Made by a program: the position numbers and the translations under genes. A stretch of DNA of 64,000 nucleotides. Source: Reichenbachiella ulvae (GTDB taxonomy: Bacteria > Bacteroidota > Bacteroidia > Cytophagales > Cyclobacteriaceae). The notes under the pieces are model-generated. The model made no database searches, was not told the origin of the DNA, and saw only the letters and a list, made by a program, of their open reading frames with translations. This document shows, one piece after another, positions 1 to 64,000 of the stretch. Positions within the stretch are counted from its first letter, which is position 1, and the number at the start of each line of letters is the position of its first letter. The stretch lies in the NCBI RefSeq assembly GCF_025833875.1, contig NZ_JAOYOD010000001.1:4473501-4537500 (forward strand), read 5' to 3'.

Positions 1-165
1 TGTGCTCAAGCGATAGATTCCTGGCATAGATTCAACTTCTATTTTGCTTTTTTTCCCTTCCAGTAAAAATAGTGGGAACATAAAGTCTTTAGGAGAAAGA
101 CGGGTCTCTTCCACCATGTTTCTAATGACTTCAGATTTACGATTTCTTCTTGGTCTTCTTAGCAT
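1..165 (-). CDS. hemB: Delta-aminolevulinic acid dehydratase (porphobilinogen synthase), N-terminal fragment
   Basis: This minus-strand gene starts at an ATG at 163-165 and runs off the left edge of the window; only 55 codons are visible. Read on the minus strand, it begins MLRRPRRNRKSEVIRNMVEE and continues through a stretch ending in SMPGIYRLS. That is the usual HemB opening: an Arg-rich start, then a PLF-type strand and the SMPG(V/I)xR motif. HemB condenses two 5-aminolevulinate molecules to porphobilinogen in the cytoplasm. The catalytic lysines and metal site lie outside the window. hemW and hemD occur elsewhere in the window but not in the same operon. The plus-strand reading frame over the same bases is a shadow. 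Confidence 0.85.
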   Translation of the reverse strand, partial: MLRRPRRNRKSEVIRNMVEETRLSPKDFMFPLFLLEGKKSKIEVESMPGIYRLST

Positions 166-350
166 GAGATTTCGATTTGGGAACAAAAGTAGAAAGAATA
201 GTCCTGATTCTACCATTAGCATTCATTGCCTTCGTCTTACAGCATACTAGACCGTTGATAATCAGTAATTAAAATTGAATAGCTGCTCGATAATGACTAA
301 ATTAATAAGGGTAAAACGATAGGAAATTGTTTTAAGATAAAGGAACAGCG

Positions 351-1589
351 ATGAGGAAGAAGATTGGCATAGCGATATCTGCACTGTTGATAGTACTATC
401 TATCCAGTACACCTATGCCCAACAAGTCGGGTTTGACCTTCCAGAAAACACGAAAAGAGTCCGAATTGATTTTAAAACCCACAACAATCTTATAGTCATT
501 CCTGTAGTTATCAATGAGTTTATTACAGCCAATTTTATCCTAGACACAGGAGTTCAGTACCCGATATTGACTGAAAAGCTGATTGCTGATATGATTGGTC
601 TGGAGTATGCCCGAAGGATTATCATTCAGGGGCCAGGAGAGAATGATTCAATCACTGCTCGAGTAGCTATGGATGTCAAATTAGAATTGCCAGGAGGTGT
701 GCATTCTGGTATCAATCAGGCATTGTTGGTATTAGAGGAGGATTATTTGGGCTTAAGAGAATCTATGGGAGCTGAGGTCTATGGAATCATTGGTTATGAC
801 ATATTTAGTCGCTTTATAGTGGAAATCAACTACGATGATCAGTATATAGTACTGCATGAGCCAAGAAAATATAAGCCCAGAAGAAGATACAAAAAGGTGG
901 AAATGAGAACTCACAACACCAAGCCATATATCAACCTGGCAGTGACAAACAATCGCGGCGAAACCAACAAAATGAGCTTGATGATTGATACTGGTGCTAG
1001 TCACTCCTTGTTAATTGATAATCCTGATGATCGTAGCGTTCTACCCACTTCTAATATTACTTCAGTCATAGGCAGAGGCTTAGGAGGTGAAATCAAGGGT
1101 AAGCTCGGTAGAGTCAAGACGGTCAAGGTAAACAAGTTTGAATTTGATGACCCGATTGTTTCTTTCCCATTAGAGGGAGATTACGGTTCTGGTGTGAAGC
1201 GTGGTAGTAGAAATGGTACTGTGGGCAGCGAATTTTTGTCTCGATTCAATGTGGTGTTTGACTATTTCTCTGGAACTCTCTATCTAAAAAAGGGACAATC
1301 ATACTCATCTCCCTTTGAGTATGACATGAGCGGAATGACCCTAGTGGCTCATGGAGAAGGCTTTGATCAATATAGAGTAAGCGCCGTAAGAAAGAACTCA
1401 CCTGCCTATCTGGCGGGAATCAAGGTCAATGATATAATCGAGACCATCAATGGTTTCAATTATGAAACCTTGCAATTGTCTGGTGCCAGTGCGATGCTAC
1501 GGTCACGTGAGGGAAAAAGGATTACAGTGAAGGTGACCAGAGATCAATTTGAATTCAAAACTTCCTTCAAACTCCAGCGCTATATTTAG
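351..1589 (+). CDS. Secreted retropepsin-like aspartyl protease with C-terminal PDZ domain
   Basis: The 412-residue protein begins with a signal peptide (residues 1-23, ending TYAQ). Two pepsin-like half domains follow, each with an active-site triad: D65-T66-G67 (FILDTG) and D213-T214-G215-A216 (MIDTGAS). A PDZ domain occupies about 330-412 (SPAYLAGIKVNDIIETING region). Two DTG motifs in one chain suggest an intramolecular pseudo-dimer, unlike single-motif retropepsins that dimerise. It is probably an envelope protease; its substrate is unknown. It stands alone, divergent from hemB, with icmF downstream in the same direction after a 155-bp gap. Bacteroidota carry many such aspartyl protease family proteins, so the family call is firm and the role is not. 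Confidence 0.85.
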   Translation: MRKKIGIAISALLIVLSIQYTYAQQVGFDLPENTKRVRIDFKTHNNLIVIPVVINEFITANFILDTGVQYPILTEKLIADMIGLEYARRIIIQGPGENDSITARVAMDVKLELPGGVHSGINQALLVLEEDYLGLRESMGAEVYGIIGYDIFSRFIVEINYDDQYIVLHEPRKYKPRRRYKKVEMRTHNTKPYINLAVTNNRGETNKMSLMIDTGASHSLLIDNPDDRSVLPTSNITSVIGRGLGGEIKGKLGRVKTVKVNKFEFDDPIVSFPLEGDYGSGVKRGSRNGTVGSEFLSRFNVVFDYFSGTLYLKKGQSYSSPFEYDMSGMTLVAHGEGFDQYRVSAVRKNSPAYLAGIKVNDIIETINGFNYETLQLSGASAMLRSREGKRITVKVTRDQFEFKTSFKLQRYI

Positions 1590-1690
1590 TACGAAAATTA
1601 GCGAAAATCCTCACTTGTTTATTTCTCCTCTTGGTTCAAATCCTTTCAATATTTTTATGAAGCTGCTTTTTTTGGGGAGGAACTCGTAAT

Positions 1691-1725
1691 TTGAATCAGC
1701 GAAAAAGTTATTTTTTCTACTTTTG
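1691..1725 (+). promoter_or_regulatory. Possible Bacteroidota-type promoter for icmF
   Basis: TACTTTTG at 1718-1725 fits the Bacteroidota -7 element TAnnTTTG and lies 19 bases before the icmF start codon. A TTG at 1691-1693 could be the -33 element, but the 24-base spacer is longer than usual, so the assignment is weak. Confidence 0.3.
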
Positions 1726-1744
1726 GCGAAATTATTAGAGCGAT

Positions 1745-4700
1745 ATGAACACACCGACAATCCAGGTATATTCTCCCCAAAATGCGATACGAATAGTTAC
1801 TGCTGCTTCCCTCTTTGATGGGCATGATGCGGCCATCAATATTATGCGTCGCATTATTCAGGCCACAGGTGTGGAGGTCATTCATTTGGGTCACAATCGC
1901 TCCGTGGATGAGATTGTCAATTGTGCCATACAGGAGGATGTGCAGGCCATTGCGATTACTTCTTACCAAGGTGGACATGTGGAGTATTTCAAGTATATGT
2001 ATGATTTGCTCAGAGAAAAGGGTCGTCCAGAAATAAAAATTTTTGGAGGCGGAGGCGGAACCATTCTACCTGAAGAGATAAAGGAGCTCCATGATTACGG
2101 CATATCACGAATCTACAGCCCCGACGATGGACGTGAAATGGGATTGCAGGGGATGATCAACGATATGATTGAGGCCTGTGATTTCCCAATTGGTCAAAGT
2201 CTAAATGGTGAAGCCAATGAATTGTCAGCAGTTGAGCCTTTGGCCATTAGTCGTTTGATCACTGCTGCAGAAAATTTTGCTGACACGAATAGAGAAATTT
2301 TAGACGGTGTACTATCCAAAGGGAAAGAAGTAAAATCACCAGTACTCGGCATAACTGGAACTGGAGGGGCCGGAAAGTCATCGTTAGTAGATGAACTCGT
2401 CCGCAGATTTTTGATGGATTTTGAGGATAAGCGCATAGCAATTATTTCGGTGGATCCATCAAAGAGAAAAACGGGTGGAGCACTACTCGGTGATCGCATC
2501 CGTATGAATGCCATCGACCATCCAAGGGTCTACATGAGATCTCTCGCTACCAGACAGTCCAATCTGGCCCTTTCGAAGCATGTCAAAGAAGCAGTAGACA
2601 TTGTGAAAGCGGCGGGATATGATTTGGTCATTTTGGAGACAAGTGGAATTGGTCAGTCGGACACTGAGATTACGGATCACTCTGATCTTTCGCTTTATGT
2701 CATGACTCCAGAATATGGAGCCGCTACCCAGCTGGAAAAAATCGATATGCTGGATTTTGCTGACATTATTGCGCTGAATAAATTCGATAAGAGGGGGGCT
2801 CTGGATGCACTGAGGGATGTGAAGAAACAATACCAACGCAATCACCAGCTTTGGGATGCCAAAGAAGAGGAACTGCCCGTTTTTGGGACTATAGCGTCTC
2901 AGTTCAATGATCCGGGGATGAATCAGCTCTATGCTCAGATCATGAAGTCGATCGATAAAATATCGACCGCTGACTTCAGCCCCAAAATTCAATTGACTGA
3001 AGAGCAATCTGAAAAAATCTATATCATACCACCTAAGCGCGTTCGTTACTTGTCCGAAATTTCGGAAGGCATTCGTGATTACGATCAGTGGGTGGATCGC
3101 CAAAAGGAAATTGCACAGAATCTTTACAGTGTGCACAATACCATCCAGCTAGCGAGTGATCAGTCTTTGATTGAGAATCTGGATGAACTTTACGAAAAGT
3201 TAAGCCTTGATTTAGATCCTAGAAACAAGAAACTCCTGGAGGAATGGAATGCGAAAAAGGCCAACTACGAATCGGACGAGTTTATATATCAAGTAAGAGG
3301 GAAGGACATCAAAGTACAAACGAAGACCCTTTCTCTATCCAAGACCAAAATACCAAAAGTATCGCTCCCGAGGTATGAGGCCTGGGGGGATATACTCAAA
3401 TGGTCTCTACAGGAGAATGTGCCGGGAGAATTTCCATATACTGCTGGGGTATTTCCTTTCAAGCGTCAGGGAGAAGATCCTACACGTATGTTTGCTGGAG
3501 AGGGAGGTCCAGAGAGAACCAACAGGCGTTTTCATTATGTATCGATGGGTTTGCCAGCCGCTAGACTATCGACTGCTTTTGATTCTGTGACACTTTATGG
3601 AGCAGATCCGGATTTTCGTCCTGATATCTATGGTAAAATTGGCAACTCAGGGGTGAACATTTGTTGTCTGGATGATGCGAAGAAGTTGTACTCTGGTTTT
3701 GATCTGACTGCCCCGACGACATCTGTGTCGATGACCATCAATGGCCCTGCTGCTACTATCTGTGCTTTCTTTATGAATGCGGCAATAGATCAGCAGTGCG
3801 AAAAGTACATCAAAGAAAATGGACTGGAGGATGAGGTAGAGCAAAAAATCAATGCCCTATATCAGGACAAAATTAGACCCCAATACCAGGGAGAGCTACC
3901 TGAAGGAAACAATGGATTGGGCTTGATGCTATTGGGAGTAACCGGAAATCAGGTGCTTCCTATGGAGATTTATCAGCAGATCAAAAAGGATACTTTATCC
4001 AAAGTAAGAGGTACCGTGCAAGCCGATATTTTGAAGGAGGATCAGGCACAGAATACTTGTATCTTTTCTACAGAATTTTCTCTCCGAGTAATGGGGGACG
4101 TACAGCAGTATTTCATAGATCAAGCCGTAAAGAATTTTTATTCCGTTTCTATCTCCGGGTATCATATCGCCGAAGCAGGAGCTAATCCGATCACTCAGTT
4201 GGCACTGACGCTATCGAATGGTTTTACCTTCGTGGAGTACTATGTGTCCAGAGGCATGGATGTCAATGATTTTGCGCCTAATCTGTCTTTTTTCTTTTCC
4301 AATGGTATCGATCCAGAATATGCGGTGATTGGTAGAGTGGCACGTAGAATCTGGGCCAAGGCCATGAAACTGAAGTACAATGCAGATGAGCGTTCTCAGA
4401 AGTTGAAGTATCATATACAGACGAGCGGTCGCTCCTTGCATGCACAGGAGATCGATTTCAACGACATCAGGACGACTCTTCAGGCACTATATGCGATCTA
4501 CGACAATTGTAATTCGCTTCATACCAATGCCTACGATGAGGCCATTACCACGCCGACAGAGGCTTCCGTTAGACGGGCGATGGCCATCCAACTGATCATC
4601 AACAAGGAGTTGGGGTTGGCCAAGAACGAGAACCCGCTGCAGGGGTCGTTCATCATCGAGGAGTTGACAGATTTGGTAGAGGAGGCTGTGCTGGCGGAGT

Positions 4701-5107
4701 TTGATCGAATCACAGACCGAGGCGGTGTATTGGGTGCCATGGAGACCATGTACCAGCGCAGCAAAATTCAGGAAGAGAGTCTACACTACGAACATTTGAA
4801 ACATTCGGGAGAGTATCCTATCATAGGAGTAAACACCTTCCTTTCATCACAGGGTTCTCCGACCGTGACACCCGGTGAGGTGATTCGTGCAACGAAAGAA
4901 GAGAAGGAATACCAGATCGAAATGCTTCAGAACCTGCATAAAGCTAATAGTAACAATTCGGAAAAGGCTCTGGAAGAACTGCAGCAAGTGGCCATTCAGA
5001 ATGGCAACATCTTCGAGTCTCTGATGGAAACTGTAAAGTCCTGCTCTTTGGGGCAGATCACGGAAGCACTCTACAAAGTAGGCGGGCAGTATCGTCGAAA
5101 TATGTAG
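1745..5107 (+). CDS. icmF: Fused isobutyryl-CoA mutase IcmF (B12-binding, G-protein chaperone and mutase domains)
   Basis: The 1120 residues match the length and domain order of IcmF. An N-terminal B12-binding domain has DGHDAA at 25-30, with H27 as probable cobalt ligand. A MeaI-type G-protein domain follows with Walker A GTGGAGKS at 205-212. The large mutase domain comes last. Two residues point to isobutyryl-CoA rather than methylmalonyl-CoA: F570 where methylmalonyl-CoA mutase has Tyr, and Q769 (QAQNTC) where it has Arg. The enzyme interconverts isobutyryl-CoA and n-butyryl-CoA using adenosylcobalamin, and the G domain serves cofactor loading. The gene is single and ends 3 bp before the convergent porin gene. 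A pivalyl-CoA or isovaleryl-CoA activity, as known in some IcmFs, cannot be ruled out. Confidence 0.93.
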
Positions 5108-5110
5108 TGT

Positions 5111-6205
5111 TTACCAGGATTTGTCAAATAGGATGGCGATTGAAGCGGTCATGAAGAAGTTTTGATTGGACAAAGATGAAATGTCATCAAATAGGTCGTC
5201 TGGACTATGAAAATATCGCCCTTCGATTCTGCACATGATTCTATTATCAGGTTGGTAGTCCATATTGAGTGAAACACCCGTAGTTTTAAAACCTGCAGGC
5301 CCTGACGAGCTAGTTACAATTTCATTTTCGTCATCAAAGTATTCCACCCGTAGGCCAGTGGCCCATCGCTGATTCCACTGCATATGCGCTACGACTACAG
5401 GTCCATACCACATGTCATAAGTGTCGCTGTTTTTGGCCGTTTGCTGCCATCCAAAATCAAACCCTGTGATCAGGTCCAGTTTTTCTGATAAAGAAAAGGT
5501 GGCGTATAGATTGTTGAAGTAGCGCATTCTGCGTGTCTCATCGGGGTCTTCGGTGCCTATGAATGTGCTCCAGTTTAATAGTACGTTCTCATTAGGTAGA
5601 AACTGAACTTGTGTTCCCATTGAGATCAAACTATTGCCAGGCACCCTTTGTATTCTTTGCCAACCATTGGTAGCTACAGCCATGAGAAACCACCTGTCAT
5701 TGGGGCTATAGCTCAGCTTGGCTCCTGAGAGAAAATAGGGGGAGCTCTCGGCTACCAGGGGTCGGGTCAGCGTAAAATTTTCAATGGATAGCGCGCTGGC
5801 AAATCCGAGATGGGAGGAAAACACTCCCGCATCCAGCCAGAGCGTATTAGCACGATTCAAAGAAAGTCCGACATAGGCTTCATTGAGACGCTGAAGCATG
5901 TTTTCTTCGGCAGCATAGTTGTCTTGGGCATAGGTTCCAGCCTGTAGTGCAATTCTAGCATGATAGCGCTGCTTTTCGTAATCAAGGCGGATCAGAGCCA
6001 GGTTGATATTGAATTCGTTGTGTCGGTTGTGGTTGAATAGAAACGGCTGACGAATGCTGGTATTGGGTTGGGAAAAATCATAACTGTAGTAGGTGTCGAT
6101 AAAGCCAGTAATATGAAGATCATCATTGGGAGTGTCTTGTGAAATGGCCATATGCGAGACCAAAAGACTCACAATCAAGAGGAGGCTTGAAAATTTTGGA
6201 TTCAT
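5111..6205 (-). CDS. Outer-membrane porin of the OmpL-like/BBP2 beta-barrel type
   Basis: The frame opens upstream at 6247, but the ATG at 6205 gives a proper signal peptide (MNPKFSSLLLIVSLLVSHMA), so a 364-residue protein is preferred. The mature part is rich in alternating aromatic beta strands. It opens with a strand ending GFIDTYYSYDF, followed by NRHNEFNINLALI and LDAGVFSSHLGFASA stretches. This pattern is typical of the putative porin family with outer-membrane beta-barrel-2 fold. It ends 3 bp from icmF (convergent). The 6250-6280 hairpin separates it from the upstream gene, so it probably has its own promoter. The transported solute is unknown. Confidence 0.75.
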   Translation of the reverse strand: MNPKFSSLLLIVSLLVSHMAISQDTPNDDLHITGFIDTYYSYDFSQPNTSIRQPFLFNHNRHNEFNINLALIRLDYEKQRYHARIALQAGTYAQDNYAAEENMLQRLNEAYVGLSLNRANTLWLDAGVFSSHLGFASALSIENFTLTRPLVAESSPYFLSGAKLSYSPNDRWFLMAVATNGWQRIQRVPGNSLISMGTQVQFLPNENVLLNWSTFIGTEDPDETRRMRYFNNLYATFSLSEKLDLITGFDFGWQQTAKNSDTYDMWYGPVVVAHMQWNQRWATGLRVEYFDDENEIVTSSSGPAGFKTTGVSLNMDYQPDNRIMCRIEGRYFHSPDDLFDDISSLSNQNFFMTASIAILFDKSW

Positions 6206-6249
6206 GTCGGATGTTTCATTTGTTAAGTCTGACATGAAAATAATCAAAA

Positions 6250-6280
6250 GAAAAAGCCAATGAAACTCATTGGCTTTTTC
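6250..6280 (-). terminator. Rho-independent terminator, possibly bidirectional
   Basis: A perfect 14-bp inverted repeat (arms 6250-6263 and 6267-6280, GAAAAAGCCAATGA and its complement) with a 3-base loop. It lies just downstream of the gene at 6320-7726. The A and T runs at the stem base would serve either direction. Confidence 0.8.
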
Positions 6281-6319
6281 TGACAGGTTTTTTTATGACA
6301 CTCGTCCCGTTTCTTTAGA

Positions 6320-7726
6320 TTATTGATACTTTCTCCATTCCAATTTATAGTGGTAGTCTATATATCGGGTGAAGATTTCTTCATAGTATTTCCCCCAGCT
6401 GTCAGTGTCTCCACCCCGGCCTTCGATTGCCTGGGTATGAATGATGGCCTTCGTTTCAACATCGAACCATACAAAGTAGCCACTCATACGTTCGGTTTGC
6501 TGATTGATATTTTCTACAATATAAGTGAGCCCCAACCCACTTCCTTCGGGAGGGTAAAGTTCTATGTGCTTCTGGATTCTTTCCACATCCAATCGCTGTT
6601 CATTGCTCACAATCCAGCTTTCGCTTTCCAGGATGGCCTTGTAGTAGTCTTTGACTAGTTCATCTTCTACATTCAGTTGTGTCTTTCTTAGCCATGCCTC
6701 GAATCTTCCCAGGTTTAGATCCTTATCAAATTGTGCTTTCCATGATGAGATCAGCCGAAATGAGCTTAGCTCTTGACCCATAAGGCTGGGGTTGATATAT
6801 CTAAACAGACTATAGTCAACGCCATACCAGGCGATTACTGGTTCGGTGTAAATACTACCTAAGGAATAAGAAGTCTTTGGAAGTTCGGCCCCACTGTTGG
6901 TAAACATCTGTGGCGTACTGAAGGCATACATTTTGTTCAGACCATAAAAGGCATACTCTCCAGCCAATAAAACATCCTTTATGATGATTTCGTAGTACTC
7001 ATCACTCAGTTTTTTGTACTCTATGTTTCTGTAGTTTTTGGTATTTTGAGAGGTGTTGGAAGTAGCACTAAAGGGTGCTGCAGCAGTAGAAGAGGTATAG
7101 GCTGGCAGGTACCTTTCCTTGTAATCATCCCCGATAAGATCAAAGTTGACCAGCTTGAACAACTCTCTTGGGTTCATGCCAGGCGTCACTTTGATGATGA
7201 AAGAATCTCCTTCTTTTACCGTCACGTTCGATTTAGGTCCGTTCAACTTGTAGAAACTCGTCGCAGAGGCATAGAAGGCAAACCCTCCTGCCTTGGTCAC
7301 CATTTCAGGAGTGCCATATTCAAGGTTTCTGACTGTATTAGAGTTTTTGTCCCAGATCATGACAGTGTTGATAAAGTCTATGGTCGGGTAGTTGCCACTG
7401 CTACTGGAGCTGCTGCTATAGCTTGGTCTGCTTTGCTGTGTAGGTCTGGATGTACTGCTTGAGTTTCCTTTTCCCTCAAGTGATAAGATTTGATTTTTTA
7501 GATCTGCAGCCTTTCCATACTCTTCATTTTGAACGGCTCGATCCAGTTCAGTTCTTAATTCATAAGCTTTTTTGAATTTAGCCGCTCCGGCATAGTCCTC
7601 GTTCATGGCGGCCTCTTTTTTCGCCTGATCCAATTCTGACAGGGAATAATCCATCAACGACTTTTGAGCGAAAGTGTAGGTCGAAATCGCTGTGATCAAA
7701 AATAACAGTGTAATAATCTTTCTCAT
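6320..7726 (-). CDS. Secreted protein with two UVR-like motifs, a Ser-rich linker and an unknown C-terminal domain
   Basis: The 468-residue protein has a signal peptide (1-20, ending TYTFAQ). Residues about 29-85 hold two copies of a UVR-like helical hairpin (LDQAKKEAAMNEDYAGAAKF, then LDRAVQNEEYGKAADLKNQI), the motif best known from UvrB/UvrC contacts. A Ser-rich linker covers about 87-112. The remaining 350 residues are rich in Tyr and Trp and I do not recognise them. The UVR-like motif in an exported protein probably serves protein-protein contact rather than DNA repair. It lies 59 bp downstream of the barrel gene at 7786-10518 in the same direction and ends at the 6250-6280 terminator, so the two may be co-transcribed. 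Confidence 0.7.
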   Translation of the reverse strand: MRKIITLLFLITAISTYTFAQKSLMDYSLSELDQAKKEAAMNEDYAGAAKFKKAYELRTELDRAVQNEEYGKAADLKNQILSLEGKGNSSSTSRPTQQSRPSYSSSSSSSGNYPTIDFINTVMIWDKNSNTVRNLEYGTPEMVTKAGGFAFYASATSFYKLNGPKSNVTVKEGDSFIIKVTPGMNPRELFKLVNFDLIGDDYKERYLPAYTSSTAAAPFSATSNTSQNTKNYRNIEYKKLSDEYYEIIIKDVLLAGEYAFYGLNKMYAFSTPQMFTNSGAELPKTSYSLGSIYTEPVIAWYGVDYSLFRYINPSLMGQELSSFRLISSWKAQFDKDLNLGRFEAWLRKTQLNVEDELVKDYYKAILESESWIVSNEQRLDVERIQKHIELYPPEGSGLGLTYIVENINQQTERMSGYFVWFDVETKAIIHTQAIEGRGGDTDSWGKYYEEIFTRYIDYHYKLEWRKYQ

Positions 7727-7785
7727 ATTCGGTCTTCAATATCTAATTCAAGACCGAATATAAAGAAGGACTAGCGCAAAGCCAA

Positions 7786-10518
7786 TTAGTTCTTGTCAGT
7801 CTTGAACCTTCGGAGTTGATAACTTGCAGTTAGCATAAAGTATTGCTGGAGCACTTCTGTACGCGTTTCCTGAACATAGGCGGAAGTTACGTTTTGTGAG
7901 AAACTCTGGTTTTGTCCAAGCAAATCAAATACCGATAGCTCTATTTCCATGGCATCATTTTTCAAGAATTTGCGAGCCACACTCATGTTCCAAAGCACAT
8001 ATTCACTATCCGATGCTTCACTCAAGCCATTGTACTTTTGGTAGTAGATGTCATTTCTGAACACAAAGCCACCAGCAAAAATCAAGTTGAGTTTACCTCC
8101 TGTAGTTTGTGTCATGTAGGAGGTGTTTGCATCTTCATTGCTGGTGTTGTAAACCCTATTAGCATCTACTTGATAGTAAATGTTAAAGTCAAAGTTTTCA
8201 CTAATGTTACTGGTTACACCCAGCTTGAAGTTTCCATTATACTGGTGGGCGATGTTGCTTTTGCCTTCTATTTGCCCCGGAAGTCTTGTGTAGTTGAAGC
8301 CAATAGAAGTGTTCAAATTTGACTTCAGCTTTTCTATCATTATACTGTGCGTGGTGTTGTTATTTACAGTCCAAAACCCATCCAAATTGATTGGTTGTGA
8401 GATTTGTGCACCTTTTTGAACGACTACACCGCTGGTATACACAGAATCCTTTTCAGCATATCGAGTCGAATTGGTGATGAAATTGTGAGTCATCTGTACC
8501 CGTGTGAAATTGGAAATGGACGTGTTGTTGTCCGGGTTGGGACGATTAAATCTCACCATTGCCATATGCGAATAACTCTGATCCAATTCTGGATTACCCA
8601 TAGAAATGAAGAGCGGGTTACTGTTATCAATTACATTTTGCAGCTGGTTGATGGATGGGGCACTGGTGCTACTTCTGTACATCATAAACATATCCGCCTT
8701 GTCGCCCAATTCGACTCTACCCATAGCAAATGGCAGAAGGGCAGAAAAACCATTGTGATACTGGCCTGTCTCAGGCTGATATTGCTGGTTATTCAGCTCG
8801 GCGTATTGGTAAGCCAAACCAAACCGGTAGAACTTACCGAAGGATGAATTACTAAAATTGATCTCGGGTTTGTGCACCGTGTAGCCACTGGTAAATTCAT
8901 TGGATAGCAGCGTGCTGTAAGTTTTGTTTCCCGATTCTGGATCTACTATATAACTGTTTTTGTCAGATGCTCTGTTGCGATAGCTGATTTCGTATGAGAC
9001 GCCTAATTGACTTGTATTGCCCACAGGTTCAGCATAGCTGAGTTCGGCACTCAGTGTATAATCAGATTCGTCAGTCAGGTATTGAGTGATCGAGTCGAGC
9101 GCTACATCTTCATAGTAGTTTTCGCGATCTGTGTTTCGATAGTTCGTTCTTAGTTCCACTGAGGCACTGCGTCCGATCTTTTTAAATTTGTGCATGTAGC
9201 TCAAATAATTGTCCACATTGTAGGATTGATTCGAACTCTTGAAGTTGTTTTCTGTTTGGTTGACTCTGTTCCCAGCCTCATCCTGGGTCAGACCTACCGT
9301 ATAATTCAGACTTTGGTTGTCCTGATAACTGATGCTGGGTCTGAAACGAATCTGATTGTTGTCGTTAATGTTATAAGTCAGTCGTGCATTCAAGCGATGA
9401 TTCAGGTTTTCGGTATCCTGATTCTGTTGCTCGTTGTAGAACTGCAGGCTGTCTCCACGGAAGATCTCTCGATTGGTCGTCTGATCTCTACTGTTATTGC
9501 TTTGATTGAAAAAATAGCTCCCTTCCAAGTCTACTTTGTCTCCGAGATTATCCGTAAAGTTGACACCAATAGCATTGGTTTGAGTGATGCCACTTTGAGC
9601 GCCTACCAGAAGGTTGCCTCCGCCGCGTCTGAAACCTCCACGGCCGCCACTTACTTCTGCCAGATCTTCGTCGCTGAAGTTTTGCTGGTTGATGTTGTTG
9701 GTCATGCCTATGACGGTAACTCTACGATCTCCATTGAAGGTATTCAGGTTCGCACCAGCTTTGTAGCGTTCGTCTGTGCCATAGCCGGCATATACTTTCC
9801 CAAATTGACCATTTCTTCGATCTTCCTTGGTGACCACATTAAGTGTCTTGGTCGTGTTGCCATCATCTACACCGGTAAACTGCGAGCGCTCACTTTTTTG
9901 ATCAAAAACCTCCACGCGTTTTACCACATCAGCTGGTAGAGTATTGAGGGAAAGCAAGGGATCCTGTCCAAAGAATCTTTTTCCGTCAAGCAATACCTGT
10001 CCTACAGTTTCACCATTGGCAGTGACTCCTCCATTTTCAATCACTATACCCGGCATCTTGCTCACGAGATCCAATGTGCTGGCATCAGGATTTACTTTGT
10101 AGGCTTCTGCATTGTACTGGGTGGTGTCGCCTTTTTGCTCCATGGCTACTACGGCCGCTTCGACCTTTATTTCATCCAGCATTTTTGAGTCTGGGTCGAT
10201 CAGTACATTGCCCAGGTTCATTTCGGTTTCCATCACACGGATCACGCGACTATAGGGCTTGTAGCCCATGCTCCGAACAATCAATTTGTAAAAAGCCCGG
10301 TTCACTTTTTGGAACAGGAAAATACCATCCACATCTGCGATGACATATTTGGATTGACTGGAATCCTTAAGGTTGTAAAGTTGAACGGTAGCCCCCACCA
10401 ACACCGAACCATCGGAGCTGTCTACCAGACGTCCATATACGTTGACTCCCGCTTCATCTTGAGCGAAAGAATAAAGGTGCGGTAGGATGAATAGGGCAAT
10501 AAATATTAGTTTTTTCAC
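7786..10518 (-). CDS. TonB-dependent receptor-like outer-membrane beta-barrel protein
   Basis: The 910 residues comprise a signal peptide (1-19), a carboxypeptidase-regulatory-like domain (about 24-110, VNVYGRLVDSSDGSVLVGAT), a plug-like region (about 125-240, including VLLDGKRFFG), and a long C-terminal barrel rich in NxN and aromatic strands. This matches the outer-membrane beta-barrel family common in Bacteroidota, which is related to TonB-dependent receptors but often lacks an obvious TonB box. A GGRGG stretch lies in an early barrel loop. No SusD-like or DUF4249 partner is adjacent. Instead the small helical protein at 10528-10917 lies 9 bp upstream in the same operon. The substrate is unknown. 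Confidence 0.85.
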   Translation of the reverse strand: MKKLIFIALFILPHLYSFAQDEAGVNVYGRLVDSSDGSVLVGATVQLYNLKDSSQSKYVIADVDGIFLFQKVNRAFYKLIVRSMGYKPYSRVIRVMETEMNLGNVLIDPDSKMLDEIKVEAAVVAMEQKGDTTQYNAEAYKVNPDASTLDLVSKMPGIVIENGGVTANGETVGQVLLDGKRFFGQDPLLSLNTLPADVVKRVEVFDQKSERSQFTGVDDGNTTKTLNVVTKEDRRNGQFGKVYAGYGTDERYKAGANLNTFNGDRRVTVIGMTNNINQQNFSDEDLAEVSGGRGGFRRGGGNLLVGAQSGITQTNAIGVNFTDNLGDKVDLEGSYFFNQSNNSRDQTTNREIFRGDSLQFYNEQQNQDTENLNHRLNARLTYNINDNNQIRFRPSISYQDNQSLNYTVGLTQDEAGNRVNQTENNFKSSNQSYNVDNYLSYMHKFKKIGRSASVELRTNYRNTDRENYYEDVALDSITQYLTDESDYTLSAELSYAEPVGNTSQLGVSYEISYRNRASDKNSYIVDPESGNKTYSTLLSNEFTSGYTVHKPEINFSNSSFGKFYRFGLAYQYAELNNQQYQPETGQYHNGFSALLPFAMGRVELGDKADMFMMYRSSTSAPSINQLQNVIDNSNPLFISMGNPELDQSYSHMAMVRFNRPNPDNNTSISNFTRVQMTHNFITNSTRYAEKDSVYTSGVVVQKGAQISQPINLDGFWTVNNNTTHSIMIEKLKSNLNTSIGFNYTRLPGQIEGKSNIAHQYNGNFKLGVTSNISENFDFNIYYQVDANRVYNTSNEDANTSYMTQTTGGKLNLIFAGGFVFRNDIYYQKYNGLSEASDSEYVLWNMSVARKFLKNDAMEIELSVFDLLGQNQSFSQNVTSAYVQETRTEVLQQYFMLTASYQLRRFKTDKN

Positions 10519-10527
10519 GATCGATTA

Positions 10528-10917
10528 TTATTGATTGGGTGCGGGACTTTGTTTTCTTCTCTCTTCCATTTCTTTGCGCTGAGCTTCTGTCATTTCAGCA
10601 TAGATGGCATACTGCTCTTTGTTGAGTATATCGTACATGAGGCCATCTTTTTCGAGATTCAATGCTTCCATTTTTGTACGCATTTCGTCCCAGTTTCTGG
10701 TTTTTCGGATTTCTTCAAAGGTTTCTTCCATCGAAACAGCATATTCGTCATAGATGCCATCGATGATCATGGTTTGATCTTCTGATAGATTGTCGATTTT
10801 GCCATACAGATTTTGTTTTTCCCTCATCACTCGGTCCTTCATACTCATTCTGGGTTGTGCCATGGAGAGGAAGGCCAGGCCGAAAAAGGCGATAAAAAGT
10901 AGGATTCGTTTATTCAT
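10528..10917 (-). CDS. Small periplasmic helical protein, Spy/LTXXQ-like
   Basis: The frame is open to 10968, but the ATG at 10917 (MNKRILLFIAFFGLAFLSMA) gives a clear signal peptide and a 129-residue protein. The mature part is helical and charged, with LSEDQTMIIDGIYDEY, which resembles the LTxxQ-type motif of Spy/CpxP periplasmic chaperones, and a C-terminal EMTEAQRKEMEERRKQ helix. It is the first gene of a probable operon, 9 bp before the TonB-receptor-like barrel, so a chaperone or sensor role for that barrel is possible. The family assignment rests on one motif and overall composition. Confidence 0.6.
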   Translation of the reverse strand: MNKRILLFIAFFGLAFLSMAQPRMSMKDRVMREKQNLYGKIDNLSEDQTMIIDGIYDEYAVSMEETFEEIRKTRNWDEMRTKMEALNLEKDGLMYDILNKEQYAIYAEMTEAQRKEMEERRKQSPAPNQ

Positions 10918-11128
10918 GATATTTTCTTTTCCCTTTAGATGATAACTCATTCTCAAACTTGCGCTCATAAGAATATTTTTTTGAAGTTTTTGGAAAAGTA
11001 AAACTAGAGTTCGATTATGATGAAAATTTGAAGTCTGGGGTAGTTGGTCTACGAACTACATCCATTGAGCTAAAGCCGACATTTCTTCTTGAAAGATTAT
11101 TTAGCTTAGTAGGCAAAATAGATAACCA

Positions 11129-12265
11129 ATGAAAACTCAAATTATACCTGTGCTGCTCTTGGTCGTAGCGATCGCCTGTAGTAGCCCTAAGAAAGATATG
11201 TCCAACACTCAACCTGTAGAAACAACGGAATTAGTCAATATTATAGTCGGGACCTATACCAGCAAAGACAGCAAAGGAATCTATCGCGTAAAGTTCAACC
11301 CTGAAACAGGGGCGCTTTCTGACACCTCTCTTTTGGTAGAAACTACTGACCCATCTTATTTAGCTCAAAGCAGTGATGGAGAACAAGTCTATGCTATCAA
11401 TGCCGTAGGAGATGGAGATGTTTATGCTTTTGAATGGAATGAAGATCGATCAAAGCTGATTGAACTAAGCCATCGAAAGAGCATGGGGGATAATCCTTGC
11501 TATGTGGCGCTGAGCCCGGAGGATCAGTCACTGGCTTTGGCCAATTATGGGAGTGGAAACGTAGTTACCTATCCAGTCAATTCTGATGGTACGATTGGGG
11601 AGGCAGGTACTGCCCGACAGCACGAGGGACAGGGTGGCGATATGGATAGACAAGCCGGTCCACATGCACACTTCTCGCAGTTTTCTTCTGATGGCAAATA
11701 TTTGTATGCAGTAGACCTGGGCACGGATCAGGTGATCTACTATCCGATGGATTCTGGACGAATGGGAGAAGGTAAAGTCGCGTTACAATTGGATCCGGCA
11801 GACGGACCTCGTCATTTGGATTTTCATCCTAGCAAAGCTTTTGTCTACGTGATCAATGAGCTAAACAGCACCATTGTAGCTGCTAAAGTTTTGGAAGATG
11901 GTAGTTTCGAAAGGATAGAAAAAGTAAGTACGCTCCCAGAGGGATACGAAGGAGAAAGCTACTGCGCCGATATCCATGTGTCTAAGGATGGTAGATTCCT
12001 TTATGGCTCGAACCGTGGACATAATAGCATTGCGATATTCTCAATTGAGGAAGATGGGAAATTGAAAATGGTGGCGACCGAGTCCGTTTTTGGAAACTGG
12101 CCTAGAAACTTCACCTTGTCTCCAGACAATAAGTTTTTGTTGGTGGCAAATAAAAAGTCTGACAATATCACCGTGTTCAAACGTGATGACAAAACAGGGA
12201 TGCTGCATTTTACAGATCAGCAGATCCAGCTTTCACAACCTGTTTGTTTGGTGTTCGAAAAATAA
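11129..12265 (+). CDS. 6-phosphogluconolactonase-type beta-propeller lipoprotein (lactonase family)
   Basis: The 378-residue protein has a lipoprotein signal with C17 in VAIACSSP. A seven-bladed lactonase-type propeller follows, with the family's typical stretches: IIVGTYTSKDSKGIY near the start, GPHAHFSQFSSDGKYLYAVDLGTDQ in the middle, and GPRHLDFHPSKAFVYVINEL, EDGSFERI and NWPRNFTLSPDNKFLLVANK later. Family members hydrolyse 6-phosphogluconolactone in the pentose phosphate pathway. The lipid anchor here places it in the envelope, so the physiological lactone may be another sugar lactone. It is a single gene ending at the shared terminator 12274-12316. Confidence 0.85.
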   Translation: MKTQIIPVLLLVVAIACSSPKKDMSNTQPVETTELVNIIVGTYTSKDSKGIYRVKFNPETGALSDTSLLVETTDPSYLAQSSDGEQVYAINAVGDGDVYAFEWNEDRSKLIELSHRKSMGDNPCYVALSPEDQSLALANYGSGNVVTYPVNSDGTIGEAGTARQHEGQGGDMDRQAGPHAHFSQFSSDGKYLYAVDLGTDQVIYYPMDSGRMGEGKVALQLDPADGPRHLDFHPSKAFVYVINELNSTIVAAKVLEDGSFERIEKVSTLPEGYEGESYCADIHVSKDGRFLYGSNRGHNSIAIFSIEEDGKLKMVATESVFGNWPRNFTLSPDNKFLLVANKKSDNITVFKRDDKTGMLHFTDQQIQLSQPVCLVFEK

Positions 12266-12273
12266 AAGAAAGA

Positions 12274-12316
12274 GGCTGTCTCAAAATTCTGTTTTTTTGA
12301 AACTTTTGAGACAGCC
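12274..12316. terminator. Bidirectional rho-independent terminator between convergent genes
   Basis: A 13-bp perfect stem (GGCTGTCTCAAAA at 12274-12286, complement at 12304-12316) with a T-rich loop. It sits between the stop codons of the convergent lactonase and alcohol dehydrogenase genes and can serve both. Confidence 0.85.
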
Positions 12317-12331
12317 TTTACCAGTTTTTTC

Positions 12332-13492
12332 CTAGTAAGCCATCTCTACGATTTTTTCAACCACATCAGGTGTGATGTCACCATGCTCGCCCAACTTGGA
12401 CATACCATGCGCCTCCAGACTCTTGGCGGCTTTGCTGGCAAATCCCTGGTAATCGTCCGTGTACTCACTCAATCGAGTTTGGATTCCCATCGACTGATAG
12501 AATGACTCGGTTTTTTCAATGGCCTTTTTCGCCTTTTCTTCCACAGTTCCTTCAGAGATATTCCAAACGCGCTCGGCATATTGTGCCAGCTTTTCTTTCT
12601 TCTTGTCAAACTGATATTCGTAGGCACTAGGCAAAATGATAGCCAATGTACGTGCATGGTCTACGCCATAGTGGGCGGTGATCTCATGAGCGATCATATG
12701 AACTGACCAATCCGTCGGCACCCCTTTTTGGATCAAACCATTCAGTGCCATGGTACAGCACCACATGAAATTGGCAGCTACGTCATAGTTGCTCGGATCT
12801 TTCATGATCCTGGGAGCCACTTCGATCAACGTCTGCAGAATGGATTCCGAAATGCGATCCTGCAGATGTGCCTCAGTGGGGTAGGTCATGTATTGCTCTA
12901 GTACATGGGTATAAGCATCGGCCACCCCATTGGCCAACTGACGTTCCGGGATGCTTGCCACTACTGACGGATCACAAATGGAAAATTGAGGAAACAGTCC
13001 TGGCCCACCCATTGGTAGCTTCTCATTGGTTTCCTTGCGACTGACTACCGCGCCACTGTTCATCTCGCTACCTGTGGCAGGCAGCGTTAGTACCGTGCCG
13101 AAGGGAAGTCCTTTGGTGGTTCTGATTCTGTTCGCGAGAATGTCCCATGGACTGTCGCCTTCATAGAGTGCTGCTGAAGATAAGAACTTGGTGCCGTCGA
13201 TTACCGAGCCACCCCCTACAGCCAGCATAAAATCTATCTTTTCTTTTTTGATTACATCCAGTGCCTTGATGAGCGTGCTGTATTCTGGATTGGCCTCAAT
13301 ACCTGCAAACTCGATCACTTCAAATTTTGAAAGAGCCGCTATTACCTGTTCGTAGACACCATTGGTTTTGATACTGCCCCCACCATAGAGCATCAATACT
13401 TTGCTCCCTTCAGGTATCAGGTTCGATATTTTTTTGATTTGGTCTTTTCCAAAGACCAGATTAGTTGGATTATAAAGTTCAAAATTTCTCAT
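12332..13492 (-). CDS. Iron-containing alcohol dehydrogenase, YqhD/butanol dehydrogenase type
   Basis: The 386-residue cytoplasmic enzyme has the group III alcohol dehydrogenase fold. Its N-terminus is MRNFELYNPTNLVFGKDQ and a GGGS nucleotide motif sits near residue 38. The cofactor site includes LAVGGGSVIDGTKF near residue 91. Metal ligands are expected in DAYTHVLEQYMT (Asp and His) and in the later MIAHEITAHYGVDHA region (two His). Members reduce short-chain aldehydes with NADPH, often for aldehyde detoxification. A butanol dehydrogenase role would fit butyryl-CoA metabolism, but icmF lies 7 kb away and no direct link is shown. It is monocistronic, with terminators on both sides. Confidence 0.88.
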   Translation of the reverse strand: MRNFELYNPTNLVFGKDQIKKISNLIPEGSKVLMLYGGGSIKTNGVYEQVIAALSKFEVIEFAGIEANPEYSTLIKALDVIKKEKIDFMLAVGGGSVIDGTKFLSSAALYEGDSPWDILANRIRTTKGLPFGTVLTLPATGSEMNSGAVVSRKETNEKLPMGGPGLFPQFSICDPSVVASIPERQLANGVADAYTHVLEQYMTYPTEAHLQDRISESILQTLIEVAPRIMKDPSNYDVAANFMWCCTMALNGLIQKGVPTDWSVHMIAHEITAHYGVDHARTLAIILPSAYEYQFDKKKEKLAQYAERVWNISEGTVEEKAKKAIEKTESFYQSMGIQTRLSEYTDDYQGFASKAAKSLEAHGMSKLGEHGDITPDVVEKIVEMAY

Positions 13493-13575
13493 ATCTCGGT
13501 TTGTTATCTATCATTTTAGAACTGATCTGCACATCAAAGGTTTCTATAATTTTTTGTTTTTTCTGAGTCATAAAA

Positions 13576-13602
13576 AAACCCAGACTTTTAAAGCCTGGGT
13601 TT
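13576..13602 (-). terminator. Rho-independent terminator of the secreted-protein gene at 13625-14227
   Basis: An 8-bp GC-rich stem (AAACCCAG at 13576-13583, CTGGGTTT at 13595-13602) with flanking A and T runs, 23 bases past the stop codon on the minus strand. Confidence 0.75.
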
Positions 13603-13624
13603 GAGATTTTTGGTTCTGAAAAAA

Positions 13625-14227
13625 TCAGTAAACTTTTTTGTCTAGGTATCCGCCTAGTGTTTTTCCTGTTTTCTCAAATGATTCAGAAATTCTGTAAGAA
13701 GCGTCAAAATCATAGCCTCCTGCGCCTTGTCCTGGAGCCATTTCCAGATCGATAACTGCGATCTCCTGTCCATCCGCGACGAAGGTAGCTGTCATACTTA
13801 CGTATGCGGGTCTTCTCATTACCCCAACGTTGAATCCTGGATCCAAATAATAAACGTCCATTTTCAAAGTACAATCTGCATCAGCGTTGTCTCTTGTTCC
13901 AGACACTCCTGCTTTGGTTAATTGATCGTTGAAAAGTGTTTCGAACTTTTCGAAGAATTTACCTCCTTCTTTGTTTTCGTTCCAGGTGGCAACCCAGGCA
14001 TCCCCAGTTCCAGCCTCATCGGCATTTTTTTCAGTTCTCTTTTCTTCCAGATATTCTTCTTCTGTTTTTTTCCCTACCATCAAATCTTCATGGTAGGTAT
14101 ACTCCATGTTGTATGATTTGAATGAAGATAAGTCTTTAACGTTTCCAGATTTCACTTTTAGTTTCTGGGCGCTAGCACTACCTACGAATACCATCAGGGC
14201 AGCAATTAGTAATAGTCTAAGGTTCAT
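13625..14227 (-). CDS. Secreted protein of unknown function
   Basis: The 200-residue protein has a signal peptide (MNLRLLLIAALMVFVGSASAQ). The mature part is charged in its first half (EEEYLEEKRTEKNADEAG) and then gives a predicted alpha/beta region with CTLKMDVYYLDPGFNVGVMR and ISESFEKTGKTLGGYLDKKVY. I do not recognise the family. The layout, in which a signal peptide is followed by a domain with a late AYVSMTATFVADGQEIAVIDLE strand pair, recalls small Bacteroidota lipoprotein-like families that bind partners in the periplasm. It is monocistronic, followed by its own terminator. Confidence 0.65.
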   Translation of the reverse strand: MNLRLLLIAALMVFVGSASAQKLKVKSGNVKDLSSFKSYNMEYTYHEDLMVGKKTEEEYLEEKRTEKNADEAGTGDAWVATWNENKEGGKFFEKFETLFNDQLTKAGVSGTRDNADADCTLKMDVYYLDPGFNVGVMRRPAYVSMTATFVADGQEIAVIDLEMAPGQGAGGYDFDASYRISESFEKTGKTLGGYLDKKVY

Positions 14228-14432
14228 ATATGTGATTTTTATTAATTGTTAATGGCATACAAATTACAAAATGATTCATTGATTGAAGAAGCTTTTCTAG
14301 TAAAAAATTGAAGCCCCATTTGTTATGGATTTTGGCAAATCCCTACTCATAGTGATTCGATTCACTAGGCATAGCGATTGATTAGCAAGGTTTTACGATC
14401 GATGTTTGTATCCTATTGATTCCATTTTAGAT

Positions 14433-14753
14433 ATGAGCAAATGCAAACCGATAATATTATCTCAAGGGCCTCAATACTGTGTAAGTCAGTGTGAAGATTG
14501 TCAGCGAGTAGGGCTTCATTATCATCATCTGATGATTGGGTTTGAATTACGAGAGTTTCGCCAATTTACCAAACAGTATTTGGCGCTACCACTGGATCGG
14601 CACTTGATGCTTTTTCCTGATGGAAGTGAGCGTATCATACTTAATACACCTCATCCTGATATTCAACTGAACCTCACACGTCAGGAATTCAATCAATTAG
14701 CTGACTTACTCCAACAAGCAAGATTGATGCTGGATGTCAGGGAGTTGATTTAA
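14433..14753 (+). CDS. Small Cys/His-bearing conserved protein, function unknown
   Basis: The frame is open from 14406, but the ATG at 14433 (MSKCKPIIL) fits the likely conserved start better and gives 106 residues. It carries C4, then C16-x3-C20-x2-C23, followed by HYHH at 29-32, a possible metal or FeS site. The C-terminal half is a predicted helix-strand domain (LTRQEFNQLADLLQQARLML). Small Bacteroidota proteins of this layout are usually annotated as hypothetical. It has no signal peptide and stands alone between divergent and convergent neighbours. The metal-binding idea is inferred only from residue spacing. Confidence 0.6.
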   Translation: MSKCKPIILSQGPQYCVSQCEDCQRVGLHYHHLMIGFELREFRQFTKQYLALPLDRHLMLFPDGSERIILNTPHPDIQLNLTRQEFNQLADLLQQARLMLDVRELI

Positions 14754-14879
14754 CCCGGAAAATGCACTAGAGTTATTGAGAACATCTTCTTTTCGGAATA
14801 GTTCAATCGATTTTACCAAAACCAATTCCTAATAACTATTTACTCCTGCTTTAGCTAATGCATAAGGCAGGTTCAATTT

Positions 14880-15464
14880 TCAAAAGTCCTTTTCCATCAG
14901 TTGTTTTCTGATGCGGCTCAGGGACTGGGGCTTGATGCCCAGATAGGAGGCTACCAAATGCTGCGGAATCTGATGAATGATTTCACTGTTATTAGTGACC
15001 AGATCTAGATAGCGTTGCTCTGCGCTGGTACTGTAGATTCTGGAGATCCTTTTGAGCGTACTTACATAGCCGTTTTGAATCAGTAGTCTAAAGAATCGCT
15101 CTAGTGTGGGTATCTCAAAACAGGCTTCTTCAAATGCCTCTCTACTGAGCAGTATGACCTCACTGGTTTCTATGGCTATGATGTCGTAGGAGCTAGGCTC
15201 CCCGGCAAATAGACTGAACAGATCGGTGATCCAATGATTTTGCAATCCGATCTGAATCACATGCTTTTCACCTTTTTCATCTATAGATAGGGTGCAAATG
15301 ACCCCTTCCTGAACGAAGGCCATGTATTTGGCTGTTTCGCCACGTCGGAGCAGGGTTTCATTTTTTTCGAGTCGACGAGTCTTGAGATATTTTTGGAATC
15401 GTTCGAATTCCTCTTCGGTGATTTTCGTTTTTGATTTTAGGTTATCAAAAAGTAATTGGGACAT
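14880..15464 (-). CDS. Crp/Fnr-family transcriptional regulator
   Basis: The 194-residue protein has an N-terminal cyclic-nucleotide-binding-type beta roll (about 20-115: LEKNETLLRRGETAKYMAFV, then VQEGVICTLSIDEKGEKHVI). A dimer helix and a C-terminal winged helix follow, with IPQHLVASYLGIKPQSLSRI at about 164-183 as the recognition region. No Fnr-type cysteine cluster is seen, so an oxygen-sensing FeS role is unlikely. The ligand is unknown. In this Bacteroidota group (Crp/Fnr proteins with a YLG(I/V)xxxSLSRIR helix) neighbours are often the targets; the closest gene upstream is the metallo-beta-lactamase lipoprotein at 15554-17155 in the same direction. Confidence 0.88.
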   Translation of the reverse strand: MSQLLFDNLKSKTKITEEEFERFQKYLKTRRLEKNETLLRRGETAKYMAFVQEGVICTLSIDEKGEKHVIQIGLQNHWITDLFSLFAGEPSSYDIIAIETSEVILLSREAFEEACFEIPTLERFFRLLIQNGYVSTLKRISRIYSTSAEQRYLDLVTNNSEIIHQIPQHLVASYLGIKPQSLSRIRKQLMEKDF

Positions 15465-15499
15465 AGTCTAAATCATGCTAGTGTACCCCAAAATTACAA

Positions 15500-15527
15500 A
15501 AAGAGGCTACCCATCAGCAGCCTCTTT
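15500..15527 (-). terminator. Rho-independent terminator of the MBL-fold lipoprotein gene
   Basis: A 9-bp stem (AAAGAGGCT at 15500-15508, AGCCTCTTT at 15519-15527) lies between the MBL gene stop codon and the Crp-type gene start. This suggests the two are separate transcripts. Confidence 0.75.
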
Positions 15528-15553
15528 GTCAGAATTTATAGATGCTTAACCCC

Positions 15554-17155
15554 TTATCGGTCAGCCAGCATGTGCAGTTCCTCGATATTAGTACTGCCAC
15601 CATGTACAGTTAGGAGCGTCTCTACCTCTATTCCTTGCTCAGCGATGAAGTCTCTCAGTAATTGGGCTCTTTCGCGGAGGATGTCTTGCGTACCTTCAGA
15701 GTAGTAATCGTACCCATAGTAGAGACCCGCATTGAATATGTCGCCTACATATAGCGCTTTGATCGCATCAAAATAGAATACGAGCATGTCCTCTGTATGT
15801 GGCGTTTGAAGAGGGAGGGCCTGAAAAGCTCCTTCTATACTTGAAGCTTGTGAGATGCCATGGATCATGATGTCTTGCAAATCAAGACCCATCAAGCTGT
15901 GATCTGCGCTAAGAACCTCTTCTATGAATGGTATAGCGCTGGCGCCTATGTATAGGTCGGCCCCTTGTTCGGCAAAATAGGAGAAGCCACCAAAGTGATC
16001 CATGTGGTGATGGGTAGCCGCTACTGCTATGATTTCCTGATTGGGAAAAGTAGCTTTGATCTTGTCTGCTACTGCCTGTGATCTGCGTGGGTTCAAGGCG
16101 GGCTCTATCAGTACGATTCCGTTTTCGGTCTCCACTGCCAGCACGACATAGGCCAGTTCGGCACCACCAGAGATCAGATGAACGTTCGCGCCTACTTCAG
16201 AGATTTGTACTTCGTCCATTGGGAGATCCTGAGAGAATCCAAAGGAGAACATTCTATGATACCACTGCGAAGATAAGATGCCATATCTGCCTTGCTCCTC
16301 GTCATAGCTGCCCTCGGCGTGAGGTACGAAAGTCTCTGAGTCTATGCTAGGGTTGGTACTTACTTCGCTCAGGGTTTCCGTTCTGATCAGGTCATCACCC
16401 AGGTAGTAGTCCAGCTGTGTGGGGTAGTAGACAGACTTCTCGACCTTTTTCCAATCAGAGTATCGAACCTCAAAAGTCACATTGCCTAACAAAAAGTCTG
16501 CTTCTACAGTAGAGGCATGGGTTGGCAGCAGAGTTTCCTCATCGATATGAACTTTGATTTCAGGCAAGTCTGCTCCCTGACTCAGGCTGAAGCTCTGGTC
16601 CAGTGATGATTGTTTGGGTTCATTTTGCAGTGCTTTGATCAACTCTAGTGGATTGGACATGATTTCGGTTTTCAGGATAGCCTCCAGACGAGAAGAGTAG
16701 AGAGCAGCGGCGGCATCAAAGCCAAAAAATCGACTGCCCAGGCCATGTGCTCCTTCTATGGAACCGTTTTGGTCATCGATGATTACTGTCGATGTACCGT
16801 TGTAGGGAAAGGGGTAGATAAACTCCTGCGTCCATTCGTAGAGCAGCTGTCTGTGGTTGAGGGAGGTCAGTGCCTTGTATTTGAATGTGGCAGACACATG
16901 ATCGTAAGACTGGATCTCCTCGCCCTCCTGATGAGGCTCGATAAATTGCCCTTCGGCCTGGTAAGCCATGTGAGTGATCTGCTCCAGGACCTGAGCGCCT
17001 CCTACGGCCTGTACTACCTGCTGCAGCGCAATGTTTTTGGATTCGAAATCTTCCTCCTCACAAGCGGAGAATATCGTAGCAATACCCAAAAGGATGCCTG
17101 CGAATAGGGTTAGTGAGCTTTTTGTTCGTCGGTTTGTTCTTTCTATGTGATACAT
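15554..17155 (-). CDS. Metallo-beta-lactamase-fold lipoprotein with large N-terminal domain
   Basis: The frame begins at 17197, but the ATG at 17155 (MYHIERTNRR) puts the lipobox (FSACEEE, C32) at a normal distance and gives 533 residues. The N-terminal 290 or so residues form a beta-rich domain I do not recognise. The C-terminal domain is a metallo-beta-lactamase fold with H382-x-H384-x-D386-H387 (HHHMDH), a later PHTEDM histidine, a GDIFNAG aspartate and a TVHGG histidine. All expected metal ligands are present, so it is probably an active hydrolase on the outer face of a membrane. The substrate is unknown; lactones, phosphoesters and thioesters are all possible for this fold. Confidence 0.82.
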   Translation of the reverse strand: MYHIERTNRRTKSSLTLFAGILLGIATIFSACEEEDFESKNIALQQVVQAVGGAQVLEQITHMAYQAEGQFIEPHQEGEEIQSYDHVSATFKYKALTSLNHRQLLYEWTQEFIYPFPYNGTSTVIIDDQNGSIEGAHGLGSRFFGFDAAAALYSSRLEAILKTEIMSNPLELIKALQNEPKQSSLDQSFSLSQGADLPEIKVHIDEETLLPTHASTVEADFLLGNVTFEVRYSDWKKVEKSVYYPTQLDYYLGDDLIRTETLSEVSTNPSIDSETFVPHAEGSYDEEQGRYGILSSQWYHRMFSFGFSQDLPMDEVQISEVGANVHLISGGAELAYVVLAVETENGIVLIEPALNPRRSQAVADKIKATFPNQEIIAVAATHHHMDHFGGFSYFAEQGADLYIGASAIPFIEEVLSADHSLMGLDLQDIMIHGISQASSIEGAFQALPLQTPHTEDMLVFYFDAIKALYVGDIFNAGLYYGYDYYSEGTQDILRERAQLLRDFIAEQGIEVETLLTVHGGSTNIEELHMLADR

Positions 17156-17282
17156 GTTATTGTGTGTTTGATCGTTTGAATAATGATTATGACACAAAAC
17201 TGCTCTTCCCCAGATCGGGAAACATTCACATAGGTTAACTAAGGAAAAAAGTATAGTTTTTTTCAGGTATGGATCAAAACAG

Positions 17283-17319
17283 AAAACCCAGATGGTCGAT
17301 ATTGACTCATCTGGGTTTT
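17283..17319 (-). terminator. Rho-independent terminator of the DUF2892-like gene
   Basis: A 12-bp perfect stem (AAAACCCAGATG at 17283-17294, complement at 17308-17319) on the minus-strand 3' side of the gene at 17367-17654. Confidence 0.8.
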
Positions 17320-17366
17320 GAGGTAGTGTCGGTTGTACAGGATAGTTCCTGGCCTATATCCTTCTT

Positions 17367-17654
17367 TTAAGAGCAGGAGCTTGTTGTGCATAGCTCTTTA
17401 GATGGCGAAGTTTTTTTGGGTTGAGTGGGCAGTGAGCATTTTCCTGTCAGATGGTAGATGAAACATTTGCCTGAAAAGCCTGATACCACCATGATCATGG
17501 CGGCAATATTCAAAACGGTTTCTAATGGACCACTAATGACACCTGTGAGTGAAAGAAGAGGTTCTGAAAGTCCTGCCACTAGTCTCAAGCCCCGGTCAGT
17601 GCCGTTCATGTTTTGAGCAAAGCTATAGGTGAGGGATTCGATCAGTTTGTTCAT
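17367..17654 (-). CDS. Small DUF2892/YgaP-like membrane protein
   Basis: The 95-residue protein shows the pattern of DUF2892 inner-membrane proteins: an amphipathic N-terminus with a GTDRGLRLVAGL stretch, two hydrophobic segments (about 28-45 and 47-62, LETVLNIAAMIMVVSGFSGK) and a Cys after the second (GKCFIYHLTGKC). The last 20 residues are Lys, Ser and Cys rich. Related domains are fused to rhodanese in YgaP, and stand-alone copies have unclear roles. It is monocistronic. Starts other than the ATG at 17654 are possible, but this one suits the domain. Confidence 0.65.
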   Translation of the reverse strand: MNKLIESLTYSFAQNMNGTDRGLRLVAGLSEPLLSLTGVISGPLETVLNIAAMIMVVSGFSGKCFIYHLTGKCSLPTQPKKTSPSKELCTTSSCS

Positions 17655-18141
17655 GTTCAGTTTGATAGTGTGATCGGGAAAACGTGGGTTTTACACTGGG
17701 AGTTGATAAAAGGTATAAATACAGTTGTAAATGTCTGTTTTCGGCAAATCCTATACTTTGAACCTTTTTGTCTAAACCCCGCTGAAGCAAGCTTGTAGCT
17801 TATGCCGTACATTCCACAAATCACCTCTGCATTTTGATCCAGTTCAAAGTGGTTTTGTGAGTGAACCAGAACTTTGGAAAATAGCAGTGCGATAGATTGT
17901 GCTGGAATAAAAGGGCTACTAGAGATAGACTATATTTGACTGTGGTATGACGAAGGTACGAGCTACAAGCTCTCACTAGCAGGGTAATGGAAGTGGAGCT
18001 ACGATGAAGGCATTGTAAATGCCATAAAGATGTGGTCGCATTCGGAAATGCGACCGAGCGGGAAGAGGAGAACCAAACGGATGGCCTGATCGAATTAATA
18101 AGACAATAGCTATTAATCAAGCTATTAAATAGAATGAAGTT
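17655..18141. other. 487-bp gene-free stretch with REP-like hairpins
   Basis: No convincing gene is seen. Three close inverted repeats stand out. GAGCT-aca-AGCTC lies at 17960-17972. GGCATT-gta-AATGCC lies at 18009-18023. GGTCGCATT-cgga-AATGCGACC lies at 18034-18055. The last shares its GGTC/GACC clamp with the inverted repeats around the nearby RAYT gene. A 99-codon minus frame here looks non-coding. Confidence 0.6.
17950..18056. repeat. Cluster of three REP-like hairpins
   Basis: Three perfect stems of 5, 6 and 9 bp lie within about 100 bp, with loops of 3, 3 and 4 bases. They resemble repetitive extragenic palindromes of the kind recognised by RAYT transposases. A RAYT gene lies 900 bp away. 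Genome-wide copy number cannot be seen from this window. Confidence 0.5.
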
Positions 18142-18840
18142 ATGAAAAAAACATTTCTTTTATTGAATGTGTGGTTAATACCATTTTTTGCCAGCGCTCA
18201 AGAAAAACCTTTGAACTGTATGCAGGGAATTTGGAAGGTATATTATGATGAACCAATTCAAAAAGGATTCTCCGTTCAAAAGGATTATAAGGTAGTTTCC
18301 ATTGGTTATTTGGAAAATGTTGGTAACTATACTCCTAGCGTGAGGGAGTTGTTTGCCGGTTTTTTGGATTTTGACCCAAATGATACAGGTAGAGTTAACT
18401 ATGCTGATTTAAAACCTGAAGGTCCGTACTATGTGGAGCTTTTGGAAAGTGATATGAGCCCAGATAGTGTATTTACTTCAAATTATTTTCTTACTCCAGA
18501 CTACGAAGGTTGTGACAGTGAAGGGCTATACATACAAGCTCGCCATATGATAGAGTATGGCCGTCTGGAGAGGCTGCCCAGTAAGGCCATTCGCTACCTC
18601 TATGAAGCAGGTAAAGAACGGGAGCGTAATTATATCTCAGAATACCTGGATACTAAGGCTGCCCAAGTGAAAGTTGATTAATGTGTTATTTACTCTGCTC
18701 CTGAAGTCCCTACCAAAATGTTTATGATTTCAGGTGATGTACCTACCATATTAGAAGAAAAAGGAGATTGGCTCAGGTTTGAATTTTTAGGAACCAGACT
18801 TGTCACAGGGTGGATAAAAAAGGCAGATGTAAATTTTTAG
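18142..18840 (+). pseudogene. Secreted protein with SH3-like tail, interrupted by an in-frame TAA
   Basis: The first ORF (18142-18681, 179 residues) has a signal peptide (MKKTFLLLNVWLIPFFASAQ) and an unknown domain. A TAA stop lies at 18679-18681. Directly after it the same frame stays open to a TAG at 18838-18840 and encodes a convincing SH3-like domain, including VIYSAPEVPTKMFMISGD and LEEKGDWLRFEFLG, ending GWIKKADVNF. The full reading would be 232 residues. One base change (TAA from AAA, for example) could explain the split. Either it is a fresh pseudogene or the short form is still made. A sequencing error is the main alternative. Confidence 0.7.
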
Positions 18841-18853
18841 AAGTCAATTCCCC

Positions 18854-18882
18854 CTGGTCGTAGCGTCCGCTAAGACCCAAAA
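18854..18882 (+). repeat. Left 29-bp inverted REP arm of the RAYT unit
   Basis: Exact inverted match to 19531-19559. Internally palindromic around AGCGTCCGCT. Confidence 0.8.
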
Positions 18883-18939
18883 TGTAGAAGGGCGCCTGCC
18901 CGATGTTGGTGTTTTACAGGATGTGACTATCTTGTACAC

Positions 18940-19510
18940 ATGGGTAGAAAATACGCCATACGAGATCAGCTTTCGATTCATAGCGTGACGTTTACGGTGG
19001 TAAACTGGATAAATATATTTATACGAGACTATTACAAAGAAACCATATTATCAAGTCTGAAGTATTGTCAAGAAAACAAGCATCTGCAAGTACATGCTTA
19101 TTGCATCATGACAAGTCACGTTCATTTGATTATTAGTGTGTCTGAAGGAGAGCTCTCAGATGTAATTCGAGATTTAAAGAGTTTCACATCTAGACAGATC
19201 AAGGAAATCTTGCAGGATAAGGCATATGCAGAAAGTCGTAGAGAGTGGCTGTTGTGGATGTTCGAAAGAGCGGGAAAGAAAAATAAAAGGAATGGAGATT
19301 TTCAGTTGTGGCAACAACACAATCATCCAATAGAATTGTCAACCAATGAGATGATAGATCAACGATTGGAGTACCTGCCCGATCCGGCAGGGGGGTGTAC
19401 ACAACAATCCGTTAGAAGCAGGCTTCGTTTTTAAAGCAGAAGATTGGGTGTGGAGTAGTGCCAGACAGTATGCTGGTGAACAAGGTGAATTAGAGCTATG
19501 TTATCTGTAA
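18940..19510 (+). pseudogene. REP-associated tyrosine transposase (IS200-like Y1 family), frameshifted
   Basis: The intact N-terminal part (from ATG 18940, MGRKYAIRDQLSIHSVTF) has the HUH-type motif in AYCIMTSHVHLI, as in Y1 transposases and RAYTs. The frame is lost near 19376, where 22 extra bases containing CCTGCC-cgatcc-GGCAGG have entered. After them, in another frame, the family's expected tail HNNPLEAGFVFKAEDWVW continues to a TAA at 19508-19510. Without the insertion the protein would be about 182 residues, normal for a RAYT. The uninterrupted frame instead ends at 19434 with an unrelated Arg-rich tail. The gene is probably inactive. Confidence 0.8.
19374..19398. repeat. 22-bp palindromic insertion inside the RAYT gene
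   Basis: CCTGCC at 19374-19379 and GGCAGG at 19386-19391 form a 6-bp stem with loop CGATCC, followed by a G run. The flanking codons (EYL and HNNPLEAG) are contiguous in the family, so about 22 bases are extra. CCTGCCCGAT also occurs at 18895-18904, just inside the left REP arm. Confidence 0.6.
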
Positions 19511-19530
19511 TCGAGCGGACGCTCTCGTAG

Positions 19531-19559
19531 TTTTGGGTCTTAGCGGACGCTACGACCAG
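19531..19559 (-). repeat. Right 29-bp inverted REP arm of the RAYT unit
   Basis: Exact inverted copy of 18854-18882. It abuts the open frame of the toxin-like fragment that begins just after it. Confidence 0.8.
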
Positions 19560-19594
19560 AGGGAGGTAGCAAAACTGAGGAAATACAAGATATT

Positions 19595-19987
19595 TTGTTT
19601 GAAGATGCAGGGTATACTATATTAGATGGGAAGACTGGCTCAAACAATGGTTTTGATGGGTTGTATATAAAGGGTACAGTAGATGATCCTATTGAAATAG
19701 TGATAGGAGAGGCCAAACAGTGGGGAAGTTCTGGTGGGGTGTCCGTTAATGCAGCTAATACTTCTACTCAGTTACCACAGCAAATGAGTGATAACTGGAT
19801 TAAAAATGTAGCGGCAAGAATTAGGGATTCGGCAAAAAAAATCACTGATCCAGTTTTAAGAAATGAAAGAGATAAATTAGCAGATATGCTTACTAAGCAA
19901 TCCAATCGGTCTAAAATTTCTAAGTATGTGACGGTAGTAAATAAAGATGATGGTGTCGTTAATATACTTAAGTTAGGCTCATTTTAG
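19595..19987 (+). CDS. Orphan polymorphic-toxin C-terminal domain, PD-(D/E)XK nuclease-like
   Basis: This frame has no ATG. The first usable codon is TTG at 19595, and the frame is open back to a TAG at 19541-19543 inside the REP arm. From the TTG it encodes 130 residues with NNGFDGLYIKG (D21) and IVIGEAKQW (E39 and K41), the spacing of a PD-(D/E)XK nuclease, then QMSDNWIKNVAARIRD as in Rhs-type toxin tips. No delivery domain or signal is present. Codons just upstream of 19595 (KTEEIQDIL) look like part of the same domain. It is probably the broken-off tip of a larger secreted toxin, next to its immunity gene. Expression without the missing part is uncertain. Confidence 0.65.
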   Translation: MFEDAGYTILDGKTGSNNGFDGLYIKGTVDDPIEIVIGEAKQWGSSGGVSVNAANTSTQLPQQMSDNWIKNVAARIRDSAKKITDPVLRNERDKLADMLTKQSNRSKISKYVTVVNKDDGVVNILKLGSF

Positions 19988-19994
19988 AAAATGT

Positions 19995-20744
19995 ATGGAA
20001 CGAAACGAAAGGTTGATAGAAACAATTAAATCAAATGAATCGGTTCGAGAGGGTTGGCTACAAGCATTTTCTAAGCAAATCAGTGATGAAGATTTAAAGT
20101 GGGGGGCAGGAATTGTTTGGTATGATCATCAGAGGCTTGCCTTGAAATCCTACTTTATAGAAGATTCACTAACAGAGACAAAAATACATTTTTACACTTG
20201 TGGCAGGCTTGACGAGTATCTTATTAACCACTACAATGATCGAATATTAGAATATGGAATGGCACACATATCTTACGCCCTTTTAAGTGATCATCGGGGA
20301 CTGATACGTCGGTATGCGGATTTGGCTCATCCGGGTTATGATAAGATCACCAAAAAAGGATCTATTATTTATGCCATGCAGTTGGCTATAAAAGATAGGC
20401 TAGATCATGGGTACGTGGATATTTTGGATGCACTAAGTCAAAAGAAAGGACAAACTGCCATCCAGCCTGATGTGCGTTTTTTTAGAGCTTTGATCGAAAA
20501 GGATAAACCGGGTTGTGAAGCAGCAATTAATGAGTTGTTGACACCAAAAAAACACAAGCAACGCAATAAATACATGGAGCTGGTCAATGAGTTTATATCG
20601 CATCCGGCCATTGGTTATACCAAACTGGCCTGGCTTAAAGGGGTAGAAGTAGTAATAGATAACCCTTTGGTTCCTAACTCTCTGTTGCCTATCAATCCAA
20701 ATGAGAGTTATGCGGAAGAATATGAGTTTTTAAAGCAATATTAA
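19995..20744 (+). CDS. Imm49-like immunity protein
   Basis: The 249-residue protein has no signal or membrane segment. Its C-terminal half carries the pattern I associate with the Immunity 49 family: FFRALIEKDKPGCEAAINEL, then KHKQRNKYMELVNEF, then TKLAWLKGVEVVIDNPLVPN, close to the C-terminus. It starts 7 bp after the toxin-like fragment, the usual toxin-then-immunity order in polymorphic toxin loci. It would neutralise the cognate nuclease in the cytoplasm. The ATG at 19995 is supported by the ACGAAACG-rich start with no better upstream codon. The family name rests on memory of the pattern, not a search. Confidence 0.7.
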   Translation: MERNERLIETIKSNESVREGWLQAFSKQISDEDLKWGAGIVWYDHQRLALKSYFIEDSLTETKIHFYTCGRLDEYLINHYNDRILEYGMAHISYALLSDHRGLIRRYADLAHPGYDKITKKGSIIYAMQLAIKDRLDHGYVDILDALSQKKGQTAIQPDVRFFRALIEKDKPGCEAAINELLTPKKHKQRNKYMELVNEFISHPAIGYTKLAWLKGVEVVIDNPLVPNSLLPINPNESYAEEYEFLKQY

Positions 20745-20748
20745 GGTT

Positions 20749-20853
20749 ATGGGCAAGGAAAGAGAGACCAAATGTTTTGTTGATATTTTTACTGGGCCAA
20801 TATCTGGAAGATTTTCTTTTGACGGTATTAACCGCTTAGTGATTAAATTATAG
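20749..20853 (+). CDS. Possible 34-residue ORF, remnant
   Basis: An ATG at 20749 opens a 34-codon frame (MGKERETKCFVDIFTGPISG and 14 more residues) ending at TAG 20851-20853, 4 bp after the immunity gene. It may be the stub of a decayed toxin-locus gene. No family is recognised and it may not be translated. Confidence 0.25.
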   Translation: MGKERETKCFVDIFTGPISGRFSFDGINRLVIKL

Positions 20854-20888
20854 TTGAGAGTAATGCAGGGTTAAGATAAAAATAAAAA

Positions 20889-21164
20889 ATGATGGCGAAA
20901 TCTGAATATAAAATACGCTGGTGGGAGTTTATGGTAATGAGTGTTTTCTCAATGTTGTTATCTTTTGCAGTTGCTTTAAGGTGGTTTTCGCACATGATAG
21001 GAGATAGAACTTATTCAGAGTTGGGATCTTCTAAGACATCTGGGTTGGTATATGCAGTAGCAAAATTGGAAGGGAGTAGTTGGCGATTTCTGTTGGTTGC
21101 CATATTTTTCGGTTTATCGATATTGTTTTTTAGTGAGGGGAAGAAAAAAAGAAATTCCAAGTAG
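20889..21164 (+). CDS. Small two-TM membrane protein, unknown function
   Basis: The 91-residue protein has two hydrophobic segments (about 13-31, FMVMSVFSMLLSFAVAL, and 67-82, FLLVAIFFGLSILFF) and a Lys-rich C-terminus. The codon at 20892 (second Met) is an equally good start. It follows the toxin-immunity genes in the same direction. Small membrane proteins are common in such loci, but no link is shown. Confidence 0.45.
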   Translation: MMAKSEYKIRWWEFMVMSVFSMLLSFAVALRWFSHMIGDRTYSELGSSKTSGLVYAVAKLEGSSWRFLLVAIFFGLSILFFSEGKKKRNSK

Positions 21165-21195
21165 GGATCAAGAATGTACCCCCCCCCGCTCTTTT

Positions 21196-21250
21196 AAGTC
21201 TTAGCGCAGCGTGACTTGAAAGCATGGATGGTTGCAAGTCTCCAGACTTG
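21196..21250. repeat. Two REP-like hairpins
   Basis: A first stem pairs 21191-21200 with 21213-21222 (one mismatch) around TTAGCGCAGCGT. A second pairs CAAGTC at 21235-21240 with GACTTG at 21245-21250. The GTCTTAGCG core is shared with the RAYT-flanking arm at 19537-19545. Confidence 0.5.
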
Positions 21251-21522
21251 TTGGGTTAATTTTGCTAAATTCAGAGGGTTGACCATCAATCTATAGAATG
21301 AGTCCGGCAGGTGGATTGGGTTTCCTGCTAGTAGCTGGGAGATTACCCCTGTCCTCCGGAAGGTGTGCGATCTACGGACTCGTACCTCGTCCTTCGTCGT
21401 GTAATGACGTTCCTTGTAAGAGATTTCCCCGAAATGACCTGCAAAATGTTATCCAGAATGTAAGTCAAATCATTGCCACCTTGACTACCCTCTCAAAATA
21501 CGACCAAGACATTCGTAAATCG

Positions 21523-21771
21523 TACAATCAGGTTCCAAAGTGTACTTAATAAGTTTCAAAACCTACTCAATAGGTTCTAAAGCCTACTGAAATATCATAT
21601 TCCCTACTTAATAGGTAGCATACCCTACTAGAATTTCATTTTCCCTACCTGATAAGTGTCAAAGTCTCACTAAAAATTTAATCAAGCTCACTAATAAGTT
21701 CCATTGTCTCATTAGAAATTCACTAATGATCAATAAAAATTCAATGGGACTCAATGTTTATGTCTAATCCG
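21523..21771. repeat. Degenerate tandem array of 20-21-bp units
   Basis: Units anchored on TACT/TCACT-like starts begin at 21523, 21543, 21564, 21585, 21605, 21626, 21646, 21667, 21688, 21709, 21730 and 21751. Spacings are 20 or 21, mean 20.7. Two sub-types partly alternate: one with AATAgGT (for example 21543, 21564, 21605) and one with AAATTTCA or ATATCA (for example 21585, 21626). No frame stays open through the array. Confidence 0.65.
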
Positions 21772-21907
21772 AACAGAAATGGTGACTAAATGGAAGGGTT
21801 TTGTTACGAAAGGGTAAGAAACAGTGAGACATTGAATCAATGGCCTGAAGGTTCTATGGAGTTTTCCTTCAGATCGGAAGGTGCTATTAGATCCCATCGA
21901 TCAAATG

Positions 21908-21946
21908 AAAAAGCCAGAGCTAAGAATGTCTAAGCTCTGGCTTTTT
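21908..21946 (-). terminator. Rho-independent terminator of the interrupted TlpA-like gene
   Basis: A 14-bp perfect stem (AAAAAGCCAGAGCT at 21908-21921, complement at 21933-21946) lies 30 bases past the minus-strand stop codon at 21976. Confidence 0.8.
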
Positions 21947-21975
21947 TAATGTTTGGGAGTCGGTGTAATGTCTAA

Positions 21976-22338
21976 TTACAGACTGGTACTAAGAAGAGTG
22001 CGGACCTCTGCAGGCGAAACGCCATATTTTACCAGTTGTCCTTGCTCGTCGAATAATATCCCACAGGGAACGAAACCAGGGCTCCCTAGATTTTTTATCA
22101 AATCTTCATTCGCTTGTACCTGTGCCCAGTCCATATCGTTTGTGGAGATGGCACTTTGGGCATCTTCTGCGTTTTCTTCCTTATAGTTGACCCCTATGAT
22201 GTTGAGTTTTTGGCCAAAATCATTTTGTAGTGCTTTGATTTTTGGTGTTTGGTCCAGGCAAGGCTGGCACCAGCTGCCCCAGAGCTGCAGATAAGTGTAT
22301 TGTCCGGCCGTAGCTTGTAGTTGAGCCCCCTCAGACAG
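21976..22338 (-). pseudogene. TlpA-like thioredoxin-fold protein, 3' fragment (cut by IS)
   Basis: Read on the minus strand from the IS edge, this frame encodes EGAQLQATAGQYTYLQLWGS followed by WCQPC, the CxxC of a TlpA/ResA-type thiol-disulfide oxidoreductase. It continues through NIIGVNYKEENAEDAQ and ends RTLLSTSL at the TAA 21976-21978. The cis-Pro loop is GFVPCG. It has no start of its own because the insertion sequence separates it from the 5' part at 23470-24018. Joined across one copy of the 10-bp target duplication, the two parts give a continuous frame of about 295 residues. Confidence 0.85.
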
Positions 22339-22383
22339 CAGGGCTGTTGCATTCTAAAAAATGGATTAACTTGAAAATTAAAA

Positions 22384-22938
22384 ATGGCATCAGAAAGTAT
22401 CATTTGGTATTTAGGAAAAGTGAAGGATCACAGGCGTGGTGCGGGTCAGCGACATTCTCTGGAATTGGTACTGGTCATCGTGCTGATGTCGGTAATGAGC
22501 GGCTACTATGGTTATCGTGCTATTGGAGATTTTATAGAAAGAAATAGAGAGAACTTATTGTCTACTTTTCAGCCCAAACAAGACAGATTACCGACTTTTT
22601 ATACTATTCGAAGAGTGTTGATGGGATTGGATTTTGATTCCTTTTCTCATCAATTCTATCAGTGGAGTAAAGCCTATGTTTCGATAGAGTCTGGAGAGTG
22701 GCTTAGTGTAGATGGCAAGGCCATCGGTGGTACAATGAGTGATTATTCAAAGTCGTATCAGAATTTCATCAATCTAGTGACCGTATTCGTTTCCAGACAG
22801 AAAATGGTATTAGCCAATGGAGAAGTCATTAACTCAAAAGAGAGTGAAATACCTGTAGTTCGTCAATTAATAGAGATGCTGGATCTCAAAGATGTGGTCT
22901 TTACTATGGATGCTCTTCATTGTCAAAAAAAACGGTAG
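22384..22938 (+). CDS. ISAs1-family transposase, N-terminal part
   Basis: This 184-codon frame has the family's N-terminal region (FLGK-like opening YLGKVKDHRRG, then SLELVLVIVLMSVMSGYYGY) and the first two catalytic acids: D110 in SVDGK and D176 in TMDALHCQ. It ends shortly after an A8 run (22925-22932) where the rest of the enzyme continues one frame back. Full-length ISAs1 transposases are about 370 residues, so this is the first half. A -1 slip on A-AAA-AAA would join it to the second frame; a loss of one A is the alternative. RNA-guided or host control is not suggested. Confidence 0.85.
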   Translation: MASESIIWYLGKVKDHRRGAGQRHSLELVLVIVLMSVMSGYYGYRAIGDFIERNRENLLSTFQPKQDRLPTFYTIRRVLMGLDFDSFSHQFYQWSKAYVSIESGEWLSVDGKAIGGTMSDYSKSYQNFINLVTVFVSRQKMVLANGEVINSKESEIPVVRQLIEMLDLKDVVFTMDALHCQKKR

Positions 22939-23477
22939 AAGTGATTATAGCTAGTGGAAATAATTATGTAATTGGAGTGAAGAAAAATCAAAAGACACTC
23001 TACCAGAGCATCGAAAAGTGTGCCCAAGAAAAGCCTATAGGTTATTATTCTCAGCTAGAGAGAAACAAAGGAAGAATAGAAAATAGAGATGTAACAGTGT
23101 TCAATTTGCCAGAGGAAATAAAAAAACAATGGACTGGTGCACAACACGGCATCAAAATTAGAAGAGAAGTAAAAGTCAATGGACGCTACAGGGAAGAAAA
23201 CGCGTATTATTTAAGCAGCATAAAGAATGGAAGTGCATTATTATACAACTATGGGATAAGGAATCATTGGCACATTGAAAACAGTCTACACTGGACCAAA
23301 GATGTAACGATGAAAGAAGATGCCTCTAAAATCAGATTAGGCAACGCTCCATCAATTATATCCACGCTTAAAAATGGTGCAATGAATATATTTAGAAAAC
23401 AAGGCATGAATCAAATAGCAAAGGCCACCAGACTGGTAGCCAATGATATTGAGACTCTAAACAAACTAATCAATTAG
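22920..23477 (+). CDS. ISAs1-family transposase, C-terminal part (-1 frame)
   Basis: This frame overlaps the first by 19 bases. From the A8 run it encodes KKTVEVIIASGNNYVIGVKK, then NQKTLYQSIEKC, and later the HWHIENSLHWTKDVTMKED stretch with the catalytic Glu (HIEN). It ends ETLNKLIN just before the right inverted repeat. Its own TTG start at 22920 is unlikely to be used; it is probably made as a fusion by frameshifting or is dead. The conserved DDE acids are all present between the two frames. Confidence 0.85.
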   Translation: MSKKTVEVIIASGNNYVIGVKKNQKTLYQSIEKCAQEKPIGYYSQLERNKGRIENRDVTVFNLPEEIKKQWTGAQHGIKIRREVKVNGRYREENAYYLSSIKNGSALLYNYGIRNHWHIENSLHWTKDVTMKEDASKIRLGNAPSIISTLKNGAMNIFRKQGMNQIAKATRLVANDIETLNKLIN

Positions 23478-24018
23478 AATGCAACAGCCCTGCCTCAGAC
23501 AGGGCTTTGGCTCCCTCGCTTGGTAGTTGGTAGGGAAAGGCCAGGTCATACTCCTTGCTGCTTTCGGTCAGCGTGATTTGTTCTCCCTTTTCGTCGAAAG
23601 TGACTTCAAAATTCTTTCCCCCGATTCGAACGATCACAGGTCGATTGCTTTGGATGGAAGAGATCGGTTCCAGTCTCAATTTTTTATCGAAGCTTGTCAG
23701 CCCCACAAAATCCATGGAGTCATATTCGAACTTGTCATTTTTGTTCGCATCTATGATCACGATCTGTCCCTGATAGCTGCTGTCCGGCAGGTTGGCATAT
23801 CTAAATCGGCTGTTCAACCCTTCGATGCTTGGATTGCGACTCATACTGGTCAGTTTGACCAGTTTGTATTTCACTAGCTCATACTTGAGGAAGAGTGACT
23901 CTTCGAATACTGCCTGCTTGGTTTTGAGCTGATGAGTCTCGCTACAGGAGACTCCTATCAATAGCAAGGCGAAAAAAGTGAGAGGCAGGAATCGGGATTT
24001 GAACTGATTGAATTTCAT
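23470..24018 (-). pseudogene. TlpA-like lipoprotein, 5' fragment (cut by IS)
   Basis: The 5' part encodes a lipoprotein signal (MKFNQFKSRFLPLTFFALLL then GVSCSETH) and a beta-rich domain like those before thioredoxin domains in Bacteroidota TlpA proteins (LTSMSRNPSIEGLNSRF, VDFVGL-type stretches). True gene sequence ends at 23493; the last residues (GLLHSN) are read from IS DNA. The CxxC domain is on the far side of the IS (21976-22338). A secreted stub without redox centre may still be made. Confidence 0.85.
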
Positions 24019-24111
24019 GAGAATGAATGATTTGGGTAATCAATGATTTTCACTAATGTACTAAAAATCTAAGGTTTGTATGAGAGAAGCTTGTATCCAT
24101 ATAGTTCAAGG

Positions 24112-24912
24112 CTAATTCCAAACTTCATTTTCAAGCCATAGAACGGCATCTGCAAAGTAATCATCGTAATCACAAGGACGATAGTGGGACAATCCATCTG
24201 CAACTACAAAGGTGACATCACTTCCTGCTGTCTGAGTTTCACTAACCCAAGTCTGAGTTTGCTCTAAAGGAAAAAGTTCATCAGTAGTACTATGAATAAC
24301 ATATAAAGGGGTTTCGATTTTTCGAGCTCCTCCATCCGTTGTTAATGTATTGTAGGAGCTGGCCAGTGCGATGCCTGCTGAAAATGCAGTAGGGTAAGCC
24401 TCGGCAAAAAACCAGGTTCCGTTTCCGCCATCACTAAAGCCTGTAACGACTAATTTAGTTGGGTCCACGGGCCAATTTCTAATTGCTAGATTAAGGATTC
24501 TAACAATTTTTTCTTGATTGTAATATTCATACCATTGTACCCGGTCGGCATTTGGACTAATGATAAAGGCATTGATACTTTCTAAAGCTGGCTGGATACA
24601 TTGGGTGCTTTTGTGGGCCTCCCAGCTTGCTCCGCCTACTCCACCATGTAGGGATAATACCAGCGGGTTTCCGTTTTCTTCATCTATTACTTTAGGGCTT
24701 ATGACTCTAAAGGAATATTCATAAGGAGCATCTGGAATCTCCAAAACTACATCTGATACAGTGCCAGGGCTAATGTCAATGGCATTGAAAGAATCCGCAG
24801 TATCTAACCAGGTCCAATTGGCTATTTCTTCAGTGGCACTTTCGTCACATCCAGTAGATATGATTAGTGTCAATAGCACCCCTATGTAGTATAAATTCTT
24901 AATTATCATCAT
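24112..24912 (-). CDS. Alpha/beta-hydrolase esterase lipoprotein
   Basis: The 266-residue lipoprotein (lipobox STGC, C22) has an alpha/beta-hydrolase catalytic set: nucleophile S160 in GFSDGG, probable acid D211 (HSTTDELF) and H243 (LSHYRP), with an oxyanion stretch LSLHGGVGG at 87-95. It resembles PHB-depolymerase or LpqC-type esterases. It is the last gene of an operon with a TonB receptor and a DUF4249 lipoprotein; the gap to the DUF4249 gene is 15 bp. It may release or process an ester-linked substrate imported by that receptor. The specificity is unknown. Confidence 0.85.
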   Translation of the reverse strand: MMIIKNLYYIGVLLTLIISTGCDESATEEIANWTWLDTADSFNAIDISPGTVSDVVLEIPDAPYEYSFRVISPKVIDEENGNPLVLSLHGGVGGASWEAHKSTQCIQPALESINAFIISPNADRVQWYEYYNQEKIVRILNLAIRNWPVDPTKLVVTGFSDGGNGTWFFAEAYPTAFSAGIALASSYNTLTTDGGARKIETPLYVIHSTTDELFPLEQTQTWVSETQTAGSDVTFVVADGLSHYRPCDYDDYFADAVLWLENEVWN

Positions 24913-24927
24913 TTGGATAAGTTAGGA

Positions 24928-26052
24928 TTAATTATCGATCCACCAAGATGGTCTATTCAGGGTCGCCTCACCTTTTGTATAAGCGAGGCAGCTGAGGCAT
25001 TCGGGGGCATAATCAGGTGGATCATCTGGCCTGTTGTATTTTACAAGACATTCCTTTCTCAAATCATCTTCTATGTAATAGGAGAGCTCTCCCTTATGAA
25101 AGTACCATCTTTTGGCTTTCTCTTTCACCACACCAAAATACCCTATGGGTTTTTTAGAGGGGTCATTGACACAAACGAGATTAGAGGGTAAATTGGCTGG
25201 AGGAGCATCAAATATTCCGTTTGGATCTGATTGTTCCTTCATCAGTTTCCAGAAGTAGAAATAATCTTTTGAGATATATTGTTGATAGATCAGAACAGAA
25301 AAATTCTTGTAAATTCTATTGTTTTTTTCGGTTTGCATAGTGAATAAAACCTTATCAAATCCACCGACTGCATCCTCTTGAAGTGCATAGTCATTTAGGT
25401 AAAGATCATTGGTTATCCAGCAAGTTTTATAGTCGCTGTAAGGTCCACTAGCCAGAGGTGCCTCGTAAATCCACATGGGGGCATATACCCATTTCATGTA
25501 CCTGGTATCTCTTTCTGAATTTATGGGAATAGAGGATGATACGTTTATGATTTTTTGATCTACAATGGTTTGTTTACCTGCCGGGTATTCATATACTTTT
25601 CTTTCATCTTCATTGAACCAAATATCTTCTATTTCACAGGATTCCGTATTCGGTAGTTTCTCCCAGTCAGATTCATAAATCAATCCATCTCGCATGGTGA
25701 TTTGAAGTTTGTAGCTTCTATCTATTCTAGCTTTGAATGCTTTGTCTAACAAAACATAAGTGCCCCAATCATTGAAATTTTCTACATAGGACCATACATT
25801 ATCCATGTCATCAATCAGTTTTATATCGGCAAAAGGAGCAACTCGATTTTGGATTGTTGGCCCTACTGGACGAGTGACTTTTAGCTTTACAGTAAAATAC
25901 CTACCATTTGAAGGAGCATCCAGGCTTTCAGTGTAAGACAAATCAGACACAAAAGCTTCAACAACCAACTGTGGATCCTCATTGTTTCGACTGAACTCGA
26001 AAGGTTCTATACAGCCCGATAATATTAATATGATTGTTAAAAAACGCTTCAA
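24928..26052 (-). CDS. DUF4249 lipoprotein, receptor partner
   Basis: The 374-residue protein has a lipobox (LILSGC, C14) and the family start IEPFEFSRNNEDPQLVVEAF. Beta-rich segments with two Cys pairs near the end (CLVKYN, CLSCLAYTKG) follow. DUF4249 proteins are usually encoded next to TonB-dependent receptors and are thought to serve as surface substrate-binding partners, as SusD does for SusC. Here it lies 3 bp downstream of the receptor and 15 bp upstream of the esterase, in one operon. Confidence 0.85.
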   Translation of the reverse strand: MKRFLTIILILSGCIEPFEFSRNNEDPQLVVEAFVSDLSYTESLDAPSNGRYFTVKLKVTRPVGPTIQNRVAPFADIKLIDDMDNVWSYVENFNDWGTYVLLDKAFKARIDRSYKLQITMRDGLIYESDWEKLPNTESCEIEDIWFNEDERKVYEYPAGKQTIVDQKIINVSSSIPINSERDTRYMKWVYAPMWIYEAPLASGPYSDYKTCWITNDLYLNDYALQEDAVGGFDKVLFTMQTEKNNRIYKNFSVLIYQQYISKDYFYFWKLMKEQSDPNGIFDAPPANLPSNLVCVNDPSKKPIGYFGVVKEKAKRWYFHKGELSYYIEDDLRKECLVKYNRPDDPPDYAPECLSCLAYTKGEATLNRPSWWIDN

Positions 26053-26055
26053 GAT

Positions 26056-28719
26056 CTAGAACTTAAAATTATAAGACAAGGAAGGAAACATGCTGCCCAC
26101 TATAGACACCTTGCTAGCTCCGCCATATTCGTCAAATAATACAGCATAGACGTTGTTTCTACCATAAACGTTAAATATGGAAAGGACCCATTCCCCTTGG
26201 AATCTTTTATTTGGATGTTCACCTTTTAGAGTGGCAGACAAATCTAGACGGTGATAATCAGGCACTCTAAATTCATTACGCTGAGAATAATTCAAGACCG
26301 TAGGGTAAGAGGAATAGGAAAATTTGGAAACGGGAATGGTAATAGGCCGCCCTGTGGCATAACTGAAATTGGCGGAAATGGATAAAATTTTATTAACCTT
26401 ACAGTTCATAACTATCGAAAGATTGTGTGGTTGGTCATACTGAGAGGGGTACAATTCACCATCATTGATAGTCAGGATGTCATAGGGCGAATTGAATTGA
26501 AGCAAGCTTCTGGAATAGGTGTAGGAAAGCCAGCCATTCCAATTACCAGTATTTTTTTTCGCTAGTACTTCTATTCCATAAGAAAAGCCATCTCCCTGAA
26601 TTAAACTGCCTTCTATAGCTTCAGTTAATTTAACCTCAGCTCCTTCAATATAATCAATAGTATTTTGAATATGCTTATAATAACCTTCTGCAGAGACTTC
26701 ATAGGAGTTGTCGCTGAAATTTTTAAAAACACCTAATGAAAATTGATCCCCGATTTCTGGTTTTAGATTTGGTCCTCCTGACAACCAATAGTCTATAGGA
26801 CTAGAAGAGGTCGTATTTGATATCAGGTGGATGTATTGGAATGTACGGTTATAACTTGCTTTTATTGAGGTGTTGACATTCAACTTGTACCTTAAGGATA
26901 TGCGAGGTTCTAGTCCATGCTGAAAGTCAATTAATTCATTGGTATCATAAAAAATAGAATCAACTCTTTCTGGGAATTGTGAATCAGTCAAGTTGTAGTT
27001 AAACTCGTAAACCAGACCTTTACCAAATCGGTAAAACTGCGAGTACCTGATGCCAGCAGATATTGCAAATTGGCCAGTCAGATCCCAGTCATATTGAGCG
27101 AAAATTGACGTTTCAAGAGTTTTATGGTCATCTATGTCAAACTCCAATATATTGCTCCTTTCTACAGTGTTTTTCGATTCTCCAGGGTTTATTATTGAAT
27201 AATTGGCTTCTAGACCAAAGTTCATTTGCTTGGCTTCAGTAAACTTTTTTTCAACGTTGTAATTTAAGTTGTATCCAGACACTCCATTTTGGTATTTGAA
27301 CCCCACTAATTCATCCTTATTTTCTAATTGAGAATGGTAGGTACTGGTGGAGAAGATAAATTGGGAATTGGCTGTGCTATTGAAGTTGTGTCCCCATTTA
27401 AAAGACATTGCCTTGTTGCCCCAGGTAAAAAGCGAATCACTTGCCAGTGAAAAGCTATCAAAACTGCCATATGCAGATACAGAAATGAAATTATTTTCAT
27501 TAATCATCTGAAACAATTTGGCCGTAAGATCTCCAAAATCAACAGAGCTCTGGGAGAGCTTTATGTCATTGGACCTTTTTAAAATCCAGTCTGCATAGGA
27601 AATTCTGCCGCCTACTATGAAAGAAGATCTGTTTTTAATGAGAGGCCCTTCCACTGATAATCGACTAGAGATTATACCAATACCACCATTGACATGAAAG
27701 TCTCTGGTTTCTCCATTGCGTAAAGACACATCCATGATGGATGAAACGCGTGACCCATACTTTGCATTTCCACCTCCCTTGATCAAAGTCACATTGTCAA
27801 CTAGGTCTGAGTTGAAAGCTGAGTAATAGCCAAATAGGTGTGATGGGTTGTAAATCGTGGCGCCATCTTGTCTGATCAGATTTTGCCCTAAATTTCCTCC
27901 TCGAACATTAAATCCTGCAGAAAGTTCTCCCACTGTGCTTACCCCTGGCAGAGTCGTCAATCCTTTTATGGGATCTACTTCTCCCATGAAAGTTGGCAGA
28001 GTTTTAATACTTTCTATTCCCATATTTTCAACTCCGGTAATGTTTTCGCTCACATTGCGATCAACACTATATCCATGAACAATTACATCTTCTAATTTGG
28101 TTGAGGTAGGGTATATCATGGTCCGTGGCATTTTACCATTTCCATATTTGCTATATGCCACTAGCTGAAGATGTGAATCATAACCGATATACTTCGTTAG
28201 AAGGAGATGGTAGGGTTTCGTAATGGGGTAGCTAATGGAATATCCCCCATTGATATCAGTTACTCCTCCAATATTATCTGGTAAAATCGTGACTTGTGCG
28301 CCCACAAGAGGATCGTTGGAGTCAATGTCAAAAATTTCTCCACTTAAATTGACTTTGCTTGAGGTGTTAGATTTTATAGCTATAAACCCATTTTTAGGAT
28401 CGACTCCCTTGATCAGGTCGTTGGGTAAAAGCAAGGCTATTTTTGAATTGACTTCAATGATTTTAATATCCAGAACTTGATAAAAAACATTTAGGTAATT
28501 CATTAACCTAACTGGTTCTTTGATACCATTGATGCTGAAATTACCCAGTTTGTGCTGATCGAATATGAAGTCTACCTGATAATCGTTTTCAATTTGTATT
28601 AAATAGTCTTGGATTTCTTTTCCGTTTGCAGTTGAGTCAATGACAATCGAATTTAAACTCTGAGAATGTGCCATTCCCAGATGGAATATAAGGCAGACAA
28701 CAAAAACAATTCTTTTCAA
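26056..28719 (-). CDS. TonB-dependent receptor with STN and carboxypeptidase-regulatory domains
   Basis: The 887 residues comprise a signal peptide (ending MAHSQ), an STN-type domain (about 22-100), a carboxypeptidase-regulatory-like domain (about 122-205, SGEIFDIDSNDPLVGAQVTI), a plug with GGGNAKYGSRVSSIMDVSLR, and a long barrel ending in Phe (YNFKF). STN domains pass signals to anti-sigma factors in FecA-like systems, but no fecI/fecR-like pair is adjacent; the ECF sigma at 56759 is far away. First gene of the operon with DUF4249 and esterase. It probably takes up an ester-linked or hydrolysed compound. The substrate is unknown. Confidence 0.9.
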   Translation of the reverse strand: MKRIVFVVCLIFHLGMAHSQSLNSIVIDSTANGKEIQDYLIQIENDYQVDFIFDQHKLGNFSINGIKEPVRLMNYLNVFYQVLDIKIIEVNSKIALLLPNDLIKGVDPKNGFIAIKSNTSSKVNLSGEIFDIDSNDPLVGAQVTILPDNIGGVTDINGGYSISYPITKPYHLLLTKYIGYDSHLQLVAYSKYGNGKMPRTMIYPTSTKLEDVIVHGYSVDRNVSENITGVENMGIESIKTLPTFMGEVDPIKGLTTLPGVSTVGELSAGFNVRGGNLGQNLIRQDGATIYNPSHLFGYYSAFNSDLVDNVTLIKGGGNAKYGSRVSSIMDVSLRNGETRDFHVNGGIGIISSRLSVEGPLIKNRSSFIVGGRISYADWILKRSNDIKLSQSSVDFGDLTAKLFQMINENNFISVSAYGSFDSFSLASDSLFTWGNKAMSFKWGHNFNSTANSQFIFSTSTYHSQLENKDELVGFKYQNGVSGYNLNYNVEKKFTEAKQMNFGLEANYSIINPGESKNTVERSNILEFDIDDHKTLETSIFAQYDWDLTGQFAISAGIRYSQFYRFGKGLVYEFNYNLTDSQFPERVDSIFYDTNELIDFQHGLEPRISLRYKLNVNTSIKASYNRTFQYIHLISNTTSSSPIDYWLSGGPNLKPEIGDQFSLGVFKNFSDNSYEVSAEGYYKHIQNTIDYIEGAEVKLTEAIEGSLIQGDGFSYGIEVLAKKNTGNWNGWLSYTYSRSLLQFNSPYDILTINDGELYPSQYDQPHNLSIVMNCKVNKILSISANFSYATGRPITIPVSKFSYSSYPTVLNYSQRNEFRVPDYHRLDLSATLKGEHPNKRFQGEWVLSIFNVYGRNNVYAVLFDEYGGASKVSIVGSMFPSLSYNFKF

Positions 28720-28812
28720 AGAGGCTAGGGAAGTTAATGCAATTAATAGATTGGTTAAATATAAGGAATTGGTTTATAATCAGTTGTAGGAATAATAATA
28801 AATTGGCTAATC

Positions 28813-28844
28813 AAAAAAAGCAGCTCGATCAAGCTGCTTTTTTT
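28813..28844 (-). terminator. Rho-independent terminator overlapping a coding end
   Basis: A 13-bp perfect stem (AAAAAAAGCAGCT at 28813-28825, complement at 28832-28844) holds the stop codon of the gene at 28829-29101 in its 6-base loop. The last codons of that gene (KKAA) form part of the stem. Confidence 0.75.
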
Positions 28845-29101
28845 GATTTTCTGGCTGCCCTGGCTTCCTCTTTGGCTTTTTTGGCCGCCGCCTTGGCTTC
28901 TTCTTTGGCTTTTTTCTCTGCTTCTTTCTGAGCTAATTTGGCCATTTTTTCGTCGTATTTCTTTTTCTCTACTTCGAATTTTTGGGCCAGCTCCAGGGTC
29001 TTGTACAACCCTTCCTCATTTTCTTTTGAGATCTTGACGATCAGTTCTTTTGGTTCTGACGCGAAGATTCCTTTGAAAAGCTTACCTAATGATTTAAACA
29101 T
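28829..29101 (-). CDS. Small Lys/Ala-rich coiled-coil protein
   Basis: The 90-residue protein has an ordered-looking N-terminus (MFKSLGKLFKGIFASEPKEL) and then a long KAKEEAKAAAKKAKEEARAA helix, highly charged and likely coiled coil. It has no signal peptide or membrane segment. Proteins of this composition can be structural or nucleic-acid-binding, but no function is recognised. Its end is fused with the terminator hairpin. Confidence 0.6.
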   Translation of the reverse strand: MFKSLGKLFKGIFASEPKELIVKISKENEEGLYKTLELAQKFEVEKKKYDEKMAKLAQKEAEKKAKEEAKAAAKKAKEEARAARKSKKAA

Positions 29102-29504
29102 ATTTAATCTGGTTGTTGCGTATTTAAAATAAACAGCGGCAATGATATCACCTCTGTGGCAGGAAATGAAAGACCATGAAGGATTTTTCGTTTGGTGGGT
29201 CTAACTACGGGATAAACTCTGTGAAATGGCAGATATATTTTCGAGGTGCATGTAAGAGGCACCTTGTTGTGTGTATGTTTTTCGGGAGGATTTTCATTTT
29301 TTGGCCTGTCCCAAAAAACGAAACAAAAAAGGACGAGGCTGTGAATTAATACCTAAAATTCAGCTTTGAGCACGTACTAAATCCAAACTCGCTGCGCTCA
29401 AACAGTGGATTTAATTTTGATAATGATTAAGCTGAATTTTTTAACGGAATTAATTCAAGGCCGGAAACAAACTGAATTTAGATGTGCCCTTCTTGGAGAA
29501 ATGG
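29102..29504. other. About 400-bp gene-free stretch with a nested palindrome
   Basis: No gene is seen. 29342-29457 is an arrangement of three nested inverted repeats (see the repeat entry). The rest is AT-rich without structure I can name. Confidence 0.6.
29342..29457. repeat. 116-bp nested palindromic element
   Basis: Outer arms TGAATTAAT at 29342-29350 pair with 29449-29457. Middle arms AAATTCAGCTT at 29356-29366 pair with 29429-29439. Inner arms TAAATCCA at 29378-29385 pair with 29406-29413, around CTCGCTGCGCTCAAAC. All three are exact and share one centre, as in a MITE or a mobile palindromic repeat. Confidence 0.6.
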
Positions 29505-29873
29505 CTAAGCCTCTCTTACCTTTTCCATCAGTTCAGATTGGATGCCCCATTCTTTGGCGAGGTTCAGCATCGCAGTAGCCTCCATCTCAGTGAGGTAGCC
29601 TTTTTTGTTGTTGTCTTCCCAGACGGAGAAGAGGTATTGGATCTTTTTGGGCTTGTCCAATTTGCCGATGGTGTTGTTGAGCAACTCGCGAGAGCGTTCA
29701 AAGGCTGACATAAAATCCTGAGCAATAAATTCGTTCGCCCACTCCAGTTCTTCGTGCGCAGATAGCTCGTCGGCAGATTCGTTCAGAATCTTTTCCTCAT
29801 CCTCATCCAGACCGTGGTAGTGGAAGATGAGCGACTTTAATAGCATAAAGGCCTTCTTTTCTTCTTTGTTCAT
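29505..29873 (-). CDS. Conserved helical protein, TerB-like
   Basis: The 122-residue all-helical protein has no signal peptide. Its composition and stretches such as LFSVWEDNNKKGYLTEMEAT recall TerB-fold or small EF-hand-like helical proteins, with an acidic run (GLDEDEEKILNESADELSAHEELEW). The family is not certain. It lies 84 bp downstream of hemW in the same direction, so co-transcription is possible but not shown. Confidence 0.5.
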   Translation of the reverse strand: MNKEEKKAFMLLKSLIFHYHGLDEDEEKILNESADELSAHEELEWANEFIAQDFMSAFERSRELLNNTIGKLDKPKKIQYLFSVWEDNNKKGYLTEMEATAMLNLAKEWGIQSELMEKVREA

Positions 29874-29957
29874 GGAGTCAGGCTTATTACCCTTCAGACA
29901 ATTTTAATCATTATTGAGTTAATTTATGAATATTCTGCCGGACAATGGTCATTTAAT

Positions 29958-31082
29958 TTAGGGAATCAACTCTTCGGTGATCCAATCGCATAGCAATTTG
30001 CCCTTTTGGGTTAGCGTCAAAATTTCATCCAAACACAGTGTGAGCCCTTCTTCTTGAAAATCTTTCAGTTTCGCCCCTCTTTCTTTGTGCAGGTCATAGC
30101 CTAAATCTCCTTTTAGTGATTTTAAACTCAACCCCTCTTTTTTTCGGAGCTGAGTCAAAATCATTTCGGTGATTTTTTCCTCTCGACTCAGTATTTCTTT
30201 CTCAGCAGGGAAGGTGTCTTGTGCTAGTGCCTTGAGGTATTTGGCATTGTGGGCGATGTTGAATTGTCTACTGTCACCATCGTAAGAATGAGCGGCTGGC
30301 CCGATGCCCAGGTAGTGGGTGCCTGCCCAGTAGGAGCTGTTGTGGCGAGAGCGATAGCCGGGAAGGCTAAAGTTGGAAATCTCGTATTGTTCGTACCCCG
30401 CGTTTTCTAATCGATCCATGATCAGCTGTAGATGCTGACTGGCCAGCTCTTCGTCTAGTGGGGTCAGCTTGTTCTGGCGTTCCCAGCGACCAAACACTGT
30501 GTCTTCCTCTATCGTCAGGCCATAGATGGAAATGTGGGGAGTTTGCAGGGCGAGTGCACTTTTTAGGTCTTTTTTCAGCTGTACCAGACTTTGATTTGGG
30601 ACGCCAAAGATCAGGTCGATGCTGATGTTTTCGATCCCGACTTCCTGAGCATCTGCCACCGATTGTCTAGCCATCTGGCTGTCATGCGCGCGATTAAAGT
30701 AGCTGAGAATCTGATCATCAAAGGACTGAATGCCAATGCTCAGGCGATTGATGCCCAGTTCTTTTAATTCTTTTAGCTTTTCCATGCTCAGGTCATCTGG
30801 ATTGGCTTCCAGCGTGATTTCTGCTTCAGGATCGAGCTGGTAGTGAGTCTTGACTGTATCAATTAAAGAGGTCAAAGCAGGCTGGTCCAGAAGCGAGGGA
30901 GTGCCCCCACCGAAATAGAGCGTTTCGATTTTGTCATCGATCAAGTATTCCTTTCGCAAAATCAGCTCTTTTTTCATCGCTTCTACCATATGCTGTTTAT
31001 TTTGCATATTGGTAGAGAAATGAAAATCGCAGTAGTAGCAGGCCTGCTTGCAAAAGGGAATATGGATATAGATACCGCTCAA
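29958..31082 (-). CDS. hemW: Radical SAM haem chaperone HemW
   Basis: The 374-residue protein starts at ATG 31082 (MSGIYIHIPFCKQACYYCDF) and has the radical SAM triad C11-x3-C15-x2-C18. The adjacent F20 replaces the fourth HemN cysteine, separating it from true coproporphyrinogen oxidase. GGGTPSLL and ITLEANPDDLS follow as in the family. HemW is now regarded as a haem-transfer protein rather than an oxidase. Only 20 bp separate its start from the divergent Omp85-like gene at 31103, so their promoters must lie partly in coding sequence. Length is normal. Confidence 0.9.
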   Translation of the reverse strand: MSGIYIHIPFCKQACYYCDFHFSTNMQNKQHMVEAMKKELILRKEYLIDDKIETLYFGGGTPSLLDQPALTSLIDTVKTHYQLDPEAEITLEANPDDLSMEKLKELKELGINRLSIGIQSFDDQILSYFNRAHDSQMARQSVADAQEVGIENISIDLIFGVPNQSLVQLKKDLKSALALQTPHISIYGLTIEEDTVFGRWERQNKLTPLDEELASQHLQLIMDRLENAGYEQYEISNFSLPGYRSRHNSSYWAGTHYLGIGPAAHSYDGDSRQFNIAHNAKYLKALAQDTFPAEKEILSREEKITEMILTQLRKKEGLSLKSLKGDLGYDLHKERGAKLKDFQEEGLTLCLDEILTLTQKGKLLCDWITEELIP

Positions 31083-31102
31083 AAGGAAAAAATTAGAATT
31101 GA

Positions 31103-32773
31103 ATGCTAAGCTATAGACATTTCATCTTTCTGTTGCTGCTGTGGGGTGGATTTAGTGCAATGCCATTTTCGCTTTGTGCACAAAATCTTCAAGTGCAAGT
31201 GGAGGGGCTGGAGGAGCGTTTTGTGCCTCGGCAGGTTGAGATAGATTCCAGTAGCTGGACTATCTACAGCCAATCTATTCTCATGCAGCTGAGGGAGTCG
31301 GGTTATTGGCTGGCTTCTCTGGATAGTGTGAGTTGGCAGGAGGAAAGGGTGGCTTTTTATTTTTATCAGGGAAGGAGATATGACCAGGTGCAATTCGAAA
31401 TTACCGGTGAGGAGGGGCTGGAAGAAAAATCCTTTATGCCTCGCCGAACTCACGGTATCCAGCAAGTAGAAGATCGATTGACTCGTACCATCGCTCAGTA
31501 CGAAAACCACGGTTACCCATTCGCTACTTTGTCTATCGACTCGTCCTATCTGCAGGATGACCAGTTGTTCCTTCGCCTTTCGGTCGATCCAGGTATGTTC
31601 ATTACTTATGATTCCCTGCTGGTGAAGCCTGATGATGTGTTGAGTGCTAAGTTTTTGAGTCGCTATCTGGGCATGCCCTACGGTCACTACTACGACGAAT
31701 CCAAGGTGCAGGGTATCAAGGATAAGTTGGAGAATCTGCCTGCAGTTTCTTTAAAATCCATTAGCAGCAGTTTTCGATTGCAGCAGGCCCAGTTGGCGCT
31801 AGATCTTCAGGCCGAAAAGGTGAATTATTTCGATGGGATTCTGGGATTGGTGCCAGCCAATGAAAACCGGGACAAGGTGCAGTTGACAGGTGAACTGAAC
31901 CTGAGCCTAAAAAATCTCTTCAAGTCAGCCAAGCAGTTCGAGCTGCATTGGGAGAAATTTACAGACAATTCTCAGATGCTAGATGCTTCTTATCTCCACC
32001 CAGTGTTTTTGGGAACGCCTTTGGATCTGTATGTGGCCTATGATCAGCTCAAGCAAGACACGCTTTTTTCTAATCGATCACTTACATTGGCATTTGATTA
32101 CTACCTCAATGGCAAGGCAAGAATTCGCGCCAGTTATGAAAATCAGCTAGGAAATGAGCTGAATGACGCCAGTGGAGAAAGTGGTAATTTCCGTCTGGAT
32201 TACTATGGTGTTGGCATAGATTTTTGGCAATTGGACAATCGACAGTTTCCTCGAGAGGGGCAGGCGTTTGCACTTGAGGCTAAAGTGGGACAGAAGGAAA
32301 CCAGAATCGATACGGCCAGCAATATTAATGGCACTCAATATCGGTTGAAGGCGGCATTTCGCACTTTTCATCCTATTGGTCGAAGGATGGTGCTGCATGG
32401 GGCTCTATCTGGAGGTTATTTGCAGGGCGATCCTCTCTATCTCAATGATCTTTTTCGACTAGGTGGTTTGCGCTCAGTACGTGGATTCAATGAAAATGAA
32501 TTTTATGCCAGCCGTTATGCCCAGTTCAGTTTGGAATGGAGATTTTATCTGGAGCGACGTTCTTATTTAGTCGTTTTTGCCGATCAGGCTTTAATGGCCT
32601 ACGATATTGAATCAGGTTCCTTCAGAGATGAGCCTACTGGTGTCGGGGCAGGTATGCAATTTGACACGAGTGGAGGTAGTTTTTTGATCTTATATGGACT
32701 GGGCCGTAGACGAAATGAAGCTTTTTCATTCGATTCATCAAAAATCCATTTTGGATATACAGCATTATTTTGA
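31103..32773 (+). CDS. Omp85/TamA-like outer-membrane beta-barrel protein
   Basis: The 556-residue protein has a signal peptide (1-26, MPFSLCAQ end) and POTRA-like N-terminal repeats (about 30-240). A C-terminal barrel carries the Omp85-type GGLRSVRGFNENEF stretch near 448-462 and ends in Phe. Family members insert proteins or lipids into the outer membrane (BamA, TamA). At 556 residues it is shorter than BamA and closer to TamA or ShlB-size proteins. The target is unknown. It is divergent from hemW across only 20 bp. Confidence 0.82.
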   Translation: MLSYRHFIFLLLLWGGFSAMPFSLCAQNLQVQVEGLEERFVPRQVEIDSSSWTIYSQSILMQLRESGYWLASLDSVSWQEERVAFYFYQGRRYDQVQFEITGEEGLEEKSFMPRRTHGIQQVEDRLTRTIAQYENHGYPFATLSIDSSYLQDDQLFLRLSVDPGMFITYDSLLVKPDDVLSAKFLSRYLGMPYGHYYDESKVQGIKDKLENLPAVSLKSISSSFRLQQAQLALDLQAEKVNYFDGILGLVPANENRDKVQLTGELNLSLKNLFKSAKQFELHWEKFTDNSQMLDASYLHPVFLGTPLDLYVAYDQLKQDTLFSNRSLTLAFDYYLNGKARIRASYENQLGNELNDASGESGNFRLDYYGVGIDFWQLDNRQFPREGQAFALEAKVGQKETRIDTASNINGTQYRLKAAFRTFHPIGRRMVLHGALSGGYLQGDPLYLNDLFRLGGLRSVRGFNENEFYASRYAQFSLEWRFYLERRSYLVVFADQALMAYDIESGSFRDEPTGVGAGMQFDTSGGSFLILYGLGRRRNEAFSFDSSKIHFGYTALF

Positions 32774-32817
32774 AAACCAATCTTTAATTCGCTTACTTTG
32801 GCAGGCAAATCCGGCAT

Positions 32818-33840
32818 ATGATAGAATCGCTACTGATATTTTTTTGGGCCATGCTTATTTCGATGTTTTCGATCCCTACGATCATCAATGTCGCCCACAG
32901 CAAAAGCATCCTCGACGAGCCTGATTTTCGCAAACATCACGACATTAATACGCCTAGATTGGGGGGGCTAGGGATATTCGCCGGCTTTATGACTGGTGTA
33001 GCGATTTTTGGTCAGATGTCTCCAGGTATACAGCAGTTGCTCGCAGGCAGTCTCATTATATTTTTTGTAGGTGTAAAAGATGACATCAACGGAGTTTCTG
33101 TATTCAAGAAGTTTTTTGTGCAGGTATTAGCTGCTGGTATAGTGCTGTTCTACGCGGATATTCGAATATCGAGTTTTCAGGGTCTACTAGGGGTATACGA
33201 ATTGGAAATTGGTATCAGCTATGCCTTTACTTTTCTCGTTATCCTTTGCATCACCAATGCAGTCAATCTAATTGACGGTATCAATGGGCTAGCCGGAACC
33301 ATCGTGATTATCATATGCTTTTCATTTGGGGCTTATTTCTACTATTTTGGAGATATGAACTATGCCTTTGTGGCCTTCGCTTTGGCGGGCGGAATGCTTG
33401 GATTTCTTAGGTATAATTTTGGAGAGGCAGTGGTGTTTATGGGAGACACGGGGGCTTTAGTCAGTGGATTTATTGTTTCAATCTTAGCCATCCATTTTAT
33501 CGAAATGCGAGAGGTGGTTTCGTCACCTGCCATGGCACTAGGTATTCTTTTTATTCCGATATTCGATACCCTCAGGGTTTTTGTTATTCGAGTATATAAT
33601 GGTGTCTCGCCTTTTATGCCAGATAGAAATCATCTTCACCATTACTTAGGCTATTTGGGCATGAGTCACAGCCAGACAGTGTTTGTTCTTGCCAGTTTGA
33701 ATATTGGAGTCATATTTTTACTTAAGTATTATGCTTTTTTAGGCAATACCACATTGTTGATCTGTCTGGGAGTATTCGCAATTATTTTCAGTTTGATTTT
33801 GGAGTTTCTAGTAAAAAGGAAAAAAGTCGAGAATGTTTAG
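32818..33840 (+). CDS. WecA/TagO-type undecaprenyl-phosphate sugar-1-phosphate transferase
   Basis: The 340-residue polytopic membrane protein has the family motifs: NTPRLGGLGIFAGF near the start, VKDDING (the catalytic DD), NLIDGINGLAGT, FMGDTGALVSG and the HLHHYLG histidine stretch near 275. It transfers a GlcNAc- or related phosphate to undecaprenyl phosphate to start cell-envelope polysaccharide synthesis. MraY is excluded by the HLHHYL-type tail and size. It overlaps the DUF4271 gene by 8 bp, so those two are probably translated together. Confidence 0.87.
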   Translation: MIESLLIFFWAMLISMFSIPTIINVAHSKSILDEPDFRKHHDINTPRLGGLGIFAGFMTGVAIFGQMSPGIQQLLAGSLIIFFVGVKDDINGVSVFKKFFVQVLAAGIVLFYADIRISSFQGLLGVYELEIGISYAFTFLVILCITNAVNLIDGINGLAGTIVIIICFSFGAYFYYFGDMNYAFVAFALAGGMLGFLRYNFGEAVVFMGDTGALVSGFIVSILAIHFIEMREVVSSPAMALGILFIPIFDTLRVFVIRVYNGVSPFMPDRNHLHHYLGYLGMSHSQTVFVLASLNIGVIFLLKYYAFLGNTTLLICLGVFAIIFSLILEFLVKRKKVENV

Positions 33841-34960
33841 GAGTCTGCTGCCTTGTTTGATCTTAATTTTTATTCTTCCTTTTGGTATAAAAGCTCAGTC
33901 CTTTCATGTGGTTAAGGATTTTCGCCATGAATGGAAAAATCATGAACCTAATCTCAAAATTCTGGTGCCATACCTGAGTACCTCTTCTACTCAATCCATA
34001 ACCTTCGACCTCCCCCTTAATCAATATTCCGGATCCACTTTGTTGATTGTATGCCCGGCCCATTATTCCATATATATGGATCAAGCACTTGTTGAGGTTA
34101 CTACAATATCCGATAGCTTACTCTATTCAGTTGACAGTTTAAGGGGGCTTTACAGTTCTGGTAAAGTCAATGTTCAGATATATAGTAGCCATTGGAGGGG
34201 CAAAGATGTTCAGACTAAAATCATATCCGAAGGGAAAGGAAAGTACCTGACCGATTCAAGTGCAGGCGGTATCGATGTGCGTGAAAGTAGAAATGATGAC
34301 CTTATGATTCTTTCTTCTCTATTGGTATTTGCGGTTATGGTTATTTTTAGAACGCAGGTATATCGCTTATTTAAAGAATATTTCGCTTTAGTTAAGACTT
34401 TTCGAGTTCGTCAAAAGTTTGATCTCATCACTGCTCAAGATCCTGTTTCTCCTGCCAGCTTGGGGTTTATGTTGATGTATGCCCTATTTATTGGGGCTGC
34501 TGTTGTCAATTTATTTATTAAGCATTCATTTTCAGGTTTGGATGGGAGATTTCCCTTCATAGATGCCGAAGCAGGAACTTTAACTTGGGGGCTCTATGCT
34601 TTTGGGCTGGCTTTTTTATCGATATTCTTAAAGATTCCGTTGGTCAATATCGTTTCAAGCATATTTAACCTTCGTCGACATGCGGAGTTGCATTTTTATG
34701 CCTATTTCAGAATGTCACTTTTAATAGCCTTTCTTGTTTTTATCATGAGTTTGATTCTTTTCATCAGTGGCGAAAATTATCAGGACATTCTTCTCATTGG
34801 TTTTCGCTGGCTCTTGTTGGGTATATTGGCTATTCGATTGATAATGATGTATTTGATCCTAAATAACGCGTTTAATGTTAAGAAAATGCATTTAATTTCT
34901 TACCTTTGCAGCTCAGAATTTATACCTCTGATAATGTTCATTAAAACGCTATTTAGATAA
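33833..34960 (+). CDS. DUF4271 membrane protein
   Basis: The 375-residue protein has a signal peptide (ending GIKAQ), an exported soluble region of about 130 residues, and a polytopic membrane part (from about 155) with an SPASLGFMLMYALFIGAAV-like stretch typical of DUF4271. In Bacteroidota this family is usually encoded directly before hemD, as here, 27 bp upstream. The function is unknown. It overlaps the preceding gene by 8 bp (start at 33833, stop at 33840). Confidence 0.8.
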   Translation: MFRSLLPCLILIFILPFGIKAQSFHVVKDFRHEWKNHEPNLKILVPYLSTSSTQSITFDLPLNQYSGSTLLIVCPAHYSIYMDQALVEVTTISDSLLYSVDSLRGLYSSGKVNVQIYSSHWRGKDVQTKIISEGKGKYLTDSSAGGIDVRESRNDDLMILSSLLVFAVMVIFRTQVYRLFKEYFALVKTFRVRQKFDLITAQDPVSPASLGFMLMYALFIGAAVVNLFIKHSFSGLDGRFPFIDAEAGTLTWGLYAFGLAFLSIFLKIPLVNIVSSIFNLRRHAELHFYAYFRMSLLIAFLVFIMSLILFISGENYQDILLIGFRWLLLGILAIRLIMMYLILNNAFNVKKMHLISYLCSSEFIPLIMFIKTLFR

Positions 34961-34987
34961 TCCAATTATACATAAAGGTCAATTAGA

Positions 34988-35773
34988 ATGAGTGAAGATT
35001 TATTGACAGAAAACAAGGCAAGACTCAAGAAGGTATCGAGTATTTTGGTTTCACAACCTAAGCCTAGTGATGAAAAATCGCCCTACTTTAAGTTAGCTGA
35101 AAAGTACAATCTTAAAATAGATTTTAGACCGTTTATCCAAATTGACCCTGTAGATATCAAGGAGTTCAGAAAGCAAAAAATTGATATTTTGGCTCATTCT
35201 GCAGTGATATTTACGAGTAGAAATGCGGTAGATCACTTCTTTAGATTGGCCAACGAGAGCAAAGTTGAGATTCCTTCAGACATGAAGTATTTCTGTGTGT
35301 CTGAGCAGACTGCAAATTACTTGCAGAAATATATCGTAATTAGAAAGAGAAAAATCTTTACAGGAGAGCGTACCGCAAATGACCTGATCGAAATTTTGAA
35401 GAAGCATAAGAATGAGAAGTTCATCTTCCCATGCTCGAACATCAGAAAAGAGGACATACCAAGTTTTCTAGAAGAGAATGGTTACGAGTACTCAGAAGCG
35501 ATCATTTACAAAACAGTTGCGAGTGACCTATCTGATCTGGATGATGTGAAGTATGATATCATCGCTTTCTTTAGTCCTTCAGGTATTAACTCACTGTTGG
35601 TTAACTTCCCGGATTTCAAGCAAAACGAAACGAGAATTGCTGCATTTGGTCCTACAACCTCCAAGGCAGTAACGGATGCTGGATTGATTCTTGATATTCA
35701 GGCACCTTTACCAAATGCGCCATCTATGACAGGTGCAATTGAGCTTTATATTAAAGCTGCGAATAAGGTATAA
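34988..35773 (+). CDS. hemD: Uroporphyrinogen-III synthase
   Basis: The 261-residue cytoplasmic protein has the two-domain HemD fold pattern: SSILVSQPKPSDEKSPYFKL near the start, VIFTSRNAVDHFFRLANE, then an IAFFSPSGINSLLVNFPDF stretch and AFGPTTSKAVTDAGL near the end. It cyclises hydroxymethylbilane to uroporphyrinogen III. Bacteroidota HemD is divergent in sequence, so the link with DUF4271 supports the call. The 35799-35840 hairpin ends this transcript before porP. Confidence 0.87.
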   Translation: MSEDLLTENKARLKKVSSILVSQPKPSDEKSPYFKLAEKYNLKIDFRPFIQIDPVDIKEFRKQKIDILAHSAVIFTSRNAVDHFFRLANESKVEIPSDMKYFCVSEQTANYLQKYIVIRKRKIFTGERTANDLIEILKKHKNEKFIFPCSNIRKEDIPSFLEENGYEYSEAIIYKTVASDLSDLDDVKYDIIAFFSPSGINSLLVNFPDFKQNETRIAAFGPTTSKAVTDAGLILDIQAPLPNAPSMTGAIELYIKAANKV

Positions 35774-35798
35774 GACATCTCATTTAGAAACTATTTCG

Positions 35799-35840
35799 TA
35801 AGGAGTAATTTTACAGTATTTTCTGTATTATTACTCCTTA
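35799..35840 (+). terminator. Rho-independent terminator after hemD
   Basis: Stem TAAGGAGTAAT at 35799-35809 with complement 35830-35840, plus an inner TACAG/CTGTA stem (35812-35816, 35823-35827). A T-rich tract follows. It divides the hemD transcript from the T9SS cluster. Confidence 0.75.
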
Positions 35841-35863
35841 TTTGTTTTAACCCATTTTTGAAC

Positions 35864-36835
35864 ATGAGAAAACTGATATTGGTTCTATTTGTGTTGTTTG
35901 GTACAAGTCAAGCTTGGGCACAGCAAGATCCTGTATTTAGTCACTACATGTTCAATCCATATTATTATGTGCCTGCACTCATTGCCTATGATGGATTGTC
36001 GAGTGTTACCTTAATTAGTCGCAATCAATGGACAGGCTATGAACCCTCCTTTGATCAACAGGGAGGAGCTCCTACGACTCAGTTTCTTAATTATTCCACT
36101 TCTTTGAATTTAGGTAAGTTGCCTTTGGCTTTGGGAGGAACATTTGTCTATGACCAGTTTGGTCCAAGAAAAGATACTTATGTGCAGTTTTCATTGGCAT
36201 ATCATTTGGACCGTCCCAGGGGGCGTTGGAGCTTGGGAGTAAGGCCTACTGTTTTTAACAAGGTGTTGGATTACAATAAGTTGGTGGTGGTTGATCCTGA
36301 GGATTTAATCAATAACCCAACAGGGGATGAGTCCTATGTAGGAGTAGACTTGGCAGGAAGTATAGCTTATTCTACAGAGTTTTTTTTAGTAGGTGTGGGC
36401 GTAGATCATTTGCTTCAACCGGACACCAATTTCGGTTTTGAGAGTTCAGATGGTGATGGAGACAATTTACAGGATATGCTGTTCAGTTTGTTTGCCAGAT
36501 ACGAATATCAGTTTACTCAAAAGTTGAGCTTGGAACCAACAGTTCTATTGAAAAGTAATCTTTCAGGTTTTTCATACGATATAAGTGCCAGAGCCATCTA
36601 TCAGAACAAGATGTGGGCAGGCTTAGCTTACAGAGATATGGAATCAATGACACTTTTATTAGGCTATTCTTTTCTGCAGGACAATAGTCTTTCGGTGGGG
36701 TATTCTTTTGATTATATATTAGTAGAACAGGAGGCAAAACAAGCCACATCTCACGAATTATTTGTTCGTTATAATCTGCCAGGATTGAACGATAGGAGTA
36801 AGAAAATAGTAAGAACGCCCAGGTTTAGGTTTTAA
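35864..36835 (+). CDS. porP: PorP/SprF-family type IX secretion outer-membrane protein
   Basis: The frame opens at TTG 35858, but ATG 35864 (MRKLILVLFVLFGTSQAWAQ) starts a clean signal peptide, giving 323 residues. QQDPVFSHYMFNPYYYVPAL directly after it is the hallmark PorP/SprF start, and the rest is a 14-strand-like barrel with NQWTGYEPSF. It anchors T9SS cargo or the gliding adhesin machinery in the outer membrane. It lies directly before gldK, as porP does before porK in other Bacteroidota. The symbol could equally be sprF. Confidence 0.87.
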   Translation: MRKLILVLFVLFGTSQAWAQQDPVFSHYMFNPYYYVPALIAYDGLSSVTLISRNQWTGYEPSFDQQGGAPTTQFLNYSTSLNLGKLPLALGGTFVYDQFGPRKDTYVQFSLAYHLDRPRGRWSLGVRPTVFNKVLDYNKLVVVDPEDLINNPTGDESYVGVDLAGSIAYSTEFFLVGVGVDHLLQPDTNFGFESSDGDGDNLQDMLFSLFARYEYQFTQKLSLEPTVLLKSNLSGFSYDISARAIYQNKMWAGLAYRDMESMTLLLGYSFLQDNSLSVGYSFDYILVEQEAKQATSHELFVRYNLPGLNDRSKKIVRTPRFRF

Positions 36836-36951
36836 TTGATCTTATTTCCGCTTAACATTGCGATTGGTATGAAATTTTTAATTTGTCAATAAAAGTATAA
36901 TTTTAAAGACTGTATCTCGTGTTTCTTATTTTGGAAACATTATATTTATGG

Positions 36952-36984
36952 TTTGAATTATGCAATATATTTTGTGTATACTTG
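36952..36984 (+). promoter_or_regulatory. Possible Bacteroidota promoter of the gldK operon
   Basis: TTTG at 36952-36955 and TATACTTG at 36977-36984 are separated by 21 bases. This fits TTTG-N(19-21)-TAnnTTTG with one mismatch in the -7 element. The region lies in the 182-bp gap between porP and gldK, with the gldK ATG at 37018. Confidence 0.4.
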
Positions 36985-37017
36985 TTAGGATAAAGTATGG
37001 ATATAATATTTCGTGTT

Positions 37018-38073
37018 ATGAATAATATAGGTGTTAGAAAAATTGTATCACATCTACTTTTACTTAGTATTTTGATTGCAGGCCAGGGGTGTAGCTTGCT
37101 CAATCTATTTGGAGGTGGAGGTGATAGTTATGACGACCGAGGAGAGCTAATAGGCGCCCAAGGTCGAGAAGGATGGGAAATGGTGAGACCATTCGGTATG
37201 GTGTCCATCCCTCCAGGAACCTTCCACATGGGACAGGCTGATGAAGATGTAGCTGCTACTCAAATCAACTTTAACAAGCAGGTTACTATCGGTCCATTCT
37301 ACATGGACGATACGGAAATCACGAACAACGAATACAGACAATTTACTGAAGAAATCACTGAAGGTTCTGAAGCAGAACTTCCAGAGGGCTTCGTAGTGGC
37401 TGATTTGGTTCCTGATTCTACAGTATGGGTGAGAGATTTTACTCACCATATGGGTGATCCTTTGATGGATTATTACTGGTCACACCCTGCATTTGACAAC
37501 TATCCAGTGGTAGGTGTCGATTGGGAAGCTGCAAAATATTTTTGTGAATGGAGAACCGATCACTTGAATAGTTATAGAGCTGACAGAGGGTTGTTCCCAA
37601 TGCCTAACTTCAGATTGCCTTCGGAAGCCGAATGGGAATATGCAGCAAGAGGCGGTAGAGATATGAATAAGTATCCTTGGGGTGGTCCATACATCAGAAA
37701 CCAAAAGGGATGTTTGTTAGCAAACTTCAAACCAGGTAGAGGTAACTACTTTGATGATGGTTTTGCTTATACTTCTCCTGTAGCTACATTTTTTGCAAAT
37801 GACTATGGTCTTTACGAAATGTCAGGAAACGTAGCTGAATGGTGTGAAGATGCATTTGATGCGGCTTCAATGCCATTAGTATGGGATTTGAACCCAACTT
37901 ACTTCGACGAAGAAGAACCTAAGAAAGTAATCCGTGGAGGATCTTGGAAAGATATTGCATACTATCTAGAAACAGGTACAAGAACTTACGAGTACAAGGA
38001 TTCATCTAGAGCATCGATAGGCTTCAGATGTGCTATGACACATTTGGGTAGATCTAGTGGATCGGAATTTTAA
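37018..38073 (+). CDS. gldK: Gliding motility/T9SS lipoprotein GldK
   Basis: The frame opens at 36997, but ATG 37018 (MNNIGVRKIVSHLLLL) places the lipobox (AGQGCSLL) correctly and gives 351 residues. The protein carries a formylglycine-generating-enzyme-like (SUMF1) fold, as in GldK: MVSIPPGTFHMGQADED, a DDTEITNNEYRQF stretch, GSWKD and FRCAM near the end. In T9SS, GldK and GldN form the periplasmic ring with GldL/GldM in the inner membrane. It is first of gldKLMN, with close spacing throughout. Confidence 0.93.
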   Translation: MNNIGVRKIVSHLLLLSILIAGQGCSLLNLFGGGGDSYDDRGELIGAQGREGWEMVRPFGMVSIPPGTFHMGQADEDVAATQINFNKQVTIGPFYMDDTEITNNEYRQFTEEITEGSEAELPEGFVVADLVPDSTVWVRDFTHHMGDPLMDYYWSHPAFDNYPVVGVDWEAAKYFCEWRTDHLNSYRADRGLFPMPNFRLPSEAEWEYAARGGRDMNKYPWGGPYIRNQKGCLLANFKPGRGNYFDDGFAYTSPVATFFANDYGLYEMSGNVAEWCEDAFDAASMPLVWDLNPTYFDEEEPKKVIRGGSWKDIAYYLETGTRTYEYKDSSRASIGFRCAMTHLGRSSGSEF

Positions 38074-38122
38074 TCTTAACAATAACAAACAAAGAATTTA
38101 ATAACCTAAAATCTTTAAAACA

Positions 38123-38953
38123 ATGAGCGCAAAAAAAGGTGGACTAAAAGAGCTATTATTTACCACAATAATGCCTAAAGTATATGGTATCGGTGCTGCA
38201 GTAGTAATTGTCGGTGCTATGTTTAAAATTCTTCACTTGCCGGGTGCTGGTGAGATGCTGGGAATTGGATTGACAACTGAGGCAATCATCTTCTTCCTAA
38301 GTGCATTTGAACCAAAGCATAATGAAGTAGATTGGTCAAAGGTATATCCAGAATTGGCGGATGATTATGATGGCCCTAAAGCGCAACCTAGAGCTGCTGT
38401 TGCTCCTGCTGCTACAGGTGCTTCTGCTCAAATGGATAAAATGTTGGCAGATGCCAAGGTCGGGCCAGAATTGATAAAGAGTTTAGGTGATGGTATGAAA
38501 AATATGGCTGAGTCGGCGAAGAAAATGTCCAACCTAAGTGACGCAGCTGTAGCAACTAACGAATACGCTCAGAATGTAAAAAGTGCTTCTAAATCTTTGC
38601 TTGAGATGAACAAGTCATACGCTACTACTGCTACATCTATGGCTGCTATGGCAGATGCTTCTAAAGATGCATCAGAGTTCCACAAGCAAGTTCAGAATGT
38701 TACAAAGAATTTAGGTGCATTGAATGCAGTATATGAAATGGAGCTGAAAGATGCGAATAGCCACGTAAAAGCTATGAACAAGTTCTACTCTAATGTTACT
38801 TCTGCAATGGAAGGAATGGCAGAGGCTGCTAAGGATACTGAAAACTTCAGATCTGGAATGACTAAGCTGAACACCAACATTACCTCATTGAATAGCATCT
38901 ATGGTAATATGTTGGCAGCTATGAGAGGTGGAGGAGCACCTCAGTCTAAGTAA
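38123..38953 (+). CDS. gldL: Gliding motility/T9SS motor protein GldL
   Basis: The 276-residue protein has two N-terminal membrane helices (about 18-36 and 45-62) and a long cytoplasmic coiled-coil part. Functional residues match the GldL of Flavobacterium: K35 and H38 in FKILH, and E53 in LTTEAIIFF, which correspond to its K27, H30 and E49. They are needed for proton-driven energising of T9SS with GldM. The shorter GAGEM linker accounts for the number shift. It lies 49 bp after gldK and 34 bp before gldM. Confidence 0.93.
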   Translation: MSAKKGGLKELLFTTIMPKVYGIGAAVVIVGAMFKILHLPGAGEMLGIGLTTEAIIFFLSAFEPKHNEVDWSKVYPELADDYDGPKAQPRAAVAPAATGASAQMDKMLADAKVGPELIKSLGDGMKNMAESAKKMSNLSDAAVATNEYAQNVKSASKSLLEMNKSYATTATSMAAMADASKDASEFHKQVQNVTKNLGALNAVYEMELKDANSHVKAMNKFYSNVTSAMEGMAEAAKDTENFRSGMTKLNTNITSLNSIYGNMLAAMRGGGAPQSK

Positions 38954-38987
38954 TAAACGATCATTTTTAACCTAAAAAGCAAACATT

Positions 38988-40574
38988 ATGGCTGGAGGTA
39001 AGGAAACACCAAGACAGAAGATGATCGGTATGATGTACCTGGTACTGACTGCATTGCTCGCACTGCAGGTAAGTAATAGTGTACTAGAGAAGTTCATCTT
39101 TATAAATAAAGCATTCGAAGCTACGAATGAAGACACCCGTGGATCCAATTCACAGAAGGTAGCTTCAATTCAGAAAGCGGTTGCTGATGCTGGTAATAGA
39201 GAAAAGGACCAAGCAGTTTTAGAAAAGGCGAAGGAAGTTCGTTCGAGAACTACTGAAGTCTATAATATCATAGAAGAGTACAAGGCAGAATTGGTTAAAA
39301 GAACTGGCGGTACTGATGAAAATGGTAATTATTTAGGACAGAAGGATATTGATGCTTCATCTGCGATGTTTGTCAATGAAGAGCAGGGAAAGGACCTAAA
39401 GGAAACTTTGAATTCTTATTCTGCTTATCTAAGAGAAATGACAGGAGATTCTACCATTTCTAAATTGGCAAAGGATGCTAATGAAATAGAAGTTTTCAAG
39501 AATGATCCTAATCAAAATAAAAAGGGATTTGCTGAGTTGAACTTTGGTCACAACACCCCAATGGTAGGTGCATTGGCTTCTTTGAGTCAGTTGCAATCAG
39601 ACATGTTGGCTGAAGAGACTAAAGCTTTGACAAACTTGGCTAAGGAAGTAGGTGCAGAGGATTTGAAATTCGACAGAATTGTACCTATGGTGAAGCCAGA
39701 ATCTAAGGTAGTAGCTGCTGGTGCTAAATATGTGGCTGATATGTTTATTGCTGCATCTTCTTCAGGGATCAAACCTGAAATGACATGGGATGGCAATGAA
39801 ATGGAAGTTATTGACGGAATGGGTAAAGTAGAATTTACTGCTTCTGCTGGTAGCTATGATAAAAATGGTATGGCTAATAAGAGTTATATCGCTGCTATCA
39901 AGGTGAAATTGCCAGGTGGAAGAGATACTGTCTTTACTGATACTATTGATTACATTGTTTCTAAGCCGGTGATTCAAATTCAGTCCGCTTCTGTACAAGC
40001 GCTGTATTTGAATTGTGGAAATGAGTTGACGGTTAATGTTCCAGCATTGGGTAGTGCATATAACCCAGTTTTTGGAGCTAAAGGCGGTCAAAGCATCAAA
40101 GGTTCTAACATTGGTGATGTAACTATTGTACCTAAGTCTGCGAAAGTAACGTTAAGTGTTTCTAGTGGCGGAAACTTAATTGGTACTGAAACATTCAAAG
40201 TAAAAAGAATACCGAAACCAGAAATAACGGTTTATAGTGGTGGACGTGAAGTTGACATGAAGAGAGGTACAAAAGGTTGTCCTCGTTCAATTAAGTTGGC
40301 TGCAGTTCCAGATGAAAGTTTTGCTTCTTTCTTGCCGAAGGATGCGAAGTTTAGAGTGGCTCAATCAGAGATTACCCTAGTAAGATCGGGTAGAGCAGTA
40401 CAAAGCGTAAGACCTAGTGGTCCAGACGTAAATCTTTCTGCCATTTCTTCTCAAGCACGTGCAGGTGATGCTTTAGTAATAGAAGTGAAGAAAGTACAGA
40501 GAAGAAACTTTAGAGGTGATGTTGAGGATTTCCCTAACTTTGGCCCTAAGATTCTGACGATTAGAATTAATTAA
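38988..40574 (+). CDS. gldM: Gliding motility/T9SS motor protein GldM
   Basis: The 528-residue protein has one N-terminal membrane helix (about 13-27, MIGMMYLVLTALLALQVSNS) after MAGGKETPRQK, the usual GldM opening. Four periplasmic domains follow, ending FGPKILTIRIN. GldM and GldL form the rotary proton-driven motor that powers T9SS secretion and gliding. It is in the middle of the operon, 11 bp from gldN. Length matches the family's (about 510-530). Confidence 0.94.
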   Translation: MAGGKETPRQKMIGMMYLVLTALLALQVSNSVLEKFIFINKAFEATNEDTRGSNSQKVASIQKAVADAGNREKDQAVLEKAKEVRSRTTEVYNIIEEYKAELVKRTGGTDENGNYLGQKDIDASSAMFVNEEQGKDLKETLNSYSAYLREMTGDSTISKLAKDANEIEVFKNDPNQNKKGFAELNFGHNTPMVGALASLSQLQSDMLAEETKALTNLAKEVGAEDLKFDRIVPMVKPESKVVAAGAKYVADMFIAASSSGIKPEMTWDGNEMEVIDGMGKVEFTASAGSYDKNGMANKSYIAAIKVKLPGGRDTVFTDTIDYIVSKPVIQIQSASVQALYLNCGNELTVNVPALGSAYNPVFGAKGGQSIKGSNIGDVTIVPKSAKVTLSVSSGGNLIGTETFKVKRIPKPEITVYSGGREVDMKRGTKGCPRSIKLAAVPDESFASFLPKDAKFRVAQSEITLVRSGRAVQSVRPSGPDVNLSAISSQARAGDALVIEVKKVQRRNFRGDVEDFPNFGPKILTIRIN

Positions 40575-40585
40575 ACAATTAGGTT

Positions 40586-41452
40586 ATGAAGAAATTTTGT
40601 TATGTATTAAGCCTTATTGTCTTAGTAATGGCGTCAACTTCCGGAGTAGTTATGGCTCAGGAAACGCCATCTGGGTACAATCCAGATGCTATAAGACCTG
40701 TTCATGAGTCTTATAAAATGTTTAAGAAGACAATTTGGAGAAGAATTGATTTAGAGGAAAAGCAGAATCAACCGTTTTTCTCTCGAAATGGTGAGTTATC
40801 AACCATCGTTATCGAGGCGGTTAAGGCTGGTTTACTTTTTCCATATACCAATGATTCTGTAAATACCAGAATGTCAAAGGAGACTTTCTTAGAAAATTTG
40901 AAACTAGAAGAAGCTGGTGGAGGATTGACTGAGGAGGAGATTGCCATGGGTTTTGGTGCTGAAAGTGACGATGACTTCTTTGGAGGAGGATTCGAAGAGG
41001 AAAGCACTCAGGAAGAAGAAGTGGAAGCAGTGAATGAATATGCAACTAGAGATTTTTCTATTGTAGAGATTAAAGAAGAAATGTATTTTGATCGAGTGAG
41101 ATCTAGAATGTATTTCGATCTTTTGGCTGTGACTATTTTCTTACCTGCTGATAAGAACCCTGCTATGTTTGAGAAGCCATTAGCTTCTTTTAAATATAAA
41201 GATCTTACTGCATTGTTTAGAAGTATGCCAGGTGAAGCGATCTGGTATAACGCTCAGAACACTGCAGAGCATAAGAATATGGCGGATGCTTTTGACTTGA
41301 GATTATTTAGTTCAAATATCACTAAGTTCTCTAATCCTGCGGATGAGAGAGTGGTTGATATTTACAATAAGACAAGAAGACATGGTATCATTGCTTCTCA
41401 GCAAATCGAATATGATTTGGTTGATTTTGAAAATGAACTTTGGGAATTCTAA
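40586..41452 (+). CDS. gldN: Gliding motility/T9SS ring protein GldN
   Basis: The 288-residue protein has a signal peptide (ending GVVMAQ) and the GldN pattern: RPVHESYKMFKKTIWRRIDL near the start, VFDLRLFSSN- and IYNKTRRHGIIASQQIEYDL-type stretches near the end. An acidic EEESTQEEEVEAVNEYATRD insert lies in the middle and could be a flexible linker. It forms the periplasmic ring with GldK. It is the last gene of the cluster, ending at the terminator 41475-41505. Confidence 0.93.
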   Translation: MKKFCYVLSLIVLVMASTSGVVMAQETPSGYNPDAIRPVHESYKMFKKTIWRRIDLEEKQNQPFFSRNGELSTIVIEAVKAGLLFPYTNDSVNTRMSKETFLENLKLEEAGGGLTEEEIAMGFGAESDDDFFGGGFEEESTQEEEVEAVNEYATRDFSIVEIKEEMYFDRVRSRMYFDLLAVTIFLPADKNPAMFEKPLASFKYKDLTALFRSMPGEAIWYNAQNTAEHKNMADAFDLRLFSSNITKFSNPADERVVDIYNKTRRHGIIASQQIEYDLVDFENELWEF

Positions 41453-41474
41453 TTCCTGTAAGATTATATAAGAG

Positions 41475-41505
41475 AAAGGTTCTATCGAGATTCGGTAGAA
41501 CCTTT
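41475..41505. terminator. Rho-independent terminator shared by gldN and uvrC
   Basis: A 14-bp stem with one G-T pair (41475-41488 and 41492-41505) and a T run on the plus strand. It is the likely end of the gldKLMN transcript. The uvrC coding end (stop at 41482) falls inside the same hairpin, so the last uvrC codons overlap it. Confidence 0.75.
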
Positions 41506-43293
41506 TTTTATGTGTGCTATGATAATGGATGCTTTTGAGCTGCCTATCAATTGAGCCAATTCCTTTTCACTTGCTTCTGCAACTTTCTTATAGGATTTAT
41601 ACTCTTTGAGAAGTATGGTTTTGGTCTTTTCTCCAATTCCCTTTATCTCATCCAGAGCTGATACTACCTGCCCCTTGCTTCTAAGTTGCCTGTGAAATGT
41701 AATGGCAAATCTGTGCGCCTCATCTCTTAAATGTTGTATTAGTTTAAGAGATTCTGATTTTTTGCTAATGTGTACCGGTACTGAATCTTCAGGGTAGTAG
41801 ATTTCTTCTAGTTTCTTGGCGATACCAATAATGGGTATTTGGCCATATAGGCCAATGTTCTTTAAGGCGTCACATGCAGCACTGAGTTGGCCCTTACCTC
41901 CATCGACGATGATTAGGTCTGGAAAACTCTTACCCTCTTCTTTAAGTCTTGAATATCGACGTGTCACGATTTCGCGCATTGATCCGAAATCATCTGGGCC
42001 TATGACTGTTTTGATTTTAAAGTGCCTGTAGTCCTTTTTGGCAGGTTTACCTTTTTTGAAGCAAACCATGGACGCTACAGGGTTGGTTCCCTGTATATTG
42101 GAATTGTCGAAGCACTCGATGTGATTGGGTGCTGTTTCTAATCTTAGGTCCTCTTGTAATTGTTTCACTACCCGTTGGCTCTTATCACGCTGCTGTTCGC
42201 TACGGGAGATGGAGTCTTTCTTTTTGATCAGTGCATTTTTAAACGAAAGATCAACTAGAGCTTTTTTGTCACCAATTTTGGGTACGTTGATTTCGATCTG
42301 ATCCTCCCAGTGTTCAAATGGGAGATTGGTGAGGATAGTTCGAGCATTGCTGTCGAATTGATTTCTCATTTGCATACAGACCAATTGTAATATTTCTTCA
42401 TCTGTTTCATCAAGTTTTTTCTTGATTTCCACAGAATGAGATATGTTGATCATGCCCTCATCCACATGCATGTAGTTGATAAATACCTTTTTTTCATGGG
42501 AACTAATGGTAATGATATCGGTCCTTCCCAATTTCTTGTTAACGATGACTGTCTTACTCTGAAATTTATCTAGGAGTTCGATTTTGTTTTTAAACAATTG
42601 AGCATCCTCAAATTTCAACTCTTGAGCAGCTAAATTCATTTTTTCTAAAAAGTAGTCCTTCACTGTTTTAAGATTACCTTTTAGAATGTGTCTGACTTGG
42701 GCGATTTCCTCTAAGTAGTTCGCTTCATCCTGGAGCCCCTCGCAAGGGCCCAGACAATTACCAATGTGATACTCCAGGCAAACTTTAAACTTACCTGCGC
42801 TGATATTGTCTTCTGTTAGGGCGTAATTACAAGTTCGTATTTTATAGAGCTTTTGGATTAAATCGAGCACATTGTTGAGGGCCTTTACATTGGTATAGGG
42901 TCCAAAGTATTCTCCTTCATTTGCCTCGTGCCTGCGGGTCGAAAAGATTTTGGGGAACCGCTCCTTACCGATACAGATAAATGGAAAGCTCTTATCATCC
43001 TTAAGTAGGATATTGAACCTGGGTTGGTTTTCCTTGATAAGATTGTTCTCTAGCAGTAAGGCATCGAACTCCGTGTTGACCACTACGAATTCAATGCGTT
43101 CTATTTCTTTTACCAGTTTTCGGGTTTTTAGGTTTAGGCCAGCTTGCTTGTTGAAATAGCTTGTGACTCGTTTTTTGAGATTCTTGGCTTTACCTACATA
43201 GATTAGGTCATCGTGCTTGTTAAAGTATTTGTAAACCCCCGGATCATGGGGGAGTTGACGAATACTTTCTTTTAATTGCTCTTTCTCTGTCAC
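41482..43293 (-). CDS. uvrC: UvrABC excinuclease subunit C
   Basis: The 603 residues have a GIY-YIG domain (about 12-95, DPGVYKYFNKHDDLIYVGKA), a UVR motif (LKFEDAQLFKNKIELL near 218), an RNase-H-like UvrC domain and a C-terminal helix-hairpin-helix region (ALDEIKGIGEKTKTILLKEY). It makes the dual incision during nucleotide excision repair with UvrA and UvrB. It is last in an operon with sprE and the PBP1A-type gene, 13 bp after the latter. Its 3' end overlaps the shared terminator. Confidence 0.94.
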   Translation of the reverse strand: MTEKEQLKESIRQLPHDPGVYKYFNKHDDLIYVGKAKNLKKRVTSYFNKQAGLNLKTRKLVKEIERIEFVVVNTEFDALLLENNLIKENQPRFNILLKDDKSFPFICIGKERFPKIFSTRRHEANEGEYFGPYTNVKALNNVLDLIQKLYKIRTCNYALTEDNISAGKFKVCLEYHIGNCLGPCEGLQDEANYLEEIAQVRHILKGNLKTVKDYFLEKMNLAAQELKFEDAQLFKNKIELLDKFQSKTVIVNKKLGRTDIITISSHEKKVFINYMHVDEGMINISHSVEIKKKLDETDEEILQLVCMQMRNQFDSNARTILTNLPFEHWEDQIEINVPKIGDKKALVDLSFKNALIKKKDSISRSEQQRDKSQRVVKQLQEDLRLETAPNHIECFDNSNIQGTNPVASMVCFKKGKPAKKDYRHFKIKTVIGPDDFGSMREIVTRRYSRLKEEGKSFPDLIIVDGGKGQLSAACDALKNIGLYGQIPIIGIAKKLEEIYYPEDSVPVHISKKSESLKLIQHLRDEAHRFAITFHRQLRSKGQVVSALDEIKGIGEKTKTILLKEYKSYKKVAEASEKELAQLIGSSKASIIIAHIKKGSTESR

Positions 43294-43306
43294 TTAACCT
43301 CCCGGT

Positions 43307-45589
43307 TTAGAATTCCATATTGTTGAATTCTTCTCCGATATCTACATTATTGACACCTAGAGAATCGGTTTCGGTATCTACGCCATTGTACCTGTCACAG
43401 TCTAACTCCACTCCCAAAGGTTGTGCGGGTTTTCTAAAGTATCCTTTTTGTACGCCGATCAAAGGGTCATCATAGACGTCCAACATGAATTTTTCCCAAA
43501 TCGGGCGAGCAGTTCTGGCTCCCTGACCCATGGCCCAGTTCTTAAAGTGCACATAGCGGCTTTCACCGCCTACCCATGCTCCGGCTACCAGATTGTGAGT
43601 TACTCCCATGAACCAACCGTCAGAGGCGTTTTGAGTGGTGCCAGTTTTGGCTCCTATGTCGTTGTTGCTTTTCACTTCCCAGGATAGGCCTCTACCGGTT
43701 CCTCCTGTTTCTTCTACCGCACCTTTTAGCATGTGCAGCATCAGATAAGCTGTCTTTTCACTTATGGCCTCTCTTCTTTTAGGAACAAAATCCTCAAGGA
43801 CTATTCCGTTTTTGTCTTCTATTCTCGTGATATAGTAAGGCTCAGTCCAGGTTCCTTGATTCACAAAAGTGGAGTAGGCACCTACTAATTCGTAAAGGGA
43901 GACATCTCCACCTGCACCGAGACACAGTGATGGGACGGCTGCTAATTCACTTTCTATTCCGCAGGCATGAGCCATATCAACAGCCGCTTGAGGGCTGATT
44001 TTTTGCATGATATTGGCAGTGATAGAATTGACCGATCTAGCCATGGCCTGACGAATGGTCATTGTTTCTCCAGAGTATGTGCCTTCTGCATTCTGAGGGG
44101 TCCAGCTTGGGTTTTCCTGATCTTCTAGTACCCAGGTAACCGGCGCATCCACTACTGGGTAGCACGGTGTATAACCTAAATCGATGGCGGCTGCATAGAC
44201 GAATGGTTTGAAGGTCGAACCCGGTTGTCTTTTACTCTGTTTTACGTGATCATATTTGAAATATTTATGATCAATACCGCCTACCCAGGCTTTGATGTGA
44301 CCTGTCTGCGGCTCCATAGCCATGAACCCTGCTTGCAGGAATTGATTGTAATATTTCAATGAATCAACCAAACTCATGGTGGTGTCAATTTCTCCTTGAT
44401 AGGAGAAAACAGTCATCTTTTTGGGTTCATTTAGATAGTATTCTAACGAATCAGAATCTTCACCATATTTGTCTCGCAATCGTCTGTAGTTAGGCGTTCG
44501 CTGGATGGTCATATCTACGAAATCCAATATTTCTTTTCCGTTTTTATCGATCCATGGAGCATCTCCTTGAAGGTGATTGTTGAAAATATATTGAAGAGTA
44601 TCCATATGGTCACGAACGGCCTGCTGTGCATATTCCTGCATGCGCTTGTCGATAGTAGTGTAGATTCTGAGGCCATCTGCAAAAAGATCATATCCATTTT
44701 CTTTGCACCATCTCATCAGATCCTGACGAATGACGAATTTGAAATAGGCAGGTCCTTCGTCTTGATCAGATACTTTGTATTGTAGCCCAAAATCTGAGAC
44801 TTTTAGACTGTCATAAGATACTCGATCAATTTTCCCGTATTTGAACAAGTTGTAAAGTACCTCTGTTCTTTTTGCCAATGCGTTTTCAGGATTTCGAACC
44901 GGGTTATATCGCGTTGGAGCATTGATTAGACTGACCAATATGGCAGCCTCCTTATAAGTAATTTCTGATGGGAGTTTATTGAAGAAAGTCTTTGAGGCAA
45001 CTTTGATTCCAAATGAGTTGTCACCGTACTCTATCGTGTTGAGGTACATGGCTAGAATTTCTTCCTTGGTATAGGAGGACTCTAGTTGAATGGCGATGAT
45101 CCACTCCTTGAGTTTAGTGATGATTTGACCAACCTTTCTGTTAGAATAAAGAGAACCCTGATTGTCAGTTGAAGTTCCATAAAGATTTTCTGCTAGCTGC
45201 ATAGTCAGCGTACTACCGCCCCCTTTGAATTGGAATGTCAGAATACCCGATGCGGCTCTTAACAGCCCTCTTAGGTCGATCCCGGCATGTTTGGTGAAGC
45301 GCATGTCCTCGGTAACCAATAAGGTAGTGATGAGTTCTTGTGACAGTTCGTTATACCCTACGGCTGTTCTGTTGTGTCTAAAATAACTACCTATCTGCTC
45401 TTCGCCATCGGCGTAATACAATATGGAAGTCAAGTCTTCTTCTGGTCTCTCCAGGCTTTTAAGACTAGGTAGACCACCAAACCAACCATTCCAGTCATTT
45501 TTAATGGCATAAATCGTGGAACATCCTCCTACAAAGGCTGCTAATACAATGGCCCAAACTACATAGATCAGTATTCTATAGATATTCAT
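43307..45589 (-). CDS. mrcA: PBP1A-type bifunctional peptidoglycan synthase
   Basis: The 760-residue protein has a short cytoplasmic start, one membrane helix (about 5-25) and a glycosyltransferase-51 domain with TEDMRFTKHAGIDLRGL and FKGGGSTLTMQLAENLY. A class A transpeptidase domain follows, with the RQPGSTFKPFVYAA (SxxK), ARSVNS (SxN) and AKTGTTQ (KTG) motifs. It polymerises and cross-links peptidoglycan. Start and stop overlap by 4 bp with sprE (the ATG of this gene lies in the last bases of sprE), a translational coupling. The symbol follows E. coli usage. Confidence 0.92.
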   Translation of the reverse strand: MNIYRILIYVVWAIVLAAFVGGCSTIYAIKNDWNGWFGGLPSLKSLERPEEDLTSILYYADGEEQIGSYFRHNRTAVGYNELSQELITTLLVTEDMRFTKHAGIDLRGLLRAASGILTFQFKGGGSTLTMQLAENLYGTSTDNQGSLYSNRKVGQIITKLKEWIIAIQLESSYTKEEILAMYLNTIEYGDNSFGIKVASKTFFNKLPSEITYKEAAILVSLINAPTRYNPVRNPENALAKRTEVLYNLFKYGKIDRVSYDSLKVSDFGLQYKVSDQDEGPAYFKFVIRQDLMRWCKENGYDLFADGLRIYTTIDKRMQEYAQQAVRDHMDTLQYIFNNHLQGDAPWIDKNGKEILDFVDMTIQRTPNYRRLRDKYGEDSDSLEYYLNEPKKMTVFSYQGEIDTTMSLVDSLKYYNQFLQAGFMAMEPQTGHIKAWVGGIDHKYFKYDHVKQSKRQPGSTFKPFVYAAAIDLGYTPCYPVVDAPVTWVLEDQENPSWTPQNAEGTYSGETMTIRQAMARSVNSITANIMQKISPQAAVDMAHACGIESELAAVPSLCLGAGGDVSLYELVGAYSTFVNQGTWTEPYYITRIEDKNGIVLEDFVPKRREAISEKTAYLMLHMLKGAVEETGGTGRGLSWEVKSNNDIGAKTGTTQNASDGWFMGVTHNLVAGAWVGGESRYVHFKNWAMGQGARTARPIWEKFMLDVYDDPLIGVQKGYFRKPAQPLGVELDCDRYNGVDTETDSLGVNNVDIGEEFNNMEF

Positions 45590-48228
45590 TTTGAGGGATA
45601 GTTTTTGCTATAAAAGGTGAGGTAGGTGTCTAATTCTTTGGTTTGATAGAAAATGTTGAAATTCTCTTTCGTGATTACGAAATTATAGAATTTGCCACTC
45701 TTATTTATTTTTTCACTTGGCTTTTGCTCGTCTACGATTTCATTGAATTCAACTGCATCAGATTTGTTAGCAAATTCCGAAAGTAGTATGAGTGAATATT
45801 TTTCGTCCAGTATGAGATTACCCACACTCACCTCCATTTGGTTTTTTTCTATCAGGTCTTTGAAATATACCGGTAGTTTTTCTGAAAGCTCCTGATCCGT
45901 TTCATATACAAATACGAAGAAGTGGGTTTGGTCAAAGTTCTTTACAAACTTAGCTCTTGAACTATTCACAAGGTTGATTTGGAATTGCTCAGAGGCGTGA
46001 ACCAGTGAGTCTACATAAGGGACTAATTCACTCTCAGAATACTCTTTCAAGAAATTGTTCAGCTCATATTCGTATTGATAAACCGATTCAGATTTACCAT
46101 GAACGATGATTTTGAGCAAATTCATATTATCGACAAAATCATTGTCTGGATATTTAGCCAAGCCATCGTTGATCAGCGTAAGAGCTTCTTCATAATTGCC
46201 TAATCTATATTGCGAATAAGCATCCTTATAAATTAATTGAAGCTTCTCACTGGCTATCTGCGATTCTGCTTTATAGTTTGGATTGATAATCAACTTGGCG
46301 TAAATACTTTCTGGTGCCTTATTCAATAGTTCACTTTTATAGAAATTGGATTGAGTCATATTGCCTACATCCTGACATATCAGATAAAGCAAATACCATA
46401 CCTCATGTAAATATTCAGTTTCAGGGAACCTTCTGATCAGTTCTTTAAAAGTGTCAATGGCATTTTGCTGTTCCTCAAGATCAAAATTATATATGTTTCC
46501 CAGCTGATAGGTGGCTTCTTCTATTTCATCAAGGAGTACCTTTTGCTCTTCAGCTGTTTTAGGGATGGAGGCGATTAGTTCACTTTTGTCGATTTTAAAC
46601 TCAGAATCGGAATTTTCACCTTCTTTATCTGGAGGATTTACGTTGGCTGTTTGTGTCTCATTAGATTGATTGTCAATGTCTTCAGAAAGGTTGGCTGGTT
46701 TGCTGGATCTTCTCCAATTATCCTCTAATGGTCGGTCTCCCCAAGCTTGACGGAATTGAGCACGACCTTTTGAAACGGCACTTGGATTATAGAAATACCA
46801 TAAAGTTCCTTCATAATTAGAACTACCAAAATTATGTTCGCTCTGATTACCAAATGGATCGTTCATTTGCTGAGAGGCCAGTGCTGCCTGTTGTCTTTGT
46901 CTTTTTTTCTCTTGTTCCTGACGTTCTTTTTCAGCCGCTTCTTCCCTGGCAATGTATTCGTCCAGGAATAGGTCTAACTCTGCGTCATTCATCCCTGCGA
47001 GATTGATCAAACTGTCGTTGGTGTGGATGATGTCCAGTTGGGTCACGAAATTTTCCAGTACTTTTTGACGTGTCTCTATGGCTTCATACTCTTCTTCGTC
47101 ACGTGGAAGCACACTCATCGTACTGTCATAGTACAGTTTGGCAGTTTCGTATTCTGCCAGACTATCGTAGTAGATTTTTCCTAGCTCCCAATAGCTATGT
47201 GCCTTTTGACGATTGTTGCTCACACTGGATCTGATCGAAAGGTTATAATAGTCCATGCCTAATTCCAGATTGTTGTGGCGTACTTCGAACTTGGCCATTT
47301 CGTAATAGATCTTGTCTTTGTACTCCAGATTTTTTCTGTCCTTTAGTAGCTTTCTAAAGTACTTCCTGACTTTTTTGATATCCGTATTTTTAGTCAGACG
47401 GCTTACTTGCGCCATGTTCAATTTGGTATAAAATGACAGTTCGTACGGAGGATTGTTTTTGAGCGCTTCTTTGTAATAATTATAAGCCTCTGCCTCGAAC
47501 CCTAAAGACTGATAAGTTTGACCAATGATGAAGTTGATACGGGAGGCCTCTTTTCCATCTGTCATCAGCGGTACTGCCTGGGTCAGGTTTTGCACCATAT
47601 TGTCCAGATCTTCCCTCACTTGATAATAATAACCCCTTGTCAAATAAAGATCAGTCAGGTTTTTTCGATTGAGGGCTTGACGTTTTAAGTAATCTGACAC
47701 GGCAATGGCATTGTTCAGTTCGTTTACTTCTATGTAGGCCCGCATGAGATCGACTAGCGCTTCGTGCTTTTCATTGTCTCCTTTTCCTTTCGTATTTACA
47801 TATTTGAAAGTTTCAATAGCATTGGCATAATCCAAACTATAAAAACGGGCTTTACCTACTAATATATAAGCATTATCTTCCCAACTGGAGCCCTTGTGAA
47901 TCTGGATAGCCAGGGAGGCTTTTTCTATACAATGCTCGATTTTCTCGTTATAAGATTGGGCAAGCACAGAATCGAAAGGAGGAAAGATGGGTAAGGTCAA
48001 ATTGTAATTCCACTCGTAACTGTCGTGAATCGTTTCTTCAATGGATTTGATGTCTTCCTTAGCAATATAATAGGCGTTGTAGTGGGCGGTGGTATTGTGA
48101 TAGGCATTGCTGAAGACATTGTTTCGCTCTGGTGCACAGGCGAAGAAAAGAATGCAGCAGGATATTATAATTAAGAAGACGGATTTGTTCAATGCTTTAT
48201 AATCTAATGGACTATCACTCTGGTGCAA
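45586..48228 (-). CDS. sprE: T9SS/gliding TPR lipoprotein SprE/PorW
   Basis: The 880-residue protein has a lipobox (LFFACAPE, C31) and a long series of TPR-like repeats. The start segment ACAPERNNVFSNAYHNTTAH and the tail with coiled-coil AAEKERQEQEKKRQRQQAAL in the middle match SprE/PorW. A TTG at 48192 gives a shorter, better-looking signal (NKSVFLIIISCCILFF); this start is uncertain. The protein bridges T9SS parts in the outer membrane. It is the first gene of an operon with PBP1A-type and uvrC genes, 4 bp overlapping the former. Confidence 0.87.
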   Translation of the reverse strand: MHQSDSPLDYKALNKSVFLIIISCCILFFACAPERNNVFSNAYHNTTAHYNAYYIAKEDIKSIEETIHDSYEWNYNLTLPIFPPFDSVLAQSYNEKIEHCIEKASLAIQIHKGSSWEDNAYILVGKARFYSLDYANAIETFKYVNTKGKGDNEKHEALVDLMRAYIEVNELNNAIAVSDYLKRQALNRKNLTDLYLTRGYYYQVREDLDNMVQNLTQAVPLMTDGKEASRINFIIGQTYQSLGFEAEAYNYYKEALKNNPPYELSFYTKLNMAQVSRLTKNTDIKKVRKYFRKLLKDRKNLEYKDKIYYEMAKFEVRHNNLELGMDYYNLSIRSSVSNNRQKAHSYWELGKIYYDSLAEYETAKLYYDSTMSVLPRDEEEYEAIETRQKVLENFVTQLDIIHTNDSLINLAGMNDAELDLFLDEYIAREEAAEKERQEQEKKRQRQQAALASQQMNDPFGNQSEHNFGSSNYEGTLWYFYNPSAVSKGRAQFRQAWGDRPLEDNWRRSSKPANLSEDIDNQSNETQTANVNPPDKEGENSDSEFKIDKSELIASIPKTAEEQKVLLDEIEEATYQLGNIYNFDLEEQQNAIDTFKELIRRFPETEYLHEVWYLLYLICQDVGNMTQSNFYKSELLNKAPESIYAKLIINPNYKAESQIASEKLQLIYKDAYSQYRLGNYEEALTLINDGLAKYPDNDFVDNMNLLKIIVHGKSESVYQYEYELNNFLKEYSESELVPYVDSLVHASEQFQINLVNSSRAKFVKNFDQTHFFVFVYETDQELSEKLPVYFKDLIEKNQMEVSVGNLILDEKYSLILLSEFANKSDAVEFNEIVDEQKPSEKINKSGKFYNFVITKENFNIFYQTKELDTYLTFYSKNYPSK

Positions 48229-48298
48229 TTAATATAAGATTGCAATACTAAGTATCTATTAATATATATTTTTACCGCAAATTAATAAGTACAGCTAA

Positions 48299-49168
48299 TT
48301 GGAAAACAAAAAAACCTTATCAAATCGACTTACTACTAAGTACTTGCTCATTGTAAGGAATGAGGAAAACTTCGCTGAGAAGACAACCTACTCGTTTACC
48401 TATGCAAAGATCATACTTTTTATAGTTACCCTTTTTTTGGTGCTGTCGGTTATTAGTTTTTATCTCATGACGACACTTTTAGAAAAGTGGTTTGATCCCA
48501 GATATGCACAGCTTCAGGCGACTCGCGATGTGATTGAGTTGTCTATGAAGGTGGATTCATTGGAAATCGAAGTAGACAAAAAAGAGCAGTTCATTGCCAA
48601 TGTAAAAAAAATAATCAGTGGTGAAGATGATCAATTTGATCAGGTAGAAGGCTCTGAAAATATTGAGTCTGGTGAGATCAAAGAGATTGTGAGATCAGAT
48701 GAAAAAATAAATCCTATTGATTCCCAGTTTAGAAAAGAATTTGAGAATCGAGATGTTGAATTGCCGACGGCTTCATCTGCACTGTCTCAAGAACTGCAGG
48801 ATTTTTATCTCTTCAAGCCTGTGGACGGTATCATTTCGGATGGTTTTGATCCACAGGAGGATCATTTAGCCATAGATATTGTGGCCAAGCAGGATGAGCC
48901 GATTAAGGCGGTCGCAGACGGTACCGTTGTGTTTTCGTCGTGGACGCAAGATTCAGGATATGTCATTGCGATACAACATCGCGGGAATTTGATTTCGATG
49001 TATAAGCACAATTCGGAATTGTTTAAAAAGGTTGGTAATTTTGTAACCGCGGGAGAGGTCATATCCATTATAGGTAATACTGGAGAGCTGACATCAGGGC
49101 CTCATTTGCATTTTGAACTGTGGTACGATGGAAACCCCATCGACCCGGAGGAATTCATTAGATTTTAA
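48299..49168 (+). CDS. M23-family cell-wall metallopeptidase with one membrane helix
   Basis: The 289-residue protein starts at TTG 48299 (no upstream ATG in frame). It has a cytoplasmic N-terminus, one membrane helix (about 35-56), a coiled-coil region and a C-terminal LytM domain. Zinc-binding residues look intact: HLAID (H-x3-D) and GPHLHFEL (HxH). It hydrolyses peptidoglycan cross-bridges or is a regulator of such enzymes. It stands 11 bp before the bactofilin gene, a common pair in which bactofilin scaffolds the peptidase. Confidence 0.85.
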   Translation: MENKKTLSNRLTTKYLLIVRNEENFAEKTTYSFTYAKIILFIVTLFLVLSVISFYLMTTLLEKWFDPRYAQLQATRDVIELSMKVDSLEIEVDKKEQFIANVKKIISGEDDQFDQVEGSENIESGEIKEIVRSDEKINPIDSQFRKEFENRDVELPTASSALSQELQDFYLFKPVDGIISDGFDPQEDHLAIDIVAKQDEPIKAVADGTVVFSSWTQDSGYVIAIQHRGNLISMYKHNSELFKKVGNFVTAGEVISIIGNTGELTSGPHLHFELWYDGNPIDPEEFIRF

Positions 49169-49179
49169 ATCCATTTGTT

Positions 49180-49605
49180 ATGTTTTCAAACAAGCAAGAA
49201 ATGAAAGACGAACAAGAATTGAGTAATTCCAGTAATATTATCGGCAAAGGGACAGTGCTAACAGGGGACATCGAGACCTATGGCAATATTCGTGTAGAAG
49301 GTAAGATCATCGGAAACATCAAGACTAAGTCTAAAGCGGCATGTGGCCATTCTTCTCATATCGAAGGAAATATCCTGGCTCAAAATGCCGAGATAGCCGG
49401 CAATGTGTCAGGTAAGGTAGAGGTATCTGAACTTTTAATTTTAAAGCCATCTGCAGTGATAAGTGGTGACATTATCACCAACAAACTGATCGTCGAGTCA
49501 GGAGCTACCTTCAATGGAGGATGTAAAATGGGCGTTACGATCAAAGAAATCAGAATTGGTGACAAAGCAGCAGAAGGGAAATCTCCCATCAGAAAAGCCG
49601 AATAA
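49180..49605 (+). CDS. Bactofilin (polymer-forming cytoskeletal protein)
   Basis: The 141-residue protein has the bactofilin beta-helix: IIGKGTVLTGDIETYGNIRV followed by repeated IxGNI-type turns (EGKIIGNIKTKSK, EGNILAQN, IAGNVSGK, ISGDIIT). Disordered ends flank the domain, as usual. Bactofilins form membrane-associated filaments and often work with M23 peptidases in cell-wall remodelling. It overlaps the next gene's frame at its 3' end and is the second gene of the M23-bactofilin-ATP synthase run. Confidence 0.88.
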   Translation: MFSNKQEMKDEQELSNSSNIIGKGTVLTGDIETYGNIRVEGKIIGNIKTKSKAACGHSSHIEGNILAQNAEIAGNVSGKVEVSELLILKPSAVISGDIITNKLIVESGATFNGGCKMGVTIKEIRIGDKAAEGKSPIRKAE

Positions 49606-49801
49606 GAAACCTGCTTACAATTATTTAAGATATTCTGGGCTAGCATTCGAAATGCTAGCCTTTATATTATTAGGTGTTTGGGGAGGTATCAAAATAGACG
49701 AATGGCTGGAATTGAAATATCCTATTTTCACCATTTTCTTATCTATGGGAGGAGTGACATCCTCACTTATTTATTTGATCAGAAAATTACCAAAAGAGTA
49801 A
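49559..49801 (+). CDS. AtpZ/AtpI-like Fo assembly membrane protein
   Basis: The frame is open from ATG 49514, deep inside bactofilin; a GTG at 49559 or TTG at 49556 gives a more typical short start and is used here. The 80-residue product has two hydrophobic segments (LAFEMLAFILLGVWGG and YPIFTIFLSMGGVTSSLIYL) and the family's short hairpin layout. AtpZ-like proteins precede atp operons and act in Fo assembly or ion (possibly Ca2+/Mg2+) transport. It is followed by a second membrane protein and atpB within 2 and 386 bp. Confidence 0.72.
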   Translation: MTKQQKGNLPSEKPNKKPAYNYLRYSGLAFEMLAFILLGVWGGIKIDEWLELKYPIFTIFLSMGGVTSSLIYLIRKLPKE

Positions 49802-49802
49802 C

Positions 49803-50180
49803 ATGACACGAGGCTTGATTCGTATTTCAGTTTTTTCAATTTTCCTTTTAGGGGTAGACCAGCTGCTACGGCTCTGGGTAGGGCCAGGGATTTTGCATGG
49901 TTACCTGCATTGGATTATCGTTTTCTTTTGGGTGGTCAGCTTGGGTATTCATGTTTTGTCAGAGGTAGCGCAGCGAACTTTGGATATGGATAAGACCCTG
50001 GTTTTGCTTGGTGCAGTGACTGCCAGGCTGCTCATTGCCATCTTTGCGATGGTCACTGTAGCTCTCATTGGGATTGCCGACCGTAGCTTGTTCATAATCA
50101 ACTTTGCGGTGCTCTATTTGTGTTACTTAGTGTTTGAAATCAGTAGTGTATTGTCTAACTTGCGCTCGAATTTGAAGTAA
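49803..50180 (+). CDS. Four-TM protein of the ATP synthase operon
   Basis: The 125-residue protein is nearly all membrane helices (about 8-22, 35-53, 65-84, 92-113). It lies 1 bp after the AtpZ-like gene and 6 bp before atpB. Its position and size fit the Bacteroidota counterpart of AtpI-like assembly factor, but the sequence is not one I can assign. It should be co-translated with the operon. Confidence 0.65.
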   Translation: MTRGLIRISVFSIFLLGVDQLLRLWVGPGILHGYLHWIIVFFWVVSLGIHVLSEVAQRTLDMDKTLVLLGAVTARLLIAIFAMVTVALIGIADRSLFIINFAVLYLCYLVFEISSVLSNLRSNLK

Positions 50181-50186
50181 GGGTAA

Positions 50187-51206
50187 ATGAAGAATATAAT
50201 AGCTGTTTCTAAGCTACTAAAAGTCAAAGTATTAGCTTTATTATTACTGTTAGTTACATCTACGGGTGTTTTTGCCGCAGAAGGAGGGGAAGGAGAGGCT
50301 TTCGATCCGGGTGCGATGATTACGCATCACATAGTAGATGATTACATCTGGCATTTCTTCGATGGACACTATGGTACTTTGTATTTGCCGGTTATTCTTT
50401 ATACCGACAATGGTTTAGAGATTTTTTCTTCATCGAATTTTTACGACGAAGAGCACAATTTGGTTGAGTACAATGGTTACAAACTGGAGCATGGTCATAT
50501 TGCAGCTTTAGATGGTAGCCATCCTTTAGATTTCTCAATCACCAAGAATGTAGCGTCTTTATTCTTAAGTGCGTTTTTGTTATTAGCAGTCTTCTTCACT
50601 GTGGCAAAAGGGTACAAGAATCCAAAAAGAGCGCCAAAAGGCATTCAGTCATTTTTTGAGCCTATCATCATTTTCATTCGTGACGAAATCGCAATTCCTA
50701 ACATTGGAGAGAAGCAGCACAGAAGGTTTCTACCTTTCTTGTTGACATTGTTCTTCTTCATCTGGTTCAACAACCTGTTAGGTCTGATGCCTGGGGGTGC
50801 TAACCTGACAGGAAACATCTCAGTGACTTTCGTATTGGCATTCATCGTATTGCTGATCACACTATTCAGTACTAAGAAATATTACTGGAAGCACATATTT
50901 GCAACTCCGGGTGTGCCCTGGCCAGTATTGATTATTCTTATCCCAATCGAGTTGGTAGGGATATTGACGAAACCATTCTCATTGATGGTCAGACTTTTTG
51001 CCAATATCACGGCGGGTCACATTATCATCTTGAGTTTGTTTAGCTTGATTTTCATATTCGAGAGTATGGCAGTAGCACCTGTGAGTGTAGCTTTTGCGAT
51101 CTTTATGAACTTCTTGGAGCTATTTGTTGCACTTCTTCAAGCCTATGTCTTCACACTACTAAGTGCGATGTACTTTGGGGCTGCAGTAGAAGAAGCGCAC
51201 CACTAA
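50187..51206 (+). CDS. atpB: ATP synthase Fo subunit a
   Basis: The 339-residue protein has a signal-like N-terminus (ending TGVFAAEGGEGEAF), a periplasmic extension of about 110 residues rich in His, and the subunit-a fold. The essential arginine sits in the KPFSLMVRLFANITAGH segment. The long N-terminal extension is a Bacteroidota feature. It provides the proton path with subunit c. The order a-c-b-delta-alpha-gamma follows. Confidence 0.92.
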   Translation: MKNIIAVSKLLKVKVLALLLLLVTSTGVFAAEGGEGEAFDPGAMITHHIVDDYIWHFFDGHYGTLYLPVILYTDNGLEIFSSSNFYDEEHNLVEYNGYKLEHGHIAALDGSHPLDFSITKNVASLFLSAFLLLAVFFTVAKGYKNPKRAPKGIQSFFEPIIIFIRDEIAIPNIGEKQHRRFLPFLLTLFFFIWFNNLLGLMPGGANLTGNISVTFVLAFIVLLITLFSTKKYYWKHIFATPGVPWPVLIILIPIELVGILTKPFSLMVRLFANITAGHIIILSLFSLIFIFESMAVAPVSVAFAIFMNFLELFVALLQAYVFTLLSAMYFGAAVEEAHH

Positions 51207-51220
51207 GATTGAATGTTTAA

Positions 51221-51481
<261 letters not shown>

Positions 51482-51491
51482 AAAGCATGAT

Positions 51492-51520
51492 AAGTCTTCC
51501 CGGGTTAGCCGGGAAGACTT
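51492..51520 (+). terminator. Hairpin between atpE and atpF
   Basis: A 12-bp perfect stem (AAGTCTTCCCGG at 51492-51503, complement at 51509-51520) with loop GTTAG. No long T run follows it at once, so it may be a stabilising or attenuating structure that raises c over b, rather than a full terminator. Confidence 0.6.
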
Positions 51521-51554
51521 TCAATTTTAGAATCATAAAATTAGATATAAAGAA

Positions 51555-52049
51555 ATGGAATTAGTTACTCCAGGTATAGGGTTAATTTTTTGGCAGACGA
51601 TTACTTTCCTTATCGTATTGGGCTTGTTGGCCGCATTCGTTTGGAGACCGATCACTGATGCATTGAGAGCACGCGAAGGTTTCATCGCTGATTCTCTGGA
51701 TGCTGCAGAAAATGCAAAGAAAGAAATCTCACAACTCAAGGCAGACAACGAATACCTTCTTCAGGAGGCTAGAGCCGAGAGAGACAAAATACTAGCTGCT
51801 GCTAATGATGCCGCTAAGAAGATCAAGGAAGAAGCAAAAGAAGAGACAGCTAAAATCACAGCCAAAATGACTGAGGATGCACGTGCTTTGATCAATTCTG
51901 AAAAGAATGCTGCTTTGTCCGAGGTGAAGGACTTGGTTGCTTCGCTATCTCTTGATATTGCAGAAAAGATATTGAGAAAAAATCTGGAAGATAAGAAAGC
52001 GCAGGAAACCCTGGTGCAGGAATTGATTAAGGACATCAAAGTAAGCTAA
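51555..52049 (+). CDS. atpF: ATP synthase Fo subunit b
   Basis: The 164-residue protein has an N-terminal membrane helix (MELVTPGIGLIFWQTITFLI) and a long charged coiled-coil (KEISQLKADNEYLLQEARAE) of the peripheral stalk. It starts 34 bp after the hairpin and 2 bp before atpH, so translational coupling is likely. Confidence 0.9.
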   Translation: MELVTPGIGLIFWQTITFLIVLGLLAAFVWRPITDALRAREGFIADSLDAAENAKKEISQLKADNEYLLQEARAERDKILAAANDAAKKIKEEAKEETAKITAKMTEDARALINSEKNAALSEVKDLVASLSLDIAEKILRKNLEDKKAQETLVQELIKDIKVS

Positions 52050-52050
52050 T

Positions 52051-52608
52051 ATGTCAGAGCACAGAATAGCCACGAGATATGCCAAATCCCTGCTGGAGCT
52101 AGCTTCTGAAAAGGGAATCCTCGAAGAGATCGCAAAGGACATGGAAAGCTTTACTGCTGTCTGCAAGGAGAGCCGCGACCTGTTCTTGATGATCAAAAAT
52201 CCTATCGTGGTTCACGGCAAGAAACTAACCATTTTGGAAAAGATATTTCAAGGTAAAGTCAATGAGATGACTTTGGCATTTTTTAAACTTTTGACTCGCA
52301 AGAAGAGAGAAAGCTATTTGCCAGAAGTTGCCAAGGCATTTACTGAGCTATACTACGAGCACAAAGGAATAATTGAGTCTACTATTACTACAGTAGCTCC
52401 TATTTCTGCTGATATCAGAAAAGAAGTAGAAGCTATCGTGAAGAAGATCACTAACAAAGAAGTAGTGCTCACCGAAAAAATCAACGAAGACCTCATTGGA
52501 GGGTTCGTATTGAAGATTGGTGACAGACAGATCGATTATAGTATCAGTAGCAAACTAAGAGAGCTGAAATTGAAATTCAGCCAAAGAAATTTTGTAAGTC
52601 AAGCCTGA
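52051..52608 (+). CDS. atpH: ATP synthase F1 subunit delta
   Basis: The 185-residue protein has the OSCP/delta fold: HRIATRYAKSLLELASEKGI at the start and LIGGFVLKIGDRQIDYSISS near the end. It links F1 to subunit b. Length is normal. It lies 1 bp after atpF and 41 bp before atpA. Confidence 0.92.
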   Translation: MSEHRIATRYAKSLLELASEKGILEEIAKDMESFTAVCKESRDLFLMIKNPIVVHGKKLTILEKIFQGKVNEMTLAFFKLLTRKKRESYLPEVAKAFTELYYEHKGIIESTITTVAPISADIRKEVEAIVKKITNKEVVLTEKINEDLIGGFVLKIGDRQIDYSISSKLRELKLKFSQRNFVSQA

Positions 52609-52649
52609 TTGGGCCCAAATAATAGAAGAATAATAAACGTATTAATACA

Positions 52650-54233
52650 ATGGCAGATGTAAGACCAGACGAAGTATCAGCAATATTGAGAGAACAACTC
52701 TCAGACTTCAGAACAGAAGCTGAACTCGAGGAAATTGGAACTGTACTCCAGATTGGTGACGGTGTAGCCCGTATCTACGGTTTGACCCAAGCACAATCAG
52801 GTGAGCTTTTAGAGTTCGAAAACGGCCTAAAGGCAATGGTTTTGAACCTGGAAGAAGACAATGTGGGTGCGGTACTTTTAGGGGAATCTTCTCAAGTAAA
52901 AGAAGGTGACACTGTAAAGAGAACGAAAAAAATCGCTTCGATCAAAGCAGGTGATGGTCTATGCGGACGTGTAGTGGATACTTTGGGTAACCCTATCGAT
53001 GGTAAAGGTCCTATCTCTGGCGAATTGTTCGAGATGCCATTGGAAAGAAAAGCACCTGGGGTAATCTACAGACAACCTGTAGATGAGCCACTTCAAACAG
53101 GTATTACTTCTATCGATTCGATGATTCCAATTGGTAGAGGACAAAGAGAGTTGATCATCGGTGACCGTCAGACTGGTAAGACTGCCGTTGCGATCGATAC
53201 GATCATCAATCAAAAAGAATTTTATGAAAAAGGAGAGCCTGTATTTTGTATCTATGTAGCTATAGGTCAAAAAGCTTCTACAGTGGCTGGTATCGTTAGT
53301 GCATTGGATAAAGCTGGGGCTATGGATTATACAGTGGTAGTTGCCGCTTCTGCTTCTGATCCAGCTCCTATGCAGTTCTTTGCTCCTTTTACAGGTGCTG
53401 CGATCGGTGAATACTTCCGTGACACAGGGCGTCCAGCATTGGTGGTTTACGATGACTTGTCTAAGCAAGCAGTAGCTTACCGTGAGGTGTCTCTTCTATT
53501 GAGAAGACCTCCAGGACGTGAGGCATATCCAGGTGATGTATTCTATCTTCACTCAAGATTGCTAGAGAGAGCGGCTAAGTTGAACGAAAACGATGACATT
53601 GCTCAGGCGATGAACGACTTGCCAGAATCATTGAAAGGAAAAGTAAAAGGTGGTGGATCTTTGACTGCCCTTCCGATCATCGAGACTGCTGCGGGTGACG
53701 TTTCTGCATATATTCCTACCAACGTAATTTCGATTACTGATGGTCAGATCTTCCTTGAGACTAACCTGTTTAACTCAGGTATCAGACCAGCGATCAACGT
53801 AGGTATCTCTGTATCTCGTGTAGGGGGATCTGCTCAGATCAAATCAATGAGGAAAGTAGCAGGTACTTTGAAACTAGATCAGGCACAATTTAGAGAACTA
53901 GAGGCTTTTGCTAAATTTGGTTCTGACCTGGATACAGCGACTAAATTGACGATCGAAAGAGGTCAGAAAAACCAGGAAATCTTGAAGCAACCTCAGTATT
54001 CTCCAATACCAGTAGGTGAGCAGGTAGCATTGATTTATGCTTCTACCAAAGGTTTCATGGATAAAGTTCCTGTAAATAAGGCACAGGCTTATCAAAAGGA
54101 ATTCACTACTTTAATGAAGTCACAGCATTCTGATCTGATCGATCAATTGGCTGCTGGTAAATTCGACGATGAATTGACTGGAAAAGTAGGCGCTATCGCT
54201 GCTGAAGTAGCAAAAGGTTTTGAAGTAAAATAA
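52650..54233 (+). CDS. atpA: ATP synthase F1 subunit alpha
   Basis: The 527-residue protein has the Walker A GDRQTGKT at 171-178, a [20 protein letters not shown] segment and the [19 protein letters not shown] signature of F-type alpha. It binds nucleotide non-catalytically and forms the hexamer with beta, which is not in this window. It lies 9 bp before atpG. Confidence 0.97.
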
Positions 54234-54242
54234 GAAGCTTAA

Positions 54243-55139
54243 ATGGCTAATTTAAAAGAAGTAAAGAATAGGATACAATCTATCACTTCGACACAGCAGA
54301 TTACTAGCGCCATGAAAATGGTGGCAGCTGCCAAGTTGAAGCGTGCGCAGGATCGCATTACGCAGATGAGACCTTATTCGCAAAAGCTGACAGGGATATT
54401 GCAAAACGTATCTACTGCACTGGGAGGTGATGTTGAAAACGCCTACGGTGAAGTAAGAGAAGTAGAGAATGTGCTGTTGGTGGTCGTTTCTTCTGATAGA
54501 GGACTGTGTGGTGCTTTCAACAACAATGCGTTTAAGAAAGCAATAAGCACGATCAAGGAGAAGTATTCATATGAAGAAAAGCACAATGGTGTTCACATTC
54601 TTCCGATTGGAAAGAAAGCCTATGATTACTTCACCAAAAGAAACTACCAAGTAGTTTCTGGATTCGAAGGCATGTTTGCTGATTTATCTTTTGATACAGC
54701 CAGAGCTGCAGCGGAGCACGTGATGGCTGCCTTCAAGGATGGAACATACGACAAAGTGGATTTGATCTACAATGAGTTCAAGAATGTCGCAACTCAGATT
54801 CTAAGAGCGGAGAATTTCTTGCCTGTTCAGGAAGCTGAAGAGAATGAAGAGCAATCTGGAGCTAAAAAGGACGTAGATTATATCTTTGAGCCATCGGCTG
54901 AATATGTGGTAAGCGAATTGATTCCTAAGTCTTTGAAAATTCAGTTTTACAAAGCCATTTTAGAATCAAATGCTTCTGAGCACGGTGCACGTATGACTGC
55001 TATGGATCAGGCGACTGACAATGCAGGCGAACTATTGAAGGAATTGAAGTTGACGTATAACAGAACTCGTCAGGCAGCGATTACAAAAGAAATTTTGGAA
55101 ATCGTGGGTGGTGCTGAGGCACTGGCAAGCGGTTCTTAA
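54243..55139 (+). CDS. atpG: ATP synthase F1 subunit gamma
   Basis: The 298-residue protein has the gamma signature: MANLKEVKNRIQSITSTQQI at the start and RNTRQAAITKEILEIVGGAE-type end. It forms the central stalk. It is the last atp gene before the terminator 55163-55193; atpD and atpC (beta and epsilon) are absent and must lie elsewhere. Confidence 0.95.
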   Translation: MANLKEVKNRIQSITSTQQITSAMKMVAAAKLKRAQDRITQMRPYSQKLTGILQNVSTALGGDVENAYGEVREVENVLLVVVSSDRGLCGAFNNNAFKKAISTIKEKYSYEEKHNGVHILPIGKKAYDYFTKRNYQVVSGFEGMFADLSFDTARAAAEHVMAAFKDGTYDKVDLIYNEFKNVATQILRAENFLPVQEAEENEEQSGAKKDVDYIFEPSAEYVVSELIPKSLKIQFYKAILESNASEHGARMTAMDQATDNAGELLKELKLTYNRTRQAAITKEILEIVGGAEALASGS

Positions 55140-55162
55140 TTCAAATAATATTTAATAACTTG

Positions 55163-55193
55163 AAAGCCCTGTTCATATTCTGAACAGGGCTTT
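55163..55193 (+). terminator. Rho-independent terminator of the atp operon
   Basis: A 13-bp perfect stem (AAAGCCCTGTTCA at 55163-55175, complement at 55181-55193) followed by a run of T. Confidence 0.88.
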
Positions 55194-55207
55194 TTTTTGT
55201 ACTACGT

Positions 55208-56044
55208 TTGATTTTTTCTATAGTCATATCACTATTAAGGAAGGCCACATGGCTATCTCTGGACATTGCTTTGAGTGCGGTGATTCAGACTAACGCCATA
55301 GCTTATGTTTTTGATGTCGAGCTACCCTGGACTATTTCCCTGGCACTATTCTTTTGTGTTTGGATGATTTATACCCTTGATCACCTACTAGATGCCCGCA
55401 AGATTAAAGGAGAGCCTTCCATGCCAAGACATGCATTTCATTGGAAGTATGCGAGCACTTTATTCACCATACTGTTGTCGGTAGCCTTTTGTAGCCTGGC
55501 GCTGGTTTTTTATTTACCAGCGGACACGCTGCTTTGGGGGATAGTGGTAGCGGGTTTGGTGGGGCTTTATCTTCTTTTGACCTGGTGGCTCAAGGTTTTT
55601 ATCGCCAAAGAGTTACTAATTGCAGTGCTTTATTCAGTTGGGATATTTATTGGCCCCTGGTCTGTAGGTTTGGCTTTTTCACTACCTACTTCGTCGATTT
55701 TTCTGATTTTAACCATGCTTGCACTATCCAACCTATTGTTGCTATCCCTATATGAGAAGGACAAAGACCAAGCCGATGGGTTCAGTTCATGGGCTACTAT
55801 TTTTGGGGAGTCACATTTGAAACGAGCCCTACAGTTATTGTATGCTTTGTTATTCATTTCATTTGGGGTTTCCTTATTTCTTGCAGGGCCAGATTTGTGG
55901 TTTCCATATTTGGGTGTCATGTTTTCAATGTTCATTATACTATTGGTTTTGTATTGGAGGCGTGACTGGTTTCAAATCAAAGAAGGATATCGATTGATTG
56001 GTGATTTCATTTTCTTCTTGCCCGGTTTTATCTTCTTGTTTTGA
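55208..56044 (+). CDS. UbiA-like polytopic membrane protein
   Basis: The 278-residue protein is almost wholly hydrophobic, with about eight membrane segments. YTLDHLLDARKIKG near residue 56 recalls the D-x-x-D-type motif of UbiA prenyltransferases, but the second Asp motif is not clear (LYEKDKDQADG near 182 could be it). It may be a prenyltransferase of unknown substrate or a degenerate family member. Its stop overlaps the start of the methyltransferase gene, so the two are probably translated together and may act in one quinone-like or lipid pathway. Confidence 0.6.
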   Translation: MIFSIVISLLRKATWLSLDIALSAVIQTNAIAYVFDVELPWTISLALFFCVWMIYTLDHLLDARKIKGEPSMPRHAFHWKYASTLFTILLSVAFCSLALVFYLPADTLLWGIVVAGLVGLYLLLTWWLKVFIAKELLIAVLYSVGIFIGPWSVGLAFSLPTSSIFLILTMLALSNLLLLSLYEKDKDQADGFSSWATIFGESHLKRALQLLYALLFISFGVSLFLAGPDLWFPYLGVMFSMFIILLVLYWRRDWFQIKEGYRLIGDFIFFLPGFIFLF

Positions 56045-56655
56045 ATAATTTCAATGCCATAGCGCCGATCTATGATCAGCTGAAAAGTTTGGTGTTTTGG
56101 GGAAGACTGGATGATGCCAAAAGAGCCCATCTTCATCAAATCAAAGCAGGGAGTCGAGTATTGGTTCTTGGGGGTGGTTCTGGGCAGATTCTATCTTATT
56201 TGGACGATTTGGAGATGAGTCTAGCAGTTGATTTCGTAGAATTATCCGAAAAGATGATGCTAATCGCGAAAGGCCGTAGCTTTTCAAATATCCATGTCAA
56301 CTATGTACTTGAAGATGTGCTTACTTTGGATATTGAAGCATCATACGATGTAGTGATTGCTAACTTTATTTTTGATCTTTTCGAAATAGACAATTTGAGA
56401 TTTTTATTGAAGAAAGTGAGTAATTGTCTCTCTCCAAATGGGGTATTGTTAGTGGCAGATTTTCAGATTAATAAAAGATGGCATGCTTGGTTCTCGCAAT
56501 TGATGCATGGCTTTTTCCATCTGGTAGCCAGTTTAGAAAGTAGGCAGCTAAAGGAGATCAATTCAGAATTGAAAATGGCTGGTTTCCATCGAACCTCTTC
56601 ATCAGATTTTTACAAAGGGTTTATATTTTCATCTGTATTTTCCTTTAACATCTAA
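56041..56655 (+). CDS. SAM-dependent methyltransferase (class I)
   Basis: The 204-residue protein starts at TTG 56041, overlapping the previous stop (TTGA). It has the class I motif I VLVLGGGSGQILSY at about 40-53 and the later DVVIANFIFDLFE, typical of UbiE/biotin-type methyltransferases. Coupled to the UbiA-like gene, it could methylate the same prenylated product. Substrate is unknown. Its tail (HRTSSSDFYKGFIFSSVFSF) is hydrophobic. Confidence 0.75.
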   Translation: MNNFNAIAPIYDQLKSLVFWGRLDDAKRAHLHQIKAGSRVLVLGGGSGQILSYLDDLEMSLAVDFVELSEKMMLIAKGRSFSNIHVNYVLEDVLTLDIEASYDVVIANFIFDLFEIDNLRFLLKKVSNCLSPNGVLLVADFQINKRWHAWFSQLMHGFFHLVASLESRQLKEINSELKMAGFHRTSSSDFYKGFIFSSVFSFNI

Positions 56656-56758
56656 TCTCTAAGATAGATTTCATCGAAAAGAAACTATTTTCGTTAAAAA
56701 GGAAACCCTAACTCAATCGTAGTGTCTATACTACAAGACCTAAGCAAACTAAAAGAAA

Positions 56759-57316
56759 GTGCAACGCGAAATACACAAGGAAATCATAGGGAAATGCCAG
56801 ACAGGAGATCGAAAGGCTCAGTATCAATTGTATTCGTTGTATTCCAGTGCCATGTATAACATCTGCCGAAGAATGATGGTAGATGAAGATGAGGCCAAGG
56901 ATTTGCTTCAGGAGTCTTTCGTGGAAGCTTTTATTCAGATAAAAAAGTTAAAGGACATCAGCTTCTTTAGTGCCTGGATCAAGAGAATCACCATCAACAA
57001 GTGTCTGAATGCCATGCGAAAAAAGAAACTTTTCGCCTTGTCATTGGAAGAGGGAATTGAGGTGGTAGAAGAAATAGAGAATGACGATGATCTCATTCAG
57101 CTGGAGGCAAAGCAGGTGCTTGAGGCAATTGAAAAGTTAGCGCCTGGACATAGAGCAGTATTGAACCTTTATTTATTCGAAGGTTATGATCATAAGGAAA
57201 TTGGACAGATTCTGAATATCACTGAGTCGGCATCCAAATCGCAGTTTAGCAAGGCAAAAGCGAGAATTCGAAATATTTTGGAAGAACAAAAAGATCAGAG
57301 TTATGGTACAGGATGA
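56759..57316 (+). CDS. ECF-type RNA polymerase sigma factor
   Basis: The 185-residue protein starts at GTG 56759. It has sigma region 2 (YQLYSLYSSAMYNICRRMMV, DEAKDLLQESFVEAF) and region 4 (LPP-like LAPGHRAVLNLYLFEGYDHKEIGQ). It is the first gene of an operon with a membrane-bound protein that overlaps it by 14 bp, then three envelope proteins. It probably answers an envelope signal. The -10/-35 targets cannot be read from here. Confidence 0.9.
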   Translation: MQREIHKEIIGKCQTGDRKAQYQLYSLYSSAMYNICRRMMVDEDEAKDLLQESFVEAFIQIKKLKDISFFSAWIKRITINKCLNAMRKKKLFALSLEEGIEVVEEIENDDDLIQLEAKQVLEAIEKLAPGHRAVLNLYLFEGYDHKEIGQILNITESASKSQFSKAKARIRNILEEQKDQSYGTG

Positions 57317-57806
57317 TTGGAAAGATCATATTGAGAAGAACAGATCTGAGTTTGAACAGTACGAATTGGATCAGGATAGTTGGGCAAACATCGTTTCTGG
57401 CTTGGACAAGAAGGAGAAGTCCTTGGAAAAAAGGAGCAAGTGGTTAGGAAACCTTTGGAAAGGGGCTGCGGCTTGTATGCTGGCGGCTGTTGTAGCTTTT
57501 GTTTTATATCCTGTCGAGCAGTCCGATGATTATGCCTCATCTCAGCTAAGCGAAGTGGAAACCTATTATCAGAGTAAAATCAACATCAAGGTTTCTCAGA
57601 TTTCGGCGATTGAAAATGATCAAACCATCTTTCAGGATTTGGAAGTATTGGATCAGGCATTCGTAGAACTCAAAGAAGATCTCAAGGATAACGCCGATAA
57701 TGAAGAGGTCATCAACGCGATGATTGCCACATATAAGGTGAAGTTGGAAGTACTCGAGCGCATACTAGAAGAGCTGGAGGATAAGAAGAAAAAAGTAGAT
57801 GCCTAG
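57303..57806 (+). CDS. Anti-sigma-like single-pass membrane protein
   Basis: The 167-residue protein has a charged cytoplasmic N-terminus (about 1-52, DDWKDHIEKNRSEFEQYELD), one membrane helix (about 53-70, AAACMLAAVVAFVLY) and a helical periplasmic tail. Overlapping the sigma factor start by 14 bp and containing a W/DxW-type charged cytoplasmic part, it is a likely anti-sigma or sigma-sensing partner, but no known anti-sigma motif is recognised. It overlaps the next gene by 8 bp. Confidence 0.65.
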   Translation: MVQDDWKDHIEKNRSEFEQYELDQDSWANIVSGLDKKEKSLEKRSKWLGNLWKGAAACMLAAVVAFVLYPVEQSDDYASSQLSEVETYYQSKINIKVSQISAIENDQTIFQDLEVLDQAFVELKEDLKDNADNEEVINAMIATYKVKLEVLERILEELEDKKKKVDA

Positions 57807-58923
57807 TTTAGGACAAATTCTCTTCTTGGTTTTATGGATTTTTGGATTGGTGCAGGCTACTGCTCAACCCCTCCAGAAACAAACCAAAACGATGTTTAGC
57901 GCCTATTCGGTCACCGAAAACACCACACTGGATATCGTAAACAAATACGGAAAGGTAGTCATCAACACATGGAATCAGGATTCTGTTGTGATTAAGGTTG
58001 ATATCACAGCCTACGAACGAAACAACGAAGAAATCGGCAAGTTGATGGATCGGGTTAGCATAGATATCCATTACTTCGGAGGGTTCGTTACTGCGAAAAC
58101 TGATTTGGATAAAAATTCAGGTTTGTTCAGAGAGAAGTGGAATAGTCTGGTGGATGATTCGATGACCCTGACTAATAGAAATAAGGTGAACATAGACTAT
58201 GAGCTCTATGTACCAGAAGGAAGTACAGTCAATCTGGAAAACAAATTTGGCGATGTGTATATCGGAGGGACACTCGGTAGTTCAAAATTCAATCTAGCCC
58301 ATGGAGACCTCAAAGCCCATAATTTTACTGGACTAACCAGAATGGATTTGAGTTTTGGTAAGGCAAATATAAGAAGCATACAGCAGGGCTTCATGGTCTT
58401 GCGCAGCGCTGATTTGGTACTTGAAAAGGTTGAAGATCTGGATTTGGAAAGCACTTCTTCAGAAATTCATATTCAAAACTCCGGAAGCTTGAAAATGGAA
58501 TCCAGAAATGATAAAATAATTGTCAATCAAGTGCAGATGTTCAGAGGTGATGCGAGTTTTTCTGATGTCAAAATGGAACAGCTGGATGGCTTCATCAGTT
58601 TTAAACTCAACTATGGAGAGATCATTATTTCTAAAATAAAATCCAACTTTTCGAATGTGGATATCTATAGCGAATCTGGAGACATCAATCTCACCTTTGA
58701 TCAGGGAGCCAATATGCAAATCAGTTTGTACGGAAGACAAGAGCAACTGTATCTGTCTAAGAATTTATTGAAACTTGATCGTACGGTCATCGATGAAAAA
58801 GATAAAGTCGTCACCTTAAAAGGAAAGATTGGCAACCAAAATGTAAAGCAAAGTACGGTGAATGTTCATAGTGAGACTGGCGATGTTTTCGTCTATGTCA
58901 TTGACCCTAAATTAAATAAATGA
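57799..58923 (+). CDS. Secreted DUF4097-type beta-repeat protein
   Basis: The 374-residue protein has a signal peptide (ending VQATAQ) and a series of beta-helix-like repeats (STVNLENKFGDVYIGGTLGS, LRSADLVLEKVEDLDLEST, ISFKLNYGEIIISKIKSNF). This fits DUF4097-like proteins, usually linked to sigma/anti-sigma loci and envelope stress. It is third in the ECF operon, overlapping the second gene by 8 bp. Its role may be a surface or periplasmic adaptor. Confidence 0.7.
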   Translation: MPSLGQILFLVLWIFGLVQATAQPLQKQTKTMFSAYSVTENTTLDIVNKYGKVVINTWNQDSVVIKVDITAYERNNEEIGKLMDRVSIDIHYFGGFVTAKTDLDKNSGLFREKWNSLVDDSMTLTNRNKVNIDYELYVPEGSTVNLENKFGDVYIGGTLGSSKFNLAHGDLKAHNFTGLTRMDLSFGKANIRSIQQGFMVLRSADLVLEKVEDLDLESTSSEIHIQNSGSLKMESRNDKIIVNQVQMFRGDASFSDVKMEQLDGFISFKLNYGEIIISKIKSNFSNVDIYSESGDINLTFDQGANMQISLYGRQEQLYLSKNLLKLDRTVIDEKDKVVTLKGKIGNQNVKQSTVNVHSETGDVFVYVIDPKLNK

Positions 58924-58927
58924 GGCA

Positions 58928-59458
58928 ATGAAGATTACTTTCAAACCAACTGCGTTGTTGCTGCTAGTATTACTTTACCTGATGTCGGAGCGAGCTTTGG
59001 CACAGGAATATAACCGCTCGGCGGGTGTCCGACTGGCTAGCGAAACATCCGCTATCACCTATAAAAAATTTGTATCCGAAGACCAGGCAGTTGAGCTGCT
59101 TTTGAGTGGCCGCAATCAGGGACTCCAACTCACCGTACTGACCCAAAAGTACATTCCCATGCGAGTCGGTACTTTGGATAACTTCTATTTTTATGCTGGT
59201 ATGGGAGGTCATGGTGGATATGAGAAAAATGACCGAATAGAGAAGGCCGTAATCAGCCCGACCTCTACGAACTACAATTATATTGAGGAAAATTACTTTG
59301 CCATTGGGGTTGATGGAGTGGTAGGTATAGAATACCGCATATTGAGTGTTCCTCTTTCAATCAATGTGGACTTGAAACCCTATTTGAGTTATATAGGTTT
59401 TGCCAAATTGGAAGGAGATTTTTGGGATGGTTCTATTGGCATTAAATACATTTTTTAA
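58928..59458 (+). CDS. Small outer-membrane barrel-like protein
   Basis: The 176-residue protein has a signal peptide (ending ERALAQEY) and alternating aromatic strands, such as RVGTLDNFYFYAGMGGHGGY and LKPYLSYIGFAKLEGDFWDG, ending SIGIKYIF. The eight-strand size and final Phe fit a small outer-membrane barrel. It is 4 bp after the DUF4097-like gene and 1 bp before the next gene, so it is in the ECF operon. Confidence 0.6.
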   Translation: MKITFKPTALLLLVLLYLMSERALAQEYNRSAGVRLASETSAITYKKFVSEDQAVELLLSGRNQGLQLTVLTQKYIPMRVGTLDNFYFYAGMGGHGGYEKNDRIEKAVISPTSTNYNYIEENYFAIGVDGVVGIEYRILSVPLSINVDLKPYLSYIGFAKLEGDFWDGSIGIKYIF

Positions 59459-59459
59459 G

Positions 59460-60086
59460 ATGAAAAAAACGATTCTATTAATACTTTCGGTTGTAGTTGT
59501 GTCCATGGCATCAGCTCAAAACTACGTGGACGATAAGGATGAGGTCAAATCTTTGATAAATAAGGACAATGAGTTGAGCCCTTTTATCAGTCTGGATTTT
59601 AAAACAGGAAACACAGTAGATCAACTTTCACTTTTGGTAGGCGCGCATGGAGGTATTTTGGTCAACAAAAATGTAATCCTGGGAGTGGGTACGTATGGTT
59701 GGGTCACTGATCCAAAGGTGACCAATGCTTCTCAGGTTGATCTCGAACTCAATGGTGGATATGCGGGTTTGTTACTAGGTTATAAATTGTTTCCCAAGGA
59801 AATCATTCACTTGAATTTCCCAGTCCTGATTGGAGGTGGTCAGATCCGTTTGGATGACACAGACTTTTTTCAGAGTGGGAGCAATGACAACTCCTACACT
59901 TTGGAGCAGTCAGGTTTTTTTATCGTAGATCCCTGTGCCCAAATCGAAATGAATATTTCTCACAATTTTAGGGTCGCAGTAGGAGCCGGTTATCGTTTTG
60001 TGATTGGAAGTGGGGTAGATACAGTGACAGACGAGGATCTTTCCGATTTGTATGGAATGTTATCTATTCAGTTGGGTCGATTCTAA
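59460..60086 (+). CDS. Outer-membrane barrel-like protein
   Basis: The frame extends back to 59400 within the previous gene, but ATG 59460 (MKKTILLILSVVVVSMASAQ) is the real start with a signal peptide, giving 208 residues. Strands such as VNKNVILGVGTYGWV, GYAGLLLGYKLFPKEIIHL and IVDPCAQIEMNISHNFRV follow, ending SIQLGRF. It looks like a small beta-barrel. Last gene of the ECF operon. Its stop codon abuts the stop of the convergent GH3 gene with no intergenic base. Confidence 0.65.
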   Translation: MKKTILLILSVVVVSMASAQNYVDDKDEVKSLINKDNELSPFISLDFKTGNTVDQLSLLVGAHGGILVNKNVILGVGTYGWVTDPKVTNASQVDLELNGGYAGLLLGYKLFPKEIIHLNFPVLIGGGQIRLDDTDFFQSGSNDNSYTLEQSGFFIVDPCAQIEMNISHNFRVAVGAGYRFVIGSGVDTVTDEDLSDLYGMLSIQLGRF

Positions 60087-61610
60087 TCATTGAACGCCCA
60101 TCAGCTCCAGGATATCATCGATATATTGGCGGTTGTTGGCCAGACGAGGTACTTTGTTCTGGCCACCTAGTTTACCTCTTCTTTTCATCCAGTTGTAAAA
60201 AGTACCTGTTTCAGCACAATGAACCACCGGCATTTTTAACGCCATATCTTTATATCGTTTGGCATCATAGTCAGAATTTACCTGTCTTAAAGTTTCGTCC
60301 AGAATGCTGATGAATCGGTCCAGGCTTTCAGGTTTCTTTTTGAATTCAATGATCCATTCATGACCTCCTTCACTTTTTTCAGTAAAGTGAATGGGGGCAG
60401 CAGTAAAATTATCAATCATGGCGCCTGTTTTGTCACAGGCCTCAGCGATTGCTGTTTCTGCATTTTCAACCACTAGCTCTTCACCAAAGGCATTGATGAA
60501 ATGCTTGGTCCGCCCTGCTATCTTGATTCGATATGGGTTGAGTGAAGTAAATTTGATCGTATCGCCAATGCTGTATCTCCATAGGCCAGCATTCGTTGTA
60601 ATGAGCATGGCATAGATTTTACCCAATTCCACATCTTCCAGACCGACGGCTATGGGGTTTTCCTCATGCATGTACTCGTAGGGAATGAATTCGTAGTAGA
60701 TACCATAGTCCAGCATCAAGAGCAATTCTTCTGAATCCTTTTGATCTTGTATCCCAAAGAATCCTTCCGAGGCGTTGTATGTTTCGACATAGTTCATTTG
60801 ATCCGAAGGGATCAATTCTTTGAACAAGTTGCGATAAGGAGTAAATGAAACCGCACCGTGAAAAAACACTTCAAGGTTCGGCCACACTTCTAATATATTG
60901 TCAACCCCTTTGATTTCCATTAGGCGTTGGATCAAAAGTATCGTCCATGTCGGTACTCCTGAGATGCTAGTTACATTTTCGTGCAAAGTGGATTGCGCTA
61001 GCTTTTCGATTTTTTCTTCCCAGTTGTCCATTAGTGCCACATCTAGCGAGGGAGTCCTGATGATCTGCGCCCACATAGGTAGATTGGCCATGATCACTGC
61101 AGACACATCGCCATAGTAGGAACTGGCTGTAGGATCTAGTTCATTGACTTGATGGCTTCCTCCGATGCCCAGACCTTTTCCAGAAAACATTCGACTATCA
61201 GGATAGTTGTTTACATAGATGGATATAAGATCCTTTCCGCCTTTGAAATGACATTCTTCTAATGCTTCGGTAGATACAGGGATAAACTTGCTTCTGGCAT
61301 TGGTTGTGCCAGAGGATTTGGCAAACCATTTGATTTCAGTTGGCCAAAGCAACTTTTCTTCCCCCTTCATCCTTCGTTCTATATATGGGAATAGCTTCTC
61401 ATAGGTATGCACTGGCACTTCGTTTCTGAATTGCTCAACAGATTTGATACCTTCGAAATTGTGCTTTTTACCGAATTCGGTTTTTTTGGCGGTATGGATC
61501 AGGCGGTTGCGAAGCTCTTCCTGAACTTCGTGCGGATATTTCATGAAAAGCTCGATTTGGTGAATCCGCTTTTTCATGACCCAGGTTAAAATAGAATTTA
61601 GTATTTCCAA
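60087..61610 (-). CDS. GH3-family acyl-adenylating enzyme
   Basis: The 507-residue protein has the GH3 pattern: IKWFAKSSGTTNARSKFIPV near 93-112 (ATP-binding SSGTT), SGVPTWTILLIQRLM, and LWRYSIGDTIKFTSLNPYRI near 340. Members join amino acids to acyl acids by adenylation in plants; bacterial members have unclear substrates. It is the last gene of the recJ-lptB run, 6 bp after lptB. No nearby gene gives the substrate. Confidence 0.85.
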   Translation of the reverse strand: MEILNSILTWVMKKRIHQIELFMKYPHEVQEELRNRLIHTAKKTEFGKKHNFEGIKSVEQFRNEVPVHTYEKLFPYIERRMKGEEKLLWPTEIKWFAKSSGTTNARSKFIPVSTEALEECHFKGGKDLISIYVNNYPDSRMFSGKGLGIGGSHQVNELDPTASSYYGDVSAVIMANLPMWAQIIRTPSLDVALMDNWEEKIEKLAQSTLHENVTSISGVPTWTILLIQRLMEIKGVDNILEVWPNLEVFFHGAVSFTPYRNLFKELIPSDQMNYVETYNASEGFFGIQDQKDSEELLLMLDYGIYYEFIPYEYMHEENPIAVGLEDVELGKIYAMLITTNAGLWRYSIGDTIKFTSLNPYRIKIAGRTKHFINAFGEELVVENAETAIAEACDKTGAMIDNFTAAPIHFTEKSEGGHEWIIEFKKKPESLDRFISILDETLRQVNSDYDAKRYKDMALKMPVVHCAETGTFYNWMKRRGKLGGQNKVPRLANNRQYIDDILELMGVQ

Positions 61611-61616
61611 GGGCTG

Positions 61617-62348
61617 CTATATTTTCCTCTTCAATTCAAAATGTCGACCCAGGTAAACTCTACGAACCTGTTCGTCAGCAGCAAGATCTTCGGCTGTGCC
61701 TGATTTGAGAAGTTTCCCTTCGAACATCAGGTAAGCTCTATCCGTGATCGATAAGGTTTCGTTTACGTTGTGGTCTGTTATCAATATACCAATATCCTTG
61801 CTTTTTAATTGAGCAACGATGCTTTGAATTTCTTCTACTGCAATGGGGTCCACACCGGCAAAGGGTTCATCGAGCAATACAAAGTGTGGATCAATAGCCA
61901 GGGCACGTGCGATTTCGGTTCTTCGTCTTTCACCACCTGACAGAGATTGGCCTAGATTCTTTCTTACTTTGGTGAGGCTAAACTCCTCGAGTAGAAATTC
62001 AGTTTTTTCTTTTTGTTCAGATTTTGGGATATTTCTCATCTCCAATACGGACAGGATGTTTTCTTCCACAGTTAGTTTTCTGAACACCGAGGCTTCTTGA
62101 GCCAAATAGCCTACACCTAGTTTGGCACGTTTGTACATGGGCAGATCAGTAATTTCCTGATCATCTAGATAGATATGTCCCTCATTGGGTTTGATCAGAC
62201 CCGTGATCATATAAAAGGAAGTCGTTTTACCTGCTCCGTTTGGTCCTAACAGACCCACGATTTCGCCTTGGTTTACGGTGACCGAGATTCCTTTTACTAC
62301 GGTTCTGCTTTTGTACTTCTTGATTAAATTCTCAGCTCTGAGTTGCAT
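61617..62348 (-). CDS. lptB: LPS-export ABC transporter ATPase LptB
   Basis: The 243-residue protein has Walker A GPNGAGKT at 35-42, signature [15 protein letters not shown] and Walker [13 protein letters not shown], with the LptB-type [20 protein letters not shown] and [20 protein letters not shown]. It drives LPS transport with LptFG. It lies between recJ and the GH3 gene, spaced 65 and 6 bp. Confidence 0.95.
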
Positions 62349-62413
62349 ATTTTCCCTGCTTCGTGCCGCTTTGATTTGATGGCAATTTTAACGATAAAAT
62401 TTCAATTCAGAGT

Positions 62414-64000
62414 TCAGTTCTGGCATTCTCTGATGTCTTTGATCATCAGCTGCAAAGAGGTCTCTCCTCTGAAATTGTTTTCTTCTACAGTATATACCAA
62501 ATCAAAGGAGTCACTAGTCAGAGACTCCAATTGGAACATACCAAATCCTATGGCATCAAATACCATGCTATCTTCTTGAACCACGGCCAGTTTCAGATGT
62601 TTCTCTTTTAGTATCCGCGCATCACCGTGCAGTTTCACTCCACGACTAACGAATACAGGTTGCATATTTTCTGGACCGAAGGGCCCCATCTGCTTGAGAA
62701 TGCTATTGAATTTGAAATCAATATCGCCCAACTTCACTTCTCTATCGATTATGATCTTTTGTACTTTTTCTTCTTCAGTGATCGTAGCACCCACTTGCTT
62801 TTCGAATAGATCTTTGAAAGCGCCTAATTGAGACTTGTTCATAGTCAGTCCAGCGGCAAATCGGTGCCCGCCGAATTGTTCGAGATGTTCGCTACATGCT
62901 TCTATTGCGGTATATATATCAAAACCATCTACCGATCTGGCCGAGCCAGTGATTTTTTGATTGGATTCAGTTAGTACAATGGTAGGTTTATAGTGGTGTT
63001 CGATGCATCGAGAGGCTACTATTCCTATGATGCCCTTGTGCCAGTCTTTTTTGAATAGTACGTTGGCACTTTTATTCACTCCTTCTTCCTGGATCAGTGC
63101 AAGCGCCTCTTGAGTGATTGATTCATCATAGGATTTCCTTTCCTCATTTTCCAGGTTTAGCTTTTCAGCAAAGACTTTGGCGTCTGCTTCGTTGTCCTGG
63201 GTCAACAGGTTGAGCGCTGCACTGGCATGACTGATCCTACCAGCCGCATTGATTCTCGGCCCAATCCCAAAAACAACATTTGAAATATTGACAGGTCTTT
63301 GCATTCCAGCTTTGTTCATGAGCGCTAGCAATCCCGGACTAGGATCTACATTCAGCTTCTTGATTCCAAAGTGCGCAAGGATTCGGTTTTCTCCTGTAAT
63401 TGGCACGATGTCCGAAGCAATACTAACAGCCACCAAGTCAAGGTGTCGGAGCAGCTTTTGTTCTTCTATTCCATTTTGGATACAAAAGCCTTGTAAAAAC
63501 TTGAACCCAATACCACAGCCAGACAGTTCCTTATATGAATAGCTACAGTCCTTTTGTTTGGGATCCAAAATAGCAATAGCGGCAGGCAGAACATTTCCAG
63601 GCAAATGGTGGTCACATATGATTACATCTATATGTTCGTCTACTGCCATCTGGGTAGTCTCTACAGCTCGGATCCCACAGTCCAAGGTGATGATCAGATC
63701 GACTCGATGGTCGATGGCCCATTGGATTCCTTTTTTTGAAACACCATAGCCTTCAGTATATCGGTCAGGTATATAGGTAAAGAGATTAGAACTAAACTCT
63801 TTTAGAAAATTGTAAGTCAAAGCTACCGAAGTGGTGCCATCCACATCATAGTCACCATATATCAGGATCTTCTCATTATTATATATAGCCTGTGTCAAGC
63901 GTTCAACAGCGATGGCCATGTTTTTCATTTCGAATGGATCATGAATAAGACTTAGGTCAGGTCGGAAGAAAGCCTTAGCTTCATCAAAGCTTTCTATTCC
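62414..64000 (-). CDS. recJ: Single-stranded-DNA exonuclease RecJ, C-terminal part
   Basis: The frame continues past the right edge, where the minus strand reads GIESFDEAKAFFRPDLSLIH; the visible 528 codons lack the N-terminus. It has the DHH phosphoesterase motifs DYDVDGTTSVALTYNF, ITLDCGIRA and DVIICDHHLPG, then FGIGPRINAAGRI and the DHHA1/OB-like tail. RecJ degrades single-stranded DNA 5' to 3' in recombination and mismatch repair. The end is 65 bp before lptB. Confidence 0.93.
   Translation of the reverse strand, partial: GIESFDEAKAFFRPDLSLIHDPFEMKNMAIAVERLTQAIYNNEKILIYGDYDVDGTTSVALTYNFLKEFSSNLFTYIPDRYTEGYGVSKKGIQWAIDHRVDLIITLDCGIRAVETTQMAVDEHIDVIICDHHLPGNVLPAAIAILDPKQKDCSYSYKELSGCGIGFKFLQGFCIQNGIEEQKLLRHLDLVAVSIASDIVPITGENRILAHFGIKKLNVDPSPGLLALMNKAGMQRPVNISNVVFGIGPRINAAGRISHASAALNLLTQDNEADAKVFAEKLNLENEERKSYDESITQEALALIQEEGVNKSANVLFKKDWHKGIIGIVASRCIEHHYKPTIVLTESNQKITGSARSVDGFDIYTAIEACSEHLEQFGGHRFAAGLTMNKSQLGAFKDLFEKQVGATITEEEKVQKIIIDREVKLGDIDFKFNSILKQMGPFGPENMQPVFVSRGVKLHGDARILKEKHLKLAVVQEDSMVFDAIGFGMFQLESLTSDSFDLVYTVEENNFRGETSLQLMIKDIRECQN

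Follow-up and report, generated by a model that had tools for sequence, protein, structure and literature searches.

The tandem array and its surroundings

The window, which is the whole stretch of 64,000 nucleotides that was analysed, contains at 21485..21795 of the + strand a helically phased tandem array of 15 units of 20-21 bp, delimited by a unit-chain model and by autocorrelation and designated W. The genome of the window is referred to as G000 and its 5.5-Mb contig as C1. According to a mechanical ORF table, W perhaps lies between convergent genes. Just upstream, at 21185-21303, is a REP-like element. Close copies of it lie at C1:2719194, C1:2720349 and C1:491421; the genomes G000, G003, G004 and G007 contain shorter ones. 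Further upstream are an Imm49 immunity protein domain (19995-20744; Pfam, E 9.7e-15), which suggests a toxin-immunity neighbourhood, and an ORF with a Y1_Tnp domain (18940-19434). Downstream, a transposase with a DDE_Tnp_1_assoc domain (Pfam) is split over two overlapping ORFs (22384-23477) and adjoins a minus-strand fragment that reads as thioredoxin-like (about 22000-22400). An Rfam search returned no family, the best E values (0.2 and 0.33) being far under the gathering scores.

The earlier note on this DNA described at least 12 units, starting every 20 or 21 bases, at 21523..21771. This region (+ strand) is the well-formed part of the array by Tandem Repeats Finder, autocorrelation, Fourier analysis and stop counts. 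The array is real and larger than was claimed: W reaches about 40 bp further to the left and 25 bp further to the right, where the outer units fit weakly and, by eye, the two units at each end look weak. The units start on the + strand at 21485, 21505, 21525, 21546, 21567, 21587, 21608, 21628, 21649, 21670, 21691, 21712, 21733, 21754 and 21775 in the unit-chain model, in which W scores 176.7 against 78.7 +/- 8.0 for 6 letter shuffles. The 14 junctions (10 of 21 bp and 4 of 20 bp) reproduce the proposed mean spacing of 20.7. The autocorrelation of 21523-21771 has its highest peaks at lag 42 (z 5.9), lag 21 (z 5.8) and lag 41 (z 5.6). The combined comb (lags 20/21, 40-42 and 61-63) gives 1.30, a value that none of 300 dinucleotide shuffles reaches, the highest of them being 1.05. 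Lags 20, 21, 41 and 42 are absent from the top six autocorrelation peaks of the two flanks. The partly alternating sub-types that had been noticed agree with the periods of 21 and 41 given by Tandem Repeats Finder, and the phased TACT steps belong to the unit, whose + strand consensus is near TAATAGGTNNCAAANCCTACT.

Homologous copies in the same genome

Two homologues of W occur in G000, one at C1:3566919 (L018:2920-3325) and the other at C1:5003197 (L019:3198-3603). These align with each other gap-free over 406 bp with 82.5% identity and 71 substitutions. W lacks 42 bp, or two units, relative to both copies. The blastn coordinate offsets change from 18529 to 18487 against L018 and from 18251 to 18209 against L019, which places the shortfall within 21575..21597 (+); MAFFT alignments put the gap elsewhere. 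On the left of it, 21530..21575 (+) matches L018:3001-3046 at 85% and also has its homologue in L019, from position 3279. On the right, the best-kept block, 21597..21682 (+), is 87% identical to L018:3110-3195 without gaps, and 21597-21738 (+) matches L019 at 77% (145 columns for 142 bases). Read by eye in an alignment of the copies, the segment 21775..21835, to which no strand is assigned, is a possible right end with decayed units in the opposite orientation that are clearer in the L018 and L019 copies.

The flanks of the three copies are unlike one another. The L019 copy is placed directly upstream of a gene of the Cro/C1-type HTH_26 family (PF13443) at G000:C1:5003698. The W and L018 copies stand alone: tblastn finds there neither an HTH_26 gene nor a gene of the PQLLE family (NCBIfam NF052641, E 3.7e-70), and tblastn and a profile scan find none of either in the window.

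Arrays across the genome and in relatives

A model built from the three G000 copies leads to arrays in Reichenbachiella versicolor DC003 (G006), of the same genus as the window. Six places in this genome hold 11-19 units with the consensus AGAACCACTAAAAAATGACTC, nearly all exactly 21 bp apart. A second model, at E <= 0.01, has matches in 7 of 39 genomes (G000, G001, G006, G007, G014, G031 and G035). Its matches in G031 and G035, as well as L139 in G000, are not arrays on reading. A scan of a collection of genome contigs matched 20 stretches, six of which are from R. versicolor. Of the rest, L082 arises artificially from runs of masked N, L086 is a simple short repeat and the other 12 contain no period-21 array. 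The exact pattern has no occurrence in viral contigs, and single-site matches in G005 and G009 are, on reading, no arrays.

The earlier note proposed to look for arrays of the same period elsewhere in the genome, and these are abundant. The G000 sample comprises 1.244 Mb, i.e. the window and 59 stretches of 20 kb, with L103 left out since it lies inside the window. It contains 25 periodic regions, 19 of them outside frames of at least 200 codons, and the best period is 21 in 14 of these 19. The 14 arrays were taken at a score of 0.92 or more. Two of them (the one in the window and L249) come from knowingly chosen DNA; the arrays of L227 and L245 were already known, but their stretches came from a regular grid. 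In 400 kb of G001, two of the four periodic regions have period 21, one being its PQLLE2 array. In 400 kb of G002 no periodic region lies outside long frames and one lies inside a 1064-codon frame; in 400 kb of G005 there is a single one, of period 12. Neither sample has a period-21 region outside long frames. G002 and G005 also belong to the genus of the window, and neither an HTH_26 nor a PQLLE gene was found there; with cut-offs of E 1e-10 and 1e-20, the genomes G002 to G005 yield no relative of either family.

The 14 G000 arrays represent several unlike unit types. By mechanical ORF tables, about four appear to lie between convergent genes (L223, L245, L250 and perhaps W), four between divergent genes (L105, L120, L227 and L234) and six between genes in tandem. 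Among the sampled arrays only L227 and L249 adjoin an HTH_26 or PQLLE gene.

Some of the other arrays deserve a separate description. L105:9115-9495 and L120:14587-14907 are TGCA-rich with alternating 20- and 21-bp junctions and form a separate G000 type; one of the two precedes a gene whose product resembles, on reading, thymidylate synthase. L223:16093-16491 and L239:3955-4335, distant in G000, share by eye the unit type AAAATGACC... in opposite orientation. At L234:7117-8383, a period-21 array with CGATACAAAG units immediately precedes a 214-aa gene of unknown family, which may represent a third family linked to arrays. At L243:13687-14715, a period-21 array with CATGGC units is on the 3' side of a 233-aa gene that has a sub-threshold PQLLE match in NCBIfam (E 2.4e-4; 20.9 bits against a cut-off of 80). 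The L234 and L243 genes are doubtful as PQLLE relatives, with an hhalign probability of 1% each.

Linkage to HTH_26 and PQLLE genes

The DNA upstream of the HTH_26 and PQLLE copies found in 29 genomes was surveyed for arrays by autocorrelation and by a stricter unit test. PQLLE has 11 copies in G000, G001, G006, G007 and G014, of which 10 have an upstream array by both tests; the divergent G000 copy L164 has none. HTH_26 has nine copies in G000, G001, G006, G007 and G010, one of them (L156) cut by a contig end. The remaining eight all have an upstream array by autocorrelation, and seven have one by the unit test. The G010 copy L151, which is AT-rich, fails the latter (82.7 against 76.3 +/- 10.5) and shows no clear array. 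As controls served the 244 ORFs of 150 codons or more in 400 kb of G000. By autocorrelation, four of them reach the weakest cases (L148 and L151); three of these adjoin further arrays (L105, L109 and L120) and one lies in a 200-codon ORF (L117). The linkage extends to homologous genes of different genomes, since the homologous PQLLE genes of G001 and G006 are both preceded by an array (L071/L132), as are the homologous HTH_26 genes of G000 and G007 (L019/L126). The association of arrays and genes is confounded with kinship, as four of the five genomes having both belong to one genus.

PQLLE is present in three of 395 genomes of the class (G000, G286 and G385). In G385, of another family, both copies are preceded, at a distance of several hundred bases, by a periodic stretch in which a repeat of 63 bp, or three times 21, is visible (L169:549-1121, on its reverse complement, and L171:621-1093). 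The G286 copy has no upstream array above the cut (0.78).

The AlphaFold model of PQLLE (14-member alignment, mean pLDDT 93.1) is all-helical and duplicated, with two 56-residue helices, and Foldseek returned no PDB match for it at E <= 0.001. With pI values of 5.0-5.9, the three PQLLE proteins examined are acidic; for two HTH_26 proteins the values are 7.8 and 9.5. No PQLLE relatives were found in plasmid and phage collections. A tblastn search of plasmids with four array-linked proteins gave no good relative; there was one HTH match, of 32% and covering 56% of one query. The HTH_26 protein has a weak PADLOC match to PDC-M69A (E 3.8e-4). The name PQLLE was not found in the open-licence papers searched.

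Unit types and the possibility of a mobile element

Each gene-linked array has its own consensus. When the arrays are cross-scored by unit profiles, W and L018 are linked to the G000 HTH_26 array, the profile of W matching L018 and this array best, and five stand-alone R. versicolor arrays match the first PQLLE array of their own species. The stand-alone L125 of G001 matches both the first PQLLE array of G001 and the R. versicolor type. On the other hand, the stand-alone L127 of G014 fits the G006/G001 type and not the two PQLLE arrays of its own genome. Paralogues within a genome mostly have unlike units, the exceptions being G001 HTH1/PQ2 and G006 HTH1/PQ1. The W type also resembles the units of the R. 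versicolor PQLLE array. Consequently, with two genomes having similar HTH and PQLLE arrays, the unit types are not absolutely private. For PQLLE the similarity of the arrays follows that of the proteins (Mantel rho 0.58, p 0.0014, 10 arrays), whereas the array type does not significantly track the protein for HTH_26 (rho 0.20, p 0.18, 7 arrays).

A mobile element, or a cassette of gene plus array, would also yield dispersed copies. W would then be a decayed insertion of a 406-bp unit copied by a transposase or recombinase. The unlike flanks of the three G000 copies, and the alignment of two of these over 406 bp, are consistent with it, as are the R. versicolor stand-alone arrays L068, L069 and L070, which align over about 250-317 columns, and the inverted unit possibly present, by eye, at one end of the copies. 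However, the copies have no internal transposase gene, and neither a target duplication nor a clear terminal inverted repeat is seen by eye. No IS21 IstB was recognised in the eight genomes G000-G005, G025 and G026. Copying does not explain that most arrays of the genome have unlike units, and the arrays recur upstream of homologous genes in different species. We therefore regard a mobile element as unlikely, although it is, with a neutral minisatellite, the main alternative. As for the PF01695 matches, those over the cut-off in all eight genomes are in frames of 474-549 codons. Two G000 matches, one of which falls short of the cut-off, were inspected and resemble DnaA and a ClpC-type protein.

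Spacing and helical phase

The spacing of the units was counted in 29 of 31 sequences, L164 and L151 being dropped for having no array. Of 398 junctions, with 15-27 bp allowed, 305 are of 21 bp and 65 of 20 bp, together 370, a test that leans towards this range, as the unit profiles were learned with 20-22 bp allowed. The odd junctions are concentrated at the ends, with 25 of the 28 among the first or last three of their array. The units of the same 29 arrays are on average 37-64% alike. In all nine arrays tested the strongest Fourier peak is at 10.3-10.6 bp, above the 21-bp fundamental. For W it is at 10.3 bp, and the spacing is kept while the sequence drifts, in agreement with the helical phasing proposed earlier.

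A plain Cro/C1 dimer operator predicts a dyad-symmetric unit. Such units are found in four of the 29 arrays at p < 0.05, W having p = 0.066. The 29 p-values pooled exceed chance (Fisher p 5e-4); a possible reason is that blocks of opposite orientation occur within some arrays.

A neutral minisatellite, in which slippage during replication or unequal crossing-over produces the repeats and a bias of mutation favours 21 bp, would account for the degenerate units, their 42-bp higher-order pattern, the two whole units by which W is shorter and the difference of the units between places. It is nevertheless improbable. Junctions other than 20 or 21 bp are few at 37-64% unit identity, and 21 is the best period in 14 of the 19 periodic regions outside long frames in G000. 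Also against it are the linkage to two gene families and the two genomes of the same genus, whose sampled 0.8 Mb shows no period-21 region outside long frames.

Coding potential and intrinsic curvature

A decayed coding repeat with a heptad of seven codons, raised for W in the earlier note, is suggested by the unit length, as 21 bp are seven codons. The earlier statement that no frame stays open through W holds: the six frames contain 4 to 15 stops in 249 bp, against 5.6 and 7.1 expected for its two strands, and no open run exceeds 50 codons. Nor is a frame open in the L018 and L019 copies, and the 71 substitutions between them show no clear codon pattern (18/29/24), so that the heptad origin is not supported for W. 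In the other arrays the evidence is less uniform. One frame of L067 has a single stop, and in nine of the 14 G000 arrays an open frame of 87-184 codons spans most of the array. This is made easy by the 21-bp period, yet those arrays may still be coding. On the other hand, five of the 14 keep no frame, none of nine arrays tested has a stop-free frame, with most frames near chance, and the 20-bp units break the frame (five of 11 junctions in L161 and seven of 15 in L105). A coding repeat is thus a very poor candidate.

It is just as hard to maintain that the function lies in intrinsic curvature from phased A-tracts. The AA/TT steps of W are periodic at 10.5 bp more strongly than in any of 300 letter shuffles, a signal that a 21-bp array yields by itself as a harmonic. 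When curvature is computed with a wedge table, 27 of 30 sequences fall on the curved side and five are at z -3 or below, the strongest being G001 PQLLE2 (z -10.9); however, 25 of the 30 are between z -2.7 and +1.0, and the GC-rich arrays L161 (+0.9) and L165 (-0.5) are not clearly curved. The suggestion that phased steps set the curvature of W thus receives little support (z -1.0 against block shuffles). A mild tendency is general; strong curvature is not.

Comparison with known repeat systems

Plasmid iterons are tandem repeats near a rep gene that bind the Rep protein. Like the arrays described here, they are direct repeats in tandem, about 20-22 bp long and in phase with the helix, placed near the gene of a small DNA-binding protein, and different systems have different units. 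W shares with iterons the direct repetition in tandem at about 17-22 bp, in phase with the helix. It lacks their replicon character, because it is located on a 5.5-Mb contig without a recognised adjacent Rep: Pfam found no Rep initiator gene in six window ORFs beside W and two ORFs beside L019. In contrast to iterons, the present arrays are chromosomal, many occur per genome and many stand alone.

Plasmid centromere arrays, such as parC of the ParR systems and sopC, likewise consist of some ten direct repeats next to the gene whose product binds them. Here, however, several unlike arrays share a chromosome, and no ParM- or ParA-type partner was recognised on reading the flanking ORFs of W, L018 and L019, eight of which were also searched with Pfam. 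The bacterial intergenic repeats STRR of cyanobacteria, REP/BIME and BOX are also dispersed, intergenic and repetitive, but the units described here are locked in length to two helical turns and specific in sequence to their locus. Finally, IS21 and Tn7-like ends carry repeated binding sites of about 20-22 bp as inverted blocks at the two ends of the element. The similar length of the sites is set against longer blocks of one orientation here, copies without transposase genes and no IS21 IstB recognised in the eight genomes searched.

Proposed function and significance

On balance, and with moderate confidence, we favour the explanation that W is one of a dispersed class of iteron-like, putatively protein-binding arrays that are largely private to their loci. 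Such an array would work in the manner of an iteron or a centromere array. The helical phase, the register kept despite drift and the linkage to a DNA-binding gene family make the binding of a protein along one face the best explanation; for W this is the best inference from its phasing and kept spacing. The arrays of this class consist of about 8-20 degenerate units of 20-21 bp, which present the same face of the helix every two turns. A sequence-specific protein may bind the units side by side on this face and form a cooperative filament. W itself is a stand-alone, partly decayed copy of the type of array that precedes the HTH_26 gene at G000:C1:5003698. The most likely, putative binder of this type is the HTH_26 protein, and the PQLLE proteins may be partners rather than binders.

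Gene-linked arrays may serve autoregulation. Stand-alone arrays such as W may be remote docking or titration sites, or ties between distant loci. The reading of the arrays as operators is weakened by the approximately four G000 arrays, perhaps including W, that are located between convergent genes, because an array in such a position has no promoter to serve.

A wider and more tentative proposal is that Reichenbachiella and its kin possess an undescribed chromosomal system of many array-protein pairs, each array being a series of helically phased sites with a sequence and an HTH_26- or PQLLE-type reader of its own, and with extra stand-alone arrays of matching type scattered over the chromosome. 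Such a system would diversify in the manner of plasmid incompatibility groups; its role may be to organise the chromosome, to tether it or to titrate the proteins. No description of such arrays was found in the titles and abstract beginnings of the open-licence papers searched.

The arrays may account for some spurious heptad-repeat ORFs. If the proposed explanation is true, a free-living bacterium contains a large natural set of arrays of protein sites spaced by two helical turns, mostly with their own sequences, and linked to a gene family (PQLLE) known so far only by name. These would provide natural pairs for testing how DNA-binding proteins and their sites change together, a system to test how helically phased arrays nucleate filaments, and a test of private arrays as anchors of the bacterial chromosome.
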